From the NCBI GenBank assembly GCA_014190235.1, contig BJGC01000002.1:1-64000 (forward strand): 64,000 bases of DNA. The letters are read 5' to 3'. The notes under the pieces were generated by a model, which worked only from the letters and a program-made list of their open reading frames with translations, did not search any database and had not been told where the DNA came from. The stretch's first letter is position 1. Every line of letters starts with the position of its first letter. This document shows, one piece after another, positions 1 through 64,000 of the stretch. Position numbers and translations under genes: made by a program. The DNA comes from Actinomycetes bacterium (GTDB lineage Bacteria > Actinomycetota > Acidimicrobiia > Acidimicrobiales > Ilumatobacteraceae).

Positions 1-473
1 TTGACAAACGGACCTATGTTTTGACCTGCGTTGATGCCGCTGATTACTACATCTGGAACAACATTTGCAGCGAGCGCGGCATTGACCGAGTCAGCAGGGA
101 AGCCCGCGACCGAATAACCGGTAACTCCGCTTGCTGTTGCGGCTGCGACTCCAGGCAAACCTCCTGGTGTTGTTTTGTCAGCAGTGCCACTCTGATTAGT
201 GGCGGGTGCCCAGACGACGACGTCGAGGTCGGGGTCTTTTGTGAGTTCATTGACAACCGCGTCGATGCCAGCGGCATCAATACCGTCATCATTTGTAACA
301 AGCACGACTAAGCGTGTGCTTTGAATCGTTGTATCGACAGGAGGCGCCGTGGTTTCCATCGGAGACTCTGTCACGGTTGTTGGTGCAGAGGAAGAGTCTT
401 CGGACGATCCTGAGCACGCAGAAAGCATGATCCAACATAGTCCGACGCTGATTGCAACTCGATTGATTTTCAT
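1..473 (-). CDS. SurE-like 5'/3'-nucleotidase lipoprotein (C-terminus beyond window)
   Basis: The frame is open from an ATG at 473 to the window edge, so only the first 157 residues are visible. Residues 1-20 form a lipoprotein signal peptide with lipobox LSAC (Cys20), followed by a Ser/Thr/Pro-rich linker. The SurE fold starts near residue 55: LVTNDDGIDAAG (60-69) carries the paired metal-binding Asp, APATNQSG (89-96) the Ser ligand, and DVVISGINAGQNIG (141-154) the Asn ligand. SurE enzymes are metal-dependent phosphatases acting on nucleoside monophosphates or short polyphosphates. Most SurE proteins are cytosolic, so an exported membrane-anchored form would act outside the cell, perhaps on extracellular nucleotides; that role is inference. 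polA follows downstream on the same strand only in the sense that it ends at 525; the two genes are separated by about 50 bases. Confidence 0.85.
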   Translation of the reverse strand, partial: MKINRVAISVGLCWIMLSACSGSSEDSSSAPTTVTESPMETTAPPVDTTIQSTRLVVLVTNDDGIDAAGIDAVVNELTKDPDLDVVVWAPATNQSGTADKTTPGGLPGVAAATASGVTGYSVAGFPADSVNAALAANVVPDVVISGINAGQNIGPFV

Positions 474-524
474 GTCGTGTTTTTAACACATAATCCTGAG
501 CGGCTCAACCAACAAATTGAAAAA

Positions 525-3230
525 TTATGCTTTTGCTGCTGCCCATGATTTGCCCCAGGCAGAGTTCACTTCAATGGGGACATCTAGTTTCATGGCGCTT
601 CGCATAATGTTCAGTACGATTTCATTTACCTGTTCTTTTTCGTGCATCGGTGACTCGGTAACTACTTCATCATGTACTTGCAGAACAATGCGCGACTCAA
701 GACCTTGTGCACTTAAAGCATCATCGATGCGCACGAGGGCAACTTTGAAAATATCTGCGGCAAGTCCCTGAATGGCTGCGTTCATTGCTTGACGCTCTCC
801 TGCTTGGCGAACTCTAAAGTTGTCGCTGAGTAGTTCGGGTATTTGACGTCGTCGCCCAAAGAGAGTCTCTGTGTATCCACGTTGCCGTGCTTCGTTGATT
901 GTCTTATCCATGTACTGCTTGACATTAGGAAATGCGGCAAAGTATGCATCAAGGATTCCGGATGCTTCATGGACGCCGATCACTAATCGTTGGCTCAGTC
1001 CATAGGCCTCCATGCCATACGCAAGACCGTAGGACACCATTTTGGCTTTTGATCGCTGCTCACTTGTGACATCTGCAATATCAACATGAAAAACACGTGC
1101 TGCCGTTGCGTTGTGAACATCTTGACCTGATCGAAAGGCTTCAATGAGTCCTGAATCGGCAGCGAGATGCGCAATGCATCGGAGTTCGATTTGGTTGTAG
1201 TCAGCGACCATTAGTTCGCAACCGGTTCGGGGCACAAACGCAGTTCGAAAAACTCTCCCCTCGTCGGTGCGAGTTGGGATGTTGTGCAAGTTTGGTTGAT
1301 CGCTGCTCAGTCGACCTGTGCGCGCCACGGTTTGATTGAACGTGGCATGAATACGATCATCGGTTGCTACTTCGGCGAGTAGACCTTCGCCGTAGGTGGA
1401 ACGAAGTTTCTCTGTTTCGCGATAGCGCATCAATGGCTCGATGAATTCAGGCCAAAGTGTGCGAAGACTCTCAAGGGTTGCTGCGTCGGTGCTGTAGCCG
1501 GTTTTCTTTTTCTTACCAGGTGCTAAGCCTTTGTCGGTGTATAACACTTCGCGAAGTTGCTTCGGTGAGTTGGGATTAAACTCGCGACCTGCAATTTGAT
1601 GGAGTTGCACCGTAAGTTCTTGTACTTCTTGAGTGAGCCTGTCGCGGATCGACGTCAGTGCGTTTCGATCGACACCAATGCCGACATCTTCCATGCGAGC
1701 TAATACTCGAACGAGAGGATTCTCGATGTCGGTATACAAAGACGAGATACCACCGTTGGCAATCTCTGTGCGCAACACGTCGGAGAGCAGTGCCGTGAAG
1801 TACGCATGCTCGGCCACGACAATGTCGTCGCTTGCTTCGTCAAAGTTGAACTGTCCTGTTGCCTCTGCCACTCCTGAGGGTTCAGCACCGAGGTACCGCG
1901 CACAAATTGCATTGAGAGAGTAACTATTTTCTGAAGGGTTAACAAGGTACGCCGCGATTGCTGTATCGATAGTGAGCCCAGTCATGTCAACACCAAGAGC
2001 AAGCAGCGATCGCATGAGTGGCTTGGCGTCATGCATGTGAATGTCTGTGGCAGTGGCTAGTGCGTTTTGAACGTCGCTGTGAGTGAGCAAACTACTCGGG
2101 ACCCACAACACTTGAGCCTGAGCAACATCTTGTACGACAGCAATACCGAGTAACGGCGACCGACCAGGAGCGTCTTGCCAACGTGCAGCCAGAACAGTTG
2201 GTGATACCGCGAGCACGGACACCACATCACTGGCTGATTGTGCCGTTGACACCTGAACGGCACGAATGTCATGTTTGTGTTCGATTTTGGTTTTGGCAGC
2301 AGACGTTTGTGTTGTGAGAGATACAGCGGGTGGTTGAGATGTTTTACGTGGGAGCCATCCCAATTGTTTAACAAGACCTTCGAGTCTCTTAAACATTGTG
2401 CGAAATTCTAAAAGTTCAAACATCTGGCGTGCTGCTTGAAGGTCCGGCGTGGGGACAGTCGCAGTGACATCTACGTCAATAGGGACATCTCGTTGCAAAA
2501 TCATGATCGCCGCGTTGCGCTGGACGCGCTCACCGTGTTCGATCAGGCTTGCTTGCAATTTTGGAGTTTGCTCTGAGGCGTGGGCTAAGACATTGTCTAA
2601 ATCACCGTACTGATTGATCAGTTTGGCAGCGGTTTTTTCGCCAACGCCCGGAACGCCTGGCAAGTTATCGCTTGGGTCACCGCGAAGCGCTGCGTAGTGC
2701 ACATATTGCACAGGTGTTACGCCTGTGCGCTCTTTAATACCCGCTTCGTCGTAAATGGCGTATTCGCTTACTCCCCTTTTGTTATACAGGACGCGAATAT
2801 GTGGATCAGCGACAAGTTGATAACTATCTCGATCGCCAGTGACGATCAGAATATCTTCTTTGTTTTGTGCAATCGTGGTGGCAAGTGTTGCGAGAAGATC
2901 GTCTCCTTCAAAGCCTGCTTTTTCGATCCATGTCACTCCAAGTACATCCAGGAGTTCTCGAATGAGAGCGAGTTGTTGTCGCAAGATGTCTGGTGATGCC
3001 GCTCGTTGGGCTTTGTATTCCGGAATTGCAAGATGTCGAAATGTGGGTTCAGGTCGATCAAATACAACTATCACACGATCAGGCGAGTGTTCTTTGAGCA
3101 ATGTCAACAACATTGTGGTAAAGCCATAAATTGCGTTAGTGACTTGGCCACTTGCATTTGTCATGTCTTCGGGTAGTGCAAAAAACGCACGATACGCCAA
3201 CGAGTTGCCATCGAGGGCCATCGTCAACAT
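525..3230 (-). CDS. polA: DNA polymerase I
   Basis: The protein has 901 residues, the usual PolA length. It carries an N-terminal 5' nuclease domain (about 1-290, opening LDGNSLAYRAFFALP), a middle region corresponding to the 3'-5' exonuclease fold (about 330-500) and a C-terminal polymerase domain. Motif A is VADYNQIELR (Asn where Ser is usual), motif B is KMVSYGLAYG and motif C is QVHDEV. The first exonuclease Asp-x-Glu pair is not visible in the middle domain, so proofreading is probably lost, as in other actinobacterial Pol I. Motif B has Tyr where E. coli has Phe762. The enzyme fills gaps in excision repair and removes Okazaki primers. The start at MLTMALDGNSLAY is chosen because the family motif begins at once; a start at the second Met is also possible. 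The pdtaR gene lies 17 bases upstream on the same strand. Confidence 0.97.
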   Translation of the reverse strand: MLTMALDGNSLAYRAFFALPEDMTNASGQVTNAIYGFTTMLLTLLKEHSPDRVIVVFDRPEPTFRHLAIPEYKAQRAASPDILRQQLALIRELLDVLGVTWIEKAGFEGDDLLATLATTIAQNKEDILIVTGDRDSYQLVADPHIRVLYNKRGVSEYAIYDEAGIKERTGVTPVQYVHYAALRGDPSDNLPGVPGVGEKTAAKLINQYGDLDNVLAHASEQTPKLQASLIEHGERVQRNAAIMILQRDVPIDVDVTATVPTPDLQAARQMFELLEFRTMFKRLEGLVKQLGWLPRKTSQPPAVSLTTQTSAAKTKIEHKHDIRAVQVSTAQSASDVVSVLAVSPTVLAARWQDAPGRSPLLGIAVVQDVAQAQVLWVPSSLLTHSDVQNALATATDIHMHDAKPLMRSLLALGVDMTGLTIDTAIAAYLVNPSENSYSLNAICARYLGAEPSGVAEATGQFNFDEASDDIVVAEHAYFTALLSDVLRTEIANGGISSLYTDIENPLVRVLARMEDVGIGVDRNALTSIRDRLTQEVQELTVQLHQIAGREFNPNSPKQLREVLYTDKGLAPGKKKKTGYSTDAATLESLRTLWPEFIEPLMRYRETEKLRSTYGEGLLAEVATDDRIHATFNQTVARTGRLSSDQPNLHNIPTRTDEGRVFRTAFVPRTGCELMVADYNQIELRCIAHLAADSGLIEAFRSGQDVHNATAARVFHVDIADVTSEQRSKAKMVSYGLAYGMEAYGLSQRLVIGVHEASGILDAYFAAFPNVKQYMDKTINEARQRGYTETLFGRRRQIPELLSDNFRVRQAGERQAMNAAIQGLAADIFKVALVRIDDALSAQGLESRIVLQVHDEVVTESPMHEKEQVNEIVLNIMRSAMKLDVPIEVNSAWGKSWAAAKA

Positions 3231-3247
3231 GCGTTACGACGCAGTCT

Positions 3248-3823
3248 TCACGGATGAAGTTCGCCAGCGACCACTTGACCCGCAACGGTATGCATCGTGA
3301 GGCGCAGATTCATGGCAGAACGCTGAAGAAACCCGAAAGAATCTGCTTCAGAGAGTTTGTACTTATCCATTAAGACTCCCTTGGCTCGATCAAGAGTTTT
3401 GCGAATCTCTAGTTGTTCTCCGAGAGCATCTATTTCGCCATTGAGCGACTGCATTTCGCGAAAGCGTCCAATTGCAACTTCGATTGCTGGAATCAAATCA
3501 CTTTTTTGAAAAGGCTTGACTAAATATGCAAGCGCTCCAGCATCGCGAGCTTCTTCAATGACTTCACGCTGACTAAATGCTGTCAAAATCAAAATGCCAC
3601 AAATTTTTTCAGCAGAGATAATACGAGCCGCAGCTAAACCATCCATACCGGGCATCTTGATATCGAGGATCACAAGATCTGGGCGCAGTTCTCGCACGAG
3701 TTCGACGGCTTTGTCTCCGCGGCCTGTCTCACCAACAACGTCGTAGCCCTCTTCTTCGAGAGTCTCTTTGAGGTCAAGACGAATGATGGCTTCGTCTTCT
3801 GCAATTACTACTCGTACTGTCAC
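3248..3823 (-). CDS. pdtaR: PdtaR-type response regulator with ANTAR RNA-binding domain
   Basis: This 191-residue protein has a receiver domain (1-120) and a C-terminal ANTAR domain (about 130-188). Receiver residues are complete: the acidic pair E9/D10, phosphoacceptor D54 in LVILDIKMPG, T81 and K103 in LVKPF. The ANTAR part shows the pattern RKTLDRAKGVLMDKYKLSEADSF. ANTAR proteins bind dual-hexaloop RNA antiterminators; in Mycobacterium PdtaR is phosphorylated by the kinase PdtaS and regulates nutrient-linked genes. No kinase gene is present in this window. The start codon overlaps the stop of the upstream coiled-coil gene by 4 bases (3820-3823), so the two are likely translationally coupled. 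polA follows. Target RNAs cannot be told from this window. Confidence 0.95.
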   Translation of the reverse strand: MTVRVVIAEDEAIIRLDLKETLEEEGYDVVGETGRGDKAVELVRELRPDLVILDIKMPGMDGLAAARIISAEKICGILILTAFSQREVIEEARDAGALAYLVKPFQKSDLIPAIEVAIGRFREMQSLNGEIDALGEQLEIRKTLDRAKGVLMDKYKLSEADSFGFLQRSAMNLRLTMHTVAGQVVAGELHP

Positions 3824-4113
3824 TCAGTTGTGTCTTTCATTTGGTCGAGCAGGCGATCGATCGTGATTTCTAGCTCGGTCACTACGGCTACGAGTCTGCC
3901 ACGATGGACGACCATCACATCAACATGTGCTTGAGCATCTCGATGCTCAAAACCAGCAGCGGGGGTCTCTGAGACAAGCGCTCGAACGGCTAGGTCATCG
4001 GCATCATCGACAAGTGCGGCGAGTTGATCTTGGACGACGAGCAGCTCAAGTCGTGCCTCGCGGAGTTTGTCGCTCGTCTGACGCAGTTTGCGCTCGAGAA
4101 GTCGCTGACCCAT
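3820..4113 (-). CDS. Small coiled-coil protein coupled to PdtaR
   Basis: This 97-residue protein is not recognised as a named family. The N-terminal 45 residues are charged and heptad-like (opening MGQRLLERKLRQTSDKLREA), with a hydrophobic and Leu/Val-rich remainder (MVVHRGRLVAVVTELEITIDRLLDQM), suggesting a helical coiled-coil protein. The longer open frame extends upstream through the tRNA-Leu gene, so the ATG at 4113, just after the tRNA, is the sensible start. Its stop overlaps the pdtaR start as ATGA. The strict coupling suggests that it works with, or modulates, the response regulator; this is inference only. Confidence 0.75.
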   Translation of the reverse strand: MGQRLLERKLRQTSDKLREARLELLVVQDQLAALVDDADDLAVRALVSETPAAGFEHRDAQAHVDVMVVHRGRLVAVVTELEITIDRLLDQMKDTTE

Positions 4114-4135
4114 GGGAGAAAGTGTATTGATCACC

Positions 4136-4221
4136 TGGTGCCCGAGGTGGGAGTCGAACCCACACGTCCTTACGAACAACGGATTTTGAGTCCGTCGCGT
4201 CTGCCATTCCGCCACTCGGGC
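4136..4221 (-). tRNA. tRNA-Leu(CAA)
   Basis: The 86-nt gene folds as a class II tRNA: acceptor stem GCCCGAG/CTCGGGC, anticodon stem ACGGA/TCCGT with loop CTCAAAA (anticodon CAA, reads UUG), a long variable arm, and T-arm GTGGGTTCGACTCCCAC. The 3' CCA is encoded in the DNA. It lies upstream of the pdtaR pair on the same strand and diverges from fabD. Confidence 0.96.
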
Positions 4222-4347
4222 CAGGACGAAAGAGCGTATCGGATGGGCTGGCGTACCGCTGAGTAACCCCTTGGTTCTTGCCAATCCGTCTATGGTTATG
4301 AGGTCGGCTGAACTCACGCCCCTCAGATTTCGGAGATTTCATAGAAC

Positions 4348-5526
4348 ATGCTCGCTTTTACGTTTCCGGGTCAGGGCTCACAGAGGCCCGGCATGGGCAG
4401 GCCATGGGCAGGCCATGAAAGCTGGGAAATTGTGCTGGAGGCGTCTGAAATTATCAGTCGAGATATTGCACATCTCTTGCTTGACGCTGACGCAGAAGAA
4501 TTAAAAGACACGCGTAATGCGCAACTCACCACCTTTGTCTCGAGCCTGATGGTTCTTGACGCAGTTGAGCGCCTTGGCATTGAGCCAAGTTTTTGTGCTG
4601 GACATAGTCTTGGGGAATACACCGCACTCACTGCCACTGGTGCACTTGGACTTTTAGAAGGTGTTGCTCTTGTTGCCACGCGGGCCGATGCCATGCACGA
4701 GGCAGGCTTGGCATCTCCGGGCACAATGTCAGCGATTCTTGGACTTGATGACGACCAAGTTGAGATTGCATGTCGACGCGCAGACAGCGATGTGTGGGTC
4801 GCCAATTTCAACGCGCCTGGTCAAGTTGTGATCGCTGGTTCAGTTGCCGGAGTCAGTGCAGCCGGAGTGATCGCAAAAGAACTTGGTGCTAAACGCGTCA
4901 TGTCGCTTCCGGTGTCGGGTGCCTTTCATACACCTTTTATGTCAAGCGCACGAGACAGACTGCGCGAGGCAATTTCACTTGCAGCGCCACGGGATACTGA
5001 AGTTCCAATTATCTCTAACGTAGATGCACTTGCCCACGACATTGGTTCGGATTGGAGTTCGCTATTGTCAGCACAACTATCAAGTCCCGTGCGATGGAAA
5101 CATTGTTTGCTCACAATGGCCGAACTTGGAGTCACTGGTTTTGTTGAACTCGGACCAGGCGGCGTGCTCACCGGAATGGCGAAGCGCACGGTTGACTCTG
5201 CACGCACGATCAGCGTGTCTACACCAGAAGAACTTGACAATCTCATTGATTGGGTTGATGCCGCATCACCATCAGCACCACCCCATATTGAGGGTGAGCA
5301 TCTTTTTGCAGTTGAGCGACTCATCGTGAGTCCCGCCGCCGGAGTATTTACACCGATAAAAATCCCTGCTCTCTCCCCGATCTTGGTGGGACAAGTAATC
5401 GGACATGTTGGAGAACACGAAGTTCGTTCGGCTTTTGACGGTCTATTGCAGGCCTATATTGCTGTCGACGGTGAACGCGTCACGTCTCGGCAACCCATTG
5501 CATGGCTCAGAACGCAAACGTCATGA
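4348..5526 (+). CDS. fabD: Malonyl-CoA:ACP transacylase with C-terminal lipoyl-like domain
   Basis: FabD moves malonyl from CoA to acyl carrier protein, feeding type II fatty acid synthesis. The acyltransferase domain (about 1-300) has FPGQGSQ (oxyanion Gln9), GHSLGEY (nucleophile Ser87) and GAFHTPFM (His194). At 392 residues it is about 80 longer than usual. Residues 316-392 read like a barrel-sandwich (biotinyl/lipoyl-type) domain: VSPAAGVF at the start, GQVIGHVGEHEV in the middle, and FDGLLQAYIAVDGERV then QPIAWLR at the end. The hairpin that would carry the modified Lys (MKM) is shortened and has no Lys. The gene heads the cluster fabD-fabH-fabG-acpP-fabF and starts 127 bases from the divergent tRNA-Leu. 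The first ATG fits the family N-terminus (MLAFTFPGQGSQ). Confidence 0.95.
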   Translation: MLAFTFPGQGSQRPGMGRPWAGHESWEIVLEASEIISRDIAHLLLDADAEELKDTRNAQLTTFVSSLMVLDAVERLGIEPSFCAGHSLGEYTALTATGALGLLEGVALVATRADAMHEAGLASPGTMSAILGLDDDQVEIACRRADSDVWVANFNAPGQVVIAGSVAGVSAAGVIAKELGAKRVMSLPVSGAFHTPFMSSARDRLREAISLAAPRDTEVPIISNVDALAHDIGSDWSSLLSAQLSSPVRWKHCLLTMAELGVTGFVELGPGGVLTGMAKRTVDSARTISVSTPEELDNLIDWVDAASPSAPPHIEGEHLFAVERLIVSPAAGVFTPIKIPALSPILVGQVIGHVGEHEVRSAFDGLLQAYIAVDGERVTSRQPIAWLRTQTS

Positions 5527-5539
5527 AACGGAGCCGATA

Positions 5540-6490
5540 ATGCCAACCATTCCTGCAGGCGTGCGAGGTGCACGCATCACCGGCTGGGGTTCTGCGCTCG
5601 GAAACAAAGTCGTCACCAATAACGATCTTGCCGCCACAATGGATACGAGTGACGAATGGATCAGAGAACGAACTGGTATTCATCAGCGCAGTATTGGCGG
5701 CACAACTGCTGAATTAAGCATTGCGAGTGGACGTGCTGCCCTTCAGATGTCAGGCGTTGACCCAGCATCAATCGATGTGCTGGTTTTAGCCACCACTACT
5801 CCTGACAGAACGGTGCCTGCTACGTCGGCAAATGTACAAAATGCTCTCGGTCTTCGGTGTGGTGCATTTGATGTCAACGCTGCTTGTTCTGGATTTGTGT
5901 ATGCGCTCGTCGCTGCTCATGGCTTGATGGCGATGGGTGCGCAGAGAGCGCTCGTTATCGGCACCGACACACTGTCTCGCATTGTTGACTGGACCGACCG
6001 CAATACCGCGATTCTGTTTGCAGACGGATCTGGTGCAGCTGTGCTTGAGGCAACCTCGGGATCTGGCCAATTAGTGAGCTGGGATCTTGATGCTGACGGA
6101 AGTCTTGAAAGTCTGCTCTTCGCCGAACTCGGAGAGAATGTTCAGATGAACGGCAAGGAAGTGTTTCGTCGGGCAGTTCGCATCATGGTCGACTCGGCCA
6201 CCAAGACAATGCAACATGCTGGAGTCACTGCAGACCAGATAGCGCTCATTGTTCCGCACCAGGCCAACATTCGTATCATCACTGCTGCGTGTGAGCGATT
6301 AGGAGTGCCAATGGACCGTGCTGCAATGACAATCGAATATACGGGCAACACGTCATCGGCATCAATACCATTGGCTTTGTTTCATGCGGCAGACGCAGGT
6401 CGTCTTAAGCAAGATGACCTTGTGTTGCTTGTCGGGTTTGGCGCTGGCATGACAGCAGCAAGCGCATTACTGAGATGGGGGGCAGTATGA
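5540..6490 (+). CDS. fabH: Beta-ketoacyl-ACP synthase III
   Basis: FabH condenses an acyl-CoA starter with malonyl-ACP, beginning fatty acid chains. The 316-residue protein has the triad Cys116 (NAACSGF), His240 (VPHQANIRI) and Asn270 (YTGNTSSAS), and the conserved TSDEWIRERTGI near residue 36-47. The open frame runs upstream into fabD, but the ATG at 5540 gives the family N-terminus and lies 13 bases after the fabD stop. Its stop overlaps the fabG start (ATGA). Normal length for the family. Confidence 0.96.
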   Translation: MPTIPAGVRGARITGWGSALGNKVVTNNDLAATMDTSDEWIRERTGIHQRSIGGTTAELSIASGRAALQMSGVDPASIDVLVLATTTPDRTVPATSANVQNALGLRCGAFDVNAACSGFVYALVAAHGLMAMGAQRALVIGTDTLSRIVDWTDRNTAILFADGSGAAVLEATSGSGQLVSWDLDADGSLESLLFAELGENVQMNGKEVFRRAVRIMVDSATKTMQHAGVTADQIALIVPHQANIRIITAACERLGVPMDRAAMTIEYTGNTSSASIPLALFHAADAGRLKQDDLVLLVGFGAGMTAASALLRWGAV

Positions 6491-7191
6491 GCCGGGTTGT
6501 ATTGGTGACGGGTGGCGCGACTGGCATTGGCCTGGCGTGCGCACAACGCTTTTTGGATCTTGGCGACAAGGTGGCGATCACATATCTCTCGACGCCGCCA
6601 CCGCCTCAGTTTTTCGGAGTGCAGTGTGATGTCACCTCAAGCAGCGATGTTGATTCAGCATTCAGTGCGATTGAGAATCATTTTGGTGCTGTTGAAGTTT
6701 TAGTATCGAATGCTGGCATCACCAAAGACGCTTTGTTATTGCGCATGTCTGAACTTGACTTTGCAGGAGTCGTCGACACAAATCTCACCGCTGCCTTTCG
6801 AATCACAAAGCGAGCGACCAAAAATATGTTGAAGGCTCGTTCAGGACGAGTGATTTATATTTCATCAGTGGTGGCACTATTAGGCTCGGCTGGCCAAGCC
6901 AACTACGCCGCCTCCAAATCAGGCCTAGTGGGCCTAGCACGGTCTTTGGCTCGAGAGCTTGGCTCCCGCAACATCACGGTCAATGTGGTGGCTCCTGGAC
7001 CAGTCAGCACGGCAATGACTGCCGCCTTGGGCGCCGAAAGACTTGGTGAGCTCACGGCAGCGGTTCCGCTCGGACGAATGGCAACCCCCGAAGAAATAGC
7101 AGGTGTCGTGGTGTTTCTAGCGGGTCCCGACGCCGCGTATATCACCGGCGCTGTGATCCCTGTTGATGGCGGTCTTGGTATGGGTCACTAA
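6487..7191 (+). CDS. fabG: 3-oxoacyl-ACP reductase
   Basis: This short-chain dehydrogenase of 234 residues reduces 3-ketoacyl-ACP with NADPH. It has the cofactor motif TGGATGIG, the NAG motif (VSNAGIT), Ser in YISSVVALLG and the active site YAASK, and ends with the usual ITGAVIPVDGGLGMGH. An upstream in-frame ATG at 6475 exists, but the ATG at 6487 overlaps the fabH stop as ATGA and has a purine-rich GGGGGG ribosome site about 5 bases upstream, so it is preferred. Position between fabH and acpP supports the fatty-acid role over other SDR functions. Confidence 0.93.
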   Translation: MSRVVLVTGGATGIGLACAQRFLDLGDKVAITYLSTPPPPQFFGVQCDVTSSSDVDSAFSAIENHFGAVEVLVSNAGITKDALLLRMSELDFAGVVDTNLTAAFRITKRATKNMLKARSGRVIYISSVVALLGSAGQANYAASKSGLVGLARSLARELGSRNITVNVVAPGPVSTAMTAALGAERLGELTAAVPLGRMATPEEIAGVVVFLAGPDAAYITGAVIPVDGGLGMGH

Positions 7192-7251
7192 CCAAAAATA
7201 CCTGTCCGCGTGTCGTTTGTGCGAGAATAGAAACACCCTTAAGGAGAAAAC

Positions 7252-7485
7252 ATGGACCAACAATTATTCGATCGTTTTACAAAATGTGCAGTGGCTGTTC
7301 TTTCAGTCGAAGCATCTCAAGTTGTGCCAGAGGCGACATTCAAAGATCTAGACGCAGATTCTCTTGATCTTGTTGAGTTCGTGATGGCCCTCGAAGAAGA
7401 GTTCAACATCGAAGTCCCAGAAGAAGACCTTGAAGGTGTCACAACTGTCGGCGGTGCGTTTAATATCGTGTCGTCAAAATTGTAA
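7252..7485 (+). CDS. acpP: Acyl carrier protein
   Basis: This 77-residue acidic protein carries growing acyl chains on a phosphopantetheine arm. The attachment site is Ser37 in DADSLDLVEF, and the family pattern continues with ALEEEFNIEVPEEDLE. A strong AAGGAG site at 7241-7246 precedes the ATG by 5 bases. The 60-base gap after fabG is the largest in the fab cluster and could hold an extra promoter, but no convincing one was seen. fabF follows 12 bases downstream. Confidence 0.97.
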   Translation: MDQQLFDRFTKCAVAVLSVEASQVVPEATFKDLDADSLDLVEFVMALEEEFNIEVPEEDLEGVTTVGGAFNIVSSKL

Positions 7486-7497
7486 GGAGTCTCTGAC

Positions 7498-8679
7498 GTG
7501 CAAGGCGCAGGGCACCGCGTCGCCATTACTGGCTTTGGCGTAGTTGCGCCGTGCGGTATCGGCAAAGAGCAGTACTGGAAGGGGCTCCTTGGTGGCCCAG
7601 CTGTCGGCGCAGTTTCTGTTGAGGTATCGGACTGGGATCCACTTCCCTACTTTGCAAACGCCAAAGATGCTCGTCGCGCCGATCGTGTCGAACAGTTCGC
7701 GATGGCTGCTGCTCAAGAAGCATTTGCCCAATCCGGAATGCCTTCTGTCGATCCATCGCGTTTTGGGACAATCTTTGCTACCGGTGTTGGCGGTCTACAC
7801 ACGCTCGAAGAACAAATTGCCATTCGCCTAGACAAGGGCGAGCGCCGTGTCTCGCCTTTTTTGGTGCCGATGATGATGGTCAACGCATCTGGTGCCGCTA
7901 TTTCAATGAAGTACAACCTGCAAGGTCCAAATGAGACAGTCTGTACCGCATGTGCGGCCTCGACTCATGCAATTGGATACGCCGCGCGAATGATCGCGTG
8001 GGGTCGCTGCGACGCTGTTGTCACGGGCGGGTCTGAAGCCGCCGCAACTCTGACTTCGCTTGCAGGATTCGGAAACATGACGGCGCTTTCTTCATCCGGT
8101 TCAAGCAAGCCCTTTGATGTATCTCGTGATGGCTTCGTCATGGGCGAAGGCGCCGCGGTGTTTATTCTTGAACGCTACGACTTGGCCCTCAAGCGCGGCG
8201 CAAAGATTTTAGGAGAAATACTTGGTGCAGCGAGTAACGCAGATGCTCACCACGTGACTGCGCCTTCTCCAGGTGGAGTGGGTGCAATTGCTTGCATGCA
8301 ACAAGCGCTTGATGATGCTCAACTACGCGCTAGCGACATCACGCAGGTCAATGCCCACGGCACATCAACACCACTTAATGACGCAGCAGAAGCAAGCGCG
8401 ATGTCTCATGTCTTTGGTGCTCACGGAGTTGGCGTCACAAGCGGCAAGGGCGTCACCGGACATGCTCTTGGCGCAGCTGGCGCACTAGAGGCTGCCTCGG
8501 TCTTGTTGTCATTTGAGCATTCACTAATTCCGCCGACCGCTGGCACCACAACCATTGACCCTACGATGACAATCGATCTTGTGACGGGCGCACCACGTCA
8601 GTGGACACCAGGTCCGACGATGTCAAGCAATTTTGGCTTTGGTGGGCACAATGGATCACTCATCATTGCACCTGCATAA
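7498..8679 (+). CDS. fabF: Beta-ketoacyl-ACP synthase II
   Basis: FabF elongates acyl-ACP by decarboxylating condensation with malonyl-ACP. The 393-residue protein has Cys152 in VCTACAAS and the two His residues in NAHGTSTPLND and TGHALGAAGALEA. Translation starts at GTG 7498, preceded by TAAGGAGT that overlaps the acpP stop region; no ATG lies near the family N-terminus (HRVAITGFGVVAPCG). It is the last gene of the plus-strand fab cluster and converges with a GNAT gene 11 bases away; no clear terminator hairpin is visible between them. Confidence 0.96.
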   Translation: MQGAGHRVAITGFGVVAPCGIGKEQYWKGLLGGPAVGAVSVEVSDWDPLPYFANAKDARRADRVEQFAMAAAQEAFAQSGMPSVDPSRFGTIFATGVGGLHTLEEQIAIRLDKGERRVSPFLVPMMMVNASGAAISMKYNLQGPNETVCTACAASTHAIGYAARMIAWGRCDAVVTGGSEAAATLTSLAGFGNMTALSSSGSSKPFDVSRDGFVMGEGAAVFILERYDLALKRGAKILGEILGAASNADAHHVTAPSPGGVGAIACMQQALDDAQLRASDITQVNAHGTSTPLNDAAEASAMSHVFGAHGVGVTSGKGVTGHALGAAGALEAASVLLSFEHSLIPPTAGTTTIDPTMTIDLVTGAPRQWTPGPTMSSNFGFGGHNGSLIIAPA

Positions 8680-8690
8680 ATCTTGCGCAC

Positions 8691-9257
8691 CTAACCTTGC
8701 CAATCTGCTTGCTGCATTCTCCATTTGTTTCTGACACCTGATTCACTCGGAGCCTCGACCACTGATTCTCCTGTCCAGTATTTTTCAAATCCCAGTCGCT
8801 GCGGGATCAAACCAGAAATCACGTTGGCGACATCTTGATGTATTTCTACAGTCCTGATCGTGTCTATCTCAAATGCAGCCGTCGTCAATGCACGAGTTAC
8901 AGCAGTCGCGATGCCCTTGCCGGTATACCCAGTGCGTACCCAATAGCCGATCTCTAAAGAATCGACTGCGCCACGCAAGTGGAAACCTGTGCCACCGACT
9001 TGAATGTCATCAAGAAAGATTCCCATCATGAAGTCTTCTCCTGCATCCCATTTGGCGTTCCAGGTTGCAATATGCACCTCTCGTTGCGACACATCAACAG
9101 GTTCTTCGTCGATCCAGCCCATCCAGGGCTTGAGGTGCTCAATGCTTGACGACACAGCGTCAACCAAACGTGGGGCATCCGTAATTACGTATCTCCGTAT
9201 GGAGCAATTGCCTACGTCAATATGTTCAGGCGGTCGATCACTAATTACATGCGCCAT
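8691..9257 (-). CDS. GNAT N-acetyltransferase (RimJ/RimL type)
   Basis: The 188-residue protein has the GNAT pattern of the RimJ/RimL branch: IEHLKPWMGWI near residue 40, the beta-bulge strand region LEIGYWVRTGYTGKGIATAV (acetyl-CoA pyrophosphate loop RTGYTGKG) and the C-terminal PQRLGFEKYW. Members acetylate protein N-termini, amino acids or small amines from acetyl-CoA; the substrate here cannot be told. It sits downstream of fabZ on the same strand with a 15-base gap, so it may be cotranscribed, without an obvious functional link. Confidence 0.85.
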   Translation of the reverse strand: MAHVISDRPPEHIDVGNCSIRRYVITDAPRLVDAVSSSIEHLKPWMGWIDEEPVDVSQREVHIATWNAKWDAGEDFMMGIFLDDIQVGGTGFHLRGAVDSLEIGYWVRTGYTGKGIATAVTRALTTAAFEIDTIRTVEIHQDVANVISGLIPQRLGFEKYWTGESVVEAPSESGVRNKWRMQQADWQG

Positions 9258-9272
9258 GAGTGACCTAAGGTT

Positions 9273-9701
9273 CTATGCATCTACCAAAACAAACATCAGT
9301 TCGCATTCGCATGCGACTTCGTCATTGAGTAAGGCACGGCCGACGCCCTTGCCCGCGCGAGAACTCATGCGAGTCAGCTCGACCATCAAGACAAGTTCGT
9401 CACCTGGGCTTACTTGACGTCGAAACCGCGCCGCGTCAAGACCTCCGAAGAGCGGCAATTTGCCAATCATGCTTTGGTCAGACAAAACAACATACGCACC
9501 GACTTGGGCGATTGCTTCGCACATCAGCACACCAGGCAGTGTCGGACGGCCCGGGAAATGTCCTGGGAAAAACCACTCATCACCATTAAGTTTCCAGTGC
9601 CCGACTGCGCTTTTGCCGACGACGAGCTCACTGATCCGATCGACAAACAAAAAAGGTGCCCGATGAGGCAGGACCGTATCAGGAGCCGGAAAAGAATTCA
9701 T
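9273..9701 (-). CDS. fabZ: 3-hydroxyacyl-ACP dehydratase
   Basis: FabZ removes water from 3-hydroxyacyl-ACP, the step missing from the plus-strand fab cluster next door. The 142-residue hotdog protein has LPHRAPFLFVDRI, the catalytic His in FFPGHFPGRPTLPGV and the Glu in MCEAIAQVGAYV. The ATG at 9701 overlaps the stop of the upstream peroxiredoxin gene (ATGA, 9698-9701), which makes it a better start than an in-frame ATG 57 bases further upstream. Alternative reading as a FabA-type isomerase is unlikely given the motif set. Confidence 0.92.
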   Translation of the reverse strand: MNSFPAPDTVLPHRAPFLFVDRISELVVGKSAVGHWKLNGDEWFFPGHFPGRPTLPGVLMCEAIAQVGAYVVLSDQSMIGKLPLFGGLDAARFRRQVSPGDELVLMVELTRMSSRAGKGVGRALLNDEVACECELMFVLVDA

Positions 9702-10159
9702 TTTTTTAGTGCCGCAAGCAAAAGAGTAGGCGTATCTTTTGGCGACACCTTGTACCACGCGTTGATGATCTTGCCACTTGTATCAATTAAGAACGCCGAC
9801 CGCTCGATACCCATATATTCACGTCCGTACATTGATTTCTTTTTCCAGACATCAAAAGCGAGAGCCGCTGTATGTTCAGTGTCAGCAAGCAAAGCAAAAC
9901 CTAAATCGTATTTTTCATCAAATTTCAGTAGCTTGGCTGGCTTGTCTGGACTGATTCCGATGATCACTGTTCGGCCAATGTCAGCAGCGATATCGCGTAA
10001 GCCGCACGATTGTTGCGTGCAACCAGGTGTGTCGGCTTTGGGATAAAAATAAATCAATATTTTGCACTTTGACACTCGTGATGCAGCCAACTTTTTTTCG
10101 TGCTGATCGAGCAACGCCAATACTTCTTTTAGTGGCGCTTTATCTCCGGGCTTCAACAT
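9698..10159 (-). CDS. bcp: Thiol peroxidase, Bcp/PrxQ family
   Basis: This atypical 2-Cys peroxiredoxin reduces hydrogen peroxide and organic peroxides using thioredoxin. In 153 residues it shows YPKADTPGCTQQSCGLRD, with peroxidatic Cys47 and resolving Cys52 five residues later, as in the BCP subgroup, followed by VIIGISPDKPAK and GIERSAFLIDTSGKI. It overlaps fabZ by 4 bases and lies 48 bases downstream of trpA's start side only in strand order (trpA ends at 10208), so it is probably an add-on to the trp transcription unit. Confidence 0.93.
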   Translation of the reverse strand: MLKPGDKAPLKEVLALLDQHEKKLAASRVSKCKILIYFYPKADTPGCTQQSCGLRDIAADIGRTVIIGISPDKPAKLLKFDEKYDLGFALLADTEHTAALAFDVWKKKSMYGREYMGIERSAFLIDTSGKIINAWYKVSPKDTPTLLLAALKK

Positions 10160-10207
10160 GTCAATGACAATAGTGCCAAGTTCTTGCGAGCCAAGAGCAT
10201 TAGGTCT

Positions 10208-10981
10208 CTAGGGCGTTATAGCGCGACGTACCTCAGCGATGTATTCACCAACAGCGTCGGCGCCGGACTCTATTAGGCGACGCATCACGGAGGCCCCCTG
10301 AATCACGCCATCGGCAACCTGAACAGCCTGGGCTGCTTGTTGTGCGTTCGACACACCCACACCGACAAGCACAGGCACCTCAGTAATGGCCTTGAGACGA
10401 CGAGCAAGATCAGTTGCCGTAAGTTCTAGTGCAGCACGTTCACCGGTGACGCCCAATAATCCGACTGAATACACAAAACCTCTTGCTCGTGCCACAACGC
10501 GAGGAAGACGATCGTCAGGCGCAGTAGGTGCTGCCAGCATCACAGTCTCAACACCAGCGGCATCGGCCGCTTCACACCACGGTCCTGATTCTTCGAGCGG
10601 GAGATCCGGAATAATTGCACCGCTCACGCCTGAATCTGCAAGTGCAAAAGCGAATCGCTCGTGACCTGCATGAAACACCGTGTTGTAGTAACACATCACC
10701 GCAAGAGGTATCCCCACATCAAGGGAGCGAACTTCTTGCAGGATCGAAATCGGGGTTGCACCTGCTTGCAATGCTTTTTGAGAAGCTTGCTGGATGATTG
10801 GACCGTCCATCACGGGATCAGAAAATGGTAAACCGATCTCGATTGCATCCGCTCCATTAGCGGCACACGCGCGAATCGCATCTTGCCAACCCGGATATCC
10901 GCCAGTGATGTATGGAACAAGACTTTTTCCACCGGCCTCGCGACGCTGACGGAGTTGTGTCTCTAGTCGACCATAGGTCAC
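10208..10981 (-). CDS. trpA: Tryptophan synthase alpha subunit
   Basis: TrpA cleaves indole-3-glycerol phosphate to indole and glyceraldehyde 3-phosphate within the alpha2-beta2 complex. The 257-residue TIM barrel has the catalytic Glu in [16 protein letters not shown], the catalytic Asp in [10 protein letters not shown], and the phosphate-binding [10 protein letters not shown]. Its ATG overlaps the trpB stop by 4 bases, consistent with equimolar translation of the two subunits. Confidence 0.97.
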
Positions 10982-12162
10982 AACTTGCCGTCCAAGATAT
11001 CCATCATTTGTCCGACATCTTTGTCTCCGCGGCCCGACAGATTCATCAAGACTATTTTGCCTTGTATCTTAGGTGCCTCGCGCGAGATCCATGCAACAGC
11101 ATGCGCGCACTCAAGTGCAGGGATGATTCCCTCAGAACGCGCCATCAATTGAAAGCCTGCAATTACTTCTTCATCGGTGACTGTTGGATACTCGGCACGT
11201 CCGATTGATGCAAGATACGAATGCTCTGGTCCGACACCTGGATAATCGAGTCCCGCACTAATGGAGTGCGCTTCTTGCACCTGACCATGTTCGTCTTGCA
11301 TGAGATAGCTCTTCATGCCATGAACCACGCCTGGCTGACCACGACCTACCGCGGCACCGCCGGCTGGCTCGACTCCGATTAACCGTGCATCTGTATCAAT
11401 GAAACCAGAAAATATACCCATTGCATTTGAGCCACCACCAACACAAGCGACAACTGCATCAGGCATAACGCCGAGTCGTTCTTGCATTTGCTCGCGGGCT
11501 TCATCACCAATGACTCGATGAAACTGGCGAACCATAAATGGATAGGGATGCGGACCCATCACTGAGCCAAGGCAATAGTGAGTGGATTCAACAGTTGCAA
11601 CCCAGTCACGCATTGCTTCGTTGACTGCGTCTTTGAGTGTTCGCGAGCCAGAATGCACGGCTTCGACTTGAGCACCAAGTAATTTCATCCGAAACACGTT
11701 CAGTGATTGGCGCTCCACGTCGACGGCGCCCATGTACACCTTGCATTCAAGTCCCAATAACGCAGCCGCGGTGGCGGACGCCACTCCGTGTTGTCCCGCG
11801 CCAGTCTCAGCAACGATTCGCTTTTTGCCCATCCGCTTTGCAAGCAACACTTGACCGAGAACATTATTTATTTTGTGCGAACCGGTGTGATTGAGATCTT
11901 CGCGCTTAAGAAATAATCGGATTCCGAGTTGCTTACCAAGATTGTGACATTCAGTAAGGCCACTAGGGCGACCTGCGTATTCAGACAGTAAAGAATCGAG
12001 TTCACGGCGATAATCAGCGTCATTCCATGCTTGAGTAAATGCTGCTTCGAGTTCTTGGCACGCAGGCACCAGTGTCTCAGGGACAAACCGTCCGCCAAAT
12101 TCGCCGAACCGACCATCAGCCCCCGGGGTAATCAACAGTGACATAGGTATAGATTCCACCAT
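10978..12162 (-). CDS. trpB: Tryptophan synthase beta subunit
   Basis: TrpB joins indole and serine with pyridoxal phosphate. The 394-residue protein has [13 protein letters not shown] near the N-terminus, the PLP lysine in [17 protein letters not shown], and the phosphate-binding [10 protein letters not shown]. The start at 12162 gives a short leader MVESIP before [15 protein letters not shown]; the second ATG at 12144 is an equally plausible start. It belongs to trpC-trpF-trpB-trpA on the minus strand, 25 bases after trpF. Confidence 0.97.
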
Positions 12163-12187
12163 GTTTTGTCGGCAGTTCCACTACTCA

Positions 12188-12859
12188 TTAGCGATTTTCG
12201 TCACTCCAATCATATGGTCCATTGTCACCCTCTTGATCAAGCGTGCGCTCCACTGCCTGTGGTGCTGCGCGAACGGCATCGATAAAGCGCTTCATCAGCA
12301 ATGCGTCTTTTTTACCGGGACTGACTTCGACACCCGTTGACACATCGACGCCCCAAGGTTGAGCACTCTGTATGCCAGCGGCAACGTTTTGTGCTGTGAG
12401 GCCTCCGGCCAAGATTAATTTATTAACGACGGGCATTTCAGCCAAAAGATTCCAGTCAAAGATTTGACCAGCGCCTGGCGCTATAGCGTCAACCATGATC
12501 ATGTCGGCAGCAAACAGGTCCGCCCGACGTGCATCAACAGAACCCGCCGTCACTGCTTTGATCACCCAGTGAACATTTTTGGCAACTATTGAAACATCCT
12601 CTGGACTCTCATGGCCATGTAATTGCGCGGCCTTAACGCCACTGCGTTGCACAATCTCTATAACTCTGCTGGGATGCTCATCACGAAAAACTCCCACTGT
12701 CAAAATCTCAGGAGGCAGTCGGCGCGTAATGTCAAACACTTTTTGTGCAGCCATCTGTCGAGGCGATGGAGCAAAGACAAAACTTACCGCATCGGCACCT
12801 AGGGCCACCGCAAGCAAAGCGTCGTCTTCGTTGGTGATTCCGCAGATCTTTATAAACAT
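12188..12859 (-). CDS. trpF: Phosphoribosylanthranilate isomerase
   Basis: TrpF converts N-(5-phosphoribosyl)anthranilate to the carboxyphenylamino-deoxyribulose phosphate used by TrpC. The 223-residue barrel opens with MFIKICGITNEDDA (catalytic Cys7), has VGVFRDEHPSRV, LHGHESPEDV, the catalytic Asp in IMVDAIAPGAGQIFDW, LAGGLTAQNV and WGVDVSTGVEVSPGKKD. A C-terminal tail of about 20 charged residues (DQEGDNGPYDWSDENR) is an extra. Many high-GC actinobacteria lack trpF and use the bifunctional PriA instead, so its presence here helps to place the lineage. Confidence 0.96.
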   Translation of the reverse strand: MFIKICGITNEDDALLAVALGADAVSFVFAPSPRQMAAQKVFDITRRLPPEILTVGVFRDEHPSRVIEIVQRSGVKAAQLHGHESPEDVSIVAKNVHWVIKAVTAGSVDARRADLFAADMIMVDAIAPGAGQIFDWNLLAEMPVVNKLILAGGLTAQNVAAGIQSAQPWGVDVSTGVEVSPGKKDALLMKRFIDAVRAAPQAVERTLDQEGDNGPYDWSDENR

Positions 12860-12914
12860 CAGTACATACCGTAGTGATTCACGCGTCGCTTATTTGGCAT
12901 GTCTACGGGGGTCG

Positions 12915-13691
12915 TTACACCAGTAGTTCGGACAACGCCTCTATTGGGTCTCGCGCAATCACTAAATGCTCTCCCACCAATATTGCGTCATAACCAGCAT
13001 TTCGCAGAGCCACGGCGTCATCTCGTCCGCGGACACCTGACTCAGCAACTGAGACAATGTCAGCGGGTATTGCTGCCCCCATCCGCACGGCACGTTCGTG
13101 ATCGACGACAAAAGTCGCCAAGTCTCTTTGATTCACGCCTATCAACCGCGCGCCAGCAGTGACGGCGATATCTAATTCTCGCTCATCATGCACCTCTACC
13201 AAGACATCCATCGCCACCTCATGAGCGATGTCGATAAAACCGCTAATCTCAGCAACACTTAACGCAGCAACAATCACGAGCACACAGTCAGCGCCCATAA
13301 TGCGGGCGTCACATACGTCACGCGCATCAACCGTAAAATCTTTACGCAACACCGGCAGTGATACGGATTCACGGGCGATCACGAGATCTGATTCAGAGCC
13401 ACCGAAATGAACTTCGTCTGTGAGAACCGAAAGACACGCTGCTCCACCTGTGCGATATTTCGTTGCTAACTCTGCTGGATCGAGGTCTAATGACAGATCA
13501 CCTTTAGACGGTGAGCGACGCTTGATTTCAGCGATGACGCTCAGATTTTCTTTGCTGTTAAGAGCATCACGAAAACCGCGAGCTGGCGCTACGTTACGAG
13601 CTTCTTTTAATAAGGCTTGCAAGTCGCGAGTGTCACTTGTGGCACGACGCCGATGAAACGCGATGATGTTGTCTAGATATGTATTCGTCAC
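12915..13691 (-). CDS. trpC: Indole-3-glycerol phosphate synthase
   Basis: TrpC closes the indole ring. The 258-residue protein shows VIAEIKRRSPSKGDL (catalytic Glu and Lys), LSVLTDEVHFGGS, PVLRKDFTVD (catalytic Lys), LIGVNQRDLATF and VAESGVRGRDDA. It is the first trp gene of the run, placed 17 bases after a small monooxygenase-like gene. No trp leader peptide or T-box is possible in so short a gap, so any control must act further upstream. Confidence 0.97.
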   Translation of the reverse strand: MTNTYLDNIIAFHRRRATSDTRDLQALLKEARNVAPARGFRDALNSKENLSVIAEIKRRSPSKGDLSLDLDPAELATKYRTGGAACLSVLTDEVHFGGSESDLVIARESVSLPVLRKDFTVDARDVCDARIMGADCVLVIVAALSVAEISGFIDIAHEVAMDVLVEVHDERELDIAVTAGARLIGVNQRDLATFVVDHERAVRMGAAIPADIVSVAESGVRGRDDAVALRNAGYDAILVGEHLVIARDPIEALSELLV

Positions 13692-13708
13692 ATCATTGTC
13701 ATTGCGAG

Positions 13709-14014
13709 TTACAAGCCTTTACCGGCAATCGGTGTGAGGAATATCAACTCAGGCCGACCGCCCATCAATGGCGCCATCTTTGGTCCAAGTTGCTTAAACC
13801 AGTCTGAGCCCATATGAGATGTCAAATCATCTTGTGATTCATACAACTCATACATCCACAAAGTGTCTGGGTCTGTTGCATCTGCGTGCAAGATGTAGAG
13901 CAACGTGCCATTCTCTGACACAACATTGTCAAGAGCGAACTGAAGTGCCGCTGCAAGTTCTGCTCCCTTGCCCGGTGCTGCCGGAACTTTTGCTGCCACT
14001 GCTACTTTTTTCAT
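13709..14014 (-). CDS. ABM-domain (putative quinol monooxygenase-like) protein
   Basis: The 101-residue protein is a single antibiotic-biosynthesis-monooxygenase (dimeric ferredoxin-like) domain: KVPAAPGKGAELAAAL at the start, LLYILHADATDPDTLWMYELYESQDDLTSHM in the middle, and GPKMAPLMGGRPEL near the end. Relatives include YgiN quinol monooxygenase and many proteins without known substrate. It stands between glyS and trpC on the same strand. Function beyond the fold is unknown. Confidence 0.8.
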   Translation of the reverse strand: MKKVAVAAKVPAAPGKGAELAAALQFALDNVVSENGTLLYILHADATDPDTLWMYELYESQDDLTSHMGSDWFKQLGPKMAPLMGGRPELIFLTPIAGKGL

Positions 14015-14080
14015 CGTGTGTCCGTTCTGTGTTGTAAGGAATGTTTCGTGATGCTAAAACTAGCCTCAGCAAGCAAGTTT

Positions 14081-15397
14081 CTAAAACCCGAGTCGCAGAG
14101 TGAGTTCCCCCAGCAGGTCTGCTATGGCTACCCGCGCCTGCTGAGTGGTGTCTCGCTCCCGAATGGTCACCGCATTGTCTTCAAGAGAGTCAAAGTCCAC
14201 AGTCACACAGAGCGGAGTACCGATTTCGTCTTGGCGGCGGTAGCGACGCCCAATTGCTTGTGTCTCGTCGTAGTCGACCATGTAACGGTCGCTCAAGTCG
14301 GCGTAAATCTTTTTTGCCAAAGGCGTCAGCGTCTCTTTTTTTGACAAAGGCAGAACTGCAACTTTGTACGGTGCAAGCCGCGGATGCAGTCGCAGAACTG
14401 TGCGTGGCTCATCATTAATAATGTCTTCGTCATACGCAGCCAACATGAAAGCTGCCATCGTTCGGTTCGCCCCAGCCGCAGGTTCGATTACATACGGCAC
14501 ATACCGCTCGTTTGTGGCTTGATCAAAAAAATCGAGCTTGTTACCGGAATGTGTTGAATGCTGCGTGAGGTCATAGTTGGTTCGTTGTGCAATGCCTTCG
14601 AGTTCACCCCATCCCCACGGGAACAAAAACTCAACATCGCTTGTTCCGGCTGAGTAGTGCGATAACTCGTCAGCATCGTGTGGTCGTAGCCGAAGCATGT
14701 CTCGAGGAATACCCAAATTGACATACCACTCAAGTCTCTCGGTGCACCAATATGAATACCATTGAGCCGAGTCTGCTGGTGGAACAAAAAACTCCATCTC
14801 CATTTGTTCGAATTCGCGTGTGCGGAAAATAAAATTACCCGGCGTGATCTCGTTGCGAAAAGACTTACCGACTTGGGCGATACCAAAGGGCGGACGCTTG
14901 CGGCTGGTCTGCAACACGTTGCCGAAGTTAACGAACATTCCCTGAGCAGTCTCTGGACGCAAATACACCTCGGCGCCACTACCTTCAACAGGACCGGCCA
15001 CGGTCTTAAACATCAGATTAAAGCCTCGGGATTCGGTGAACTCGCAGCCCTTTTTAGACTGCGGACAATCGCGTTCTTCTAGATGATCTTCTCGAAACCG
15101 ACGTTTACAAACGGTGCAGTCAACAAGCGGATCGCTGAAGTTGGCGAGATGTCCACTTGCTTCAAAGATCTGAGGCGGCCCGAGGATGGCTGCATCGATT
15201 AAGACGACATCGTCTCGCAACTGCACCATTGTGCGTACCCATGCATCTTTGACATTTCGCAACATCAATGAGCCAAGAGGGCCGTAGTCGTAGGACGATC
15301 GAAATCCCCCATAGATCTCGGCACTCGGAAACACAAAACCGCGTCGCTTGCACAAATTGACAATCTGATCGAGTTCCTTGGCAGGCATAGAGAACAA
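14081..15397 (-). CDS. glyS: Glycyl-tRNA synthetase
   Basis: This is the homodimeric (alpha2) class II glycyl-tRNA synthetase, 438 residues. Visible are RRGFVFPSAEIYGGFRSSYD, a zinc-type CTVCKRRFREDH and CPQSKKGC insertion, motif 2 (SFRNEITPGNFIFRTREFEQME), motif 3 near AAGANRTMAAFML, and a C-terminal anticodon-binding domain (KVAVLPLSKKE onward). The start at 15397 (MFSMPAKELDQ) and a second Met three codons on are both plausible. It follows recO by 2 bases, as part of the recO-glyS neighbourhood common in Actinobacteria. Confidence 0.97.
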   Translation of the reverse strand: MFSMPAKELDQIVNLCKRRGFVFPSAEIYGGFRSSYDYGPLGSLMLRNVKDAWVRTMVQLRDDVVLIDAAILGPPQIFEASGHLANFSDPLVDCTVCKRRFREDHLEERDCPQSKKGCEFTESRGFNLMFKTVAGPVEGSGAEVYLRPETAQGMFVNFGNVLQTSRKRPPFGIAQVGKSFRNEITPGNFIFRTREFEQMEMEFFVPPADSAQWYSYWCTERLEWYVNLGIPRDMLRLRPHDADELSHYSAGTSDVEFLFPWGWGELEGIAQRTNYDLTQHSTHSGNKLDFFDQATNERYVPYVIEPAAGANRTMAAFMLAAYDEDIINDEPRTVLRLHPRLAPYKVAVLPLSKKETLTPLAKKIYADLSDRYMVDYDETQAIGRRYRRQDEIGTPLCVTVDFDSLEDNAVTIRERDTTQQARVAIADLLGELTLRLGF

Positions 15398-15399
15398 TC

Positions 15400-16119
15400 C
15401 TACAGATGCCGGTCGAAAAGACCGATGCTTCGTAGTCTGCGTTCGAGGTGGGCCTCCATGAGTCCCATCGCAATATGGTTCACCTCTCGCACGGCTGGGG
15501 TCTCTTCAAGCGCTAGTGCTGCAGCGAGACCGCCTCTGTTGATTTGACGCAAGATATCTAACGCAGTTTGGGAGATCGCGATTCCGGACCGACACGAACG
15601 GCACAGGATTCCACCCTCTTGAATGTCGATCGCTACAAGATCAGATGAGACCCCACAACGAACACAATCTTCAAGTGTCGGGGCCACACCTTCGGACGCA
15701 AGCAGTTTCCAGTAGAAGGCACCAACGATGATTGGCGATGAGCCGTCATTGAGTGCGCGCAGAGCGCGCGACAGCATCGTGTAGATATGTGGCACTGGTT
15801 CGCGATCAGGCGTGAGCTTGTCGACTGCTTCAACCATTGACAGGCCTTGTTCAAGTTGTCTTAAATTCACTCTCATTGCAGTGTGCGTATCGATCAAATC
15901 AACCTGACGAACCGTGTCGAGATCGCGACCTCGATACAACTGCACATCGACATGACTCAGAGGTTCGAGACGCGCTCCAACGCGTGATGTGGTTTTGCGA
16001 ATTCCTTTGGCGACCGCTCTGATTTTGCCAGAGTTCTCCGACAACAAAACAATGATTCGATCAGCCTCTGCGAACTTATAGCTCCGCAGCACGACCGCCT
16101 TCTCGCGGTACAGACTCAC
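15400..16119 (-). CDS. recO: DNA repair protein RecO
   Basis: RecO anneals strands and loads RecA with RecR in gap repair. The 239-residue protein has the OB-fold N-terminus (YREKAVVLRSYKFAEADRII, KGIRKTTSRVGARLEPLS), a helical middle, and a zinc-finger CVRCG...CRSC near residues 147-171. Translation starts at GTG 16119, overlapping the stop of the upstream prenyltransferase-like gene (16116-16118), so the two are translationally coupled. Confidence 0.95.
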   Translation of the reverse strand: MSLYREKAVVLRSYKFAEADRIIVLLSENSGKIRAVAKGIRKTTSRVGARLEPLSHVDVQLYRGRDLDTVRQVDLIDTHTAMRVNLRQLEQGLSMVEAVDKLTPDREPVPHIYTMLSRALRALNDGSSPIIVGAFYWKLLASEGVAPTLEDCVRCGVSSDLVAIDIQEGGILCRSCRSGIAISQTALDILRQINRGGLAAALALEETPAVREVNHIAMGLMEAHLERRLRSIGLFDRHL

Positions 16120-16772
16120 GAATCAAGCCCACCAAAACGACGATGACGCCGATCAAAGTCATCAACTGCAAGTTCGAGATGAGATGCCGATAGGTCATCC
16201 CATTTCAAATCCAAAAAGACAAGTTCGCTGTATCCAAGTTCCCAAATCAGCGATGTCGGCAATTGATCAGGTGGTCCGAACACCACAACTAAATCAGGCT
16301 CTACATCAGCAGGTGACATGACATGTTGTGCCAACAGCGCTTCGTCAAGATTCTGGGCAGTCACATTGTTCATGCGCAGTGATTCCAATATTGCCGCAAA
16401 ACGAACTTGTCCGTTTGGAGACGGATCCACGATGATCGTGAGCACCGACGATTTCTGCCACACGCCCCTCATGAGGTGCCCTTCACCAACCAGCCGAAGT
16501 GGCACCGCATCAGAAATCACCTCAAACAAAGAGAGCCTCTCGGTAACGCTCAAGACCTCTCCTCCGTAAGGAAGCAACGTGATCCATTGTGCGCCCCCAA
16601 CGGAGGCACCTCGAACGATGTCATCAAGGCGGGTCTCCCAGTCCACTGATCCGAAATTGCGCCATTCCTGGGGGGTTCCGGCTGCCACCACAACATGCGA
16701 CAACTGTGGCGAGTCCCCAGACCTATTGTCGCTCGACGGCTTGATGGCTTTTTTGGCGGGACTCACCGTCAT
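16116..16772 (-). CDS. UppS-fold pseudoenzyme, NgBR/Nus1-like candidate accessory subunit
   Basis: The 218-residue protein aligns along its length with cis-prenyltransferases but lacks the catalytic parts. HVVVAAGTPQEWRNFG (26-41) stands where UppS has HVACIMDGNGRWA, so the catalytic Asp is gone. WITLLPYGGEV replaces the FSTENW strand, and PDLVVVFGPPD (159-169) replaces the RTSGESRISNF motif, losing both Arg. Retained are the Glu in GYSEL (180-184) and a C-terminal RRFGG (211-215), i.e. the RxG motif. The eukaryotic accessory subunit NgBR/Nus1 shows the same pattern, including an FGP-D stretch at the RTSG position. It diverges from the true uppS (68-base gap) and is coupled to recO by overlap. 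Inference: non-catalytic partner of UppS in a heteromeric undecaprenyl diphosphate synthase. The alternative is an inactive paralogue with an unrelated role. Confidence 0.75.
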   Translation of the reverse strand: MTVSPAKKAIKPSSDNRSGDSPQLSHVVVAAGTPQEWRNFGSVDWETRLDDIVRGASVGGAQWITLLPYGGEVLSVTERLSLFEVISDAVPLRLVGEGHLMRGVWQKSSVLTIIVDPSPNGQVRFAAILESLRMNNVTAQNLDEALLAQHVMSPADVEPDLVVVFGPPDQLPTSLIWELGYSELVFLDLKWDDLSASHLELAVDDFDRRHRRFGGLDS

Positions 16773-16840
16773 AGTCTCGCACTCAAATGTGGTGACGGTG
16801 TGACTACCTTGCGTAACCCGCTCAGTAGTGTGTCGTTGTT

Positions 16841-17527
16841 ATGACTTCGCCCCAGCCTCCCATTCATGTCGCATGCATCATGGACGGCAATGGTCGGTGG
16901 GCCAGACGACGTGGACTCCCCCGAACCGAGGGCCACACCGCTGGCGAAGAAGCACTAGCCGCCATTGTGCGTGCCGCTGCGCAGCGCAACATCGGTTGGC
17001 TCACAGTGTTTGGTTTTTCTACCGAAAATTGGGTTCGCCCTCGCACCGAAGTTCGTCACATCTTGTCGCTTCACAAAAAACTTTTTGGGCGCATCGCAGA
17101 ACTCAATAGCAACAACGCATCTATTCGCTGGATCGGTCGGCCCTTCGATGAGCCCGGTGCGCTGACACCACCATTTATCCAAAAGGCAATCAACAAAGCA
17201 ATCGCCGACACTGCAACTAATACTGGACTAGTACTCACGGTTGCCTTCGACTACGGAAGCAGAGCCGAACTGCTTCGCGCATCTCAACGCGTCATTGTTT
17301 CGGGTGGCGAAATCACGCCAGATCTTGTGTCAGCAAATATGTACGATCCAAGTATTCCACCAGTCGATGTCGTGGTGCGCACATCCGGAGAATCTCGCAT
17401 CTCTAACTTTTTGTTATGGCAAATTGCTGGTGCAAAGGTGTATTTCACGGAGCGAACATGGCCTGATTTCAACGCAGCAGAACTTGACGCAGCGATTGCT
17501 CTTGTCGAACCTAAAGTCTCGCAATGA
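16841..17527 (+). CDS. uppS: Undecaprenyl diphosphate synthase, catalytic subunit lacking the RxG tail
   Basis: The enzyme extends farnesyl diphosphate with isopentenyl diphosphate to make the C55 carrier for cell wall synthesis. The 228-residue protein has MDGNGRWA (catalytic Asp15), the EGH box (His32), FGFSTENW (57-64) and RTSGESRISNFLLW (180-193). Two things are odd. The usual AYSE motif reads AGAK (196-199), losing the Glu, and the protein ends 18 residues after WPDF with LVEPKVSQ, lacking the RRFG tail of homodimeric enzymes. The end is not a frameshift: the TGA overlaps the ATG of the helicase gene, and neighbouring frames do not encode the missing tail. The lost elements are present in the divergent neighbour at 16116-16772, suggesting a two-subunit enzyme. 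Confidence 0.93.
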   Translation: MTSPQPPIHVACIMDGNGRWARRRGLPRTEGHTAGEEALAAIVRAAAQRNIGWLTVFGFSTENWVRPRTEVRHILSLHKKLFGRIAELNSNNASIRWIGRPFDEPGALTPPFIQKAINKAIADTATNTGLVLTVAFDYGSRAELLRASQRVIVSGGEITPDLVSANMYDPSIPPVDVVVRTSGESRISNFLLWQIAGAKVYFTERTWPDFNAAELDAAIALVEPKVSQ

Positions 17528-19440
17528 CTTCCACCCCCGGCGACAATGCTGTTGCCGCTCTTCATCGCGTCACGGCTCATCTTGCAGGTTCAGAAGAACG
17601 TCCAGGGCAAGACGACATGGCTCGCGCGATTGCCGACGCTCTAGCAAAACGACGTCACATCATTGCTCAAGCCGGAACCGGAACTGGCAAATCGCTCGCG
17701 TACTTGGTGCCAGCAATATTGAGTTCTAAAAAGACTGTGGTTGCCACTGCCACAAAGGCGCTTCAAGACCAACTAGATCGTCAAGATCTTCCGCAATTGG
17801 CCGAGCATCTTGGTGTTGATTTTACATGGGCCGTAGTAAAAGGTCGCAACAACTATGTTTGTTTACAACGCCTCGAAGAACTCCAAAAAACAGATAACCA
17901 ATTTGATTTTGATGAGTTGAGCGAACGATCTAAGCGTGAAGTCGTAGACATCATTGCCTGGTCAAAAGAGACAAGTACCGGCGACATAGAAGAACTCACA
18001 CATGTTCCTCTCGATCGCACACGCCTCGCCGTCACTATCCAAAGCGACGAATGTCCGGGTGCCGCCAAATGCCCTATCGGCGAACGTTGTTTTGCCGAAA
18101 GAGCCCGTGCTGCTGCAAGTTCAGCCGACGTTATTGTCGTCAATCTTCATCTCTATGGATTACACATCGCTGGCGGCGGCGGTCTCTTGCCCGAGCATGA
18201 CATTGTTATTTTTGACGAGGTACACCAACTCGAATCCACCATGAGCGACACAGTTGGTGCCCAACTCAACCCCAGTACGTTTGCTTCGTTGGCCGCTGTC
18301 GTTCGGCGGGTTCTCACTGGCGACACTGCCAACCCACTACTCGATGCGTCTGACAAGCTCAGCGTTGCGTTATCCGCCCATGTCGGTAAGCGCCTTTCTA
18401 GTCCGCTGCCAGACTTTGTCGCTCTTCCACTCAACCAAGCACGCCAAGCGCTGAACGATATTCTTAATGCACTGCGCAATATCACTGCCGATGACCTTGA
18501 CACCACTCAACGCCGACAACGTGCGCAATCTCAGTGCACTCGTCTCTCTGACCAAATCGATGTCGCGCTCGGCATGGTTGACAACTATGTTGCTTTTGTC
18601 CAAGGTTCTACCGAGCGGCCCTCTCTTCGCATCAGCCCACTGAGCGTCGGACATGTCCTTGATACTGCTGTGTGGCAAGACCACCTTGCGATTCTGACCA
18701 GCGCCACGGTGCCACTCACTCTTCCGTCTCGTGTTGGTCTACCTGTCGAACGAACAGACGAGATCAGCGTCAGTAGTCCATTTGACTTCGAGCGCAATGC
18801 TCGTTTGTATTGCTCTCCAGAGTTTCCTGACCGAAACTCTTCTAAATTCGAAGACTTCGTGCACGACGAACTTGAGGCTCTCATTACAGCAGCAGGTGGT
18901 CGCACCTTGGCGCTCTTCACCAGTAACAATGCAATGACAGCAGCGACAACCGCATTGCGCTCGCGTGTGCCGTTTCCAATCTTGAGCCCGAGCGAACATA
19001 CGCGCTCTCAGATCATTAAATTATTTCTTGAAGACGAAGCATCGTGCATCTTTGCGTCGCAATCGTTTTTCCAGGGAGTTGATCTGCCAGGACGCACTTT
19101 GTCGCTCGTTGTTCTTGACAAACTTCCGTTTCCTCGGCCAGACGACCCCCTGCTCGAGGCTCGTCGCGAGGCCGTCGGTCGACAAGACAGTTTTTCACTG
19201 ATCGATCTTCCGATGGCGGCTACGTCTCTGGCTCAGGCTGCTGGCCGTCTTATTCGCAACACCACTGATATGGGTGTGGTTGCTGTTCTTGATCGACGTC
19301 TCGCCACTATGAATTACCGCTCCAAGTTGCTCGGAGTCATGCCACCAATGGCACGAACTCGCAATCGCACCGAGGTCGAAGACTTCTTGCGTCACATCAC
19401 GCGGTCAGCCGATACTCCATCGAGCAATTCTTCAAAATAA
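17524..19440 (+). CDS. DinG/XPD-type ATP-dependent DNA helicase with iron-sulfur cluster
   Basis: The 638-residue superfamily 2 helicase has Walker A QAGTGTGKS near residue 53, VVATATKALQDQL, the DEVH box (IVIFDEVHQLE), SATVPLTLPSR, FFQGVDLPG and motif VI QAAGRLIRN. Between motifs I and II lie four Cys (YVCLQ, then ECPGAAKCPIGERC) that fit the XPD/DinG iron-sulfur cluster. Such enzymes unwind D-loops, R-loops or damaged DNA. The ATG overlaps the uppS stop. It resembles the actinobacterial DinG/YoaA group, without the exonuclease domain of some Firmicutes DinG. It converges with era; the 41-base gap shows no clear terminator. Confidence 0.93.
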   Translation: MTSTPGDNAVAALHRVTAHLAGSEERPGQDDMARAIADALAKRRHIIAQAGTGTGKSLAYLVPAILSSKKTVVATATKALQDQLDRQDLPQLAEHLGVDFTWAVVKGRNNYVCLQRLEELQKTDNQFDFDELSERSKREVVDIIAWSKETSTGDIEELTHVPLDRTRLAVTIQSDECPGAAKCPIGERCFAERARAAASSADVIVVNLHLYGLHIAGGGGLLPEHDIVIFDEVHQLESTMSDTVGAQLNPSTFASLAAVVRRVLTGDTANPLLDASDKLSVALSAHVGKRLSSPLPDFVALPLNQARQALNDILNALRNITADDLDTTQRRQRAQSQCTRLSDQIDVALGMVDNYVAFVQGSTERPSLRISPLSVGHVLDTAVWQDHLAILTSATVPLTLPSRVGLPVERTDEISVSSPFDFERNARLYCSPEFPDRNSSKFEDFVHDELEALITAAGGRTLALFTSNNAMTAATTALRSRVPFPILSPSEHTRSQIIKLFLEDEASCIFASQSFFQGVDLPGRTLSLVVLDKLPFPRPDDPLLEARREAVGRQDSFSLIDLPMAATSLAQAAGRLIRNTTDMGVVAVLDRRLATMNYRSKLLGVMPPMARTRNRTEVEDFLRHITRSADTPSSNSSK

Positions 19441-19481
19441 ACTTTTCACTAATCTGTTGACCGATGGTCTTTATCGCAGTT

Positions 19482-20321
19482 TTAATAACCGAGTCTTTGC
19501 ACTTTGCCGGCATTGCGTTGCCAATTTTTGTCAACCACGACCTTTAGTTCAAGAAACGCGCCCTCGGGCATCTGTGCGCGCGCTGCAATGCCCACTTTTT
19601 TCAGAAGTTCGCCGCCTTTGCCGATGACCATTCCCTTTTGGCTATCGCGCTCGACGATGATTTCGCATTTCACTAATGGCCACTCCCACTCAGTCACACG
19701 CGTGGCGATGGAATACGGCAACTCATCGTCTAAGACGTGCAGCAGTTGTTCTCTCACTAACTCAGCCACCCACTGAGCTTCGGGAGTGTCTGTTGTCATT
19801 CCATCAGGAAAATACTTCGGCCCATCTGGCATTTGCGCAGCCAACTTTGTCAACAACACATCAATTCCGGCACCGGTTCTGGCCGAGATAGGGAAATACT
19901 CTGCTGCTCCGAGCGCACCTACAGCAGCCAACTGAGCCATGACTTTGGCGGGCGTTGTGCGATCAGTCTTATTCACGATGACAAATGCCTTTGCAATATC
20001 AATCCGATCAGCAACCCACTTGTCACCGCGTCCAAATGGTTCAGTTGCATCAATCAACAGACACACCACATCAACATCGCTCACGCTCTCAATTGCAGTG
20101 GCATTCACTCTTTCGCCAAGAGCACTGACGGGTTTGTGTATTCCGGGAGTATCGACAAAAACAATCTGTGTCTCACCCCGATTCCAGACACCTCGCACAC
20201 GCGTGCGCGTTGTTTGAGGTTTATTCGAGACGATGCTTACTTTCTCGCCACAAATAGCATTCAATAATGTGGATTTTCCGACATTGGGTCTCCCCACAAA
20301 AGTCACAAATCCGCTTCGCAC
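19482..20321 (-). CDS. era: GTPase Era
   Basis: Era binds the 3' end of 16S rRNA and helps 30S subunit maturation. In 279 residues the protein has G1 GRPNVGKST, the switch region SNKPQTTRTRVRGV, G3 DTPGIHKP, G4 NKTD, G5 SARTG, and a C-terminal KH domain with VIGKGGELLKKVG. It starts at GTG 20321; no ATG matches the family start (SGFVTFVGRPNVGKS). It lies 18 bases after an acyl-CoA ligase gene rather than after corC/ybeY as in many bacteria. Confidence 0.97.
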   Translation of the reverse strand: MRSGFVTFVGRPNVGKSTLLNAICGEKVSIVSNKPQTTRTRVRGVWNRGETQIVFVDTPGIHKPVSALGERVNATAIESVSDVDVVCLLIDATEPFGRGDKWVADRIDIAKAFVIVNKTDRTTPAKVMAQLAAVGALGAAEYFPISARTGAGIDVLLTKLAAQMPDGPKYFPDGMTTDTPEAQWVAELVREQLLHVLDDELPYSIATRVTEWEWPLVKCEIIVERDSQKGMVIGKGGELLKKVGIAARAQMPEGAFLELKVVVDKNWQRNAGKVQRLGY

Positions 20322-20339
20322 CGTGTCAGGCTACTGACA

Positions 20340-21899
20340 TCAGACTTGGCTTGCGCGTCCCTCCCAATATGGACCTCGCAACTCACGTTTAAGAATCTTG
20401 CCTGAGCCAGTTTTTGGCAACTCTACTGACCACGACAATGACCGTGGAATTTTATAACTCGCCAAATGGACACGAGTATGTGCATTGACATCGGCCTCAC
20501 TGAGGTCAGAACCTGGCCGTTTGACCACAACGGCGTGCACAAGTTCTCCCCATTCCTCACTCGGTATTCCAAAAACTGCCGCCTCGTAGATATCAGGATG
20601 ATTTTCAAGCACCGACTCAATTTCAGCGGGATACACATTCATTCCGCCCGAAATAATCATGTCTTTCTTGCGATCGCAAATATAGTAATACCCTTCGTCG
20701 TCGCGGTAGGCGATGTCTCCGACAGTTTGATACCCATCTCTTTGGTCTGCCGTGTACTTGTCGTGTTGCTTGTAATAATCTGCAAAAACAGATGGGCTTT
20801 TCACGAACAACTCCCCTGGATTCTCGGGCCCACATCCGATGACTTCGACACCGTCATCGTCAAACAACTTAATCTCAACCATTGGTGAGGGCTTTCCACA
20901 CGAGCCTGGCTTTCGGAGTTGATCTTCTGGACGCAGAACGCAATTCACTCCAAGTTCTGTGCTGCCATACACCTCAAATAACGATTGTTCAGGAAAGTCG
21001 GCAAGATACATTTTCTTGAGCGTGAAACTCCAAGGCGCAGCGTTAGCAATCATCACTCGCATCGAAGTGCGATCAAACTGTGATTTTATTTCCGGTTCGA
21101 GGTTGCAGATCATCCGTATCGGAGTTGGCGCACTAAACGTTGACGTGGCTCGATATGTGTCGACCAATCTCAGCCAGTCAACGGGATCAAACTTGCGCTG
21201 TAAAACAACAGTCTGTCCCATCGCTTGCGCGGTAGCCATGAATCCGCCAGGGCCACTGTGATACAGCGGGCCCGTCGTGATGTAAATATCCTCTGTCGAA
21301 TATCCGATGTGAGCAAGCAATGCCGCACCTTGTTCTGGAGAACCTGGCGACGTTCGTAACGCACCTTTTGGTTTGCCGGTCGTTCCCGATGTGTAGATCA
21401 TTGTGCCTCCAGGCTCGCGATCGAGTGGCACGAGTGGTTCATGGTCTGAGGCTTTGCTCATCAACTCATCGGCGGAGTCCATCTCGCTTGGGGCGATACC
21501 GTCATACACGAGTATTAGATTTACCTTTGGCAGTTGATTGCGAATTCTTTCAAAGAGTTCGGCGTATTCGGCGTCGACATACACGACCGTCGCATCACTG
21601 TGATCAGTAACGTACGCTGCTTCGTCGTCAGATAATCGATAGTTCAATGGAACAGCTGTCACTCCGAGTTTGCGTGCAGCATTTGCCATAGTGACTATGC
21701 CGATTGAGTTTGGCCCGCACCACACCATTTTCGTTCCGGGTTCGACATTTCCTGATGCCAGCAATACGTTGGCGAGTCTGTTGACCTGAATGTTGAGCTC
21801 TGACCATGTCAGTGTCCGAATCTCTCTATCGGGCCTGTCTTCAATCACCGCCATCTTGTGTGGCTGAGTCTGGGCATAGGTCGTAAGGAAGTCAGGCAT
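20340..21899 (-). CDS. AMP-forming acyl-CoA synthetase (FadD-like)
   Basis: This 519-residue ANL-superfamily ligase activates a carboxylic acid through an acyl-adenylate to the CoA thioester. Motifs are the P-loop MIYTSGTTGKPKGAL near residue 168, the adenine site YGSTELG, the hinge DIAYRDDEGYYYICDRKKDMIISGGMNVYP and the C-terminal Lys in PKTGSGKILKR. Subgroup and substrate are not certain; it could use medium/long-chain, steroid-side-chain or aromatic acids. It sits upstream of era on the minus strand and diverges from a MaoC-type hydratase gene, consistent with a beta-oxidation-like module. Confidence 0.9.
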   Translation of the reverse strand: MPDFLTTYAQTQPHKMAVIEDRPDREIRTLTWSELNIQVNRLANVLLASGNVEPGTKMVWCGPNSIGIVTMANAARKLGVTAVPLNYRLSDDEAAYVTDHSDATVVYVDAEYAELFERIRNQLPKVNLILVYDGIAPSEMDSADELMSKASDHEPLVPLDREPGGTMIYTSGTTGKPKGALRTSPGSPEQGAALLAHIGYSTEDIYITTGPLYHSGPGGFMATAQAMGQTVVLQRKFDPVDWLRLVDTYRATSTFSAPTPIRMICNLEPEIKSQFDRTSMRVMIANAAPWSFTLKKMYLADFPEQSLFEVYGSTELGVNCVLRPEDQLRKPGSCGKPSPMVEIKLFDDDGVEVIGCGPENPGELFVKSPSVFADYYKQHDKYTADQRDGYQTVGDIAYRDDEGYYYICDRKKDMIISGGMNVYPAEIESVLENHPDIYEAAVFGIPSEEWGELVHAVVVKRPGSDLSEADVNAHTRVHLASYKIPRSLSWSVELPKTGSGKILKRELRGPYWEGRASQV

Positions 21900-21986
21900 A
21901 GGTCTATTTATTATCAGATTTTTGACCCCCCAATTTTCAGCGGTCGCGATTTCTGCGCACTTGTCGATTCATGACAGACTTGCTAA

Positions 21987-22445
21987 ATGACAACACGAAG
22001 CATCAACGGAACAGCAGGCCTTCAAGAACTCATTGGGCAACATCTCGGATACTCCGATTACATGACTGTGACGCAAGAGCAAGTCAATACATTTGCCGAT
22101 GCCACTGGAGACCATCAATGGATCCATGTCGATGTCGCTCGAGCAACAGCAGGACCATTTGGTGGACCAATCGCACATGGATATCTGACGTTGTCACTGG
22201 GACCTGTGTTCTTGCCACAGATATTTACGGTCTCTGGATTCTCAATGGGCGTTAATTACGGATGCAATAAGGTACGTTTTCCGTCCCCAGTGCCTGTCGG
22301 TTCTTCGTTGAGGGCAGGCGTAAAACTTTTGAATGTTGAAGAGATCGCCAATGGCGTTCAAATTACACTTGAGACAACCTTTGAAGTGCGAGATGCCGCT
22401 AAGCCATCGTGCGTTGCTGAAGTTATTTTCCGGTACTACGTTTAA
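21987..22445 (+). CDS. MaoC-like (R)-specific enoyl-CoA hydratase
   Basis: This 152-residue hotdog protein has the hydratase-2 motif with catalytic Asp and His in FADATGDHQWIHVD, then GPFGGPIAHGYLTLSL. Single-domain MaoC proteins hydrate trans-2-enoyl-CoA to (R)-3-hydroxyacyl-CoA. The position between two acyl-CoA ligases and next to an acyl-CoA dehydrogenase suggests a catabolic role. Its TAA shares bases with the stop of the convergent oxidoreductase (22442-22445). Confidence 0.9.
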   Translation: MTTRSINGTAGLQELIGQHLGYSDYMTVTQEQVNTFADATGDHQWIHVDVARATAGPFGGPIAHGYLTLSLGPVFLPQIFTVSGFSMGVNYGCNKVRFPSPVPVGSSLRAGVKLLNVEEIANGVQITLETTFEVRDAAKPSCVAEVIFRYYV

Positions 22446-23416
22446 CGAAAGTTTGTCATTACCTTTTTGGCAAACAACTCAATCGTTTGAGTTGACGGGT
22501 AGTCCGGACACCAGGGAACAAATCCCGTGCACCCAGCATCTAAATATCGCTGGATTTTTTCGCTCACTTGGTCTGGAGTGCCCACGAGCGCCTTGTCTCG
22601 CCACACTTCAAGGGACTCCCCTGACATGCTACGAGAACCTGCTTCAACGAGCTCTTTTTCCGTCTCGCGAATAAAGACCTCGCTCGACACAGTCTTGCGA
22701 ATTTCAGATTCGTCACGACCAACAACTTTGCAGTGTTCTTGCAAAATTGCTCGTTTCTTTGTGAACTCTTCAACTGAACTTCCGAAGTTTGAGACATCTG
22801 CATGCTGTGCCACAACTCTGAGCGTGAGTTGCTCGCCGCCGCCGCCGATCCAGATGGGTGGATGTGGCGTCTGGACGGGCTTGGGATCACAATTAGCCCG
22901 GCTAAGTTTGTAGTACTTTCCGTCATAGTTGGTCTCAACGTTTGTCCACATCGATTTCACGATCTCAACGCTTTCTTTCAGCATTCCGATTCGGTCTGAC
23001 GGTTTATGAAATTCAAACCCATAGCCCTTGTACTCGTTCTCATACCACCCGGCACCGATTCCCCAATCCAACCGACCACCTGAGATCACATCGACCGTTG
23101 ACGTGATCTTTGCCAACAACGATGGATTGCGATAACTATTGCAACCCACCATCTGGCCCAATCGAATCCGACTCGTCCGCTGACTGATCGCTGCCATCGT
23201 TGTCCAACACTCAAACACTGTCTCGTGAGCGGGCATTGGCACATTGTGGAAGTGGTCGTACACCCAGATGGAGTCAAATCCAAGCTCCTCGGCTTTGACT
23301 GCAATGTCAACGGCGGCGTTCCATTTGTTGACGGCTCCGTCGATCGAAGAGAGTTCCATCTTCCAGCCTTGTGGCATGAATACGCCAAATAGGGGCTCAT
23401 GTTCATATTTTGTCAT
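22442..23416 (-). CDS. LLM-class F420-type oxidoreductase
   Basis: The 324-residue protein is a luciferase-like TIM barrel: FGVFMPQGWKMEL at the start, LGFDSIWVYDHFHNVPMP, SRIRLGQMVGCNSYRNPSLLAKI, DVISGGRLDWGIGAGWYENEYKGYGFEF, and PPIWIGGGGEQLTLRVVAQHAD. These patterns match the predicted F420-dependent branch common in Actinobacteria, whose members oxidise alcohols or reduce C=C bonds, mostly with unknown substrates. It diverges from an acyl-CoA ligase gene at 23492 across an AT-rich 75-base gap. Confidence 0.88.
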   Translation of the reverse strand: MTKYEHEPLFGVFMPQGWKMELSSIDGAVNKWNAAVDIAVKAEELGFDSIWVYDHFHNVPMPAHETVFECWTTMAAISQRTSRIRLGQMVGCNSYRNPSLLAKITSTVDVISGGRLDWGIGAGWYENEYKGYGFEFHKPSDRIGMLKESVEIVKSMWTNVETNYDGKYYKLSRANCDPKPVQTPHPPIWIGGGGEQLTLRVVAQHADVSNFGSSVEEFTKKRAILQEHCKVVGRDESEIRKTVSSEVFIRETEKELVEAGSRSMSGESLEVWRDKALVGTPDQVSEKIQRYLDAGCTGFVPWCPDYPSTQTIELFAKKVMTNFR

Positions 23417-23491
23417 ATTGCCACGCTACGCCACGGCGAGCATTTCTCCCTCCATAGCGGATGAAATAATTTTTTTGATTAGTGTTTTTTG

Positions 23492-25141
23492 ATGTCCTTA
23501 ACGCCAGACACCAGCATCGCCCATGTCTCTGTCGCTGAATTACATGAGGCCATCGCTGCTCTGCAGCCCGACAAAGAATGTTTGATATTTCGTGACCAAA
23601 GGCTGACATGGTCTGATGTCACAGAACGAACACGACGTTTAGCGAACTACCTCATCACACAGAATCTTGGTTGTCACACAGAGCGCCAACATCTACTCGG
23701 ACACGAGTCAGGACAAGATCACTTAGCGATCTACTTACATAATGGCAACGAATACCTTGAGACAATGCTCGGATGTTTTAAAGCACGAGTCGCACCATTT
23801 AACGTCAACTACCGCTATGTCGCAGAAGAGCTGACGTATCTCCTGAACGATTCACAGGCAACGGCGATTGTTGTGCATTCCCAATTTGCACCGATCTTGC
23901 AAGAAGTTCTGCCTCACCTCTCACGACTTCGCGTCATTATCCAGGTTCGCGACGGCAGTGCGAACGAACTGCTGCCCGGAGCAGTGTGGTACGAAGACGC
24001 GTTAGAGCAATCTTTGGCAACTAAACCCGATGTGGTCTGGAGTGGCGACGATCTTTACATCCTGTACACCGGCGGCACTACTGGGATGCCAAAAGGTGTT
24101 TTATGGCGCAACGCTGATGCGTTGACTGAGTGCTTTGGAGGATCAAAGACCGCCGTGAGCGTTGAAGACTTTTTAGCCGAGGCCACCACTGGACTTCGCG
24201 CTATAGCGTCGCCACCATTTATGCATGGGGCTGGGCATTGGGTGAGTTTTAGAATCTGGAACGGTGGAGGCACCGTCATCGTGCAGTCAATTCCAGAACG
24301 ACTTGACCCGCACGATATTTGGAGTCTTATTGAACGTGAAAAAGTCAACTTCTTATTAATTGTCGGTGATGCGTTTGCCAGACCATTGCTTGATGGTCTC
24401 ACGTCACAGTCATACGACCTCAGTTCTTTGCTCTCTATTCTTTCTGGTGGCGCTCCGCTCTCGGCGCATCTAAAAATTGAATTCCACACTCATCTACCGT
24501 CAGTGATCGTCATTGACGGGTTGGGTTCATCAGAAGCAGGCGGTCAACTCGCACAAGTGACAGCGGGTGGCACAGCCACAACCGGAACTTTTTCATTACA
24601 AGAACAAAATCACATCTTGTCTGAAAATCTGGACCGTGTTCTTGAGCCTGGACATGAAGACTTGGGCTGGCTCGCAAAAAGTGGTCGACTGGCGTTGGGG
24701 TATTTTGGTGATCCCGTCAAAACAGCACGCACATATCCAATAATTGACGGTGTGCGCTATGCGGTGCCTGGTGATCGGGCCAAAGTCACGGCTGACCTTA
24801 TGGTCGAACTGCATGGACGCGATTCAGTCACCATCAACTCAGGTGGTGAAAAGATCTTTGCCGAAGAAGTCGAAGCAGCCATTAAAGGTCACCCCAGTGT
24901 TTATGACTGTGTTGTGGCCGGACGACCAAGTGACCGCTGGGGCAACGAAGTTGTGGCGGTGGTTCGAATCCGTCAAGGACACACCCCTGACACTGAATCA
25001 TTGTTGTCACACGCCGCAGAGCATATAGCCCGCTACAAATTGCCAAAGGCTTTTGTCTTTGTGAACGAAATTTCTCGCTCACCGTCTGGCAAGGCCGACT
25101 ATAGGTGGGCCAAACAAATAGCGATTGATGCTCAGCAATAA
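23492..25141 (+). CDS. AMP-forming acyl-CoA synthetase
   Basis: A second ANL ligase in the acyl-CoA module, 549 residues. It has the P-loop ILYTGGTTGMPKGVLWRN (GG where SG is common), the aromatic binding region PPFMHGAGHWVSF, the adenine site DGLGSSEAGGQ, the hinge region GRDSVTINSGGEKIFAEEVE and the C-terminal Lys in RSPSGKADYRWAK. The pattern resembles the acyl-CoA synthetase group near mycobacterial FadD3/FadD17-like enzymes; the substrate is not known. A TTG lies directly before the ATG at 23492, but the ATG is the natural start. Its stop abuts that of the convergent acyl-CoA dehydrogenase with no intervening base. Confidence 0.9.
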   Translation: MSLTPDTSIAHVSVAELHEAIAALQPDKECLIFRDQRLTWSDVTERTRRLANYLITQNLGCHTERQHLLGHESGQDHLAIYLHNGNEYLETMLGCFKARVAPFNVNYRYVAEELTYLLNDSQATAIVVHSQFAPILQEVLPHLSRLRVIIQVRDGSANELLPGAVWYEDALEQSLATKPDVVWSGDDLYILYTGGTTGMPKGVLWRNADALTECFGGSKTAVSVEDFLAEATTGLRAIASPPFMHGAGHWVSFRIWNGGGTVIVQSIPERLDPHDIWSLIEREKVNFLLIVGDAFARPLLDGLTSQSYDLSSLLSILSGGAPLSAHLKIEFHTHLPSVIVIDGLGSSEAGGQLAQVTAGGTATTGTFSLQEQNHILSENLDRVLEPGHEDLGWLAKSGRLALGYFGDPVKTARTYPIIDGVRYAVPGDRAKVTADLMVELHGRDSVTINSGGEKIFAEEVEAAIKGHPSVYDCVVAGRPSDRWGNEVVAVVRIRQGHTPDTESLLSHAAEHIARYKLPKAFVFVNEISRSPSGKADYRWAKQIAIDAQQ

Positions 25142-26380
25142 TTAGAGCGGTAAGTCCCCGGTTGCTTTACGGGTGGTTCCGTCGTCGGTGAAAGCCTTAA
25201 TAGTGTTTTCGGCAATTCGCATTTGATGAATTTCGTCTGCGCCATCGGCAAATCGCGCCCATCGTGCGTGTTGCATCATATTGGCGAGTGGCGTGTCTGT
25301 GGAGTAGCCCAGCGCACCATGTACTTGAATTGCACGATCAATAATGCGGTTCAAACTGTTGGCCACAAAATGCTTTGCCATTGACACCTCGGTGCGAAAG
25401 TCATCACCGCGATCAATCTTGTAAGCGGCGTGCAGAACCATCAATTTGCACTGATACATCTCCATGGCCGAGTCAGCAATCATCCATTGCACTCCTTGTT
25501 TTTCTGCCAAGAAAGAACCATGTGAATAACGCTTGAGAGAACGATCGACCATCATGTCAAGCGCCATCTCTGCTTGGGCGATCCAACGCATGCAATGAGC
25601 AAGCCGAGCAGGTCCGAGTCGGTATTGGCCCAACCTGTGTCCGTTCCCGCGACCACCCAGAATCTGAGAGTCATGTACCCGCAAGTCTTCGATCACGATT
25701 TCGCTGTGACCGCCCGGACCATGCATTGTCTCGACCTCGCGCACATTGTTCCAGCCCTCCATCGGCAGATCGATAATGAATGCCGTGTTTGCGCCACGAG
25801 AACCTTCAGGTACGTCCATCTCTGTGCGCGCAATCAAAATCGCGAACTTGGCCCGATTTGCTCCGGAAATAAACCATTTGTGTCCATTGAGGATCCACTC
25901 ATCACCATCTTTGATTCCGTGTGTGCGAATCAATGTTGGATCTGAGCCTGCAACTTCAGGCTCTGTCATTGCAAAACACGATGAAGAAACGCCATCACAC
26001 AGCGGCTTGAGGTACTTGAGCTTTTGTTCGTCGGTGGCCCAATGCAAAAGCGTGTGCATGTTGCCCTCATCAGGAGCTTGGCAATTTAACACCCACGGAC
26101 CAACACGCGTCTTTGCTGATTCAGCCTGCACCATTGCGAGAGCAACATGTCCGAGGCCCATACCACCCCATTCAGGCGGCATGTGGGGAAGCCATAGCCC
26201 TTGTTTGACTGCTTCTTTTCGCAAGCCGATCAATTCACGAATATATTTACCGTGGTCTTCGGGCGCCATCTCTTCGCGGTGGCCAAAGGGCTCGATTGCT
26301 GGTCGAATCGTATGGTCAACAAAATCACGAACCCTCAATCGGATCTCTTCATGTTCAGGTGCAAGCGTAAAATCAATCAT
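25142..26380 (-). CDS. Acyl-CoA dehydrogenase
   Basis: The 412-residue FAD enzyme oxidises acyl-CoA to 2-enoyl-CoA. It has CFAMTEPEVAGSDPT, KWFISGANRAKFAILIART, a FAD-contact region GQYRLGPARLAHCMRWI, and the C-terminal ALGYSTDTPLANMMQHARWARFADGADEIHQMRIA. The last stretch has Asp in ADGADEIH where the catalytic Glu or its substitute is placed in this branch. An in-frame start exists 72 bases upstream, but the ATG at 26380 follows a GGGGGA site and gives the family N-terminus (MIDFTLAPEHEEIRLRVRDF). It completes the ligase/dehydrogenase/hydratase set of this region. Confidence 0.92.
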   Translation of the reverse strand: MIDFTLAPEHEEIRLRVRDFVDHTIRPAIEPFGHREEMAPEDHGKYIRELIGLRKEAVKQGLWLPHMPPEWGGMGLGHVALAMVQAESAKTRVGPWVLNCQAPDEGNMHTLLHWATDEQKLKYLKPLCDGVSSSCFAMTEPEVAGSDPTLIRTHGIKDGDEWILNGHKWFISGANRAKFAILIARTEMDVPEGSRGANTAFIIDLPMEGWNNVREVETMHGPGGHSEIVIEDLRVHDSQILGGRGNGHRLGQYRLGPARLAHCMRWIAQAEMALDMMVDRSLKRYSHGSFLAEKQGVQWMIADSAMEMYQCKLMVLHAAYKIDRGDDFRTEVSMAKHFVANSLNRIIDRAIQVHGALGYSTDTPLANMMQHARWARFADGADEIHQMRIAENTIKAFTDDGTTRKATGDLPL

Positions 26381-26481
26381 GAAATCCCCCAAAACTCTAC
26401 GTCTCAATAGTCTGACGCAAATCGCCTCAAACTGACGAGTCCAAGCAGACACTCTTGAAAAATGTGCTCTAGCCTAGAACT

Positions 26482-27210
26482 GTGACTGCTTCGTCTGACC
26501 GTGCACCAGACAATTTGTGGGATAGAGATTCACTCCCTCACGGCGATGACAAAGCAATCATGGTGCAGGCAATGTTTGATCAGATTGCGCCTCGTTATGA
26601 TCTTGTCAATCGCATCATGACATTTCGTCTTGATACCCGATGGCGCAAGCGTGCAGTGCAAGACCTAAGACTCAATAGCCCAAGCCTCGTCCTAGACCTT
26701 GCGTCTGGCACTGGAGATCTTTGTATTGACCTGACAAAACGGGGACATACGGCGATCTCAATTGATTTGTCGTTTGGCATGCTGTCTAATGACACGAGCC
26801 GTGCACCACGGGTACAAGCAGACATTTTGCGGCTTCCAATGCCCGACGGCTCGGTTGATGGAATCATCTGTGGTTTTGCCCTTCGCAATCTCGTCGATCT
26901 GCCGCAGTTCTTCGCAGAACTTTTTCGAGTCGTCCGTCCAGGTGGTCGAATATCGTTGCTTGATGTCGGGATTCCTCACAACTGGTTTATCCGTACCGGC
27001 AATAACATCTATTTCGGAAAAATTGTTCCTCGTATCGGAGCATTGTTGTCAGATGGGGCCGCATATCGATACTTGCCGCGCAGTGTGTCGTATCTCCCCG
27101 CCCCCGATGCTCTTTTGCAGATGATTGTTGATGCCGGCTTCGCAGATGCTCAGCACCACGAACTGTCGGGTGGACTCACGCAGTTGATGCACGGCACGCG
27201 CAATATCTGA
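26482..27210 (+). CDS. menG: Demethylmenaquinone methyltransferase
   Basis: This SAM-dependent enzyme makes the last step to menaquinone. The 242-residue protein has the UbiE/MenG motifs MFDQIAPRYDLVNRIMTFRLD, the SAM loop VLDLASGTGDL, DGIICGFALRNLVD and a C-terminal FADAQHHELSGGLTQLMHGTR. It starts at GTG 26482, with no ATG matching the family start. The stop codon TGA overlaps the menF ATG by one base, so menG-menF form a coupled pair heading the menaquinone region. Confidence 0.95.
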   Translation: MTASSDRAPDNLWDRDSLPHGDDKAIMVQAMFDQIAPRYDLVNRIMTFRLDTRWRKRAVQDLRLNSPSLVLDLASGTGDLCIDLTKRGHTAISIDLSFGMLSNDTSRAPRVQADILRLPMPDGSVDGIICGFALRNLVDLPQFFAELFRVVRPGGRISLLDVGIPHNWFIRTGNNIYFGKIVPRIGALLSDGAAYRYLPRSVSYLPAPDALLQMIVDAGFADAQHHELSGGLTQLMHGTRNI

Positions 27211-28418
27211 TGTACGCATCGACGCGCCAATTCGATCATGTGATTGATCTCAATGATGTTGCCCGCGGTGACGGATTCTTATTTGTGCGAGATGGTGTCG
27301 GAATAGCGGGACGCGGGATTGCTCTTCGAACTACTGCCGAATCAGTCACTACTGACCTTCAAAACATTAAGCAGGTCGGGTCAATAACGCCAGACCCAAT
27401 TGCACTTGGGATTATCCCTTTTTTACACGATGACCAAACACACTTCGTGATTCCAAAGATCATTGTTCGAAAAAAGAGCGACGACACAACCACGCTCACG
27501 ATTGTTGCGAACGATGAGAACGAGTGCTCGGATGAACACTTCGCACTCGCCATCGATGATCTTTTGGCGCCCAAAGTTGTGAAGCCGAGTGCAAGCTCTT
27601 TTGAAATCTCACCCGTCACGCCGATTAGTACGTATCTTGCTGCGGTGACTGCAGCACGAGATGCCGTGCGTGCCGGAAAACTCATCAAAGTCGTCATTGC
27701 ACGAGATATCTCAGTCACATCAGATGAAATAATTGATGTGCACGCTGTGTTGCTACGCCTGCGTGCCACATTTGGCTCCAGTTATCGATACTCCATCAAT
27801 GGCTTCATTGGTGCGTCACCTGAATTGCTTGTCGCTGTACAAGATTCAACAGTGACCAGCCATCCTTTGGCTGGTACCACCACTCGCACCGGTGACCCAG
27901 CGACAGATACCCGACTTGCCAGTGAGTTGCAAGCAAGCGCAAAAAACCAACTAGAGCATCGGGTTGTCGTCGATATGGTGCACGACACATTGTTGCCTTT
28001 TTGCTCTTTCTTGGACTGGCAGCCTGACCCCAGTGTTGTATCTGTCGCAAATGTGCAACATCTAGGAACGTCTGTTGTTGGCCAACTCAACAAACCCACA
28101 ACCCATGTCTTGACACTGGCGCGAGCCTTGTGCCCAACGCCTGCTCTTGGGGGCTATCCGACGTCAGACGCAATTCAGTTCATCCGAGACGTTGAAGGCT
28201 TTTCTCGGGGCAACTATGGCGGTGCTGTGGGTTGGATCGATGCTCTTGGTAATGGCACGTGGGCCGTGGCAATTCGTTGCGCACAACTCAGCCAAGACAA
28301 AAAAACAGCACATCTATTTGCTGGCGGTGGCATTGTGGCTCAAAGCGAACCACTGTCTGAACTTGTCGAGACACAGGCAAAGTTCCAGGCGATGTTGTCG
28401 GCCATCGTGCGCCCGTGA
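27210..28418 (+). CDS. menF: Isochorismate synthase
   Basis: The enzyme isomerises chorismate to isochorismate, opening the o-succinylbenzoate route to menaquinone. In 402 residues it has GKLIKVVIARDI, FIGASPELLVAV, SHPLAGTTTRTGDPATD, KNQLEHRVVVDMVHD, VQHLGTSVVGQL and LCPTPALGGYPTSDA, the standard chorismate-binding family set for MenF/EntC. A siderophore EntC role is possible in principle, but menG, menD, menH, menA and menE all surround it. It converges with menD, with 30 bases between stops. Confidence 0.95.
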   Translation: MYASTRQFDHVIDLNDVARGDGFLFVRDGVGIAGRGIALRTTAESVTTDLQNIKQVGSITPDPIALGIIPFLHDDQTHFVIPKIIVRKKSDDTTTLTIVANDENECSDEHFALAIDDLLAPKVVKPSASSFEISPVTPISTYLAAVTAARDAVRAGKLIKVVIARDISVTSDEIIDVHAVLLRLRATFGSSYRYSINGFIGASPELLVAVQDSTVTSHPLAGTTTRTGDPATDTRLASELQASAKNQLEHRVVVDMVHDTLLPFCSFLDWQPDPSVVSVANVQHLGTSVVGQLNKPTTHVLTLARALCPTPALGGYPTSDAIQFIRDVEGFSRGNYGGAVGWIDALGNGTWAVAIRCAQLSQDKKTAHLFAGGGIVAQSEPLSELVETQAKFQAMLSAIVRP

Positions 28419-28448
28419 CTCGTTGCTACTTTGAAACACTCGCTCTTA

Positions 28449-30119
28449 TTAAAGATCGTTAATTGCTCTAGCCACGGCATCATTTAGATCATCGTGCTGA
28501 GCCACATTCGATGAGCGGTCAGTGACCGCCTCGATGACAACAGGACCACTGTGATTGAGTTCGGCGCGAAGGTCTGCCAGTGAGTGCACTTGCACTGCAG
28601 GGATTCCAAAGGAACGCGCCAATGAGCAAATGTCTACCGAGTGGGGTGTGGCCAGAATTGTTTCAAACTCTTGTGTCTCGAGCACCTGTGCCTGGGGCAA
28701 AAAACTAAATATTGACCCACCAGAGTTATTGACGACAACAATTCGCAGATCAATATTGCGTTCGGCAAGGTTCCAGAGCCCATTGGAGTCATGAACAAAT
28801 GCAATGTCTCCGATTAACAAATATGTTGGATCAAAAGACACAAGCGCTATGCCAACAGCTGTGCTGACGACTCCGTCAATACCATTTGCTCCTCGATTGC
28901 TATACAACGCATTGCTGTCATCTGGCGCACCAAACCATTCAGTGTCTCTAATTGGCATTGACGATGACACCACTAATGCACCATTTCGCTCTGATGACAC
29001 CGTGCGCGCAATCGACGGTTCGCTCCACTCTGTCGACAACTTTGAAGCCAGCGCATTTTGGGCCAGCCTCTCAGCGTCGAGCCACTCTGACACCCAAAGC
29101 GAGTCGCTAGTGGGCACGACATCGTGTGCCACAGCGGTCGTCAACGCTTCGATGTCTGCAACGAATGTGCGTGTCACTGCCCTCTCGGCATCGAATACCC
29201 GAATGTCAGCGCAAATTTGTAGGACTTCCCCTTCGAACGCACTAACCCACTGACTCAACACTTTTGAGGCTGGAGGCTCGCCAAAACGAATCACAACGTC
29301 TGGACGATGTGTGCGAACAAAATTGTCGACTCGAAGGATTGAGTCAAATGCAACAATCGATGGCCATTGCGACGACCGCAATCCACTTCGCGCATCAGCA
29401 AAAATCGGCCATCCCATAATCTTTGCTAGTCGACCGACGCCAGGCGTTGCTCCCTTTCCAGCAATAATCACCCCTCGCCGAGCGGACATCGCTTCGACAA
29501 TTTGCAAAACATCTTGGCGATCACAAGACGCCACATGGGATTGTGGTTCGAAGTCTTCTTGTGGCGGCAGATCTCCCACTTCCCCTATTAGCGGTTCACG
29601 AAAAGCCAAGTTGAGATGCACTGGACCCGGCAACAAGCCTGTTGTTTGCTCAAATGCCTCATGAGCAAGTAATCGCCACGTGTGCGAATCTTCGCCCGAC
29701 GGAACCGGAGCCTCTATATATTTTCGTACAGCAGTTCCGAACAAACGCACTTGATCAATTGTTTGAGGAGCCCCAATTCCGTGCAGCTCTGGTGGTCGAT
29801 CAGCGGTGCACACAATCATTGGCACCGCGCTCTGATGGGCTTCGACTACTGCGGCATGAAACTGGGCAGCGGCCGTTCCGGAGGTGCACAGCAATACTGC
29901 GGGCACACCAAGTGCCACGCCCACGCCAAGAGCCGCAAATGATGCCGACCTTTCGTCATGAAAAATCTGAACATCGATCCCAGCGTGGCGAAGCAGAGCC
30001 ACAGCCAACGGCGTGCTACGCGATCCAGGGGCCACGATGGCCGTATTCACTCCACAGCGATGCCATTCATCCACAATCGTGGCGCAGAAGGTGGCTGCGG
30101 CGTCTCCGGTCGCATTCAT
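28449..30119 (-). CDS. menD: 2-succinyl-5-enolpyruvyl-6-hydroxy-3-cyclohexene-1-carboxylate synthase
   Basis: MenD uses thiamine diphosphate to add 2-oxoglutarate to isochorismate. The 556-residue protein shows VAPGSRSTPLAVALLRH, FHDERSASFAALG, LLCTSGTAAAQFHAAV, MIVCTADRPPELHGIGAPQTIDQ, and the ThDP motif LIGDIAFVHDSNGLWNL...VVNNSGG. The open frame extends 78 bases upstream of 30119 into the divergent gene; the ATG at 30119 fits the family start (ATFCATIVDEWHRCGV). It is divergent from the DsbA-like gene with an 18-base gap. Confidence 0.95.
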   Translation of the reverse strand: MNATGDAAATFCATIVDEWHRCGVNTAIVAPGSRSTPLAVALLRHAGIDVQIFHDERSASFAALGVGVALGVPAVLLCTSGTAAAQFHAAVVEAHQSAVPMIVCTADRPPELHGIGAPQTIDQVRLFGTAVRKYIEAPVPSGEDSHTWRLLAHEAFEQTTGLLPGPVHLNLAFREPLIGEVGDLPPQEDFEPQSHVASCDRQDVLQIVEAMSARRGVIIAGKGATPGVGRLAKIMGWPIFADARSGLRSSQWPSIVAFDSILRVDNFVRTHRPDVVIRFGEPPASKVLSQWVSAFEGEVLQICADIRVFDAERAVTRTFVADIEALTTAVAHDVVPTSDSLWVSEWLDAERLAQNALASKLSTEWSEPSIARTVSSERNGALVVSSSMPIRDTEWFGAPDDSNALYSNRGANGIDGVVSTAVGIALVSFDPTYLLIGDIAFVHDSNGLWNLAERNIDLRIVVVNNSGGSIFSFLPQAQVLETQEFETILATPHSVDICSLARSFGIPAVQVHSLADLRAELNHSGPVVIEAVTDRSSNVAQHDDLNDAVARAINDL

Positions 30120-30137
30120 TGCTCTATCGTGTCTCTC

Positions 30138-30791
30138 ATGATTGTTGATATCTGGTCCGATGTGGTGTGTCCGTGGTGCTTTATTGGAAAGCGCCAATTT
30201 GAAACTGCTGTTGCCAATTTACGAGCAAAAGGAAACACCACACCTATTGAGATTCGATTTCGGGCATACCAATTAGATCCCACCGCCCCGACGAACTCAA
30301 CAACCCCAGCAATCGAGGGATATGCCCGTAAGTTCGGCGGACCTGACCAAGCGCGCAAAATCATCGAACATGTCAGCACGGCGGCCGCTGCCGTCGGAAT
30401 CGATTTTCAGATGGAGCGAGCGCAACGGGCGAACACCTTGCTCGCCCATCGCGCTCTGCATTACGCATTTGTAACGTATGGTGCCGCTGTTCAGTCAGAT
30501 CTAAAAGAACGTCTCATGAAGGCGTACTTTATTGATGGACTAAATGTCGGAGATATTGACGTCGTTGCAGATTGTGGTGCTGAGTGCAACTTAAATCGAG
30601 ATGACTTACGCGCGTGGCTTGAGACAAGGCAAGGCACTGAAGAGGTACTTGACGAGATCCAAAGCGCTGCTAATCACGATATTACGGCAGTTCCATCTTT
30701 TGTTATTAACGATCAGTTTTTGATTCCGGGTTCACAGGATCCAAGTACATTTGAGATCTTGATTGAGCGAATACTGTCACGCCAGACATGA
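30138..30791 (+). CDS. DsbA family (FrnE-like) thioredoxin-fold oxidoreductase
   Basis: The 217-residue protein is a cytoplasmic DsbA-like protein of the FrnE/polyketide-isomerase group: MIVDIWSDVVCPWCFIGKRQF with active site Cys11-Pro-Trp-Cys14, a helical insertion (FGGPDQARKIIEHV...ERAQRANTLLAHR) and the cis-Pro region ITAVPSFVINDQFLIPG. No signal peptide is present. Relatives act as disulfide isomerases or in stress response. It is coupled by ATGA overlap to menH downstream, which puts it within the menaquinone region without an obvious pathway role. The ATG at 30138 is favoured over upstream frame extensions that overlap menD. Confidence 0.9.
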   Translation: MIVDIWSDVVCPWCFIGKRQFETAVANLRAKGNTTPIEIRFRAYQLDPTAPTNSTTPAIEGYARKFGGPDQARKIIEHVSTAAAAVGIDFQMERAQRANTLLAHRALHYAFVTYGAAVQSDLKERLMKAYFIDGLNVGDIDVVADCGAECNLNRDDLRAWLETRQGTEEVLDEIQSAANHDITAVPSFVINDQFLIPGSQDPSTFEILIERILSRQT

Positions 30792-31540
30792 CAATCTTCA
30801 TGTCACGCGATGGAGTCGGCGACAATCTGTGCTTCTTGCATGGATTCACCCAAACACATGCATCTTGGGATACCCATCGCAACTTCTTTCGTCTCACCCA
30901 TACAACACTCGCGCCAGACCTTCCAGGACATGGTCGGTCACTAGATGGCGAAAGATCGATGACCCAGATGGCCGACGAACTGGCAACTGCAGTCAAAGAA
31001 CCAACAGTTTTTATTGGTTACTCATTTGGAGCTCGCCTCGCGTTGCATATGGCGCTCCAACACCCCGACCACGTTCGCGCCCTGATTCTTGTGAGCGCAA
31101 CAGCCGGAATTGAAGACTTGCACTCACGTCAAGAGCGTGTGTTGGCAGACGAAGCCCTCGCTGCACGCGCACTTCACATTGGCATCGAAGCCTTCATTGA
31201 CGAATGGCTTTCGCGTGAACTCTTCGCCAGTTTGACCCCAAACAATGACCAGCGTTCATTGAGGTGTGAAAATACTGCATTAGGACTCGCTCAATCTCTT
31301 CGTTTCGCTGGCACAGGAGCACAAGAATCTCTGTGGGATCAACTTGATCAGATCACGTGCCCCACGCTAATTATCGCGGGACGAGAAGATGCCAAATTTG
31401 TCGGTATTGCTCAACGTCTACACCAGCAGATATCACAATCAGACTTGCATATTCTTGAGGCTGGTCACAGTGTTCATATCGAGCAGCCTGAGGAATTTTT
31501 GAGTTTGCTGAAAACTTTTCTTGATCGTCTAGAGCGCTAG
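30788..31540 (+). CDS. menH: SHCHC synthase (alpha/beta hydrolase)
   Basis: The 250-residue alpha/beta hydrolase matches MenH, which eliminates pyruvate to form 2-succinyl-6-hydroxy-2,4-cyclohexadiene-1-carboxylate. It has CFLHGFTQTHASWD, LAPDLPGHGRS, the nucleophile elbow FIGYSFGARLALHMAL (Ser79), LIIAGREDAKF with the Asp, and EAGHSVHIEQP with the His. The menaquinone neighbourhood supports this role over a general hydrolase. Its start overlaps the DsbA-like gene's stop, and its last 12 bases overlap the 3' end of menA. Confidence 0.87.
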   Translation: MTIFMSRDGVGDNLCFLHGFTQTHASWDTHRNFFRLTHTTLAPDLPGHGRSLDGERSMTQMADELATAVKEPTVFIGYSFGARLALHMALQHPDHVRALILVSATAGIEDLHSRQERVLADEALAARALHIGIEAFIDEWLSRELFASLTPNNDQRSLRCENTALGLAQSLRFAGTGAQESLWDQLDQITCPTLIIAGREDAKFVGIAQRLHQQISQSDLHILEAGHSVHIEQPEEFLSLLKTFLDRLER

Positions 31541-32470
31541 TGCGATTCCGCCAGCAAAACTTACTGCGAAAATAATTTGCGCTCGTCCAACAACACCAAG
31601 AACAGCAACGAGATCTCGTCCAAGCGCACCATTGCGAACTGATGTAATCGCTGGAATTGATGCGGCAACTCCAATCGTTCCCAGTAAAGCCCACGGCGAC
31701 GTGCGCAATGCCACCAAGAAAACAATTAGCAAGACAACGACAAATAACACTACAAACATTGTCCGCGTTCGGGCATCGCCAATTCGAACGGCCATTGTGC
31801 GTTTTGAAGCGACAGTGTCTCCTGGGATATCTCGCAAATTATTCACGACGAGCAAAGCACACGCAAAACATCCAACGCCAATTGAGGCCAACAAACTTGT
31901 CCACCATGCGCCTCCTGACGCTTGACCAGTCAACACATAGGTGGTTCCCAGCGTGGCAACAACTCCAAAAAACAAAAAGACAAAGACTTCTCCTAGTCCT
32001 GCATAGCCGTAGGGCCGAGGTCCCCCTGTGTATGTCCACGCAGCCGTCACGGCACAGAGCCCGACCACAATTAACCACCAAGACACGACTATCGCCAGCA
32101 ACAATCCGACAACGATCGCAACACCAAGGGCCAAGAAAGCCGCACGTTTCACTTGTTGAGCAGATTTGGTGCCTGACGCCACAAGGCGTAGCGGTCCCAC
32201 TCGTTGATCATCGGTTCCGCGGATTCCGTCGCTGTAATCATTTGCGTAGTTCACGCCTACTTGTAGAGCCATGCTGACAATGAGCGCACAGGCTGCGCGC
32301 CACCACACAGCATCAGAGCCAACAGCGCATGCCGCACCAACAGCGACAGGAACGACAGCGGCTGGCAAGGTTCGTGGACGAGCACCGACCACCCATGCCT
32401 TGAAACCTGACGGTTGACTCGACGTATTCTGCGCCATGTAATCAAGTGTCTCATCTGCAGTGGTATCCAT
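31529..32470 (-). CDS. menA: 1,4-dihydroxy-2-naphthoate polyprenyltransferase
   Basis: MenA attaches the isoprenoid tail to dihydroxynaphthoate in the membrane. The 313-residue protein has about eight hydrophobic segments and the UbiA-family Asp motifs VNYANDYSDGIRGTDD and NNLRDIPGDTVASKRT, with the typical ARPRTLPAAVVPV at the start. The ATG at 32470 gives an 11-residue leader before a second Met; either is possible. It diverges from menE with 27 bases between and overlaps menH tail to tail (31529-31540, CTAGAGCGCTAG). Confidence 0.95.
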   Translation of the reverse strand: MDTTADETLDYMAQNTSSQPSGFKAWVVGARPRTLPAAVVPVAVGAACAVGSDAVWWRAACALIVSMALQVGVNYANDYSDGIRGTDDQRVGPLRLVASGTKSAQQVKRAAFLALGVAIVVGLLLAIVVSWWLIVVGLCAVTAAWTYTGGPRPYGYAGLGEVFVFLFFGVVATLGTTYVLTGQASGGAWWTSLLASIGVGCFACALLVVNNLRDIPGDTVASKRTMAVRIGDARTRTMFVVLFVVVLLIVFLVALRTSPWALLGTIGVAASIPAITSVRNGALGRDLVAVLGVVGRAQIIFAVSFAGGIALAL

Positions 32471-32497
32471 GCGTGACCGAGCCCTACGCTACAAACA

Positions 32498-33601
32498 ATG
32501 AAAGAGTTGATCTGTCTCGACATGCCTGCAGGGCCGGAATTTGTTGATCACATCAATCGTGCGTGGGACTCAGGAGATGCAATCTTCCCGCTTGACCAAC
32601 GCTTTCCAGATGCTCTGCGTCAACGTATTCTTGCATCAATTGCGCCAACGATCATTGTGTCGTCAACAGGTGAGCGAATCAAGATCAAGGGTAAGCCGGT
32701 CGAGTCTGGAGATGCTGTTGTCGTTGCCACGAGCGGCACCACCGGAGAACCACGCGGGGTTGTGTTAACCCACAACGCAGTACGAGCAAGCGCAGATGCC
32801 ACAAATAATCGAATTGGAGTGAGAGATAGCGATCAGTGGTTAGCGTGCCTTCCACTCTCGCACGTCGGTGGCCTCAGCGTTGTGTTGCGGTCGATTATTT
32901 CTGGCTCTGCAGTAACTATCGCGCCATCTTTTTCTGACCAGGTGTATCAAGAATCCGCCAAACAAGGCTGCACTCTTGTCTCGCTCGTCGCCACTGCATT
33001 TCAGCGGGTTGATGCTTCGCTATACCGCAAAATTATTTTGGGAGGTTCGTCTATGCCAGCAGATCTCCCCGACAATGTCATCACAACATACGGCCTGACA
33101 GAAACAGGGAGTGGTGTGGTGTATGACGGTCGTCCACTTGATGGCGTCGAGATACGTGTTGTCACCGATGAAATCCAGCTGCGTTGCGCCATGATGCTGC
33201 GCCAATACCGAGATGGGAATTCTCCGCTCACGCCGGACGGTTGGTTGAGTACCGGCGATTTGGGATCATTTGAGAACGGACTTCTGCATGTCAATGGACG
33301 CAAAACAGATCTCATCGTGACGGGGGGTGAAAACGTTTGGCCCGACGCTGTCGAACAGTCACTGCGCACGTGTGCACTCGTTCAAGACGTTTGCGTTACT
33401 GGAACAGATAACTCTGAGTGGGGTCAGGTAGTCACGGCTTGGGTGGTCTCAGGCAACGATCGTCCGACACTTGAGCAAATCCGCGATCATGTCAAAGAAA
33501 CTCTTCCTGCATTTTGTGCACCCCGCCTCATGCACTTTGTGAAAGAGATCCCTCGAACGTCACTTGGCAAACCCATTCGTTCACTTCTCAGGGTCGACTA
33601 G
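32498..33601 (+). CDS. menE: o-Succinylbenzoate-CoA ligase
   Basis: MenE activates o-succinylbenzoate to its CoA ester. The 367-residue ANL-family protein is short, as MenE often is in Actinobacteria. It has VVVATSGTTGEPRGVVLTHNA, LPLSHVGGLSVVLRSI, TTYGLTETGSGVVYDGRPL, GWLSTGDLG, HVNGRKTDLIVTGGENVWP and the C-terminal Lys in PRTSLGKPIRS. With menF, menD, menH, menA and menG nearby, only menB and menC of the classical route are missing from the window. Confidence 0.94.
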   Translation: MKELICLDMPAGPEFVDHINRAWDSGDAIFPLDQRFPDALRQRILASIAPTIIVSSTGERIKIKGKPVESGDAVVVATSGTTGEPRGVVLTHNAVRASADATNNRIGVRDSDQWLACLPLSHVGGLSVVLRSIISGSAVTIAPSFSDQVYQESAKQGCTLVSLVATAFQRVDASLYRKIILGGSSMPADLPDNVITTYGLTETGSGVVYDGRPLDGVEIRVVTDEIQLRCAMMLRQYRDGNSPLTPDGWLSTGDLGSFENGLLHVNGRKTDLIVTGGENVWPDAVEQSLRTCALVQDVCVTGTDNSEWGQVVTAWVVSGNDRPTLEQIRDHVKETLPAFCAPRLMHFVKEIPRTSLGKPIRSLLRVD

Positions 33602-33621
33602 CACCCCACTACGCTTTGAAG

Positions 33622-34416
33622 ATGTCGTCAGATCAACTGTCAGGGCGAGTCGCATTTATTACAGGCGGTGCCAATGGTATTGGGCGCGCTTGCGCTGAGC
33701 GGTTCGTAAGCGATGGCGCCCAAGTCGTCATCGCAGATATTTTTGGCGAGCAAGCACTTAAAGCTGCTGACGAGATCGGAGCATCCGCAGTCGGAGTGCA
33801 ATGTGATGTCACCAACGAAAAAAGCGTTGAATCTGCGATTGCATTCGCAATCGATACCTTTGGCTCTCTTGACGTCGTGGTGGCGTCTGCTGGCAAAGGT
33901 GGGTTTTCACCCATTAAAGATCAATCACTCGAAATGTGGAACGACATTGTTGGATTGTGTCTCACCGGAGTATTTCTGACAATTAAACACGCCAGCCGAG
34001 TGATGAACAATGGTGGATCAATCATCACAATTGCATCACTGAACGCGATTCAACAAGCAGAAGGTCTCTCGGCTTACTGTGCTGCCAAATCGGGCGTTGT
34101 CGCACTTACCCGAGTTGCCGCCATGGAACTCGGAGCACGCAACATTAGGGCAAATAGCATCTTGCCTGGCCTAGTAGAAACGCAGTTGACACAGACTTTC
34201 TGGAACATGCCAGGCGTCGTTGAAGAGTTTATTGAGAACGCGCCACTTGGCCGCTTTGCGACACCCCGCGATATCGCCAATGTTGCCGCATTTTTAGCGA
34301 GCGATGATTCTTCCTACATCACTGGTGGAGCACACAGTGTTGATGGCGGCGCATCGACAAAGAGATACCCGGATATTCCTGCAGCCATCGCCCGAATATC
34401 CGGCGTTACCCAATAA
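33622..34416 (+). CDS. Short-chain dehydrogenase/reductase
   Basis: The 264-residue SDR has the cofactor loop TGGANGIGRA, an Asp after strand 2 (VVIADIFGE) that suggests NAD preference, ASAGKGG at the NAG position, Ser in TIASLNAIQ, and YCAAK. It ends with ITGGAHSVDGGASTKR. The substrate is unknown; sequence pattern resembles general alcohol or hydroxysteroid dehydrogenases. The ATG at 33622 lies 20 bases after menE, so it may be cotranscribed. It converges with the next SDR with 2 bases between stops. Confidence 0.87.
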   Translation: MSSDQLSGRVAFITGGANGIGRACAERFVSDGAQVVIADIFGEQALKAADEIGASAVGVQCDVTNEKSVESAIAFAIDTFGSLDVVVASAGKGGFSPIKDQSLEMWNDIVGLCLTGVFLTIKHASRVMNNGGSIITIASLNAIQQAEGLSAYCAAKSGVVALTRVAAMELGARNIRANSILPGLVETQLTQTFWNMPGVVEEFIENAPLGRFATPRDIANVAAFLASDDSSYITGGAHSVDGGASTKRYPDIPAAIARISGVTQ

Positions 34417-34418
34417 TT

Positions 34419-35159
34419 TTATTCGCCAGTTTTTGTTCCGGCACCGCCGTCAATGATGTATGTCTCGCCAGTAATCCAACTTCCAGCGTCTGACACCATA
34501 AACGTCGCCAGATTAGCGATGTCTTGTGGTTCTCCGAGACGACCGGTTGGAAGTGCTGCTGCAAGTTTGTCACCAAAATTATCAACGAGATAACTAGCAA
34601 AATCAGTCTTTACTAATCCAGGGGCGATGCCAACCACTCTCGTCGGACCGATTTCACCCGCGAGCTGCATTGTGTAGTGAATCATCGCTGCTTTTGTGAG
34701 GTTGTAAACTCCCAAATTGCCACCGGCCCGCACTCCACCAACGGAGGCAATGTTGAGAATTACTCCTGGTTTCGCCTTCATTGCCTGCTGCCACGCTTCC
34801 TGACTCCAAAAGATGGGCGCTTTGAGATTGACTTGAAAGGTCTTGTCGTAACGGCCTTCGTCTACTCCCATCGTCGGTCCAAGATACGGATTGGTTGCGG
34901 CATTATTCACCAAAATATCTAATCCACCGAAGCGCGAAATCGTCGCTGCAACTGTTTCTTGAGCGGCTTCAAGACTCCCGACATTGGCTTGACAAAACGC
35001 CACCTCACCGCTAATGCCATCCAATGCGGTCGCGTCAATTTTTCGCGACACCATCATTACTTTTGCGCCAGATTCGGCAAAGGTCTTTGCGATTGACCAA
35101 CCAATCCCGCGTGACGCACCCGTCACGAGTGCAACTTTACCTGTGAGAGAAATTTCCAT
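34419..35159 (-). CDS. Short-chain dehydrogenase/reductase
   Basis: The 246-residue SDR has TGASRGIGWSIAKTF, LVNNAATNPYLGP, Ser in NIASVGGVRAGG, active site YNLTK and the ending WITGETYIIDGGAGTKTGE. The NNAATNPYxGP stretch is typical of an actinobacterial SDR branch often found in lipid or steroid catabolic regions; the substrate is not known. The frame opens with GTG at 35162 directly followed by the ATG at 35159; the ATG is used here. It lies 39 bases downstream of the corC-like gene's end only in position, and is on the same strand. Confidence 0.87.
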   Translation of the reverse strand: MEISLTGKVALVTGASRGIGWSIAKTFAESGAKVMMVSRKIDATALDGISGEVAFCQANVGSLEAAQETVAATISRFGGLDILVNNAATNPYLGPTMGVDEGRYDKTFQVNLKAPIFWSQEAWQQAMKAKPGVILNIASVGGVRAGGNLGVYNLTKAAMIHYTMQLAGEIGPTRVVGIAPGLVKTDFASYLVDNFGDKLAAALPTGRLGEPQDIANLATFMVSDAGSWITGETYIIDGGAGTKTGE

Positions 35160-35198
35160 CACCGCAGACTATCTGTTGCTCAGCGCGCAATCATGGTC

Positions 35199-36509
35199 TC
35201 AGGAGATGCCGTCACGCCGTGGGTTCTCTTCTCTTTCAAGGACGGGAGACACCCGAACTCTGCGAATTCGGCGACCTTCTACTTCTTCCGCCACAAACTT
35301 CCAGCCATCAAAATCGATTGATTCACCGATCCGCGGGACATGCTCAAGTGTCGCAAACACAAAACCTCCGACCGTGTCCCAATCTTCATCTGGTAATTCA
35401 AGATCAAACTGTTCGTTAAAGTCCGAAATGCTCATCGCACCATCAACCAAAAACTCGCCGTTTGATAAAGATCTCACCATCAGGTCTTCGTCGTCATGTT
35501 CGTCAATAATGTCGCCCACAAGTTCTTCAAGACAGTCTTCAAGGGTGACGAGGCCCACAATGCTGCCGTACTCATCAGCAACAATGGCAAGATGGAAATG
35601 GTCACGTTGCATTTCGCGCATCAGTTTTGAGACCGGCTTGTTTTCGGGAATAACAGTCGCAGGTCTCACGACAGCTGACACCAAACTCTCTCCGAGACCT
35701 TTTCGTTCGTGTTGCATCAAGTCTTTTGCAAAAGCAAGTCCAAGCACATCTTCGTTTCCGTCTTCGTCCTCGATTAAAACCGGAAGACGACTTACGCCAT
35801 GCTCAAAGGCCTCATCTAGTGCGTTTTTGATCGTTGTTTGATTCGTGACGCTCACAAAATCCGGACGGGGTTTCATTATTTCGCGCACGATAGTGTCACC
35901 AAACTCAATGACGGACTCAATGAGTTCTCTTTCTTCATGTTCAATCACTTCGTCATGTGCTGCTGCTTCGACAATTCCGAGAAATTCTTGTTCCCCGACA
36001 AAAGGTCCCTGTTTTAAGCCCTTGCCTTTCACGATGATGTTCGTGAGACCGATTAAACTTCGTGACACCAGTCTGAGTGGCGCCGAGGCGACCAGAAAAG
36101 ATGCCGGCCTTGACGTCATCAGTGCCGCTCTCTCTGGATTCAAAATCGCATAGGTCTTAGGAACTGCCTCCGCGAGAACAAAAAACACTACGACGTTCAG
36201 CACGACACCCACGGCGACTCCGGCTGCTCCGAACAAATGCCCTGCGACCACGCCAGTGAGTGTTGCTTGGACAGTCTGTGACACGTTGACAGCCAACAAC
36301 AGCGGGTTTACCCAGTTCTCTGGGTGCGTCACGAGATTGACTAGTGCCTCACCACCACGCGCTCCAGATTCTGCGAGTGCATTCGCCTTCGGACGTGTTA
36401 TCCGAGACAACCCCATCTCGGCAATCGATAAAAAGATTAGAAACAGCAACAGCACAAAAATGACGACCAGCATCCAAGTATCTGAAGTACGCAAACTTTG
36501 AGCAATCAT
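35199..36509 (-). CDS. CNNM/CorC-like membrane protein with CBS domains
   Basis: The 436-residue protein of the hemolysin-C/CorC type has a DUF21 transmembrane part (about 1-190; FVLLLFLIFLSIAEMGLSRI, NPLLLAVNVSQTVQATLTG, VVLNVVVFFVLAEAVPK), two CBS domains (about 205-330; MKPRPDFVSVTN, LGLAFAKDLM) and a C-terminal CorC/HlyC domain (GEFLVDGAMSISDFNEQF...DTVGGFV). Family members are linked to magnesium or cobalt export. The ATG at 36509 overlaps the ybeY stop (ATGA), which rules out the longer frame starting inside ybeY. phoH-ybeY-corC is a widely conserved gene order. Confidence 0.93.
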   Translation of the reverse strand: MIAQSLRTSDTWMLVVIFVLLLFLIFLSIAEMGLSRITRPKANALAESGARGGEALVNLVTHPENWVNPLLLAVNVSQTVQATLTGVVAGHLFGAAGVAVGVVLNVVVFFVLAEAVPKTYAILNPERAALMTSRPASFLVASAPLRLVSRSLIGLTNIIVKGKGLKQGPFVGEQEFLGIVEAAAHDEVIEHEERELIESVIEFGDTIVREIMKPRPDFVSVTNQTTIKNALDEAFEHGVSRLPVLIEDEDGNEDVLGLAFAKDLMQHERKGLGESLVSAVVRPATVIPENKPVSKLMREMQRDHFHLAIVADEYGSIVGLVTLEDCLEELVGDIIDEHDDEDLMVRSLSNGEFLVDGAMSISDFNEQFDLELPDEDWDTVGGFVFATLEHVPRIGESIDFDGWKFVAEEVEGRRIRRVRVSPVLEREENPRRDGIS

Positions 36510-37099
36510 TTGACGTGTTCCTGTCGAAAGGTAATTGGTGCAGGACCATTCCAATGATGCTTTTGGAGGATATCAAGTTCTCTGTTGCGCATTATCTGTG
36601 CATCAACTTCGATTTCATGGTCGTGTCCCAAGATATGCAAAATGCCGTGTACAAGTAGGAGCGCAAGTTCATCATCATAGGTGCCTGCGTGCGTTGCCGA
36701 TTGTGCATGCGCCACGCTAGGGCAGATCAGGACATCTCCAAGCAGGAGTGGAATATCGCTTGTGTCATACTGCGACTGCGATGGACTGTGCGTGATCGCA
36801 CCTGGGCCCTGCGAAATCACCAATTCCGTAGCGTCGATTGGAAATGCGAGCACATCGGTCGGGCCGGACTTGCCCATATATTGGCTGTTGAGATCAGCCA
36901 TTGCTTGTTCGTCGATAAACATCACGGACAACTCAACACCGCCCCTGATTCCTTCCTCGGTGAGAGTGGCAAGACTGAGCAAACGCCAGCGCGATAGATC
37001 GATGTCGCCGAAAGTCTGTTCATCAACACAGAATATTTCTGGCACACCATCGCCGCCAGAGCGACGGCGGCTTGCGATCTTAGGTTTACCATCATCCAT
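36506..37099 (-). CDS. ybeY: Endoribonuclease YbeY
   Basis: YbeY is a metal-dependent RNase for 16S rRNA 3' processing and ribosome quality control. The 197-residue protein carries the zinc motif LLVHGILHILGHDHE (three His) and the upstream MADLNSQYMGKSGPTDVLAFPID. A serine/glutamine-rich insert (SPSQSQYDTSD) sits before LLLGDVLICPSVA. About 25 extra residues at the N-terminus are rich in Lys and Arg. The ATG at 37099 overlaps phoH by 8 bases; the longer frame inside phoH is unlikely. Confidence 0.93.
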   Translation of the reverse strand: MDDGKPKIASRRRSGGDGVPEIFCVDEQTFGDIDLSRWRLLSLATLTEEGIRGGVELSVMFIDEQAMADLNSQYMGKSGPTDVLAFPIDATELVISQGPGAITHSPSQSQYDTSDIPLLLGDVLICPSVAHAQSATHAGTYDDELALLLVHGILHILGHDHEIEVDAQIMRNRELDILQKHHWNGPAPITFRQEHVK

Positions 37100-38084
37100 T
37101 TGTTGAAGGTTTTCTTGATGCCGTGGTTGATTTGCGCGCACTGTCACGCTCATACGCAGCCACAATGTCGGCGACAATTTTATGTCTGACAATGTCAGAT
37201 CCGTCAAGATGGACAAAAGTTAATCCATCAACGTCGCCAAGCAGTTGCTCGAGACTTGCTAATCCACTTCGTCCATCCGGAATATCTACTTGAGTGACAT
37301 CGCCAGTCACTACAACTTTTGAACCAAAACCAATACGAGTAAGAAACATTTTCATTTGTTCAGGTGTCGTATTTTGTGCTTCATCTAAAATAATAAATGA
37401 GTTATTTAAGGTTCGCCCGCGCATGAACGCCAGCGGTGCGACCTCAACGGTTTGTTTCTCGATTAACTTCTGCATACTTTCGGCATCGACCATGTCGTGC
37501 AATGCGTCGTAGAGCGGACGCAAATACGGATCGATCTTGGCCATGAGATCGCCGGGCAGAAATCCGAGTCGCTCCCCCGCCTCAACCGCTGGTCTGGTCA
37601 AAATGATTCGCTGCACTTGATGAGAAAGCAGCGCTTGCACCGCCATCGCAACTGCGAGCCAACTTTTTCCAGTTCCGGCAGGACCAATTCCGAATGTGAT
37701 CGTGTGATCACGAATCGCATCAACATAACGTTTTTGCCCAGCCGATTTTGGCCGAACCATGCGACCCTGCGCACCTTTCAAAATATCGCTTGTCAGGATT
37801 TCACTCGGACGTTGCTCGGCACGCACCATAACGATGCTGCGATTAAGAACGGCCACATCAATTCTTTCGCCTCGCTGCAACAACAGCACGAGTTCTTCAA
37901 AAAGTTTTCCAACTTGATGAGCTCGCGCTCCGCTCAGCTCAACTTCATTTCCGCGCACGGAGATTGCGACATCGGGGAACGCGTCTTCTATTATGCGCAG
38001 GAACTGATCTCGATGGCCCAGTAATTCAGCTACAAGATGGACGCCTGGGATCACAACGGAACTGGTGGGAACGGTTGTGGTCAT
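37092..38084 (-). CDS. phoH: PhoH-like ATPase (YbeZ)
   Basis: The 330-residue protein has an N-terminal KH-like segment and a PhoH ATPase domain: Walker A GPAGTGKSWLAVA, TRPAVEAGERLGFLPGDLMAKIDPYLRPLYDAL, Walker B FIILDEAQNTTPEQMKMFLTR, and VVTGDVTQVDIP. It is thought to act in RNA handling with YbeY, its coupled neighbour. It starts at ATG 38084. The 154 bases between it and the divergent GGDEF-EAL gene hold no recognisable RNA or c-di-GMP riboswitch. Confidence 0.95.
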   Translation of the reverse strand: MTTTVPTSSVVIPGVHLVAELLGHRDQFLRIIEDAFPDVAISVRGNEVELSGARAHQVGKLFEELVLLLQRGERIDVAVLNRSIVMVRAEQRPSEILTSDILKGAQGRMVRPKSAGQKRYVDAIRDHTITFGIGPAGTGKSWLAVAMAVQALLSHQVQRIILTRPAVEAGERLGFLPGDLMAKIDPYLRPLYDALHDMVDAESMQKLIEKQTVEVAPLAFMRGRTLNNSFIILDEAQNTTPEQMKMFLTRIGFGSKVVVTGDVTQVDIPDGRSGLASLEQLLGDVDGLTFVHLDGSDIVRHKIVADIVAAYERDSARKSTTASRKPSTNG

Positions 38085-38238
38085 GTCTTCTCAGACTACA
38101 GACCAAAACCTCTCGCGTATGAAAATCTCCCCACATCTGAAGGTAGCCAGCCAAAGAAGCCGGCTTCCCCCAAGCGCCTAGACGCCCAACGCGAACAAAA
38201 ACAAGCCCACACCCCCCTCGCAGTGGCAGGATGTCAAA

Positions 38239-40512
38239 GTGCGAAAGGCGTTGACATTGTCGTCGTGGGGTCTTTTCGTGGCAGGCAGCGGGCTAGCCGT
38301 GGCTCATCTTTTCGTTGATGCTGACCTCGGTGAAACATTTGCTGATGTTGCGGCGATTCAGGTGTTGCTTGTCTGTGTCGCTAGCGCTGTCCTTCTTCGA
38401 ACGACAGTTGCCATTTGGCTCAGCGCGATGACTGTTGCTGGCTTGGCCGTGGCTCAACAAACAATTGGCACCTCATATCCCGACAACATTGACTGGAGCG
38501 TTGCTGCCCAGACCTGCTCTCTGGCGCTACAGATACTTCTCATATTATGTCTGGGTCTTGTCGTTCGCGAGAGGTTGGGATCTGATACTCGTGACGTGTT
38601 CGGTGACAGCCTCATCGTGGGCCTTGGGGTTTGGCTTGTTGTTTGGGTGACGCTTCTGCAACCTTCACTCAATAATAGTTCTGAGACTGTTCTTGTTAAT
38701 GGCTTGCGCGGTAGCTCGATTGCGCTCAGTATCATCGTTCTTTTTTTATTAGCAATCCTTTTGTTTTCAGATGTAATGAACACTGCAGCCGTCGCTTTTA
38801 TCTGCGTGGCATTTATCTTTCGGTTTTCAGCAGATGTCATGCGCTCCTACAACGCCCGTGGCGGCAGGACGTTCGAACTCAAGATTCTTGATGCTGTATA
38901 TATTGCATTTCTTTTTATGATTTCAGCAGCAATACTGCATCCGAGCATCCTTTCTATAGGCAAAGCAAATCCTCGTCGCCAACTGCCACCGCTTTTGACG
39001 CGACTTGTTACGACAACTATTTCTCTCGTAGTCCCGGTTTTAGTTCTCGCCATTACTGACTCCAAAGATGCCACGGATCGACTTGTTCGTACTATCTCAG
39101 TTGTTGTCCTTGCTATTTCTGTTACTACTCGCGTCATACAGAGTGTTCGGGCTAACGCCGTCGCTCAGACCACTCTGCTCCACAATGCCCTCATGGACGC
39201 CTTGACTGGACTTCCAAACAGGACGCTCATGCTTCAACACATCACGACAGCACTTGAACTCTCCGGCGTTAATAAAACTCAGCCAACGGTGCTGTTTATT
39301 GACATCGATCGTTTTAAAAATATCAATGACAGCCTGGGACACTCGGCTGGCGACGATGTTCTAACAGCAGTCGCTCAACGTCTGGCTAATGCAGTTCCGT
39401 CACATGCTCTCGTAGGTCGAATATCAGGCGATGAGTTCGTCGTCCTTGATGGTCTTACCAGTACGACGACTCAATCTGTCTTGCTCGCAGAAAAAGTCTT
39501 GGATGCTTTTCGCGAACCTCTCGCCGTTCGACCAGGCGATATGTTTGTTTCAGCAAGTGTCGGAGTGGCAACGGCCCCTGCCAATATTCCCATGACCGCA
39601 GAAGACCTGATGCGAAATGCAGATACGGCCATGTATCGCGCTAAAGATGCTGGTCGCAACTGTATTGCTCTTTTTGATGAGTCAATGCTTGAGCGCATTA
39701 CTCAAAGACTGCTGGTAGAGACTGCGCTCTATCGGGCCCTGGAACGAAAAGAATTGCGCCTCGTGCATCAACCGATTGTTGATGTTGAACTCGGACTAGT
39801 CATCGGCTTTGAGGCCCTGATGCGTTGGGATCGCACAGAAGGTGGAACGGTTCCGCCGGCAGAGTTCATTCCAATTGCTGAAGAAACTGGAACGATTGTG
39901 CCGATCGGTTCTTGGGCCATCCTTGATGCACTCACCCATTTACGCCACTGGATTGACAGTGGCTCTTGCGGTCTACACGCCACTATGTCTGTCAATGTAT
40001 CCCCGCGACAACTTCATGACCCTAACTTCGTTTCGGTCGTCAAAGAAGCACTGATGCGTTCTGGTATCCCGCCACATCAGTTATGGCTTGAGATGACAGA
40101 GAGCGTGATGGTCACCGAGCCAGAACAAGCACTCACTGCGCTAAATCGTCTTGTTGCGCTTGGCGTTCGAATCGCTATTGATGACTTCGGAACAGGTTAT
40201 TCATCACTTTCCCTGCTGCAACGCTTCCCAATCCAACGCATCAAAATTGATAGAGCGTTTGTTCACGACATTGTCAACAATCGTGATACTCAATCGCTCG
40301 TGCGCACGATCATTGCCATGGGTCAGGCGCTTAATCTCGAACTTGTGGCAGAGGGAGTCGAAACTCCCGAACAACTTCGAATCCTTGGCGAGATGAACTG
40401 CACTAAGGCACAGGGTTTCTTGATCAGTCATCCAGTGCCTGTTGAGGCGGTGCCCTCAACAGTTGTTGCGCTTGAGGATCTCTCTGAATGGAACCGTATT
40501 ACTCAGAAGTGA
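38239..40512 (+). CDS. Membrane GGDEF-EAL cyclic-di-GMP protein
   Basis: The 757-residue protein has an N-terminal integral membrane part with about eight hydrophobic segments (1-300), a GGDEF domain (about 315-480) and an EAL domain (about 495-745). The GGDEF signature reads SGDEF (396-400), a variant often still active; no RxxD inhibitory site is seen at the expected place. The EAL domain looks complete: EALMR (525-529), NVSPRQL, EMTES, DDFGTGYSSL, KIDRAFV, EGVET. It could make and break cyclic-di-GMP; net activity is unknown. The start is GTG 38239, as the nearby ATG at 38231 is out of frame and soon stops. Its last 14 bases overlap the convergent sulfatase-fold gene. Confidence 0.93.
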   Translation: MRKALTLSSWGLFVAGSGLAVAHLFVDADLGETFADVAAIQVLLVCVASAVLLRTTVAIWLSAMTVAGLAVAQQTIGTSYPDNIDWSVAAQTCSLALQILLILCLGLVVRERLGSDTRDVFGDSLIVGLGVWLVVWVTLLQPSLNNSSETVLVNGLRGSSIALSIIVLFLLAILLFSDVMNTAAVAFICVAFIFRFSADVMRSYNARGGRTFELKILDAVYIAFLFMISAAILHPSILSIGKANPRRQLPPLLTRLVTTTISLVVPVLVLAITDSKDATDRLVRTISVVVLAISVTTRVIQSVRANAVAQTTLLHNALMDALTGLPNRTLMLQHITTALELSGVNKTQPTVLFIDIDRFKNINDSLGHSAGDDVLTAVAQRLANAVPSHALVGRISGDEFVVLDGLTSTTTQSVLLAEKVLDAFREPLAVRPGDMFVSASVGVATAPANIPMTAEDLMRNADTAMYRAKDAGRNCIALFDESMLERITQRLLVETALYRALERKELRLVHQPIVDVELGLVIGFEALMRWDRTEGGTVPPAEFIPIAEETGTIVPIGSWAILDALTHLRHWIDSGSCGLHATMSVNVSPRQLHDPNFVSVVKEALMRSGIPPHQLWLEMTESVMVTEPEQALTALNRLVALGVRIAIDDFGTGYSSLSLLQRFPIQRIKIDRAFVHDIVNNRDTQSLVRTIIAMGQALNLELVAEGVETPEQLRILGEMNCTKAQGFLISHPVPVEAVPSTVVALEDLSEWNRITQK

Positions 40513-42586
40513 CAGCTCCGTTAGGTGACGGCACACCAGCACTGGTGATGGCTCCTGTCTCGCCGTTATACACGAGCATTTCTACTTTGTGTTTTCCGGC
40601 GGTCAAAAGTGAATAGTCAATGACGGCCAAAAAGCCAAAATATACGCTTCCGTTGCCAAACTCTCCGACCACTCCAGCAGCAACGCCATCGACAACCAAA
40701 ATACCCTCAGAACCTTCCGGAAGAGGTTCGTTGAGCAATACTCCGCCCTGAACAGTGACTGGAGCGAATGACCCTCGCTCGGGTTTACTTACAGTAAATT
40801 CTTCTGGATGATTAAGCACCCATCGCGCCACAACTGAGGGGCCCATTGGCTTGGGCGAAGGCAGACCAATCAAGTCGCTTGTCGCTCCGACTGCTGCAAT
40901 GCGTCGAGCTGCTCCGACATTGGTCACAACATCTGAGTAATACTGCACACGAGCAAGCAAATCATCAAAGCCCGTGTCAAGGGAACCGAATTGTCCGGTT
41001 GCAGACTCAATTGGCCTCCCACTGCGCGCAGGACATGAAGACTTGAGGCTACTACCGCTGAATTTCCAGTCGGCCTTCACTCCCAATACATCTGCGATTG
41101 TGGGTAGCAGGTCTAAGTTTGATGTCGCACAATCAGAGACGATTGCTTCTTGTTGATCAGGGTATTTAATAAACGTTGCAACTCGGTAGATGTCATTAAC
41201 GAGATCCATATCTTCAAGAGTTGATTGACGCTGTGCCTGACCAGGCACAAACGAAATCCCATGATCCGCGGTCACAACAAGAAGCATCTTGTCCCAGACC
41301 CCTTTTTCTTTCAGAGTGTTGATTGCGCGCAAGATCGTGGCATCTGTTGCAACCATCTGATTTAAATACCTCTGATAATTATCGCGAGTCGCATCATTAT
41401 TTGGCGGATTATCTGTGCTTTTGTCTACGGGCATTTGAGTTATTCGCTCATCAGGAGTCAAATACCACGGCGCATGAGGCATGAGTACATGAACCACCTG
41501 CACAGATGGTCCGGGTGCTTGAACAAGACGGTCAACTGCAGTCGTGAGCGAGTCCAGCTGTCCGAGAGGCCCCTGTTTGAGTTGACCGACAAAGCGAGAT
41601 GCAACAGCATCAAAGCCTCCCCAGCCGTGATTCGTTGCCGGCAAATGTCGGGCGGTGCGACTTGGCAGCACACGTTGTCCATACACCACAAAAACATCAT
41701 GAAAGAACTTCTTAAAACGATCGAAATTGAACGATGTCTTCAGTTCAGCCGTCTGAGTGCACACACTCGTTGGACACATACTTGTCACAGGCTCTATCCC
41801 ATCGACCTCAAGACTTTTGCCTAGTAACGTAAAAATATTCTGTGGATGCGTCTGCAGAAAAGGTGCATCATTTTTGCGAGGGGTCTTCGAAGCCAAGATT
41901 CCCGGAACTGCTTGATGAGTAAAATTTGAAACTGAGGCATTGTTTCGATACCACGTTGAGGATTTCTGCAGGGCAGCAAAACCAGGAAACCGTTCGGTAT
42001 TGATATTGCCGTCTACCCCTAGTAAGGAATATAAAGGTAACTCGTCAAGAATAATTTCAAGGACTGGTATATCTGGGTGCTCGACTGTGATATCTGCGAG
42101 CTTTGCGGTGCTTGGTAGCAAAATTGGTTGTGCCTGGACCACAAATAAGCCCACAGAGGCAATACTCACGACCGAAAGCAGCGACAACCACTGCCGCAAA
42201 CCACTTGATACATCGTATAGACGGCAGAGCAATAGCGCTAGAACCAGCGCTAGCGGATACACGACAAAGTCGTTGCTCACGTTCAACGTATTGAGCACTG
42301 CACCAAAGAACATCGTGGCGAAAACTCCGACAAGAACAAGGTGAACAGAATTACTCACCACGGTTCCAAAGAGGCGAGAAAACCGCTCTATCAGTGCAGC
42401 GATGGATGCAGGAAGAAAAACTATTACAACTGCAAAGAGCAGAACACTGAGCCGATTGAATTTTGCTGCCGAAAATATGGTCAGATTGTTTCCGTACAGA
42501 TCCAAGATTGGCTGACCAATCGCCAGTGCTGACAACGTCAGATATGTGACAAAACGGCCTCTTAACACGTGTCTAATCTGCCACAA
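40499..42586 (-). CDS. Sulfatase-fold (alkaline phosphatase superfamily) membrane transferase-like protein 1
   Basis: The 695-residue protein has about five N-terminal transmembrane segments (1-155), including the signature AIGQPILDLYGNNLTIF, then an extracytoplasmic alkaline phosphatase-type domain. Metal-site candidates are Asp181/Glu182 in ILDELPL, Thr223 in NFTHQAVPGI, and TADHGISF near the end of the fold; HAPWYL supplies another His. No Cys-x-Pro-x-Arg sulfatase motif is present. The Thr five residues before the Val-Pro pair's Pro matches the nucleophile position of EptA-type phosphoethanolamine transferases. A C-terminal beta-rich region (about 610-690) holds LPEGSEGILVVDGVAAGVVGEF split across strands. 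Two paralogues lie at 59408-63785. Likely envelope modification; the donor group is unknown. Confidence 0.85.
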   Translation of the reverse strand: MWQIRHVLRGRFVTYLTLSALAIGQPILDLYGNNLTIFSAAKFNRLSVLLFAVVIVFLPASIAALIERFSRLFGTVVSNSVHLVLVGVFATMFFGAVLNTLNVSNDFVVYPLALVLALLLCRLYDVSSGLRQWLSLLSVVSIASVGLFVVQAQPILLPSTAKLADITVEHPDIPVLEIILDELPLYSLLGVDGNINTERFPGFAALQKSSTWYRNNASVSNFTHQAVPGILASKTPRKNDAPFLQTHPQNIFTLLGKSLEVDGIEPVTSMCPTSVCTQTAELKTSFNFDRFKKFFHDVFVVYGQRVLPSRTARHLPATNHGWGGFDAVASRFVGQLKQGPLGQLDSLTTAVDRLVQAPGPSVQVVHVLMPHAPWYLTPDERITQMPVDKSTDNPPNNDATRDNYQRYLNQMVATDATILRAINTLKEKGVWDKMLLVVTADHGISFVPGQAQRQSTLEDMDLVNDIYRVATFIKYPDQQEAIVSDCATSNLDLLPTIADVLGVKADWKFSGSSLKSSCPARSGRPIESATGQFGSLDTGFDDLLARVQYYSDVVTNVGAARRIAAVGATSDLIGLPSPKPMGPSVVARWVLNHPEEFTVSKPERGSFAPVTVQGGVLLNEPLPEGSEGILVVDGVAAGVVGEFGNGSVYFGFLAVIDYSLLTAGKHKVEMLVYNGETGAITSAGVPSPNGAVTSE

Positions 42587-42653
42587 AACGGCAGGGACAG
42601 CCCAGTTTCACAAAATGCTCATGCAAAGACCTTGAGAGTGCCACACTTGCTCT

Positions 42654-43454
42654 GTGAAATATCTGCGTACTTGTACTGGGGTACTGCTTGTTGTCCTTGG
42701 ACTAAGTGCTGTGGCACCCCAGGTGCGAGCACAAAGCAGCTCACTGTGCCATGAGCCGACGCCCCGCGCTCGATCATCGGACCCTACGACTACGACGTCT
42801 AGCACCACGACAACAACAAGCGTGCCAAAGACAACGTTCTCATCGCAAACACTTTTTTTTCTGGGTGACAGTCTGTCGATTGGCACAGAAGTAATCGGCA
42901 AGATGTCTGCAAAATTGCTCGAACTTGGCATATGGAGCAGAATTATCGCTGACTGCAAAATAGGTCGCACGATTACGGGTGGTGCCAACGATCTTCAAAA
43001 ACGACTTGCAAAAACACGCAGTATCACTGCAATCGTCGTTGCATTGGGCACTAACGACCTGCAGTCAAGAACCGAGTCCGCATACCCCAGGTTTGCCATC
43101 GACCTTATGATGGCTCAGGCTCAGGGACTTCCAGTGCTGTGGGTCAATATTGCCTACGACAAAAAACTTCATCCCGATTACGACCGTCGAGCTCAAAAGT
43201 TTAATAAAGCACTTCTACTAGCGCGCTCAACGTATCCCAATCTCTATGTAGCGAAATGGTATGACGCCGCTTCGAATCGCTTCTCAAAGTACGAACGAGA
43301 CGGACTCCATCTTTTACCAGGCGGCTATCGGGATCGCACCGCATTCTTAGTGCCCACCATCTCGCGATTCTGGACGAAATACCTTCGCGTCACCCCAACA
43401 ACCCCGACTGCTTTGTCAACACTTCACGGAAGTAGTGTCGCTCTATCATATTGA
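42654..43454 (+). CDS. Secreted SGNH/GDSL hydrolase
   Basis: The 266-residue protein starts at GTG with a signal peptide (MKYLRTCTGVLLVVLGLSAV, cleavage near Ala26) and a Thr/Ser-rich linker. The SGNH fold has block I FFLGDSLSIGTEV (Ser nucleophile), block III VVALGTNDL and block V ERDGLHLLPGGY with the Asp-His pair. A Gly for block II is likely in IGRTITGGANDL. Such enzymes are esterases, often removing acetyl groups from wall or surface glycans. It diverges from sulfatase-fold protein 1 and stands next to a lipid-synthase-like gene, suggesting cell-surface work. Confidence 0.85.
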   Translation: MKYLRTCTGVLLVVLGLSAVAPQVRAQSSSLCHEPTPRARSSDPTTTTSSTTTTTSVPKTTFSSQTLFFLGDSLSIGTEVIGKMSAKLLELGIWSRIIADCKIGRTITGGANDLQKRLAKTRSITAIVVALGTNDLQSRTESAYPRFAIDLMMAQAQGLPVLWVNIAYDKKLHPDYDRRAQKFNKALLLARSTYPNLYVAKWYDAASNRFSKYERDGLHLLPGGYRDRTAFLVPTISRFWTKYLRVTPTTPTALSTLHGSSVALSY

Positions 43455-43463
43455 ATCGACTAC

Positions 43464-43973
43464 GTGTCCTGCGTAGTCGTGCCGATTGCGTTAATGATAA
43501 AGCTTGAAGTACTTCCGCCCCACACTCAAATTTGGATTGCTGCACTCATGATTTTCACCTCGGCATTGTGGTTTGCTCGAACAGACCAAGAAACTCCCGA
43601 CGTGTGGTTTAATGGTTTTCCTGCCGGCTGGAACATTGTGGTACCGACATTTATTATCTTGGGAACCGATCAGCAAATTGCCGGGCTAATTGTCGTTGCT
43701 CTTGGCCTTTCGCAACTCACCTACATTGCGTTTCCCCATATCGTAAGAGTGCGGGCAATGCGCAAAGTTACCTACACAGCGACTGCTCTGTATTTGGTAG
43801 CACTTACAATTGCATCGGCGACCTACCCCAATAGTCCGTCCTGGACACATTTTGCCCTCTATCTAGGTCCGACTTATTTGGCCGCAATTGTGGTGTGGCG
43901 AACCTGGTTCAGCCAACACACAATTTTTAGTCAATCTGTTATAGGTTTTGATGTTGATGACATCAATTGCTGA
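43464..43973 (+). CDS. C-terminal half of a phosphatidylcholine synthase-like membrane protein
   Basis: The 169-residue protein has about five transmembrane segments and resembles the second half of bacterial phosphatidylcholine synthase (Pcs): an acidic RTDQETPDVWFNGFPAGWN stretch matching the Pcs DEYFFSGFP..WN region, a long membrane span, and PHIVRVRAMRKVT matching HPVRVKRLR. The CDP-alcohol transferase motif (DGxxAR...GxxxDxxxD), which lies in the first half of Pcs, is absent, and the space upstream is filled by the SGNH gene. It begins at GTG 43464, right after that gene, with a second candidate at ATG 43494. It may be a decayed gene, half of a split enzyme or a repurposed membrane protein. 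Confidence 0.65.
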   Translation: MSCVVVPIALMIKLEVLPPHTQIWIAALMIFTSALWFARTDQETPDVWFNGFPAGWNIVVPTFIILGTDQQIAGLIVVALGLSQLTYIAFPHIVRVRAMRKVTYTATALYLVALTIASATYPNSPSWTHFALYLGPTYLAAIVVWRTWFSQHTIFSQSVIGFDVDDINC

Positions 43974-44433
43974 CATACCCACCGCTAAGACACCTTCAGG
44001 CGGTTACGGATCAGTTATGCCACCAGCAGTTCTTGCTTTTTGCTCTGACTCACTCGCAGAGGATATTCCAGACCTGCGCGGAATCTGGAAAGTCATCGAC
44101 GCACTATCAAACGGCCAAAAGTTGCCTCACACGTTTCCTATCTGGAACCATCGCGAGCGCATTGAGCAGGCCGCCAATCGAGTGGTCATCACCGGCGGTG
44201 GCGTTGTCCATGACATGATCGCAGACGCAACATTTGAAAATGGTCTGGACGACGTGATGGTCGCAGACTTTACGACTCCACTTGTTGTCGCAGCATCATA
44301 TGAAAATGACGTACTTGTACTGCGACCTAAAGATATGCCCGGTGTCGAAGTTCGTCGCTGGCTTGAGGGCAGCCATCTGATGTGGCAATATCACAATGTC
44401 TTTACCGCTCGTTTAGAGCGGGTCGTCGACTAG
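43951..44433 (+). CDS. Unknown protein
   Basis: The 160-residue protein is not recognised. It begins at ATG 43951 (another ATG two codons on) and overlaps the previous gene by 23 bases. There is no signal peptide or membrane segment. Notable patches are DLRGIWKVIDAL, WNHRERIEQAANRVVITGGGVVHDMIADATFENGLDDV and RPKDMPGVEVRRWLEGSHLMWQYHNVFTARLERV, split here across separate parts of the chain, which read like alternating beta strands of a small barrel (a lipocalin-like or similar fold is a guess). Its TAG shares bases CTAG with the stop of the convergent esterase gene. Confidence 0.65.
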   Translation: MLMTSIADIPTAKTPSGGYGSVMPPAVLAFCSDSLAEDIPDLRGIWKVIDALSNGQKLPHTFPIWNHRERIEQAANRVVITGGGVVHDMIADATFENGLDDVMVADFTTPLVVAASYENDVLVLRPKDMPGVEVRRWLEGSHLMWQYHNVFTARLERVVD

Positions 44434-45581
44434 TTTGCGATGGCCTGAAAAGTAGCCAGAAGTGCTCGTCCTGCGCGCGAGTCACCTGTGGTGGTATCGC
44501 TCATCTTGTTCATGACATAGGCATATGTCATTGAGGCATCCAGATCGTTCACAACCAATGAACCTCCCCACCCTCCCCAAAAACACGCACGCTCATTCGG
44601 GCTCACGACCGAATGACGCGACTTCAACCCGTAACCAAGTCCAAGCACGATCGGGGTTCCGAGCACGAGATCTTTACCAGAAGCCTGTATTTCGAAAACT
44701 TTTTCACATGTTTGGGGTGAGAGAAAAGTTTTGCCATGCATTGATCCGCCGTGCGACAAAATTGATTGCACTAACGCGACTGAGCGTGCGTTGCCATGAC
44801 CATTGGCTGCAGGACTCTCACATCGTCGCCACTCGGTCTTCCAAGATGCACGGGCGTCCATGAGTGGATTGCCGTAACAACGTGCCGCTACAGAGGTGTT
44901 GTCGGGATTTGGAGCCACAGCATCTTGTGCGGGAATACATAGCGCCACGCGATGATCGTGTTCTGAACCTGTTCCGATATGAAAATCAGCCGAAAGTGGC
45001 TCCGCAATATTTTGTCGAAAAAATTGACCGAGTGTTTGACCCGTAACTCTGCGCACAACTTCACCAAGCAGGTACCCCTGCGACATGGCGTGATACCCAG
45101 ACTGAGTGCCGGGCTCCCACCACGGAGCTTGCGCCGCTAAGGCCTCTGCACATTTGGCATGATCGAACAAATCTTGCGGAGACATTGTCTCGGTCCAGCC
45201 CGCTAAGCCAGAAGTATGTGACATGAGATGACGTATCTCGATGCTTCCTTTGCCGTTGGCGGCAAATTCTGGCCAACACTTGCTGACTGGATCATGAACT
45301 GATAATTCGCCACTGTCATGCAGCATCAGCATTGTCAAAAACATCATTGTTTTCGTTGTTGACCAAACGTTGACGATGTTGTCTCGTTGCCAGGACACAG
45401 TACGCTCTGGATCTGTGTGGCCACCCCAAATGTCAACTACTACTTCGCCATGATGAATAACCGAGACTGACGCACCTACCTCAAAACCTTTCGTAAAGTT
45501 TTTGGCAAAGGCTTCGCGAACACCCTCGAAACCCTCCTTGACTGTTCCGTGAACTTCAAGCACACTCACCCCCGTCGTCAA
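44430..45581 (-). CDS. Beta-lactamase-family serine hydrolase (EstB-like esterase)
   Basis: The 383-residue protein belongs to the class C beta-lactamase/esterase family. It has the nucleophile motif S74-T-T-K in NVWSTTKTMMFL, the second motif Tyr in SGYHAMSQGYLLGEV and a C-terminal FWGGWGGSLVVND replacing the lactamase KTG box. No signal peptide is visible, which favours an intracellular esterase over a beta-lactamase. There is no ATG near the start; TTG 45581 or GTG 45569 are the candidates. It lies downstream of the arylsulfatase gene with a 28-base gap, so the two are probably cotranscribed. Confidence 0.85.
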   Translation of the reverse strand: MTTGVSVLEVHGTVKEGFEGVREAFAKNFTKGFEVGASVSVIHHGEVVVDIWGGHTDPERTVSWQRDNIVNVWSTTKTMMFLTMLMLHDSGELSVHDPVSKCWPEFAANGKGSIEIRHLMSHTSGLAGWTETMSPQDLFDHAKCAEALAAQAPWWEPGTQSGYHAMSQGYLLGEVVRRVTGQTLGQFFRQNIAEPLSADFHIGTGSEHDHRVALCIPAQDAVAPNPDNTSVAARCYGNPLMDARASWKTEWRRCESPAANGHGNARSVALVQSILSHGGSMHGKTFLSPQTCEKVFEIQASGKDLVLGTPIVLGLGYGLKSRHSVVSPNERACFWGGWGGSLVVNDLDASMTYAYVMNKMSDTTTGDSRAGRALLATFQAIAN

Positions 45582-45609
45582 CCGTACTACCTTCGCTTTG
45601 GGTTGCTAT

Positions 45610-47877
45610 TTACTGACGTCCCATTGTCTCGCGTTGTGACGTTTCGGCGTTAACACTTGCCTCTGCGCGGTTCTCAGTTAGAAGCTGGATATCTAGACGA
45701 TGTATTTTGCCACGGAACGTGAATTCATCTGCGTAGCGCTTGCTGATTGTAGAACCTTCATCGCGACCGATACTCGCCCCGACGCTTGAAATCATGCGCA
45801 TGATGGCAGGGATATGCAATTCGCCAACTTTTTGGTTGTTTACCAAGAGGGCCACCGTGGCATCTTTCTTTGCACGTCGAAACTCGACTCCAACGACGCT
45901 TGTGCCAGATGGAACGTCAAGAGTTGAATCAATAATGCTGTGAGCACCAAAATAGTTATAGTCAAAAACCAACTTATTATTTTGAATAAACAAAGACACT
46001 CCAGAGTTTTCAGTTCCGGTTGAGTACAGCACACCATCATCACCTAATGATCGTGTCAGCGACACACTCATGTCCCAACTTCGCCCTCCAAGGCCAGGTC
46101 CGGCTTGCGTCGGAATTCGGGCGATGGGTGGATAGTACGTGTAATGCCGATCAGGACGATTAGGAGACCGTTCCCCAATCGTTCCGCCAAACAACTCAAC
46201 TCCTCGATCATCTAGAGGAAGGCCATTATGTTGTTCTGCCTCACGCCACCACAGCTCAACAAGTTCAGATAATTTCTCTGGCATCTGTGCCGCAAGATTC
46301 ACACATTCTGAACGATCGACCGCAAGGTTGTACAACTCCCAGTCGTCATCTTCGTACGGCACGTTTGGCGTGTGACGAGTAACTGCCTTCCAGCCGTGTG
46401 CGTAAATCGCTCGATGTCCATGGTTCTCAAAGAACTGGACTGTTTTTTGGGGTTCCGCGTCACCGTTGTTCAGACTGTATGTCAGTGAGGTTCCCGTAAT
46501 CGGAAGTTGTTCAAAACCGCGCAACACGGCGGGTGGGGTCACGCCGAGTGCTTCATAGATAGTTGGGACGATGTCATTGACGCTATGAAACTGGTGTCGC
46601 AACTCACCTTTTGCTTTGATTCCGTTTGGCCAATGCACAACTAACGGAACATGCACGCCACCCTCATGAGTATTTTGTTTGTACCACTTAAATGGCGTAT
46701 TGCCTGCTTGCGCCCATCCCCACGGGTAATTGGAATGACTAGACGGACCACCAATGTCGTCAATGCGATGGATTGCCTCATCAGGCATTTCCATGATCAT
46801 GTTAAAGAACTTCATTTCATGCAACACACCAAAAGGTCCACCCTCTTGACTCGCTCCATTATCTGACTGCAAAAATATGATCGTGTTGTCCAACTCCCCT
46901 AGCTCTGCAAGGCCATCCATTACTCGACCGATTTGTTCATCAGTGTGTTCCAAAAACGCAGCAAAGGCCTCTTGCAAGCGGCATGCCAATCGTTTTTGAT
47001 TGTCTGACAGTGTGCTCCATTCTTCGACGCCAGGATTACGAGGAGCGAGTTGCGTATCGGGCGGAATCACGCCGAGCGATATCTGCCGAGCGAACCATTC
47101 CTGGCGCGCTACGTCCCAACCAGAGTCATAACGCCCCTTATGCTTTTCAAGAAATTTCTGAGGAGCCTGATGAGGGGCATGCGTTGCGCCAAATGCGAGA
47201 TACATAAAAAATGGCCGGTCAGGACGAATCGACTTTGCATCACGAACAAACTCGAGACCGTGATCAACTAAGTCTTCACTGACGTGATACCCATCCTCTA
47301 CCGACCGCGGCACAGGTACATGATGGTTGTCGTATACCAACTCAGGATAAAACTGATCTGTTTCACCATCCAAGAAACCATAAAAGCGATCAAAACCACG
47401 ACCGAGTGGCCATTGATCGAATGGTCCGGCTGCAGATGCGTTTGCCATTTGCGTGAGATGCCATTTGCCAAGAGCAAACGTTGTGAATCCTTCTTCCCGT
47501 AAAACTTCTGCCACTAAACCTGCATGATTTGAGACGTGTCCCCTCATATTTGGGAAGCCGGTATTGAAGTTCGAAACTGACCGCATACCCACCTCGTGCG
47601 AATTGCGGCCTGTCAGTAGTGACGCGCGTGTTGGCGAGCACAGTGGCGTCACATGGTAATTCGTGTAACGCAATCCTCCGTCGGCCAAACGATTGATGTT
47701 TGGCGTATCCAAAGTTGAACCGAAGCAATTGAAATGCGAAAAGCCCAAGTCATCTATCAAAATAATCACAACATTGGGCGTGCCAAGTGGCGGATATGTT
47801 GTCACCTCAAAGACTGGAGTCGAGTCTTTGATTGTCTTGCCAATGACACCTTGAAACGGCTTCTCTGAAACGCCCAT
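45610..47877 (-). CDS. Type I arylsulfatase
   Basis: The 755-residue protein cleaves sulfate esters with a formylglycine nucleophile. The modification motif is CSPTRASLLTGR with Cys80, and the metal-site DDLGFSHFNCFG (42-53), GKWHLTQM and QSDNGASQEGG are in place. A C-terminal extension of about 150 residues (lectin-like beta region, with FIQNNKLVFDYNYFGAH) follows the catalytic domain. No signal peptide is seen, so a cytoplasmic form is likely; a formylglycine-generating enzyme must be encoded elsewhere. It diverges from a DUF1330-TetR-dehalogenase operon with two palindromes between. Confidence 0.93.
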   Translation of the reverse strand: MGVSEKPFQGVIGKTIKDSTPVFEVTTYPPLGTPNVVIILIDDLGFSHFNCFGSTLDTPNINRLADGGLRYTNYHVTPLCSPTRASLLTGRNSHEVGMRSVSNFNTGFPNMRGHVSNHAGLVAEVLREEGFTTFALGKWHLTQMANASAAGPFDQWPLGRGFDRFYGFLDGETDQFYPELVYDNHHVPVPRSVEDGYHVSEDLVDHGLEFVRDAKSIRPDRPFFMYLAFGATHAPHQAPQKFLEKHKGRYDSGWDVARQEWFARQISLGVIPPDTQLAPRNPGVEEWSTLSDNQKRLACRLQEAFAAFLEHTDEQIGRVMDGLAELGELDNTIIFLQSDNGASQEGGPFGVLHEMKFFNMIMEMPDEAIHRIDDIGGPSSHSNYPWGWAQAGNTPFKWYKQNTHEGGVHVPLVVHWPNGIKAKGELRHQFHSVNDIVPTIYEALGVTPPAVLRGFEQLPITGTSLTYSLNNGDAEPQKTVQFFENHGHRAIYAHGWKAVTRHTPNVPYEDDDWELYNLAVDRSECVNLAAQMPEKLSELVELWWREAEQHNGLPLDDRGVELFGGTIGERSPNRPDRHYTYYPPIARIPTQAGPGLGGRSWDMSVSLTRSLGDDGVLYSTGTENSGVSLFIQNNKLVFDYNYFGAHSIIDSTLDVPSGTSVVGVEFRRAKKDATVALLVNNQKVGELHIPAIMRMISSVGASIGRDEGSTISKRYADEFTFRGKIHRLDIQLLTENRAEASVNAETSQRETMGRQ

Positions 47878-47905
47878 TGCTCCCCCTTGACTTGGTTCAA
47901 TCTTT

Positions 47906-47922
47906 TGTCATACTATCTGACA
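47906..47922. promoter_or_regulatory. Candidate operator palindrome 1
   Basis: Inverted repeat TGTCA-N7-TGACA lies between the divergent arylsulfatase and DUF1330-like genes. Its centre is 22 bases (about two helical turns) from a second palindrome. Length and position fit a binding site for the TetR protein encoded at 48702-49322; this is inference. Confidence 0.4.
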
Positions 47923-47927
47923 TATCT

Positions 47928-47944
47928 CCCGTGAACGTCACGGG
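47928..47944. promoter_or_regulatory. Candidate operator palindrome 2
   Basis: Perfect 7-base inverted repeat CCCGTGA-ACG-TCACGGG in the same divergent gap, 23 bases before the ATG at 47967. No T-run follows, so a terminator is unlikely. It is a good candidate for TetR binding. Confidence 0.45.
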
Positions 47945-47966
47945 CGCTTCAACAGCAAGGAACGTC

Positions 47967-48701
47967 ATGTCAGAAAATGACAATACCCAGACGGGCGAAG
48001 CCAGTGCCATAAAACATAAGTACGGCCGTATCAATAAAGAGTATGCGATGCAGTTGGCAACATGTGCGCCCGAGGCAGATGGGCCAATTTACATGGTGAA
48101 TCTCATGAAATATTTTGAGGTCGCACAATATGACGACTCTTCTGCGCCAGCCATCAGTGGTCGTGAAGCTGACGACAAGTACAACCCCGCTTCGGTATTA
48201 AACAAAATCGGAGCAAGCATTGTTTTTGTAGCCGATGTTCTCGAGGATCATGTTGGAGACGAAGACTGGGATCGAATTGCAATTGTCCGCTATGCGACAC
48301 GGTTGTCTTTCATTGAGATGCAGAGTCGTAAAGACTTCGGCGAGAAACATGTTCACAAAGCTGCCGGAATGTTGCGAACGACCCTATTGGCATCGCGTCC
48401 TCTTGATGAATCTCTTGATAAAAGAGATCGGCCTCAACCTCTTGAGTTGCGCTATCTCGTCATGGTGGTGAGACAAACGACAGATCGTGAATCTGTTCTT
48501 GCATCTATCCCCAAGTCAGTCTCCTTCACTGTCGAAGGCACAGTTCTCAGCGATGGTCGATTCTGGGACACCGTCCAACTCATTCCTGTTGCAACACAGA
48601 CTGCTGCCGATGAACTTGCAGCAACTCTTAGTCACCTTGCGGCGGGATCTTCTTACGTCATGACATTACGCGCCTCGATTGACGGATTAACAGCAGCATA
48701 A
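47967..48701 (+). CDS. DUF1330-like protein
   Basis: The 244-residue protein shows a dimeric-barrel pattern like DUF1330: GPIYMVNLMKYFEV near residue 35, an Asp/Tyr-containing EADDKYNPASVLNKIG, VFVADVLEDHVGDEDWDRIAIVRYATRLSF, and LRTTLLASRPL; a second, weaker copy may fill the C-terminal half. Function is unknown; DUF1330 proteins often accompany catabolic genes. The ATG at 47967 is favoured because the longer frame would cover both palindromes and overlap the sulfatase start. Its TAA is directly followed by the tetR ATG, so they form one operon with the dehalogenase. Confidence 0.75.
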   Translation: MSENDNTQTGEASAIKHKYGRINKEYAMQLATCAPEADGPIYMVNLMKYFEVAQYDDSSAPAISGREADDKYNPASVLNKIGASIVFVADVLEDHVGDEDWDRIAIVRYATRLSFIEMQSRKDFGEKHVHKAAGMLRTTLLASRPLDESLDKRDRPQPLELRYLVMVVRQTTDRESVLASIPKSVSFTVEGTVLSDGRFWDTVQLIPVATQTAADELAATLSHLAAGSSYVMTLRASIDGLTAA

Positions 48702-49322
48702 ATGTCGTCCGCTCAGACAGATCATTCCAGTTCCGTTGACGGTCGCAATCTGCGACGCCAACGCAATCGCCAAGCGATTGTCAACGCACTTCTTGAGCTC
48801 TACGAAGAGGGTCGTATCGATGTGAGTGCTGCTCTCATCGTCCAAAGAGCTGGGCTTTCCGAGAGATCGCTATTTCGTTACTTTGACGATCTCAACGATC
48901 TGTATCAAACCGCCTGTGATACTCATTTCGAAAGAATGTCTAAGTACGCCGTTATTGACGCGTATACCAGGGGTTCTTTGACCGAGAAAATCGAACATTT
49001 CGTCGAACAGCGGGCAAGAGTATTTATAGCGACTCGAAATATTGCAATCGTCGCACGTATTCACTCGCGCAATATTGCGCCTGTGCACGAACAGTTACAA
49101 CGGGGGCGAGCTCTCCTGCGTGAGCAGTCTCTCGTGCACTTTCAATCAGAATTCGCTGAGATGGATCGCACTCAACGACTCGCAGTAAGCGCAGCAGTTG
49201 ACGTGTTGGTCTCATTTGAATCATTCGAACTCTTGCGTCATGATCAAGGTCTCACAGTTGACGAGATCAAATCAATACTCTCTCTATCTCTGTCAAAGTT
49301 ATTTTCAAAGGAGTATTCATGA
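48702..49322 (+). CDS. TetR-family transcriptional regulator
   Basis: The 206-residue protein has an N-terminal helix-turn-helix domain: RRQRNRQAIVNALLELYEEGRIDVSAALIVQRAGLSERSLFRYFDDLNDLY in pieces, with recognition helix SERSLFRYF. The rest is a helical ligand domain with no clear similarity. It sits between the DUF1330-like gene and the dehalogenase gene, overlapping the latter as ATGA. Control of this operon and of the divergent sulfatase, via the palindromes at 47906-47944, is the natural inference. Confidence 0.9.
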   Translation: MSSAQTDHSSSVDGRNLRRQRNRQAIVNALLELYEEGRIDVSAALIVQRAGLSERSLFRYFDDLNDLYQTACDTHFERMSKYAVIDAYTRGSLTEKIEHFVEQRARVFIATRNIAIVARIHSRNIAPVHEQLQRGRALLREQSLVHFQSEFAEMDRTQRLAVSAAVDVLVSFESFELLRHDQGLTVDEIKSILSLSLSKLFSKEYS

Positions 49323-50230
49323 AAACACTGCGCACACCCGACGAACGGTTCAATAATCTCGTTGACTACGATTTTGAGCCCCGCTATCTAGAGATTGCCG
49401 ATGGACAAGGCGGCACCTTGCGAATGCACTACCTTGACGAAGGTCCTGCGAACGCTGACCCAATTTTATTGATGCATGGTGAACCATCTTGGTGTTACTT
49501 GTATCGATACATGATCCCCGCCCTAGTTGCGGCAGGACATCGCGTAATTGCTCCGGATCTCATTGGCTTTGGTCGCTCAGATAAACCAACCCAAAAGAGT
49601 GATTACACATACGCACGACATGTCGCCTGGATGAGCGAGGCAATGTTCAAGGTGCTTGATTTGCAACACGCCACATTCTTTGGACAGGACTGGGGAGGTC
49701 TTATCGGCCTACGCCTTGTTGCTGCAGAGCCTGGCCGTTTTGATCGTGTAGTAATCTCAAATACTGGCCTACCTGTTGGCGACGGCAAAATGAGCGATGC
49801 ATTTATGGCGTGGCAGAAATTTTCTCAGGAATCTCCTATATTTCCGATCGGCAAGATCGTCGATGGCGGATCAGCAACAAAACTTTCTGACGACATCATC
49901 GCTGCCTATGACGCACCTTTCCCTGACGAGACATACAAGGAGGGAGCACGAATTTTCCCATCCCTTGTACCTGTGACTGCCGATAATCCAGAGCGCCCTG
50001 CTCAACTAGAGGCATGGAAGTCGTTGCGTGAATTTGAAAAACCTTGGCTCTGCATATTTGGCGACAGTGATCCGGTCACAAAAGGTGGAGACGCAATTTT
50101 TCTTCGCGAGGTACCCGGAACAAAGGGTCAACCACACACCACGATTATCGGCGGCGGGCACATGATTCAAGAAGACAAAGGCCCACAAGTGGCTCAGTTG
50201 ATTAATGATTTTATTGCAAACACTCGCTAA
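49319..50230 (+). CDS. Haloalkane dehalogenase (HLD-I type)
   Basis: The enzyme hydrolyses carbon-halogen bonds of haloalkanes to alcohols. The 303-residue alpha/beta hydrolase has the oxyanion region LMHGEPSWCYLYR (Glu55 and Trp58), the nucleophile in FFGQDWGGLIGLR (Asp124, halide-binding Trp125), AWQKF for the second halide Trp of HLD-I, FGDSDPVTKG with the acid and GGGHMIQED with the His. All catalytic residues of HLD-I enzymes are in place. It is translationally coupled to tetR, which implies substrate-responsive expression. A non-dehalogenating relative (epoxide hydrolase) is less likely given D-W after the elbow and the second Trp. Confidence 0.88.
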   Translation: MKTLRTPDERFNNLVDYDFEPRYLEIADGQGGTLRMHYLDEGPANADPILLMHGEPSWCYLYRYMIPALVAAGHRVIAPDLIGFGRSDKPTQKSDYTYARHVAWMSEAMFKVLDLQHATFFGQDWGGLIGLRLVAAEPGRFDRVVISNTGLPVGDGKMSDAFMAWQKFSQESPIFPIGKIVDGGSATKLSDDIIAAYDAPFPDETYKEGARIFPSLVPVTADNPERPAQLEAWKSLREFEKPWLCIFGDSDPVTKGGDAIFLREVPGTKGQPHTTIIGGGHMIQEDKGPQVAQLINDFIANTR

Positions 50231-50233
50231 GAA

Positions 50234-51142
50234 CTACACAGCAGCAATTGCACCACGGCGTTCTATCTGGCGACGTGCCACTTTGCCGATGCGATCAATG
50301 TTTTTCATGAGATCGTCGCGCGCTTGTTCGGCTGCTGCGTTTAGACCCTCAATTTTGTCGATTGCCCAGTGTCGAAACACCAGAGGAACAATTATTTTTT
50401 CGTGATGAATCGCAAAATCATAGATACCGATACGGGCAATCTGCTTGGCATGTTCGAGGAATCCCGGAATGCCAATACCGGGCATCGAAAATGTGGTGAT
50501 CTGTCGAGTAAGCGCTTGGACGGCTGCCGACGGATCGAGTTCAATCAATTTCGACACAAGATCACGATAAAAAAGATGGTGTCGATTCTCATCTGCAGAC
50601 AAACGCATCATCACGTCGTATCCAGCTGGATCATTGAGCATGGTTCCGGTGTTTCTGTGCGAGATACGAGTCGCTAGTTCTTGTACTGCGACGTAACACA
50701 ATCCATCGGCCGCCGTCTGAGGTTCTGGGACAATCGCCGCGCTGACTTGGGCCATTCGACCATCTTCTAATACCTTGGGATCAACGAGTCCACTGACCGT
50801 GATGTAATCGCGCATCGCTATTGCATGGCGCCCCTCTTCTGCAGTCCAGCGTTGTGCCCATGCACCCCACGCTGAATCGCCTCCGAACATACGCGATATC
50901 GTTCGTGTATACCATGGCAAATTGTCTTCAGTTAACAAATTAACCAGCAGAGCAGAGCGCACTCCTTGCGGCAGCGCTGATTCCCCGTACACAAACCCTC
51001 GATCCGCTAATTGCTCCGCGCGATCCCATGGAACGATCTCATGTGGATACCAGTCCTCGGCAGTTTCAAGATGTCGTTGAAGTAAACGCTCAGCCTCGGG
51101 CTCTAGTTCGGCAAGCAACTCTGCATCATTCACACCTCTCAA
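50234..51142 (-). CDS. Diiron acyl-ACP desaturase-like protein
   Basis: The 302-residue helical protein resembles the soluble acyl-ACP desaturase family. Ligand motifs are TEDNLPWY, the first EExRH in TAEEGRHAIAMRDY, Glu in AVQELATRI and the second DExRHH in SADENRHHLFYRDLV. Mycobacterial DesA1/DesA2 are relatives. It may introduce a double bond into fatty acyl chains. No ATG is close; TTG 51142 or GTG 51133 start the frame. It ends 4 bases after the dehalogenase stop region on the opposite strand and diverges from a PEP-utiliser gene. Confidence 0.88.
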   Translation of the reverse strand: MRGVNDAELLAELEPEAERLLQRHLETAEDWYPHEIVPWDRAEQLADRGFVYGESALPQGVRSALLVNLLTEDNLPWYTRTISRMFGGDSAWGAWAQRWTAEEGRHAIAMRDYITVSGLVDPKVLEDGRMAQVSAAIVPEPQTAADGLCYVAVQELATRISHRNTGTMLNDPAGYDVMMRLSADENRHHLFYRDLVSKLIELDPSAAVQALTRQITTFSMPGIGIPGFLEHAKQIARIGIYDFAIHHEKIIVPLVFRHWAIDKIEGLNAAAEQARDDLMKNIDRIGKVARRQIERRGAIAAV

Positions 51143-51246
51143 CCTAGGCGGTAGCCAACTCGGATGTGGGTTTCAGTGCACAAGATATGCCAATAAGGTG
51201 ACCGCAGACACAATCAAATACAGTGACCCGTACTACTGGGGGATCA

Positions 51247-52947
51247 ATGAAAGATACATGGATTACTGATTGGCCAACGAGCACGCGATTTCCGCACTAC
51301 ACCCGCGCCAATGCCGGAGAAGTGCTCGCCAATCCGGTCAGTCCTTTGGGGTGGACATTTGGATGGGATGGCGGAATCGTTGCCGGATACAAAGCCGGGC
51401 TTATTCGATGCGGACTCTATGAAGACAGCGATTTTGACCCGCATCACCCAGAGTCGGTTGCTTGTTTTGGCGGATATTTCTATATCAATCTCTCAGCAAT
51501 ACGCATGCAAGGCGCACGCAATCCTGCGGCAACAGTCGAAATCCTGGATGTTGCATTCTTTGGGGATCATCCGGATGTTCCGTCATATGTTGCGCATCCA
51601 GATGACGACAAGCCACACCTCTTGCCAAATCTTGAGCGACACAACGAGTGGGTCATGAGTGGTTCTGGCTGGCCAGAACTTGATGTCGACAAAAAAGCAG
51701 CCGCAGATTTGCGCGCGTCGCGGGGAGATCTCAGTGCATACACGATGACACAACTACTGACCCGTGCTCGCAGTATTCAGTCCCAACTCCCCCACTTATT
51801 TTCTCAACATGTCGTATCCGGCACAAGTGCCGCCATGGCGCCAGGACTACTCGGCGTGGTGGCTGCAACATTAAATGACCCAGGGTTGCCAATGGTGTTG
51901 CTCTCAAGCCTCGGTGACGTTGACTCAGCCGACGCTAACTATGCACTATGGGATTTATCGCGTCTTGTTCGTAATAACCCTGCTCTAACGACAGCTTTTA
52001 ATGCAGGTATCGATGGAGTCCTCGATCGCATCGCATCGCAATCGTTTCTTGCGGCATGGAATACATTCCTTTATGAGTTTGGTTCTCGCGGACCAGACGA
52101 ATGGGATCTCGGATCTCCGACCTGGGAAACACATCCACAACTTGCGCTCGCTGCAATCGACCGAGTTCGCCTTCAAGTAGACGCTGAATCGCCTCGTCTA
52201 CGAAACGCAACAAGAGCAACGCAACGAGATGTCCTTATGGCATCTGCGCGCAAACAACTCGTGAGTAATCCAGAAATATTGGCTTTGCTAGAGGCTGGCA
52301 TCACCGCTGGGGCAATGATGGCGCATCGAGAAAGAACAAAGACAACAATTGTTCGCGTCATACACGAAGCGCGCATCGTCTTCCATGAGATTGCGCGTCG
52401 CAACGCACATGCTCACTTAGTTTTTCAAGTGCTTGACTCAGAACTTGACGCATACATCTCTGACCCAGACTCCTTGCTCAGCACTCTGCAGCAACGCCAC
52501 ATCGAGTGGCAAGAGCTCTTTGCTCTGCAGCCGCCATTTATTATTGCGAACGCAACCGTCCCACCCCTAGGGCAATGGCCAAGACGCTCATCAGCCTCAA
52601 TTTCAATAGCCAAACCACACGAAGTACTGCAGGGCGTTTCCGGATCGCCTGGAACCGCCCGTGGTCGCGCCCGAGTTGTGCTTGACCCCAGTGATCCTCA
52701 CGACCTTCAACCAGGAGATGTCTTAGTGGCTCCCTGCACAGACCCAAGTTGGACGCCACTTTTTATGTCGGCCGCTGCAGTCGTGGTCGATGTTGGCGGA
52801 CAAATCAGCCACGCAGTAATCGTGAGCCGCGAACTTGGTTTGCCCTGCGTAATCTCGGTAACAGACGGCACTCGCCGAATCCCTGACGGCGCACTCATCG
52901 AGGTGGACGGGACCTCCGGGACCGTCTCGATTGTGTCTCTGTCATAG
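51247..52947 (+). CDS. PEP-utiliser (dikinase) protein without ATP-grasp domain, copy A
   Basis: The 566-residue protein matches the middle and C-terminal parts of PEP synthase/rifampin phosphotransferase-type dikinases. The substrate-type region begins near residue 15 (PHYTRANAGEVLANPVSPLGW) and the swivelling phosphohistidine domain ends the chain with GSPGTARGRARVV and GGQISHAVIVSRELGLPCV (His522). The N-terminal ATP-binding domain of about 320 residues is absent, and none is encoded in this window. Inference: it receives phosphate from a separate ATP-grasp partner. The ATG at 51247 follows GGGGGA; an upstream GTG is less likely. SDR A follows; a paralogue is at 54633-56387. Confidence 0.83.
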   Translation: MKDTWITDWPTSTRFPHYTRANAGEVLANPVSPLGWTFGWDGGIVAGYKAGLIRCGLYEDSDFDPHHPESVACFGGYFYINLSAIRMQGARNPAATVEILDVAFFGDHPDVPSYVAHPDDDKPHLLPNLERHNEWVMSGSGWPELDVDKKAAADLRASRGDLSAYTMTQLLTRARSIQSQLPHLFSQHVVSGTSAAMAPGLLGVVAATLNDPGLPMVLLSSLGDVDSADANYALWDLSRLVRNNPALTTAFNAGIDGVLDRIASQSFLAAWNTFLYEFGSRGPDEWDLGSPTWETHPQLALAAIDRVRLQVDAESPRLRNATRATQRDVLMASARKQLVSNPEILALLEAGITAGAMMAHRERTKTTIVRVIHEARIVFHEIARRNAHAHLVFQVLDSELDAYISDPDSLLSTLQQRHIEWQELFALQPPFIIANATVPPLGQWPRRSSASISIAKPHEVLQGVSGSPGTARGRARVVLDPSDPHDLQPGDVLVAPCTDPSWTPLFMSAAAVVVDVGGQISHAVIVSRELGLPCVISVTDGTRRIPDGALIEVDGTSGTVSIVSLS

Positions 52948-52958
52948 CCGTTGACCTA

Positions 52959-52983
52959 CGATAAGCACAGGGAGCGTTTATCG
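52959..52983. promoter_or_regulatory. Inverted repeat before SDR A
   Basis: CGATAA and TTATCG form 6-base arms separated by 13 bases in the gap between PEP-utiliser A and SDR A, with a GAGGGGGAATC ribosome site further on. It could be an operator or a small hairpin; no protein can be assigned. Confidence 0.25.
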
Positions 52984-53004
52984 GCTCTGAAATGAGGGGG
53001 AATC

Positions 53005-53784
53005 ATGGGTGTACTTGACGGTCAAGTGGCATGTATCACGGGTGGCACGCGCGGAATTGGTCTAGCCATTGCGAGCGCTTTTCTAGACGAAGGTGCCAAC
53101 GTCGTTATCAATGGTCGTGATGCGGCCAAAGCGCAACGCTCAATGGATGAGCTCGGCGCGGGCGACCGTATTCACTTCATCGGCGGAAACGTCAAAAAAC
53201 GTGAGGACTGTGAAGCAATTGTGAATGGCACCGCGGCGCATTTTGGGCGCCTTGACATCTTGGTGCCAAATGCGGGAGGCGGCAGTGACTACGCACCGAT
53301 TGCTCAGATGACTGATGAGGCCATGCAGGACGCATTGGTCTGGAGTTTTTGGCACACATTTTGGACAATGCGGGCTGCGCTTAATTTGATGATTCCAAAT
53401 AACTCAGGTCGCATTATCGCGATGAGTTCAGTTGAAGGCAAAATGGGCAAGCCGGGGATCTCTAGTTACGTCGTTGCCAAGCACGCCATTAATGGTCTTG
53501 TGAAATCAGCCGCTCAAGAAGTCGGCACACTTGGCATCACGGTGAATGCTTTATGTCCTGGCGCCATCGAAACAGACATCATGAAACAAGACGGACCTGG
53601 TGCTGCTCAGGCAATGGGATTGACATACGAGGGACTTCTTGAAGTGTTCGCTAACGATTCAGCAGTCAAGCGATTGAACGAAGTTCAAGATGTCGCCAAC
53701 GTAGCCGTGCTTCTTGCATCAGAAGCTGGTGCCGGAATCACCGGTTCGCTCATCTCTATTGATGGCGGAACATCGCCCTACTAA
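53005..53784 (+). CDS. Short-chain dehydrogenase/reductase A (tandem pair)
   Basis: The 259-residue SDR has TGGTRGIGLAIASAF, VVINGRD, PNAGGGSDYAPIAQM, Ser in AMSSVEGKMGKPG, active site YVVAK and the ending ITGSLISIDGGTSPY. It follows a GGGGGAATC ribosome site. A 69-base gap separates it from SDR B, with which it shares LDG-ACITGGTR, NGRD, SVEGK-GKPGI, VGTLGITVNA and IETDI, so the two are tandem duplicates. Arg after the second strand (NGRD) hints at NADP(H). The substrate is unknown; PEP-utiliser proteins flank the pair. Confidence 0.88.
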   Translation: MGVLDGQVACITGGTRGIGLAIASAFLDEGANVVINGRDAAKAQRSMDELGAGDRIHFIGGNVKKREDCEAIVNGTAAHFGRLDILVPNAGGGSDYAPIAQMTDEAMQDALVWSFWHTFWTMRAALNLMIPNNSGRIIAMSSVEGKMGKPGISSYVVAKHAINGLVKSAAQEVGTLGITVNALCPGAIETDIMKQDGPGAAQAMGLTYEGLLEVFANDSAVKRLNEVQDVANVAVLLASEAGAGITGSLISIDGGTSPY

Positions 53785-53853
53785 TCAAAGTTCACTTAGA
53801 CAAGTACACATCACGCAACGCCAACAACCACAGAACACATCGGGAGAAACATC

Positions 53854-54636
53854 ATGGGAAAACTTGACGGGAAAATCGCCTGCATTACTGGTGGCACTCG
53901 CAGTATTGGACGAGCCATTGCCGAGGCATACCTAGCAGAGGGCGCAACAGTCGTTGTCAACGGTCGCGATGAAGCAAAAGGCAAGCAATGCCTGACAGAA
54001 CTGAATGCTGGCAAAAGAGCAGCCTTCTATGCCGGTGATGCTTCGTTGCAATCAACTGTTGAAGGATTGATTGACTACACAATCAGTACATATGGACAGT
54101 TGGATATTTGTTGTCTCAACTCGGGCGGAGTACAAATGACCGCACCGATTGCTCAAATGTCAGATGAAGAATGGAAACTCGAAGTTGACTGGAACCTGAA
54201 TCACGTATTCTGGGGTATGCGACGTGCGCTCAACCACATGATTCCGCGCAACTATGGACGCATCATCGTCACATCATCTGTTGAGGGAAAACTCGGCAAA
54301 CCCGGGATCGCTGGATACGCCACCACAAAGCACGCTGTCAATGGTCTTGTCAAGTCCGTAGCTCGCGAGGTGGGCACACTGGGCATCACCGTCAATGCAA
54401 TTCTGCCGGGCCTGATCGAGACCGACATTGTGCGCGACACTGGTCCTGCCTCAGCAATCGCTATGGGACTCGAAAGCTACGACGCAATGATTGGATTATT
54501 TACCCAAGAATCGGCGCTCAAGCGTCCGAACAAAGTCGAAGAAGTCGCGGCGGTCGCAGTTTTGATGGCCACCGATGCAGCCCGCAATATGACGGGGTGC
54601 CTCTTCCCTGTCGACGGTGGGACAATGCCCTATTAA
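53854..54636 (+). CDS. Short-chain dehydrogenase/reductase B (tandem pair)
   Basis: The 260-residue paralogue of SDR A has TGGTRSIGRAIAEAY, VVVNGRDEAKG, LNSGGVQMTAPIAQM (NSG instead of NAG), Ser in TSSVEGKLGKPG, YATTK and the ending MTGCLFPVDGGTMPY. A GGGAGAAAC site precedes the ATG. Divergence in the substrate loop (MGLESYDAMIGLFTQESALKRPN) suggests related but different substrates. Its stop shares TTAA with the convergent PEP-utiliser B gene. Confidence 0.88.
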   Translation: MGKLDGKIACITGGTRSIGRAIAEAYLAEGATVVVNGRDEAKGKQCLTELNAGKRAAFYAGDASLQSTVEGLIDYTISTYGQLDICCLNSGGVQMTAPIAQMSDEEWKLEVDWNLNHVFWGMRRALNHMIPRNYGRIIVTSSVEGKLGKPGIAGYATTKHAVNGLVKSVAREVGTLGITVNAILPGLIETDIVRDTGPASAIAMGLESYDAMIGLFTQESALKRPNKVEEVAAVAVLMATDAARNMTGCLFPVDGGTMPY

Positions 54637-56387
54637 GAACTGCCGACGGGTAGCGCCACAATCGTCACAGAACCCGTCGAACCGTCAATTGAAATAGTTG
54701 CTCCATCGGCAATACGTTGGGTTGCATCTATCACGGACACAACGCATGGAATGCCAAGTTCTCGGCTCACGATGGCTGCATGACTCGCCACCGCTCCAAT
54801 ATTGACGACGACACCCGCAACAGATAAAAAGAGCACCGCCCATGACGGATCTGTTGTGGGCGCAATCAAAATATCGTTGGGTTGAATATCGTTTGCATCA
54901 GATGGATCCAAGATAACGCGCGCTGTTCCGGTCACAATTCCTTGAGCGCCGGCTGCACCTTGCAACACATCTCCAACTGCGGCAAGAGTCACGACAGACA
55001 CGGCGTCTCGTCTCAGCCATTTTGAAATTGGTGGTACTCCTTGCTTGAGGCCGACAATGTAGGGCGGCACAAGTTGGGAAAGTTCAAAAAAAGCCATGTC
55101 TCGCTCGGAGATTGTTTCTACAAATGACGGAGGATCTTGTAAAAAGTCATCTAACTCTGAATCGAGCAACATAAAGATCTGCTGCGTGCTAGTGATCACG
55201 CCTCGGTCAACCATTCGTTCACCTAGTTGCATCATGGCTAATTTTGCTTCGTGGATCACGCGAATACAGGCACTTTTTCCCATTTCACGTAAAGAATAGA
55301 ACAGCGTTGCTGACGCAAGTCCAGATTGAAAAGTAGCGACCATGTCGGAATCATGCGACATCAATGCAGACAGTTCGCTCACGAGCATTTCTCGATTCGC
55401 CAGATTGATTTGCCGAGCGACATGGGGTGAACGATCAAGTGTTTGAAATCTCAGCCGTTCAAGCATTGCTAACGGCAACTCCGGCGCAGTAAACCATGAA
55501 TGTGACCTCATATCCCACTCATTTGGACCGCGGTGTCCGTGAGCGACAAGCAGTGTCTCCCATGACTCCAGAAACATATGCGCATCTGACGATTGTGATG
55601 CACCAAGACGATCAATCAACCCTGTCACCCCTTGATTAAATGCGTCAGTCAAAATGACAGACCCAGCGACAGCACGACTAAGATCCCACATTGCCAACGA
55701 TGATTCGGCGGATTCGACCGCTCCTATCGCTGCCATTACCTTGACAGCATCTTGTCCGCGTCCGACTGCATCACACATTGCCTGCACAGCACCAGGACCA
55801 AGCGATGCTCCTAATGCAACTTGGCAATACGATGCCCACACCTGTTCAATCAACGGCGCCATCGCTCGCGCACGACGAACCAAATCATCGTCAGTCGCGC
55901 TCAAAAGATCGGGTCGCTCCTGCGCAGTGCGCCGAGATAGTTCTGCACATTGCTCCATCGCCTCAAATCGCTGTGCACTCATCACCCATGCCATCGTGTT
56001 GGCAAGTTTTTCTGACTGCTTTGCATTTTCGTCATCGGGATGTGGTTCATAGTCGGGAACTCCAGGATGATCCCCGAAATAGGCTTGATCGATCGCAGCC
56101 GGAGTTGCTCCTGGCATGCGACAGCCCATCAATCGAGGCAACGAAAGTTGGTTATAAAAATATCCACCCCAGTTACCAAATACTTCGGGTGGGTTTAAGG
56201 CAAACTCGCTGCGTTCCAGAACTCCAAAATCAACAAATCCTTGCGCAACTCCTGGAATACATCCCTGTATCCAGCCAAGACTCCATCCCAATGGGCTAAA
56301 CGGATCGGGACCTACTTCGTCAGCATTGGCACGCGTGTAATAGGGAAACCGTTCGCTAATTTGTGTATCAGTGATCCAACGGTCCAC
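54633..56387 (-). CDS. PEP-utiliser (dikinase) protein without ATP-grasp domain, copy B
   Basis: The 584-residue paralogue of copy A shares FPYYTRANADEVGPDPFSPLGW near the start, GHRGPNEWDMRS in the middle, GAQGIVTGTARVILDPSDA and the phosphohistidine motif SHAAIVSRELGIPCVVS (His536). It too lacks the ATP-binding domain. The frame opens at GTG 56420, but GTG 56387 has AGGGGGA about 6 bases upstream and aligns with the start of copy A (WITD), so it is preferred. Opposite orientation to copy A places the two SDRs between them. The partner kinase domain and substrate are unknown. Confidence 0.83.
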   Translation of the reverse strand: MDRWITDTQISERFPYYTRANADEVGPDPFSPLGWSLGWIQGCIPGVAQGFVDFGVLERSEFALNPPEVFGNWGGYFYNQLSLPRLMGCRMPGATPAAIDQAYFGDHPGVPDYEPHPDDENAKQSEKLANTMAWVMSAQRFEAMEQCAELSRRTAQERPDLLSATDDDLVRRARAMAPLIEQVWASYCQVALGASLGPGAVQAMCDAVGRGQDAVKVMAAIGAVESAESSLAMWDLSRAVAGSVILTDAFNQGVTGLIDRLGASQSSDAHMFLESWETLLVAHGHRGPNEWDMRSHSWFTAPELPLAMLERLRFQTLDRSPHVARQINLANREMLVSELSALMSHDSDMVATFQSGLASATLFYSLREMGKSACIRVIHEAKLAMMQLGERMVDRGVITSTQQIFMLLDSELDDFLQDPPSFVETISERDMAFFELSQLVPPYIVGLKQGVPPISKWLRRDAVSVVTLAAVGDVLQGAAGAQGIVTGTARVILDPSDANDIQPNDILIAPTTDPSWAVLFLSVAGVVVNIGAVASHAAIVSRELGIPCVVSVIDATQRIADGATISIDGSTGSVTIVALPVGSS

Positions 56388-56470
56388 GTGTAATCCCCCT
56401 AGCAATGCCTTACGAGCCACAGTGTATTGCGACTCGCTTGACTTCTTGAACTTGACATAGATTACTGCGA

Positions 56471-57253
56471 GTGAATATTTCCAATCAATTTCGTCTAGAT
56501 AATTGCGTTTCAGTGGTCACGGGAGGCGGACAAGGAATCGGTCGGGCAATTGCGTGGGCTCTGGCAGATATCGGAAGCGATGTAGTCATCAATGCTCGTC
56601 GCATTGCTGATCTTGAAGTCACTGCTGCCGGAATCCAAGAACGCGGTCAGCGCGCACTCATCGTCGCCGGAGATATTCGTGATTTCTCTGAGGTCGTTGC
56701 CGACCGCACGATGGCTGAGTTCGGGCGCGTCGACATATGGGTAAATAACGTCGGTGGATCGGATGACAAAACAACACGAGCGCTCATTGACACACCGGAT
56801 GACGTGTTTCGATCTCAACTCGAACTCAATCTCACCTCTGCGTTTCAAGGCTGTAAAGCCGCGGCCAAACGGATGACCAATGGCGGCTCAATCATCAACA
56901 TCTCATCGGGTGCTGGTACTCGTGGGTCACCATTTACCGGACCCTATGCCGCTGCAAAGGCAGGCATGAACAATCTCACTCAAACCCTTGCACTTGAACT
57001 TGCGCCCTCTATCCGTGTCAATGCCGTTGCCCCCGGTCCAGTTGTTACCGAAGCATTTATAGATGTTCTCAATGTCGAATCTGAACTTGACGACATTGCC
57101 GCAACTATTCCACTTGCACGCCTAGGCACACCTCAAGATATTGCAGCTGCAGTGGTGTACTTTGCTACACCAGCATCCTCATGGATCACTGGTCAACTGC
57201 TGCTCGTGGCGGGTGGACGCACGCAGCGAACCCACACATACAAACCTAAATAG
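56471..57253 (+). CDS. Short-chain dehydrogenase/reductase C
   Basis: The 260-residue SDR starts at GTG 56471 and has TGGGQGIGRAIAWAL, VNNVGGSDDKTT at the NAG position, Ser in NISSGAGTRGSP, YAAAK and an altered ending ITGQLLLVAGGRTQRTHTYKPK, where the usual DGG reads AGG. It belongs to a different SDR branch from A and B. It diverges from PEP-utiliser B with an 83-base gap that may hold promoters for both. A GCGCG-AAG-CGCGC hairpin begins at its stop, with T-rich sequence about 13 bases further, a weak terminator candidate. Confidence 0.87.
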   Translation: MNISNQFRLDNCVSVVTGGGQGIGRAIAWALADIGSDVVINARRIADLEVTAAGIQERGQRALIVAGDIRDFSEVVADRTMAEFGRVDIWVNNVGGSDDKTTRALIDTPDDVFRSQLELNLTSAFQGCKAAAKRMTNGGSIINISSGAGTRGSPFTGPYAAAKAGMNNLTQTLALELAPSIRVNAVAPGPVVTEAFIDVLNVESELDDIAATIPLARLGTPQDIAAAVVYFATPASSWITGQLLLVAGGRTQRTHTYKPK

Positions 57254-57270
57254 CGCGAAGCGCGCCTGGG

Positions 57271-57372
57271 CTAGGCTTTCTTTTTTTCGTTCTTTTTAAG
57301 ACGCTTTTCTTTCAATGAAAGCTTTGCTTCTTTCTTCTGTGTCGGCTTATTTTTTTGCTCTTTGTTTGCCAC
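57271..57372 (-). CDS. Very small basic Lys-rich protein (33 aa)
   Basis: A 33-residue frame starts at GTG 57372 with GGAG 7 bases upstream and ends at TAG 57271. It begins MANKEQKNKPTQKKEAK, has a SLKEKRLKKNEKKKA end, and about half its residues are Lys or Glu. The charge pattern resembles small unannotated proteins seen in actinobacteria with a conserved LKEKR core (from memory, not checked). It occupies the otherwise empty gap between SDR C and the next SDR. Possible RNA- or ribosome-associated helix; function unknown. Confidence 0.55.
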   Translation of the reverse strand: MANKEQKNKPTQKKEAKLSLKEKRLKKNEKKKA

Positions 57373-57562
57373 GATGTCTCCGTTTCGTTGTGCGAATTAT
57401 CATCGCCTGATACAAGTACCTTAGCCCTGTAGGAGTCCTTGATTCGGCACACCACAAAGAGAGGATTCTGGCCTGAACCTCGTGGCCTTCCCCCAACGAA
57501 GTCATTGCCCTATCTTTTTACTAGTCTTTGATCTCGCTGGCGAATCTTCAAAGGAGAATCAC

Positions 57563-58312
57563 ATGTCTAAGACCGTCCTCATTACTGGTGCAGGTTCAGG
57601 CTTCGGAAAAGGAGCAGCAGTCGCACTTGCAGCGCGTGGTCACCATGTAATTGCCACCACTGAAACCGTTGAACAGGCCAAAGAACTCTCCTCACAACAT
57701 CCAGAACTACGCGTCGAAAAGATCGACATCACGAATATGGCTGATGTGCAAAAAATACGTGACTGGCCCGTTGATGTCCTCATCAATAATGCCGGTTATG
57801 GACAAACAGGCCCTATGTCGGATGTTCCCCTCGATCGCTTGCGTCGAGTATTTGAAGTCAATGTATTTGGCACCGTCGCCATCACGCAGGCGACACTTCC
57901 ACAAATGGCAGCTCGCGGTTCTGGACGCATCATCATCGTGTCCTCCATTGCTGGCAAATTTGCCGCACCCGGCTTCGGACCCTACGCAATGAGCAAACAT
58001 GCCCTCGAGGCCATGGGCAAGGCAATGCGCCCAGAACTGGCCCCACAAGGTATTGACGTCTGCTTACTCAACCCTGGCCCGTACAACACCGGGTTTAATG
58101 ACCGCATGGCTGACTCCATGTGGGAGTGGTTCAATGACTCATCAATCAATGCACCCGCCAAAGAAATTCATCAGGCCGTGGGTCAAATGGTGACAACAAA
58201 CCAAATGGATCCTGAAGAAGTAGTGACGCGTATGGTTGAACTTGTCGAAGCAGAAACAACAACAGAAAATAATTTTGTGCCAGAGGCGATTGTGGCAATG
58301 CTCAACTTGTAG
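57563..58312 (+). CDS. Short-chain dehydrogenase (classical, oxidoreductase type)
   Basis: The 249-residue SDR has [31 protein letters not shown], Ser in [15 protein letters not shown] and YAMSK, then [12 protein letters not shown]. The G-F-G cofactor loop and NAGYG place it near the SDR group of 17-beta-hydroxysteroid dehydrogenase-like oxidoreductases. An AAGGAGAATC site precedes the ATG at 57563, which settles the start against a longer upstream frame. The substrate is unknown. Confidence 0.88.
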
Positions 58313-58331
58313 AAATACTTCTAGTGATACA

Positions 58332-59222
58332 TTGACTGCCATCGAACCAGTCAAGATTCTCCTCTTTTACAAGTTCACACCGTTAGCAGACCCTGAAGCC
58401 ATTCGCTTATGGCAACGCACTCTCTGTGAGAACTTGGAGTTAACAGGTCGCATCATCATTTCAAAAGATGGCATCAACGGCACCGTCGGCGGAAGCTTAA
58501 GTGCAATCAAAAAATATCGTCGAAGCACATGTGAGTTTGCTCCATTTCGAGATATTGACTTCAAATGGTCAGATGGAATTGGAGGCGATTTCCCTCGTCT
58601 AGCGGTTCGAGTTCGTGAAGAAATCGTCACCTTCGGCGTGCCAGATGAAGTAGTCGTTGATCACCAAGGCATCGTCGGTGGAGCAACTCATCTCACCCCC
58701 CATGAGCTCCACGCGCTTGTCGATCAACGTGGTGATGAACTCGTGTTCTTTGATGGACGCAATGAATTTGAGTCTCGTATCGGACGATTTAAAAATGCTG
58801 TGATTCCAAATATCAAAACGACACCCGAATTTGTTCAAGAACTTGAGAGCGGCAAGTTCGACCATCTCAAAGACAAACCAATCGTCACCTACTGCACGGG
58901 CGGTATCCGGTGCGAGGTCTTGTCGGTGATTATGAAAAATCGCGGTTTTCAAGAGGTCTATCAAATGGACGGAGGAATCGTGCGATACGGCGAGACGTTC
59001 GGTGACTCACATCTTTGGGAAGGTTCGCTCTATGTCTTTGACTCACGACTCAAAATGGACTTCAGTGAAAACCCACAAATCATCGGGAAATGTCAGTCGT
59101 GTGATGAGCCGACGAACCAATTCCACAACTGTTCTGATCCTGCGTGCCACACGTTGACTCTTGTGTGTGATTCGTGTTGGCAACTACATCCGTTAGTGCA
59201 ATGCGAAACTTGTCTCGCCTAG
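58332..59222 (+). CDS. trhO: tRNA uridine(34) hydroxylase TrhO (rhodanese-like)
   Basis: TrhO makes 5-hydroxyuridine at the wobble position of some tRNAs. The 296-residue protein has an N-terminal ferredoxin-like domain ([29 protein letters not shown]), the rhodanese domain with active Cys188 in [12 protein letters not shown], and a C-terminal Cys-rich zinc-like region (CQSCDEP, CSDPAC, CDSC, CETC). The frame opens inside the upstream SDR gene; TTG 58332, after that gene's stop, gives the family N-terminus. A small hairpin (TAGAA-ATAC-TTCTA) sits at the SDR stop just upstream and could limit access to the start. Confidence 0.88.
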
Positions 59223-59239
59223 CGCTACACCGTCAATAG

Positions 59240-59311
59240 AGGCGACGCTGGGAATCGAACCCAGATACAGGGCTTTGCAGGCCCTTGCCTAAACCATTCG
59301 GCCACGTCGCC
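59240..59311 (-). tRNA. tRNA-Cys(GCA)
   Basis: Acceptor stem GGCGACG/CGTCGCC, anticodon stem AGGGC/GCCCT with loop CTGCAAA (anticodon GCA), T-arm CTGGGTTCGATTCCCAG, and discriminator U73 as expected for cysteine tRNA. The CCA end is not encoded (genomic CTA follows), unlike the tRNA-Leu in this window. Confidence 0.96.
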
Positions 59312-59407
59312 AACGTAGTTGATTACTCCCCTACGAACTCATCAAACTAGCCGAAAAACGCTTCAAATCCACGCTTAGGGGAATGCCATCACGCTGTTCA
59401 AGGCTAA

Positions 59408-61669
59408 CTATGAAGGCGCGCCAACATATGTGATTGTCGGAGACGATGGGTTGCCGGTTGCAATCGCTAATGCGACTTGGTGTGGGCCTGGCGTCAACGA
59501 TGATGACGCGATGATACTCAGAAATGAAACTTTACTGCCCGCTTTAGCGGAACTCACTTCGCCGATCATTCCTGCAACATGACCGTCTACTAGAACAAGT
59601 CCAAGAGCATCACTTGACATCTTTGATGTGAACGTAATTGATCCCTTTAAGGCAATCGGAATGTCTGCAAAACGATCGCCGCTGATGTTGCCAAACTTCT
59701 CTTCTTGTTCAAGACTCCATTTTGATATTCGTGTCTCGCGTGCGATTGTTGCTGCGACCGGGAACTTCATCAACGATCCATATGGGACGATGCCTGAAAT
59801 GCCGTCGACTCCACTATTGAACGAAACCCACTGATCGTATTTGTTTGCTCGTGTCTGCAAAGACTCAACACTCGACATGAGTTCAGTTCGACCTGTAAGC
59901 CACGTGATTGTCCTGGCTTGTCGTTGAGGACAATTATTGAGCAAACTTTGGCCGTCGTATATCCAGCCGGCATCGATGCCCTTGACGGCTGAAATTGTTG
60001 GCAGGATGTCAACGGCCATCACGGGACAATCATTTGTTTCGAAAACGGTTTGGTCTGGATACTTAATAAACAGCGGAACACGGTAGAGGTCTTCCATCGT
60101 GTCAATTCGCGTGGCATTGGTGTCGCGCTTATGCTCACCGGGTTCAAGGGTGACTCCGTGATCGGCTGTCACGATCAGCATTGTGCGGTCCCAGTTCTTT
60201 GACGCCCGCAACTTAGCGACAAGATCTCCAATAATCGTGTCAGTAGCCGCATACTGATGCAGGAACTTTTGATACTGATCACGACTTGCATCTATCTCTT
60301 TGGGATTATCCGAATCGTAATTTGGTTTTGCAGAAGTTCGACCATCAGATGTGAGATTCCATGGTCGATGCGGCAGCAATACGTGTGCAAAATGCAGGGT
60401 TGGAATTGCTTGCTCTGTCGCCCTTTTCGTCAGCGTCTCTACTCTCAACACCTGAGACACAGGACCACTTGATCTCCACTTTAATTTTGACTCTTTCATG
60501 GTCTCAGTTGATTCATATTGGATGCTTGGCGGGCTTGAGTTCCCCTGTGGCAACACATCAGGTGCAACGCTCGAATCGGCTGATGATATTTGATCACCGC
60601 TGGCCGCAGTGCCGCCAAAGTTTCCCCACGCTTCATCGATTGTCGGCAAATGCTGACGCAGGCCTTTAGGTAATAATTTATGCCCGAGGACTATTGATGT
60701 GTCCCGAAGAAATCTCCCGAACTCGGACGTCTCTTTAGCCTGTTCTATGTCAGCGTCTTCTGGAGAGTTGTTGTCCACGGGCGTCGTGTCATCGGACGGC
60801 GATACTGCTGCTTTTTCACAGAGTTGTTTTGGACACAGAGACGTCATGATTTCTTGAACGTCCATTGCCATATTGCCGCCAAGAAGAGTGAAGAGGTTCT
60901 TTGGATAATTGACAAGCAATGGTGCTGGGTTCTTGTTTGGCAAGATCCCCGTCAAGATTGACGGCACTGCTGATGTCGTGTATTGCGATGATGCAACATC
61001 ATTTCGATACCAAGTGCTTGAGTTTGCTAACGACGCAAATCCTGGGAACCGTAAAGAGTTTATTTTCCCATCCGCATTAAGCAACGGGAACAATGGAGCT
61101 TCATCCAGGATTACCATAACAACGCTGACATCTGCCCGTGGAGTAACTGCACTCGTTGGCTCTTTATTGATCACCACATCTGCTGCACCAATATCTGCAA
61201 CCCAGACCACGTCTTTTACAGAGATTGCAAACATCGCAATGACGATCAGACTGAGTGGCGACATCAGACGAACCCACGAGCCCACTGCATCCCAGTTGAC
61301 ATACACCCTCAATAGACCAAAGGCCAGCACAGCTGTTATGCAAAGAGCCACAGGCCACGCCCCAAAAGATACCGTTCTGAGCAGGAGCAGCACGATTAAC
61401 CAAAGGCAGATAAATACAAAGAAATTGTGAGCATGTTTACGTAGACGAGGGAAAATAGATCCAATCAAGACTTCGCCGATGGACATCAGCATCGGGGGCA
61501 AAAGAATGATGATGAGCCCGAAGAACAGTACTTGCGAGCCACTGATACGCGAACTAAGGAAAATTGTCAGATTGTCGCCATACAGTTGCAGAATCGGCTG
61601 AGCAATTGCCACGGTTGTTAAGACGATGTAGACAAGAAAATGTCGTAACAGAACACGATCTCTAGTCAT
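59408..61669 (-). CDS. Sulfatase-fold membrane transferase-like protein 2
   Basis: The 753-residue paralogue of the proteins at 40499 and 61671 has about five transmembrane segments with signature AIAQPILQLYGDNLTIF, metal-site candidates Asp189/Glu190 in VILDEAPL, Thr231 in QYTTSAVPSI, LPHRPWNLT and TADHGVTLEPG. It carries an extra Ser/Thr/Pro/Glu-rich insert of about 60 residues (around 300-420, with TPVDNNSPEDADIEQAKE) that the other two lack. No sulfatase Cys/Ser-x-Pro-x-Arg motif is present. The C-terminal region again has LVLVDGHVAGMIGE and LTPGPHQVALAI. One base separates it from the upstream paralogue, so they are one operon. Confidence 0.85.
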   Translation of the reverse strand: MTRDRVLLRHFLVYIVLTTVAIAQPILQLYGDNLTIFLSSRISGSQVLFFGLIIILLPPMLMSIGEVLIGSIFPRLRKHAHNFFVFICLWLIVLLLLRTVSFGAWPVALCITAVLAFGLLRVYVNWDAVGSWVRLMSPLSLIVIAMFAISVKDVVWVADIGAADVVINKEPTSAVTPRADVSVVMVILDEAPLFPLLNADGKINSLRFPGFASLANSSTWYRNDVASSQYTTSAVPSILTGILPNKNPAPLLVNYPKNLFTLLGGNMAMDVQEIMTSLCPKQLCEKAAVSPSDDTTPVDNNSPEDADIEQAKETSEFGRFLRDTSIVLGHKLLPKGLRQHLPTIDEAWGNFGGTAASGDQISSADSSVAPDVLPQGNSSPPSIQYESTETMKESKLKWRSSGPVSQVLRVETLTKRATEQAIPTLHFAHVLLPHRPWNLTSDGRTSAKPNYDSDNPKEIDASRDQYQKFLHQYAATDTIIGDLVAKLRASKNWDRTMLIVTADHGVTLEPGEHKRDTNATRIDTMEDLYRVPLFIKYPDQTVFETNDCPVMAVDILPTISAVKGIDAGWIYDGQSLLNNCPQRQARTITWLTGRTELMSSVESLQTRANKYDQWVSFNSGVDGISGIVPYGSLMKFPVAATIARETRISKWSLEQEEKFGNISGDRFADIPIALKGSITFTSKMSSDALGLVLVDGHVAGMIGEVSSAKAGSKVSFLSIIASSSLTPGPHQVALAIATGNPSSPTITYVGAPS

Positions 61670-61670
61670 T

Positions 61671-63785
61671 TCAGCGAGTTAATCCTCCGACATTCTCGTA
61701 CACATCGCGGCCATTGTCTTTGGTGTGAAGCAGCAGTGACACCTGATGGGGACCGGCTGTCAGCATTGTGTAATCAAGCATCACAGTGAATGGCAATGTG
61801 CCCGCCTGTGCGGCACTCAACTCATCGATGATTCCAGCAATTTTTCCGTCAATTGCGACTAATCCTTCTGCTCCTTGGGGCAACGTAGCCTTGACGTCAA
61901 TTTCTCCAACCAACAGTGCAGGAACAGTTTGTCCGACGCCAAGATTTATCTTTTTAAACATCTCAACGAACGATGAGCGCCAAGCGGTCACTGCTGTCGA
62001 TGTTTGCGTCGTCGTGACCGTCGTACCGAGCACGCCTTGTTGTGCTGCTAAGCCTGCAATACGACCTAGTACGCCATCGCGATTTATCCATTTGGCATAC
62101 CTATCGGAGCGCTCTCGCACCATCGAGAAAGAACTTGCAATCTCCGTCGAGTTCTTTGTGGTGGTCACCTTGCGTTTTTCGCGCACGGGGCACGAATTAA
62201 CCAGCGATGCTCCCTCCATCTCTACGCTCGTTGCCACGCCAGAGATTTCCATGATTGTGGGGAGCAGATCCAAATTAGTCACTGCGCAGTCATCGATAGC
62301 ACCCAAAGATTGCTGTGGCATTTTGACGAACATAGGTATTGTAAATAGATCTGTCACCTGACCGGCATCCGTAAAATCTGTTGTTCTCTTCATGAGTCCT
62401 GGCTCAAAAGAGATTCCGTGATCGGCAGTGATGACAATAAGCGATTTATCCCAAATACCTGCTTTTTCCATACGCCTCATCAGGCTAGAAATCATGGCAT
62501 CGACTCCGCCTAATTGGTAGAGATACTTTTGATAATCAGTTCGTGCACTAATTCCTTCAGGTGGATTCAAATCCCCCAGGTATTCAGTCGCGGTATTTGC
62601 CCGTAAATCTGGCAACATCACCCACGGCCGATGAGGAGTTAGTAGGTGCAAGATTGTTGCAGTGTTGCGCGGATCAGCAATCATGCGGTCAATTGCATCG
62701 TTATACATTTTTAATTGAAAAAATGGTCCGCCCTCTTTGACCATGTTGAATTTGTCATTTGCTTTGACTTTGGGACCAGATGGCTCATCCATCGATGAGC
62801 CATTGCCAACAGAGAACTTCCCCCATGATTGACCGATGACAGGCAATTTATTACGAGTCCCCTGCGGTAGTACCCGGTGCCCAAATACAACACTTGCGTC
62901 CTTCAGAAAGGTTCTCAGTCGAGTTGCATTTAATCGTTCAAGATCTGTGGGATTTGCAGAAGCACACGTGTTGATCGGACAAAGAGACGTCACAGACTCA
63001 TAACCATTAATCGGATAAGTGCGTTGCAACATTGTAAAAATATTGTTCGGGTGTACGGATAAAAAGGGTTGATCTCCGCGTTTGGGAATTTTTGAAGCAA
63101 AAATAGCAGGAACAGCCTGAGTTGTATGTTGGCTTACGGCGAGTGCATTTCGGTGCCATGTGCTTTTGCTTGCGAGCCTTGCGAAACCGGGGAACCTTTG
63201 TGCATTGATATTGCCCTCTCCATCAAGTAGAGCAAAAAGTGGAGACTCGTCAAAGACGATGAGCACTATGGGTGTATTTGGATTATTTGAATTCGACGCC
63301 ACGACCTCACCGGTTGAGCCACTAAATACGGGACGGATTTGCACGACAAACACAGCCATGAGCAACGGCGCAAGTGCTGAAATATATGAAACAAAAGTCC
63401 GCACACCTCGCCATCGATGAAGAGCCGTTGTGATGCCGAATCCAATCCCAGCAGACACGATAAATGCCACTACGTCTATTGACAGGCCGATTTGACGAGT
63501 GATCGCAAGTCCAAAGATTGTGCCAAGCAGCCCCACAAGGCATCGATGCACCAGATCAAGAGCCCCGCGACGAATAAAACCAATCAGCACTTCAGTAGCG
63601 ACAGCAATTAGCGTCGGCAATACTGCGACCATAAAGAGAAAAATCGCAACTTCAATCTCGCTCACCTTTGCTGTAGCAAAAATCGGCAAATTTCTTCCGT
63701 ACAGATCAAGTATCGGCTGTGTGATGGCAACCGTTGCTAATGCCAGCAACTCAAGGGAGTTTTTGAGGATGCCCTTTAGTGTCAT
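61671..63785 (-). CDS. Sulfatase-fold membrane transferase-like protein 3
   Basis: The 704-residue paralogue has N-terminal transmembrane segments with AITQPILDLYGRNLPIF, Asp179/Glu180 in IVFDESPLF, Thr221 in QHTTQAVPAIF, LTPHRPWVML and TADHGISFEPG. Residue order and spacing match an alkaline-phosphatase-superfamily transferase with a Thr nucleophile rather than a formylglycine sulfatase. The C-terminal domain has LPQGAEGLVAIDGKIAGI and LTAGPHQVSLLLH. Its ATG overlaps the stop of the upstream methyltransferase gene, giving the operon methyltransferase-protein 3-protein 2. A role in lipid-linked surface polymer modification is inference. Confidence 0.85.
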   Translation of the reverse strand: MTLKGILKNSLELLALATVAITQPILDLYGRNLPIFATAKVSEIEVAIFLFMVAVLPTLIAVATEVLIGFIRRGALDLVHRCLVGLLGTIFGLAITRQIGLSIDVVAFIVSAGIGFGITTALHRWRGVRTFVSYISALAPLLMAVFVVQIRPVFSGSTGEVVASNSNNPNTPIVLIVFDESPLFALLDGEGNINAQRFPGFARLASKSTWHRNALAVSQHTTQAVPAIFASKIPKRGDQPFLSVHPNNIFTMLQRTYPINGYESVTSLCPINTCASANPTDLERLNATRLRTFLKDASVVFGHRVLPQGTRNKLPVIGQSWGKFSVGNGSSMDEPSGPKVKANDKFNMVKEGGPFFQLKMYNDAIDRMIADPRNTATILHLLTPHRPWVMLPDLRANTATEYLGDLNPPEGISARTDYQKYLYQLGGVDAMISSLMRRMEKAGIWDKSLIVITADHGISFEPGLMKRTTDFTDAGQVTDLFTIPMFVKMPQQSLGAIDDCAVTNLDLLPTIMEISGVATSVEMEGASLVNSCPVREKRKVTTTKNSTEIASSFSMVRERSDRYAKWINRDGVLGRIAGLAAQQGVLGTTVTTTQTSTAVTAWRSSFVEMFKKINLGVGQTVPALLVGEIDVKATLPQGAEGLVAIDGKIAGIIDELSAAQAGTLPFTVMLDYTMLTAGPHQVSLLLHTKDNGRDVYENVGGLTR

Positions 63786-64000
63786 GTTCGTCGTGTGACG
63801 TGAAATATCGTTCGAGTTCCTCCGGCCAAGAGCATCTTCGTGCGCACATCAAATCGCTCGCCGAGCAACTTCTCAAAAGTCTCCAGATTGAAGTCATCGT
63901 GGATTCCATCGCGCTTGTTGCGCAGCAACGTCTTAACCATCGGATCATCAACATGAGGCATTTCGATGACTAGCTCTGGCGTGATGTCGCGCAATAAGTC
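63782..64000 (-). CDS. Class I SAM-dependent methyltransferase, C-terminal part
   Basis: Only the last 72 residues are inside the window; the frame continues past its end. LLRDITPELVIEMPHVDDPMV followed by KTLLRNKRDGIHDDFN, then FEKLLGERFDV and a Gly-Gly-Thr-Arg-Thr near the end, match the tail of a class I methyltransferase branch often found with surface polysaccharide or membrane genes. The SAM-binding motif lies outside. It is coupled by ATGA overlap to sulfatase-fold protein 3. Confidence 0.7.
   Translation of the reverse strand, partial: DLLRDITPELVIEMPHVDDPMVKTLLRNKRDGIHDDFNLETFEKLLGERFDVRTKMLLAGGTRTIFHVTRRT

Follow-up and report, generated by a model that had tools for sequence, protein, structure and literature searches.

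A review describes the cis-prenyltransferases of bacteria and plants as homodimeric and assigns heteromeric ones to fungi, metazoa, plants and animals (PMC7839719). In homodimers with visible C-termini, the arginine of the C-terminal RxG motif contacts Mg through a water molecule, and in some homodimers the main chain of the RxG glycine touches the acceptor phosphate (PMC8131916). In the human heteromer, the tail of NgBR reaches the active site of DHDDS, and the complex is ~400-fold faster than DHDDS alone (PMC7573591). Without NgBR, DHDDS retains weak activity and is ~400-500-fold slower (PMC7573591, PMC6921004). A missing RxG motif alone does not force heteromery, as human DHDDS and the M. 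mazei protein MM_0014 illustrate. The latter has no RxG and is an active homodimer; the cavity of one subunit is covered by the C-terminal end of its counterpart (PMC8131916). A prokaryotic two-gene enzyme, MM_0618/MM_1083, is also known from M. mazei, with C45-50 products for a glycosyl carrier lipid (cited in PMC8131916); it is archaeal, whereas the pair described below is bacterial. The bacterial prenyl diphosphate synthases HexA/HexB and HepS/HepT likewise consist of a catalytic and a second subunit, but they belong to the trans enzyme class (PMC7839719). No exchange of an RxG motif is known from these enzymes. A heteromeric cis-prenyltransferase from bacteria is not described in the open-access literature that we searched. 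Simulations suggest that the transition from a homodimer to an obligate heterodimer is likely under neutral evolution (PMC11066126).

The window, i.e. the whole stretch of 64,000 nucleotides that was analysed, contains two neighbouring UppS-like genes. They resemble human DHDDS/NgBR and yeast Rer2/Nus1 in that one product keeps the catalytic Asp and the substrate-binding residues, as the catalytic subunits of those enzymes do (PMC7573591, PMC6921004), and the other corresponds to a non-catalytic second subunit of the same fold, which in the human enzyme is NgBR and supplies the RxG motif. The features of the locus are:

15400..16119, minus strand: recO, overlapping the 3' end of the partner gene by 4 bp; other families of the order have it after a single uppS.
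16116..16772, minus strand: partner P0002, 218 aa, non-catalytic, with predicted UppS fold, catalytic residues lost and RxG tail kept (Pfam, alignment, AF2 fold).
16128..16148, minus strand: C-terminal RHRRFGG of P0002, residues 209-215, with RxG as R212-F-G214 (alignment).
16221..16244, minus strand: WELGYSEL of P0002, residues 177-184; the equivalents of E. coli Y211 and E213 are kept, as in 36/36 aligned partners.
16773..16840, no strand: divergent intergenic region between the P0001 and P0002 genes, 68 bp (ORF coordinates).
16841..17527, plus strand: putative catalytic subunit P0001, a UppS-like cis-prenyltransferase of 228 aa without RxG tail (PF01255, alignment, AF2 fold).
16877..16903, plus strand: IMDGNGRWA of P0001, which includes the catalytic Asp15 (E. 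coli D26); conserved in 37/37 aligned relatives.
17378..17392, plus strand: RTSGE of P0001, residues 180-184 (alignment).
17423..17437, plus strand: IAGAK of P0001, replacing the IAYxE of homodimeric UppS; the equivalents of E. coli Y211 and E213 are lost.
17524..19440, plus strand: DinG-type helicase gene, overlapping the 3' end of the catalytic gene by 4 bp; dinG is head-to-head with a single uppS in 17/28 loci of the order.

The two UppS-like genes are arranged head-to-head on opposite strands, separated by 68 bp. P0001 ends in ...ELDAAIALVEPKVSQ without an RxG and has IAGAK where other UppS have IAYSE. P0002 contains neither MDGNGR nor RTSGE and ends in RHRRFGGLDS; at the RTSG position it reads VVFGPPDQLP, and NgBR is reported to have an FGP-D stretch there. 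A sequence-only reading of this DNA had proposed these coordinates and the divergent layout. It had described P0001 as a UppS with Asp15 and RTSGE, without RxG and with AGAK for AYSE, and P0002 as a protein with the UppS fold pattern that has lost the Asp and RTSGE and kept GYSEL and RRFGG. All of this held, for P0001 in its sequence and for P0002 in the alignment and the AF2 model. The statement that eukaryotic catalytic subunits lack RxG and receive the tail from the inactive subunit is supported for human DHDDS/NgBR (PMC7573591, PMC6921004). In contrast to DHDDS, P0001 with its 228 aa has no DHDDS-type C-terminal extension.

Both proteins exceed the Pfam gathering cut-off of 27 bits for PF01255, P0001 with a match to profile positions 1-209 of 219 (212.8 bits) and P0002 with a match to positions 141-219 only (39.8 bits). 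The NCBIfam equivalog TIGR00055 (polyprenyl diphosphate synthase, cut-off 109.55 bits) was matched above its cut-off by P0001 (192.9 bits) and below it by P0002 (41.5 bits). A promoter scan of the intergenic region returned no sigma-70-like match. PF01255 was found in exactly two places of the window genome (2.02 Mb, 55 contigs, 96.2% complete), P0001 and P0002, and the profile search gave no third such gene and no second complete uppS. Two PF00953 (MraY/WecA-type) genes are present in this genome. The substrate of proteins of this type is undecaprenyl phosphate. Very probably, the pair is the organism's only detected candidate for an undecaprenyl (C50-55 class) diphosphate synthase, the product being inferred.

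Evidence that the two proteins belong together comes from the way in which the conserved residues of a UppS are divided between them. In homodimeric UppS (E. coli, B. subtilis, S. pneumoniae), which share the fold, the PF01255 match and the summed conserved residues of the two proteins, all of these residues are encoded in one gene, whereas the window pair divides them over two. Residues were counted in 37 of 63 catalytic and 36 of 60 partner ORFs (excluding repeat views, near copies and truncated frames), in a joint alignment that also contained E. coli UppS, whose numbering is used, and 28 UppS from the window's order. The N-terminal part of the partner alignment is less certain than the C-terminal part. 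Fifteen residues, D26, N28, R30, R39, H43, W75, R77, E81, R194, T195, G197, E198, S202, N203 and F204, are present in 37/37 catalytic proteins and in 0/36 partners; at the D26 position all 36 partners have G. Eight more positions are invariant in the catalytic proteins (37/37) and partly common to the partners, of which 16 have R200, 9 S71, 7 F70, 5 G29, 3 E73 and one each G27, N74 and P222 (n=36). The mirror set, Y211, E213, R239, R241, R242, F243, G244 and G245, is found in 36/36 partners. In the 37 catalytic proteins these residues occur 0, 3, 3, 0, 0, 0, 0 and 0 times, respectively, and the Y211 position is mostly G (30/37). Y211, E213, R239, R241, R242, F243 and G244 are also present in 28/28 UppS of the order, with F243 being F in 23 and Y in the others. 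W31, D190 and W207 are common to all catalytic and partner proteins, F216 and W221 to nearly all.

The C-terminal end separates the two proteins. All 36 aligned partners, from 23 genera, end in RRFGG, and in a larger set of 80 partner loci this motif lies at most 30 residues from the end in 79; the 80th has RRFGA, which still contains an RxG. Conversely, the positions of E. coli F243 and G244 are empty in all 37 aligned catalytic proteins, the Asp and RTSGE are present in all 37, and an RxG within the last 14 residues was found in 0/75 catalytic proteins from these 80 loci. One catalytic protein (L122 of G071) carries the letters RQG in the short end that falls outside the alignment, ...SRQGS, where a short substitute tail is conceivable. 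Neither P0001 nor P0002, nor any of the 37 and 36 aligned relatives, combines the catalytic residues and a C-terminal RxG in one chain. The partner is a subunit of UppS fold without catalytic residues and with RxG in all 36 aligned sequences. Y211 and E213 segregate with the tail, which suggests that these two residues, too, work across the interface of the dimer; the open-access literature searched yielded no role for E213 in E. coli UppS.

Structure models predict the cis-prenyltransferase fold for both proteins. The AF2 model of P0001 (pLDDT 87) aligned to S. pneumoniae UppS with a VIA-align Z of 25.7 over 213 residues at 2.6 A, that of P0002 (pLDDT 89) to E. coli UppS with a Z of 13.1 over 175 residues at 3.5 A. 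NgBR was absent from the 50 VIA-align rows for the partner, which is no evidence against a likeness. Residues 214-218 of P0002 have a pLDDT <50 in the single-chain model; this would fit a tail that folds onto another chain, and just as well any loose end. Both genes are under strong purifying selection, as measured on close pairs (median dN/dS 0.05 for each; 8 of 55 pairs from 11 loci passed the dS filter, 6 of them with finite catalytic dS). Distant pairs gave a dN/dS of 0.25-0.94 (14 of 343 pairs) and are saturated. The partner evolves faster, with a mean column identity of 35% vs 67% for the catalytic protein.

The family of the window was surveyed in 221 genomes from 27 genera, using PF01255 and a partner profile derived from the partner alignment. 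Both genes were found in 193 genomes, in some of them with a piece only, and the partner in 197. The catalytic gene or a fragment of it was found alone in seven genomes (G315, G357, G367, G400, G445, G452, G469), the partner alone in four (G031, G300, G320, G325) and a single full-length UppS in another four (G408, G238, G485, G399); 13 genomes had no PF01255 match. The 193 include three genomes with weak catalytic matches that were not inspected (G431, G436, G328). They also include G323, in which the first residues of the catalytic gene are seen at a contig end. Among the PF01255 matches down to an E of ~1e-62, only those of the four genomes with a single UppS reach profile position 219, and the rest end at 208-217. 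Some of the longest PF01255 matches in the family read through a stop. When only genomes that are >=90% complete and <=5% contaminated are considered (n=79), each profile matched in 79/79. Two of these have a full-length UppS (G238, G408) and one has the partner at a contig end (G031), leaving 76 with both genes. The pair occurs in 24 of 27 genera; the exceptions are g157 (G408), g13 and g150, the last represented by one incomplete genome in which nothing matched.

Most genomes with only one of the two genes have it at or near a contig end. In six of the seven catalytic-only genomes the contig breaks off at the gene, on the side where the partner would lie; G469 has a partner fragment there. 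The seventh, G400, contains a 55-residue fragment, and no partner was detected in the 1.5 kb beside it. The partner lies at or within ~170 bp of a contig end in three of the four partner-only genomes, and in G300 the contig stops 1.2 kb upstream. No relative that clearly keeps one gene with intact surroundings was found among the 221 genomes. The 80 partner loci mentioned above are the best of 168 from a partner-alignment search; they overlap partly with the family genomes, and the two sets are not independent. The catalytic gene was also present in 75 of these, always on the opposite strand, and in the remaining five the contig stops <=1.4 kb upstream of the partner. The two genes are non-adjacent in G321 and G317 and on separate contigs in G409. 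Damaged partners were seen in G407 (one in-frame stop), in G333 (a stop and an N run that break the frame; this genome is one of the 76) and in G298 (in pieces).

In the Actinomycetota genomes sampled outside the family no partner was detected. In 396 evenly drawn Actinomycetota genomes, the partner profile reached >=195 bits in 11, all from the window's family, and <=109 bits in the other 385; judged by the aligned part, these weaker matches are likely to be ordinary UppS C-termini. Several groups were considered as further split pairs and rejected. For Acidimicrobiia with two PF01255 genes (15 genomes, 14 with two matches), 29/29 matches reach the profile end at 219. The C-termini examined carry the tail, and in UppS of family f29 (L096, L099, L102) the RxG arginine is replaced by K or T. 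In f13/f4 genomes with multiple matches the second copies are full-length paralogs (G205, G260, G254, G169); also in this set, the second copy of G248 ends at profile position 217 with VTLGG, and the matches of G099 are two fragments. Families f88/f91, which match the partner profile weakly, were rejected on their PF01255 coverage of 1-219, with C-termini unread; in four genomes the frame is split into two pieces that together give this coverage, and no match was obtained in G725.

The gene order around uppS indicates how the pair may have arisen. All 28 UppS loci of the order examined, G408 and 27 loci from other families, have recO behind uppS at a distance of no more than ~310 bp and on the same strand; dinG precedes the single uppS head-to-head in 17. 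In split genomes it is the partner that precedes recO, and the catalytic gene, in inverted orientation, precedes dinG; the head-to-head arrangement holds for 50/50 distinct locus pairs. The slot held by the partner is thus likely to be the ancestral uppS slot. G408, although a member of the window's family, has the single-gene layout in this slot, with a full-length UppS ending in NRRFGGIES.... In three genomes of genus g13 (G238, G485, G486) dinG and recO are neighbours, and no UppS-like gene was detected between them. A full-length UppS is encoded at another site in G238 and G485; G486 (81% complete) has no PF01255 match. This genus may have reversed the split. Judged from the sequence, a trans-prenyl diphosphate synthase-like gene follows the UppS of G238. 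G399 (72% complete) has the same UppS type and neighbour as G238 and G485, recO was not found there, and misbinning is possible. In the tree, which contained no archaeal or eukaryotic sequences, the UppS of G238, G485 and G399 group together as one clade (100/99) that does not fall within the order's UppS.

The catalytic proteins form a single clade (100/99 and 100/100) with a long stem and unsure attachment. With E. coli as outgroup, long branches meet in the tree; without it, an origin of the clade with the order's UppS was not rejected (p-AU 0.43), which does not prove it. The data give the catalytic clade no firm root. The partner and catalytic HMMs scored low on each other's sequences (32.4 and 20.9 bits), and among the other sets the order's UppS scored highest on average with both (99.9 bits for the partner HMM, 238.7 for the catalytic HMM).

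Could P0001 work without P0002? As an RxG-less homodimer like MM_0014, it would leave the partner a separate function, as a modulator or in some other role. MM_0014 is active as a homodimer (PMC8131916), and DHDDS homodimers are weakly active (PMC6921004). However, this does not account for the retention of precisely the tail and AYxE in partners stripped of their catalytic residues, nor for the joint absence of the two genes from genus g13; moreover, MM_0014 ends in TLGG, whereas P0001 stops ten profile positions before the end of PF01255. We thus regard the homodimer as unlikely. The possibility that the partner is a functionless, decaying uppS pseudogene can be nearly ruled out. Its faster evolution (35% vs 67% identity), the broken frame in G407 and the high, though saturated, dN/dS in distant pairs would agree with decay, but the median dN/dS of 0.05 in close pairs, the invariant end in 36 partners from 23 genera, a confidently predicted fold (pLDDT 89) and the presence of the partner in 197/221 genomes do not.

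The other two alternatives accept a heteromer. Descent by transfer from the DHDDS/NgBR lineage, eukaryotic or archaeal, would account for the shared division of labour and for the match of the partner profile to NgBR (E 2.5e-5). Against it, both subunits are closer to bacterial UppS: the partner profile gives 82 bits to E. coli UppS vs 27 to NgBR, P0001 matches bacterial UppS with an E of 6e-48 vs 2e-26 for DHDDS, and both HMMs on average favour the UppS of their own order among the sets tested, which contained no archaeal heteromeric subunits. In addition, the position of the partner is that of the ancestral uppS, and the synteny suggests a local uppS duplication, unlike in DHDDS/NgBR. We consider a transfer very unlikely and favour an independent bacterial origin; since archaeal subunits were outside the comparison, descent from the DHDDS/NgBR split is not excluded. 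It is equally improbable, in our view, that the heteromer makes a longer or shorter polyprenyl diphosphate and that the cell-wall carrier is made otherwise. Chain length cannot be read from the sequence and ~4% of the genome is missing, but the genome contains no further PF01255 gene, and G238 and G485, which lack the pair, carry an ordinary full-length UppS.

The best explanation remains that P0001 and P0002 are two different subunits of one cis-prenyltransferase. We hold this to be very likely, with the complex, its activity and its product inferred. Its basis, namely complementary conservation, co-occurrence, synteny, joint absence, predicted single-chain folds and purifying selection, has been shown above; a physical association, the tail acting in trans, partner-dependent activity and the product are inferences. 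Points that speak against it are the activity of proteins without RxG (MM_0014, DHDDS), the RQG end of L122, single catalytic-set residues shared by some partners, the damaged partner genes, the pairs that are non-adjacent or on separate contigs, and the unsure attachment of the catalytic clade. The ancestor would have been a homodimeric uppS product, in which the C-terminal RxG tail of each subunit enters the active site of the other. In the ancestor of most of the window's family, uppS would have been duplicated as an inverted neighbour. The copy on the dinG side would have kept the substrate- and Mg-binding residues and lost the tail and AYxE, and the copy in the recO slot would have lost the active-site residues and kept the fold, AYxE and tail. 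As the two copies lost complementary halves, the working unit would be a heterodimer or a dimer of heterodimers, each pair having a single active site that lies in the catalytic subunit and is completed in trans by the RRFGG of the partner. The residue sets appear compatible with such a composite site.

The sequence-only reading had proposed one composite active site making undecaprenyl diphosphate, and this is supported to the extent just stated. Two of the three findings that it had named as refuting were looked for, a second complete uppS elsewhere in the genome and relatives with only one of the genes; the former was not found in the 96.2%-complete genome, and no clear case of the latter with intact surroundings was seen. 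It had also proposed a search for co-occurrence, which gave both genes in 193/221 family genomes and one full-length uppS in four others. It had missed the residue-by-residue complementarity of the losses, the AYxE that travels with the tail, the position of the partner in the ancestral uppS slot and the favoured origin separate from DHDDS/NgBR. A bolder reading is possible: a purely bacterial, independently evolved obligate heteromer, formed by an inverted duplication of uppS whose copies lost cis- and trans-acting residues in a complementary way, is nearly family-wide, has been reversed at least once by an ordinary uppS, and marks Y211 and E213 as cross-interface residues in UppS generally. 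We consider this likely when taken as one claim.

If true, a bacterial heteromer would perform an essential cell-wall step, and the NgBR/DHDDS design would have arisen more than once. From the complementary residue sets one can predict which residues of UppS work across the interface between subunits. The family would also provide a clean natural example of a duplicated homodimer gene whose copies lost complementary parts and came to encode an obligate heterodimer; the single-gene state is still found in it (G408), and one genus has apparently reversed the split.

The full-length UppS genes of G238 and G399, two genomes of the window's family that each carry a single such enzyme, lie in a setting that differs from the family's dinG/recO site, the usual slot of the pair or of a single uppS. 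In both genomes a gene resembling a trans-prenyl diphosphate synthase adjoins uppS (locus L235, contig C45 of G238; locus L236, contig C4 of G399), and the two genes might represent a transferred unit. A second full-length cis-prenyltransferase paralog is common among other Acidimicrobiia (loci L106-L118, several families), and these additional PF01255 copies end in RRFG or RRYG. The second cis-prenyltransferase copy of genome G248 (L080), a single-chain enzyme, terminates in VTLGG, and the RxG arginine is replaced by K or T in three single-chain UppS of family f29 (L096, L099, L102).

The gene for the non-catalytic partner was found in public MAG records, several of which bear the name Bifidobacterium breve, Ferrithrix thermotolerans or Acidimicrobium ferrooxidans in their titles (L173, L179, L187, L188, L195, L201, L205). 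Compared with the remaining record titles, these names seem questionable. In genome G407 the partner reading frame is intact apart from one TAG, and the RRFGG end is preserved; the TAG may be a real stop or a sequencing error.

L275:650-1255, partner gene of G407, with a single in-frame stop (TAG)
L274:1815-3902, gene for a 695-aa protein in genome G321, inside the gap between partner and catalytic gene

The 695-aa product is probably a membrane protein. The gap measures approximately 2.3 kb in some genomes of genus g149 (L274 in G321; L270 in G317), and adjacency of the pair is thus not obligatory.
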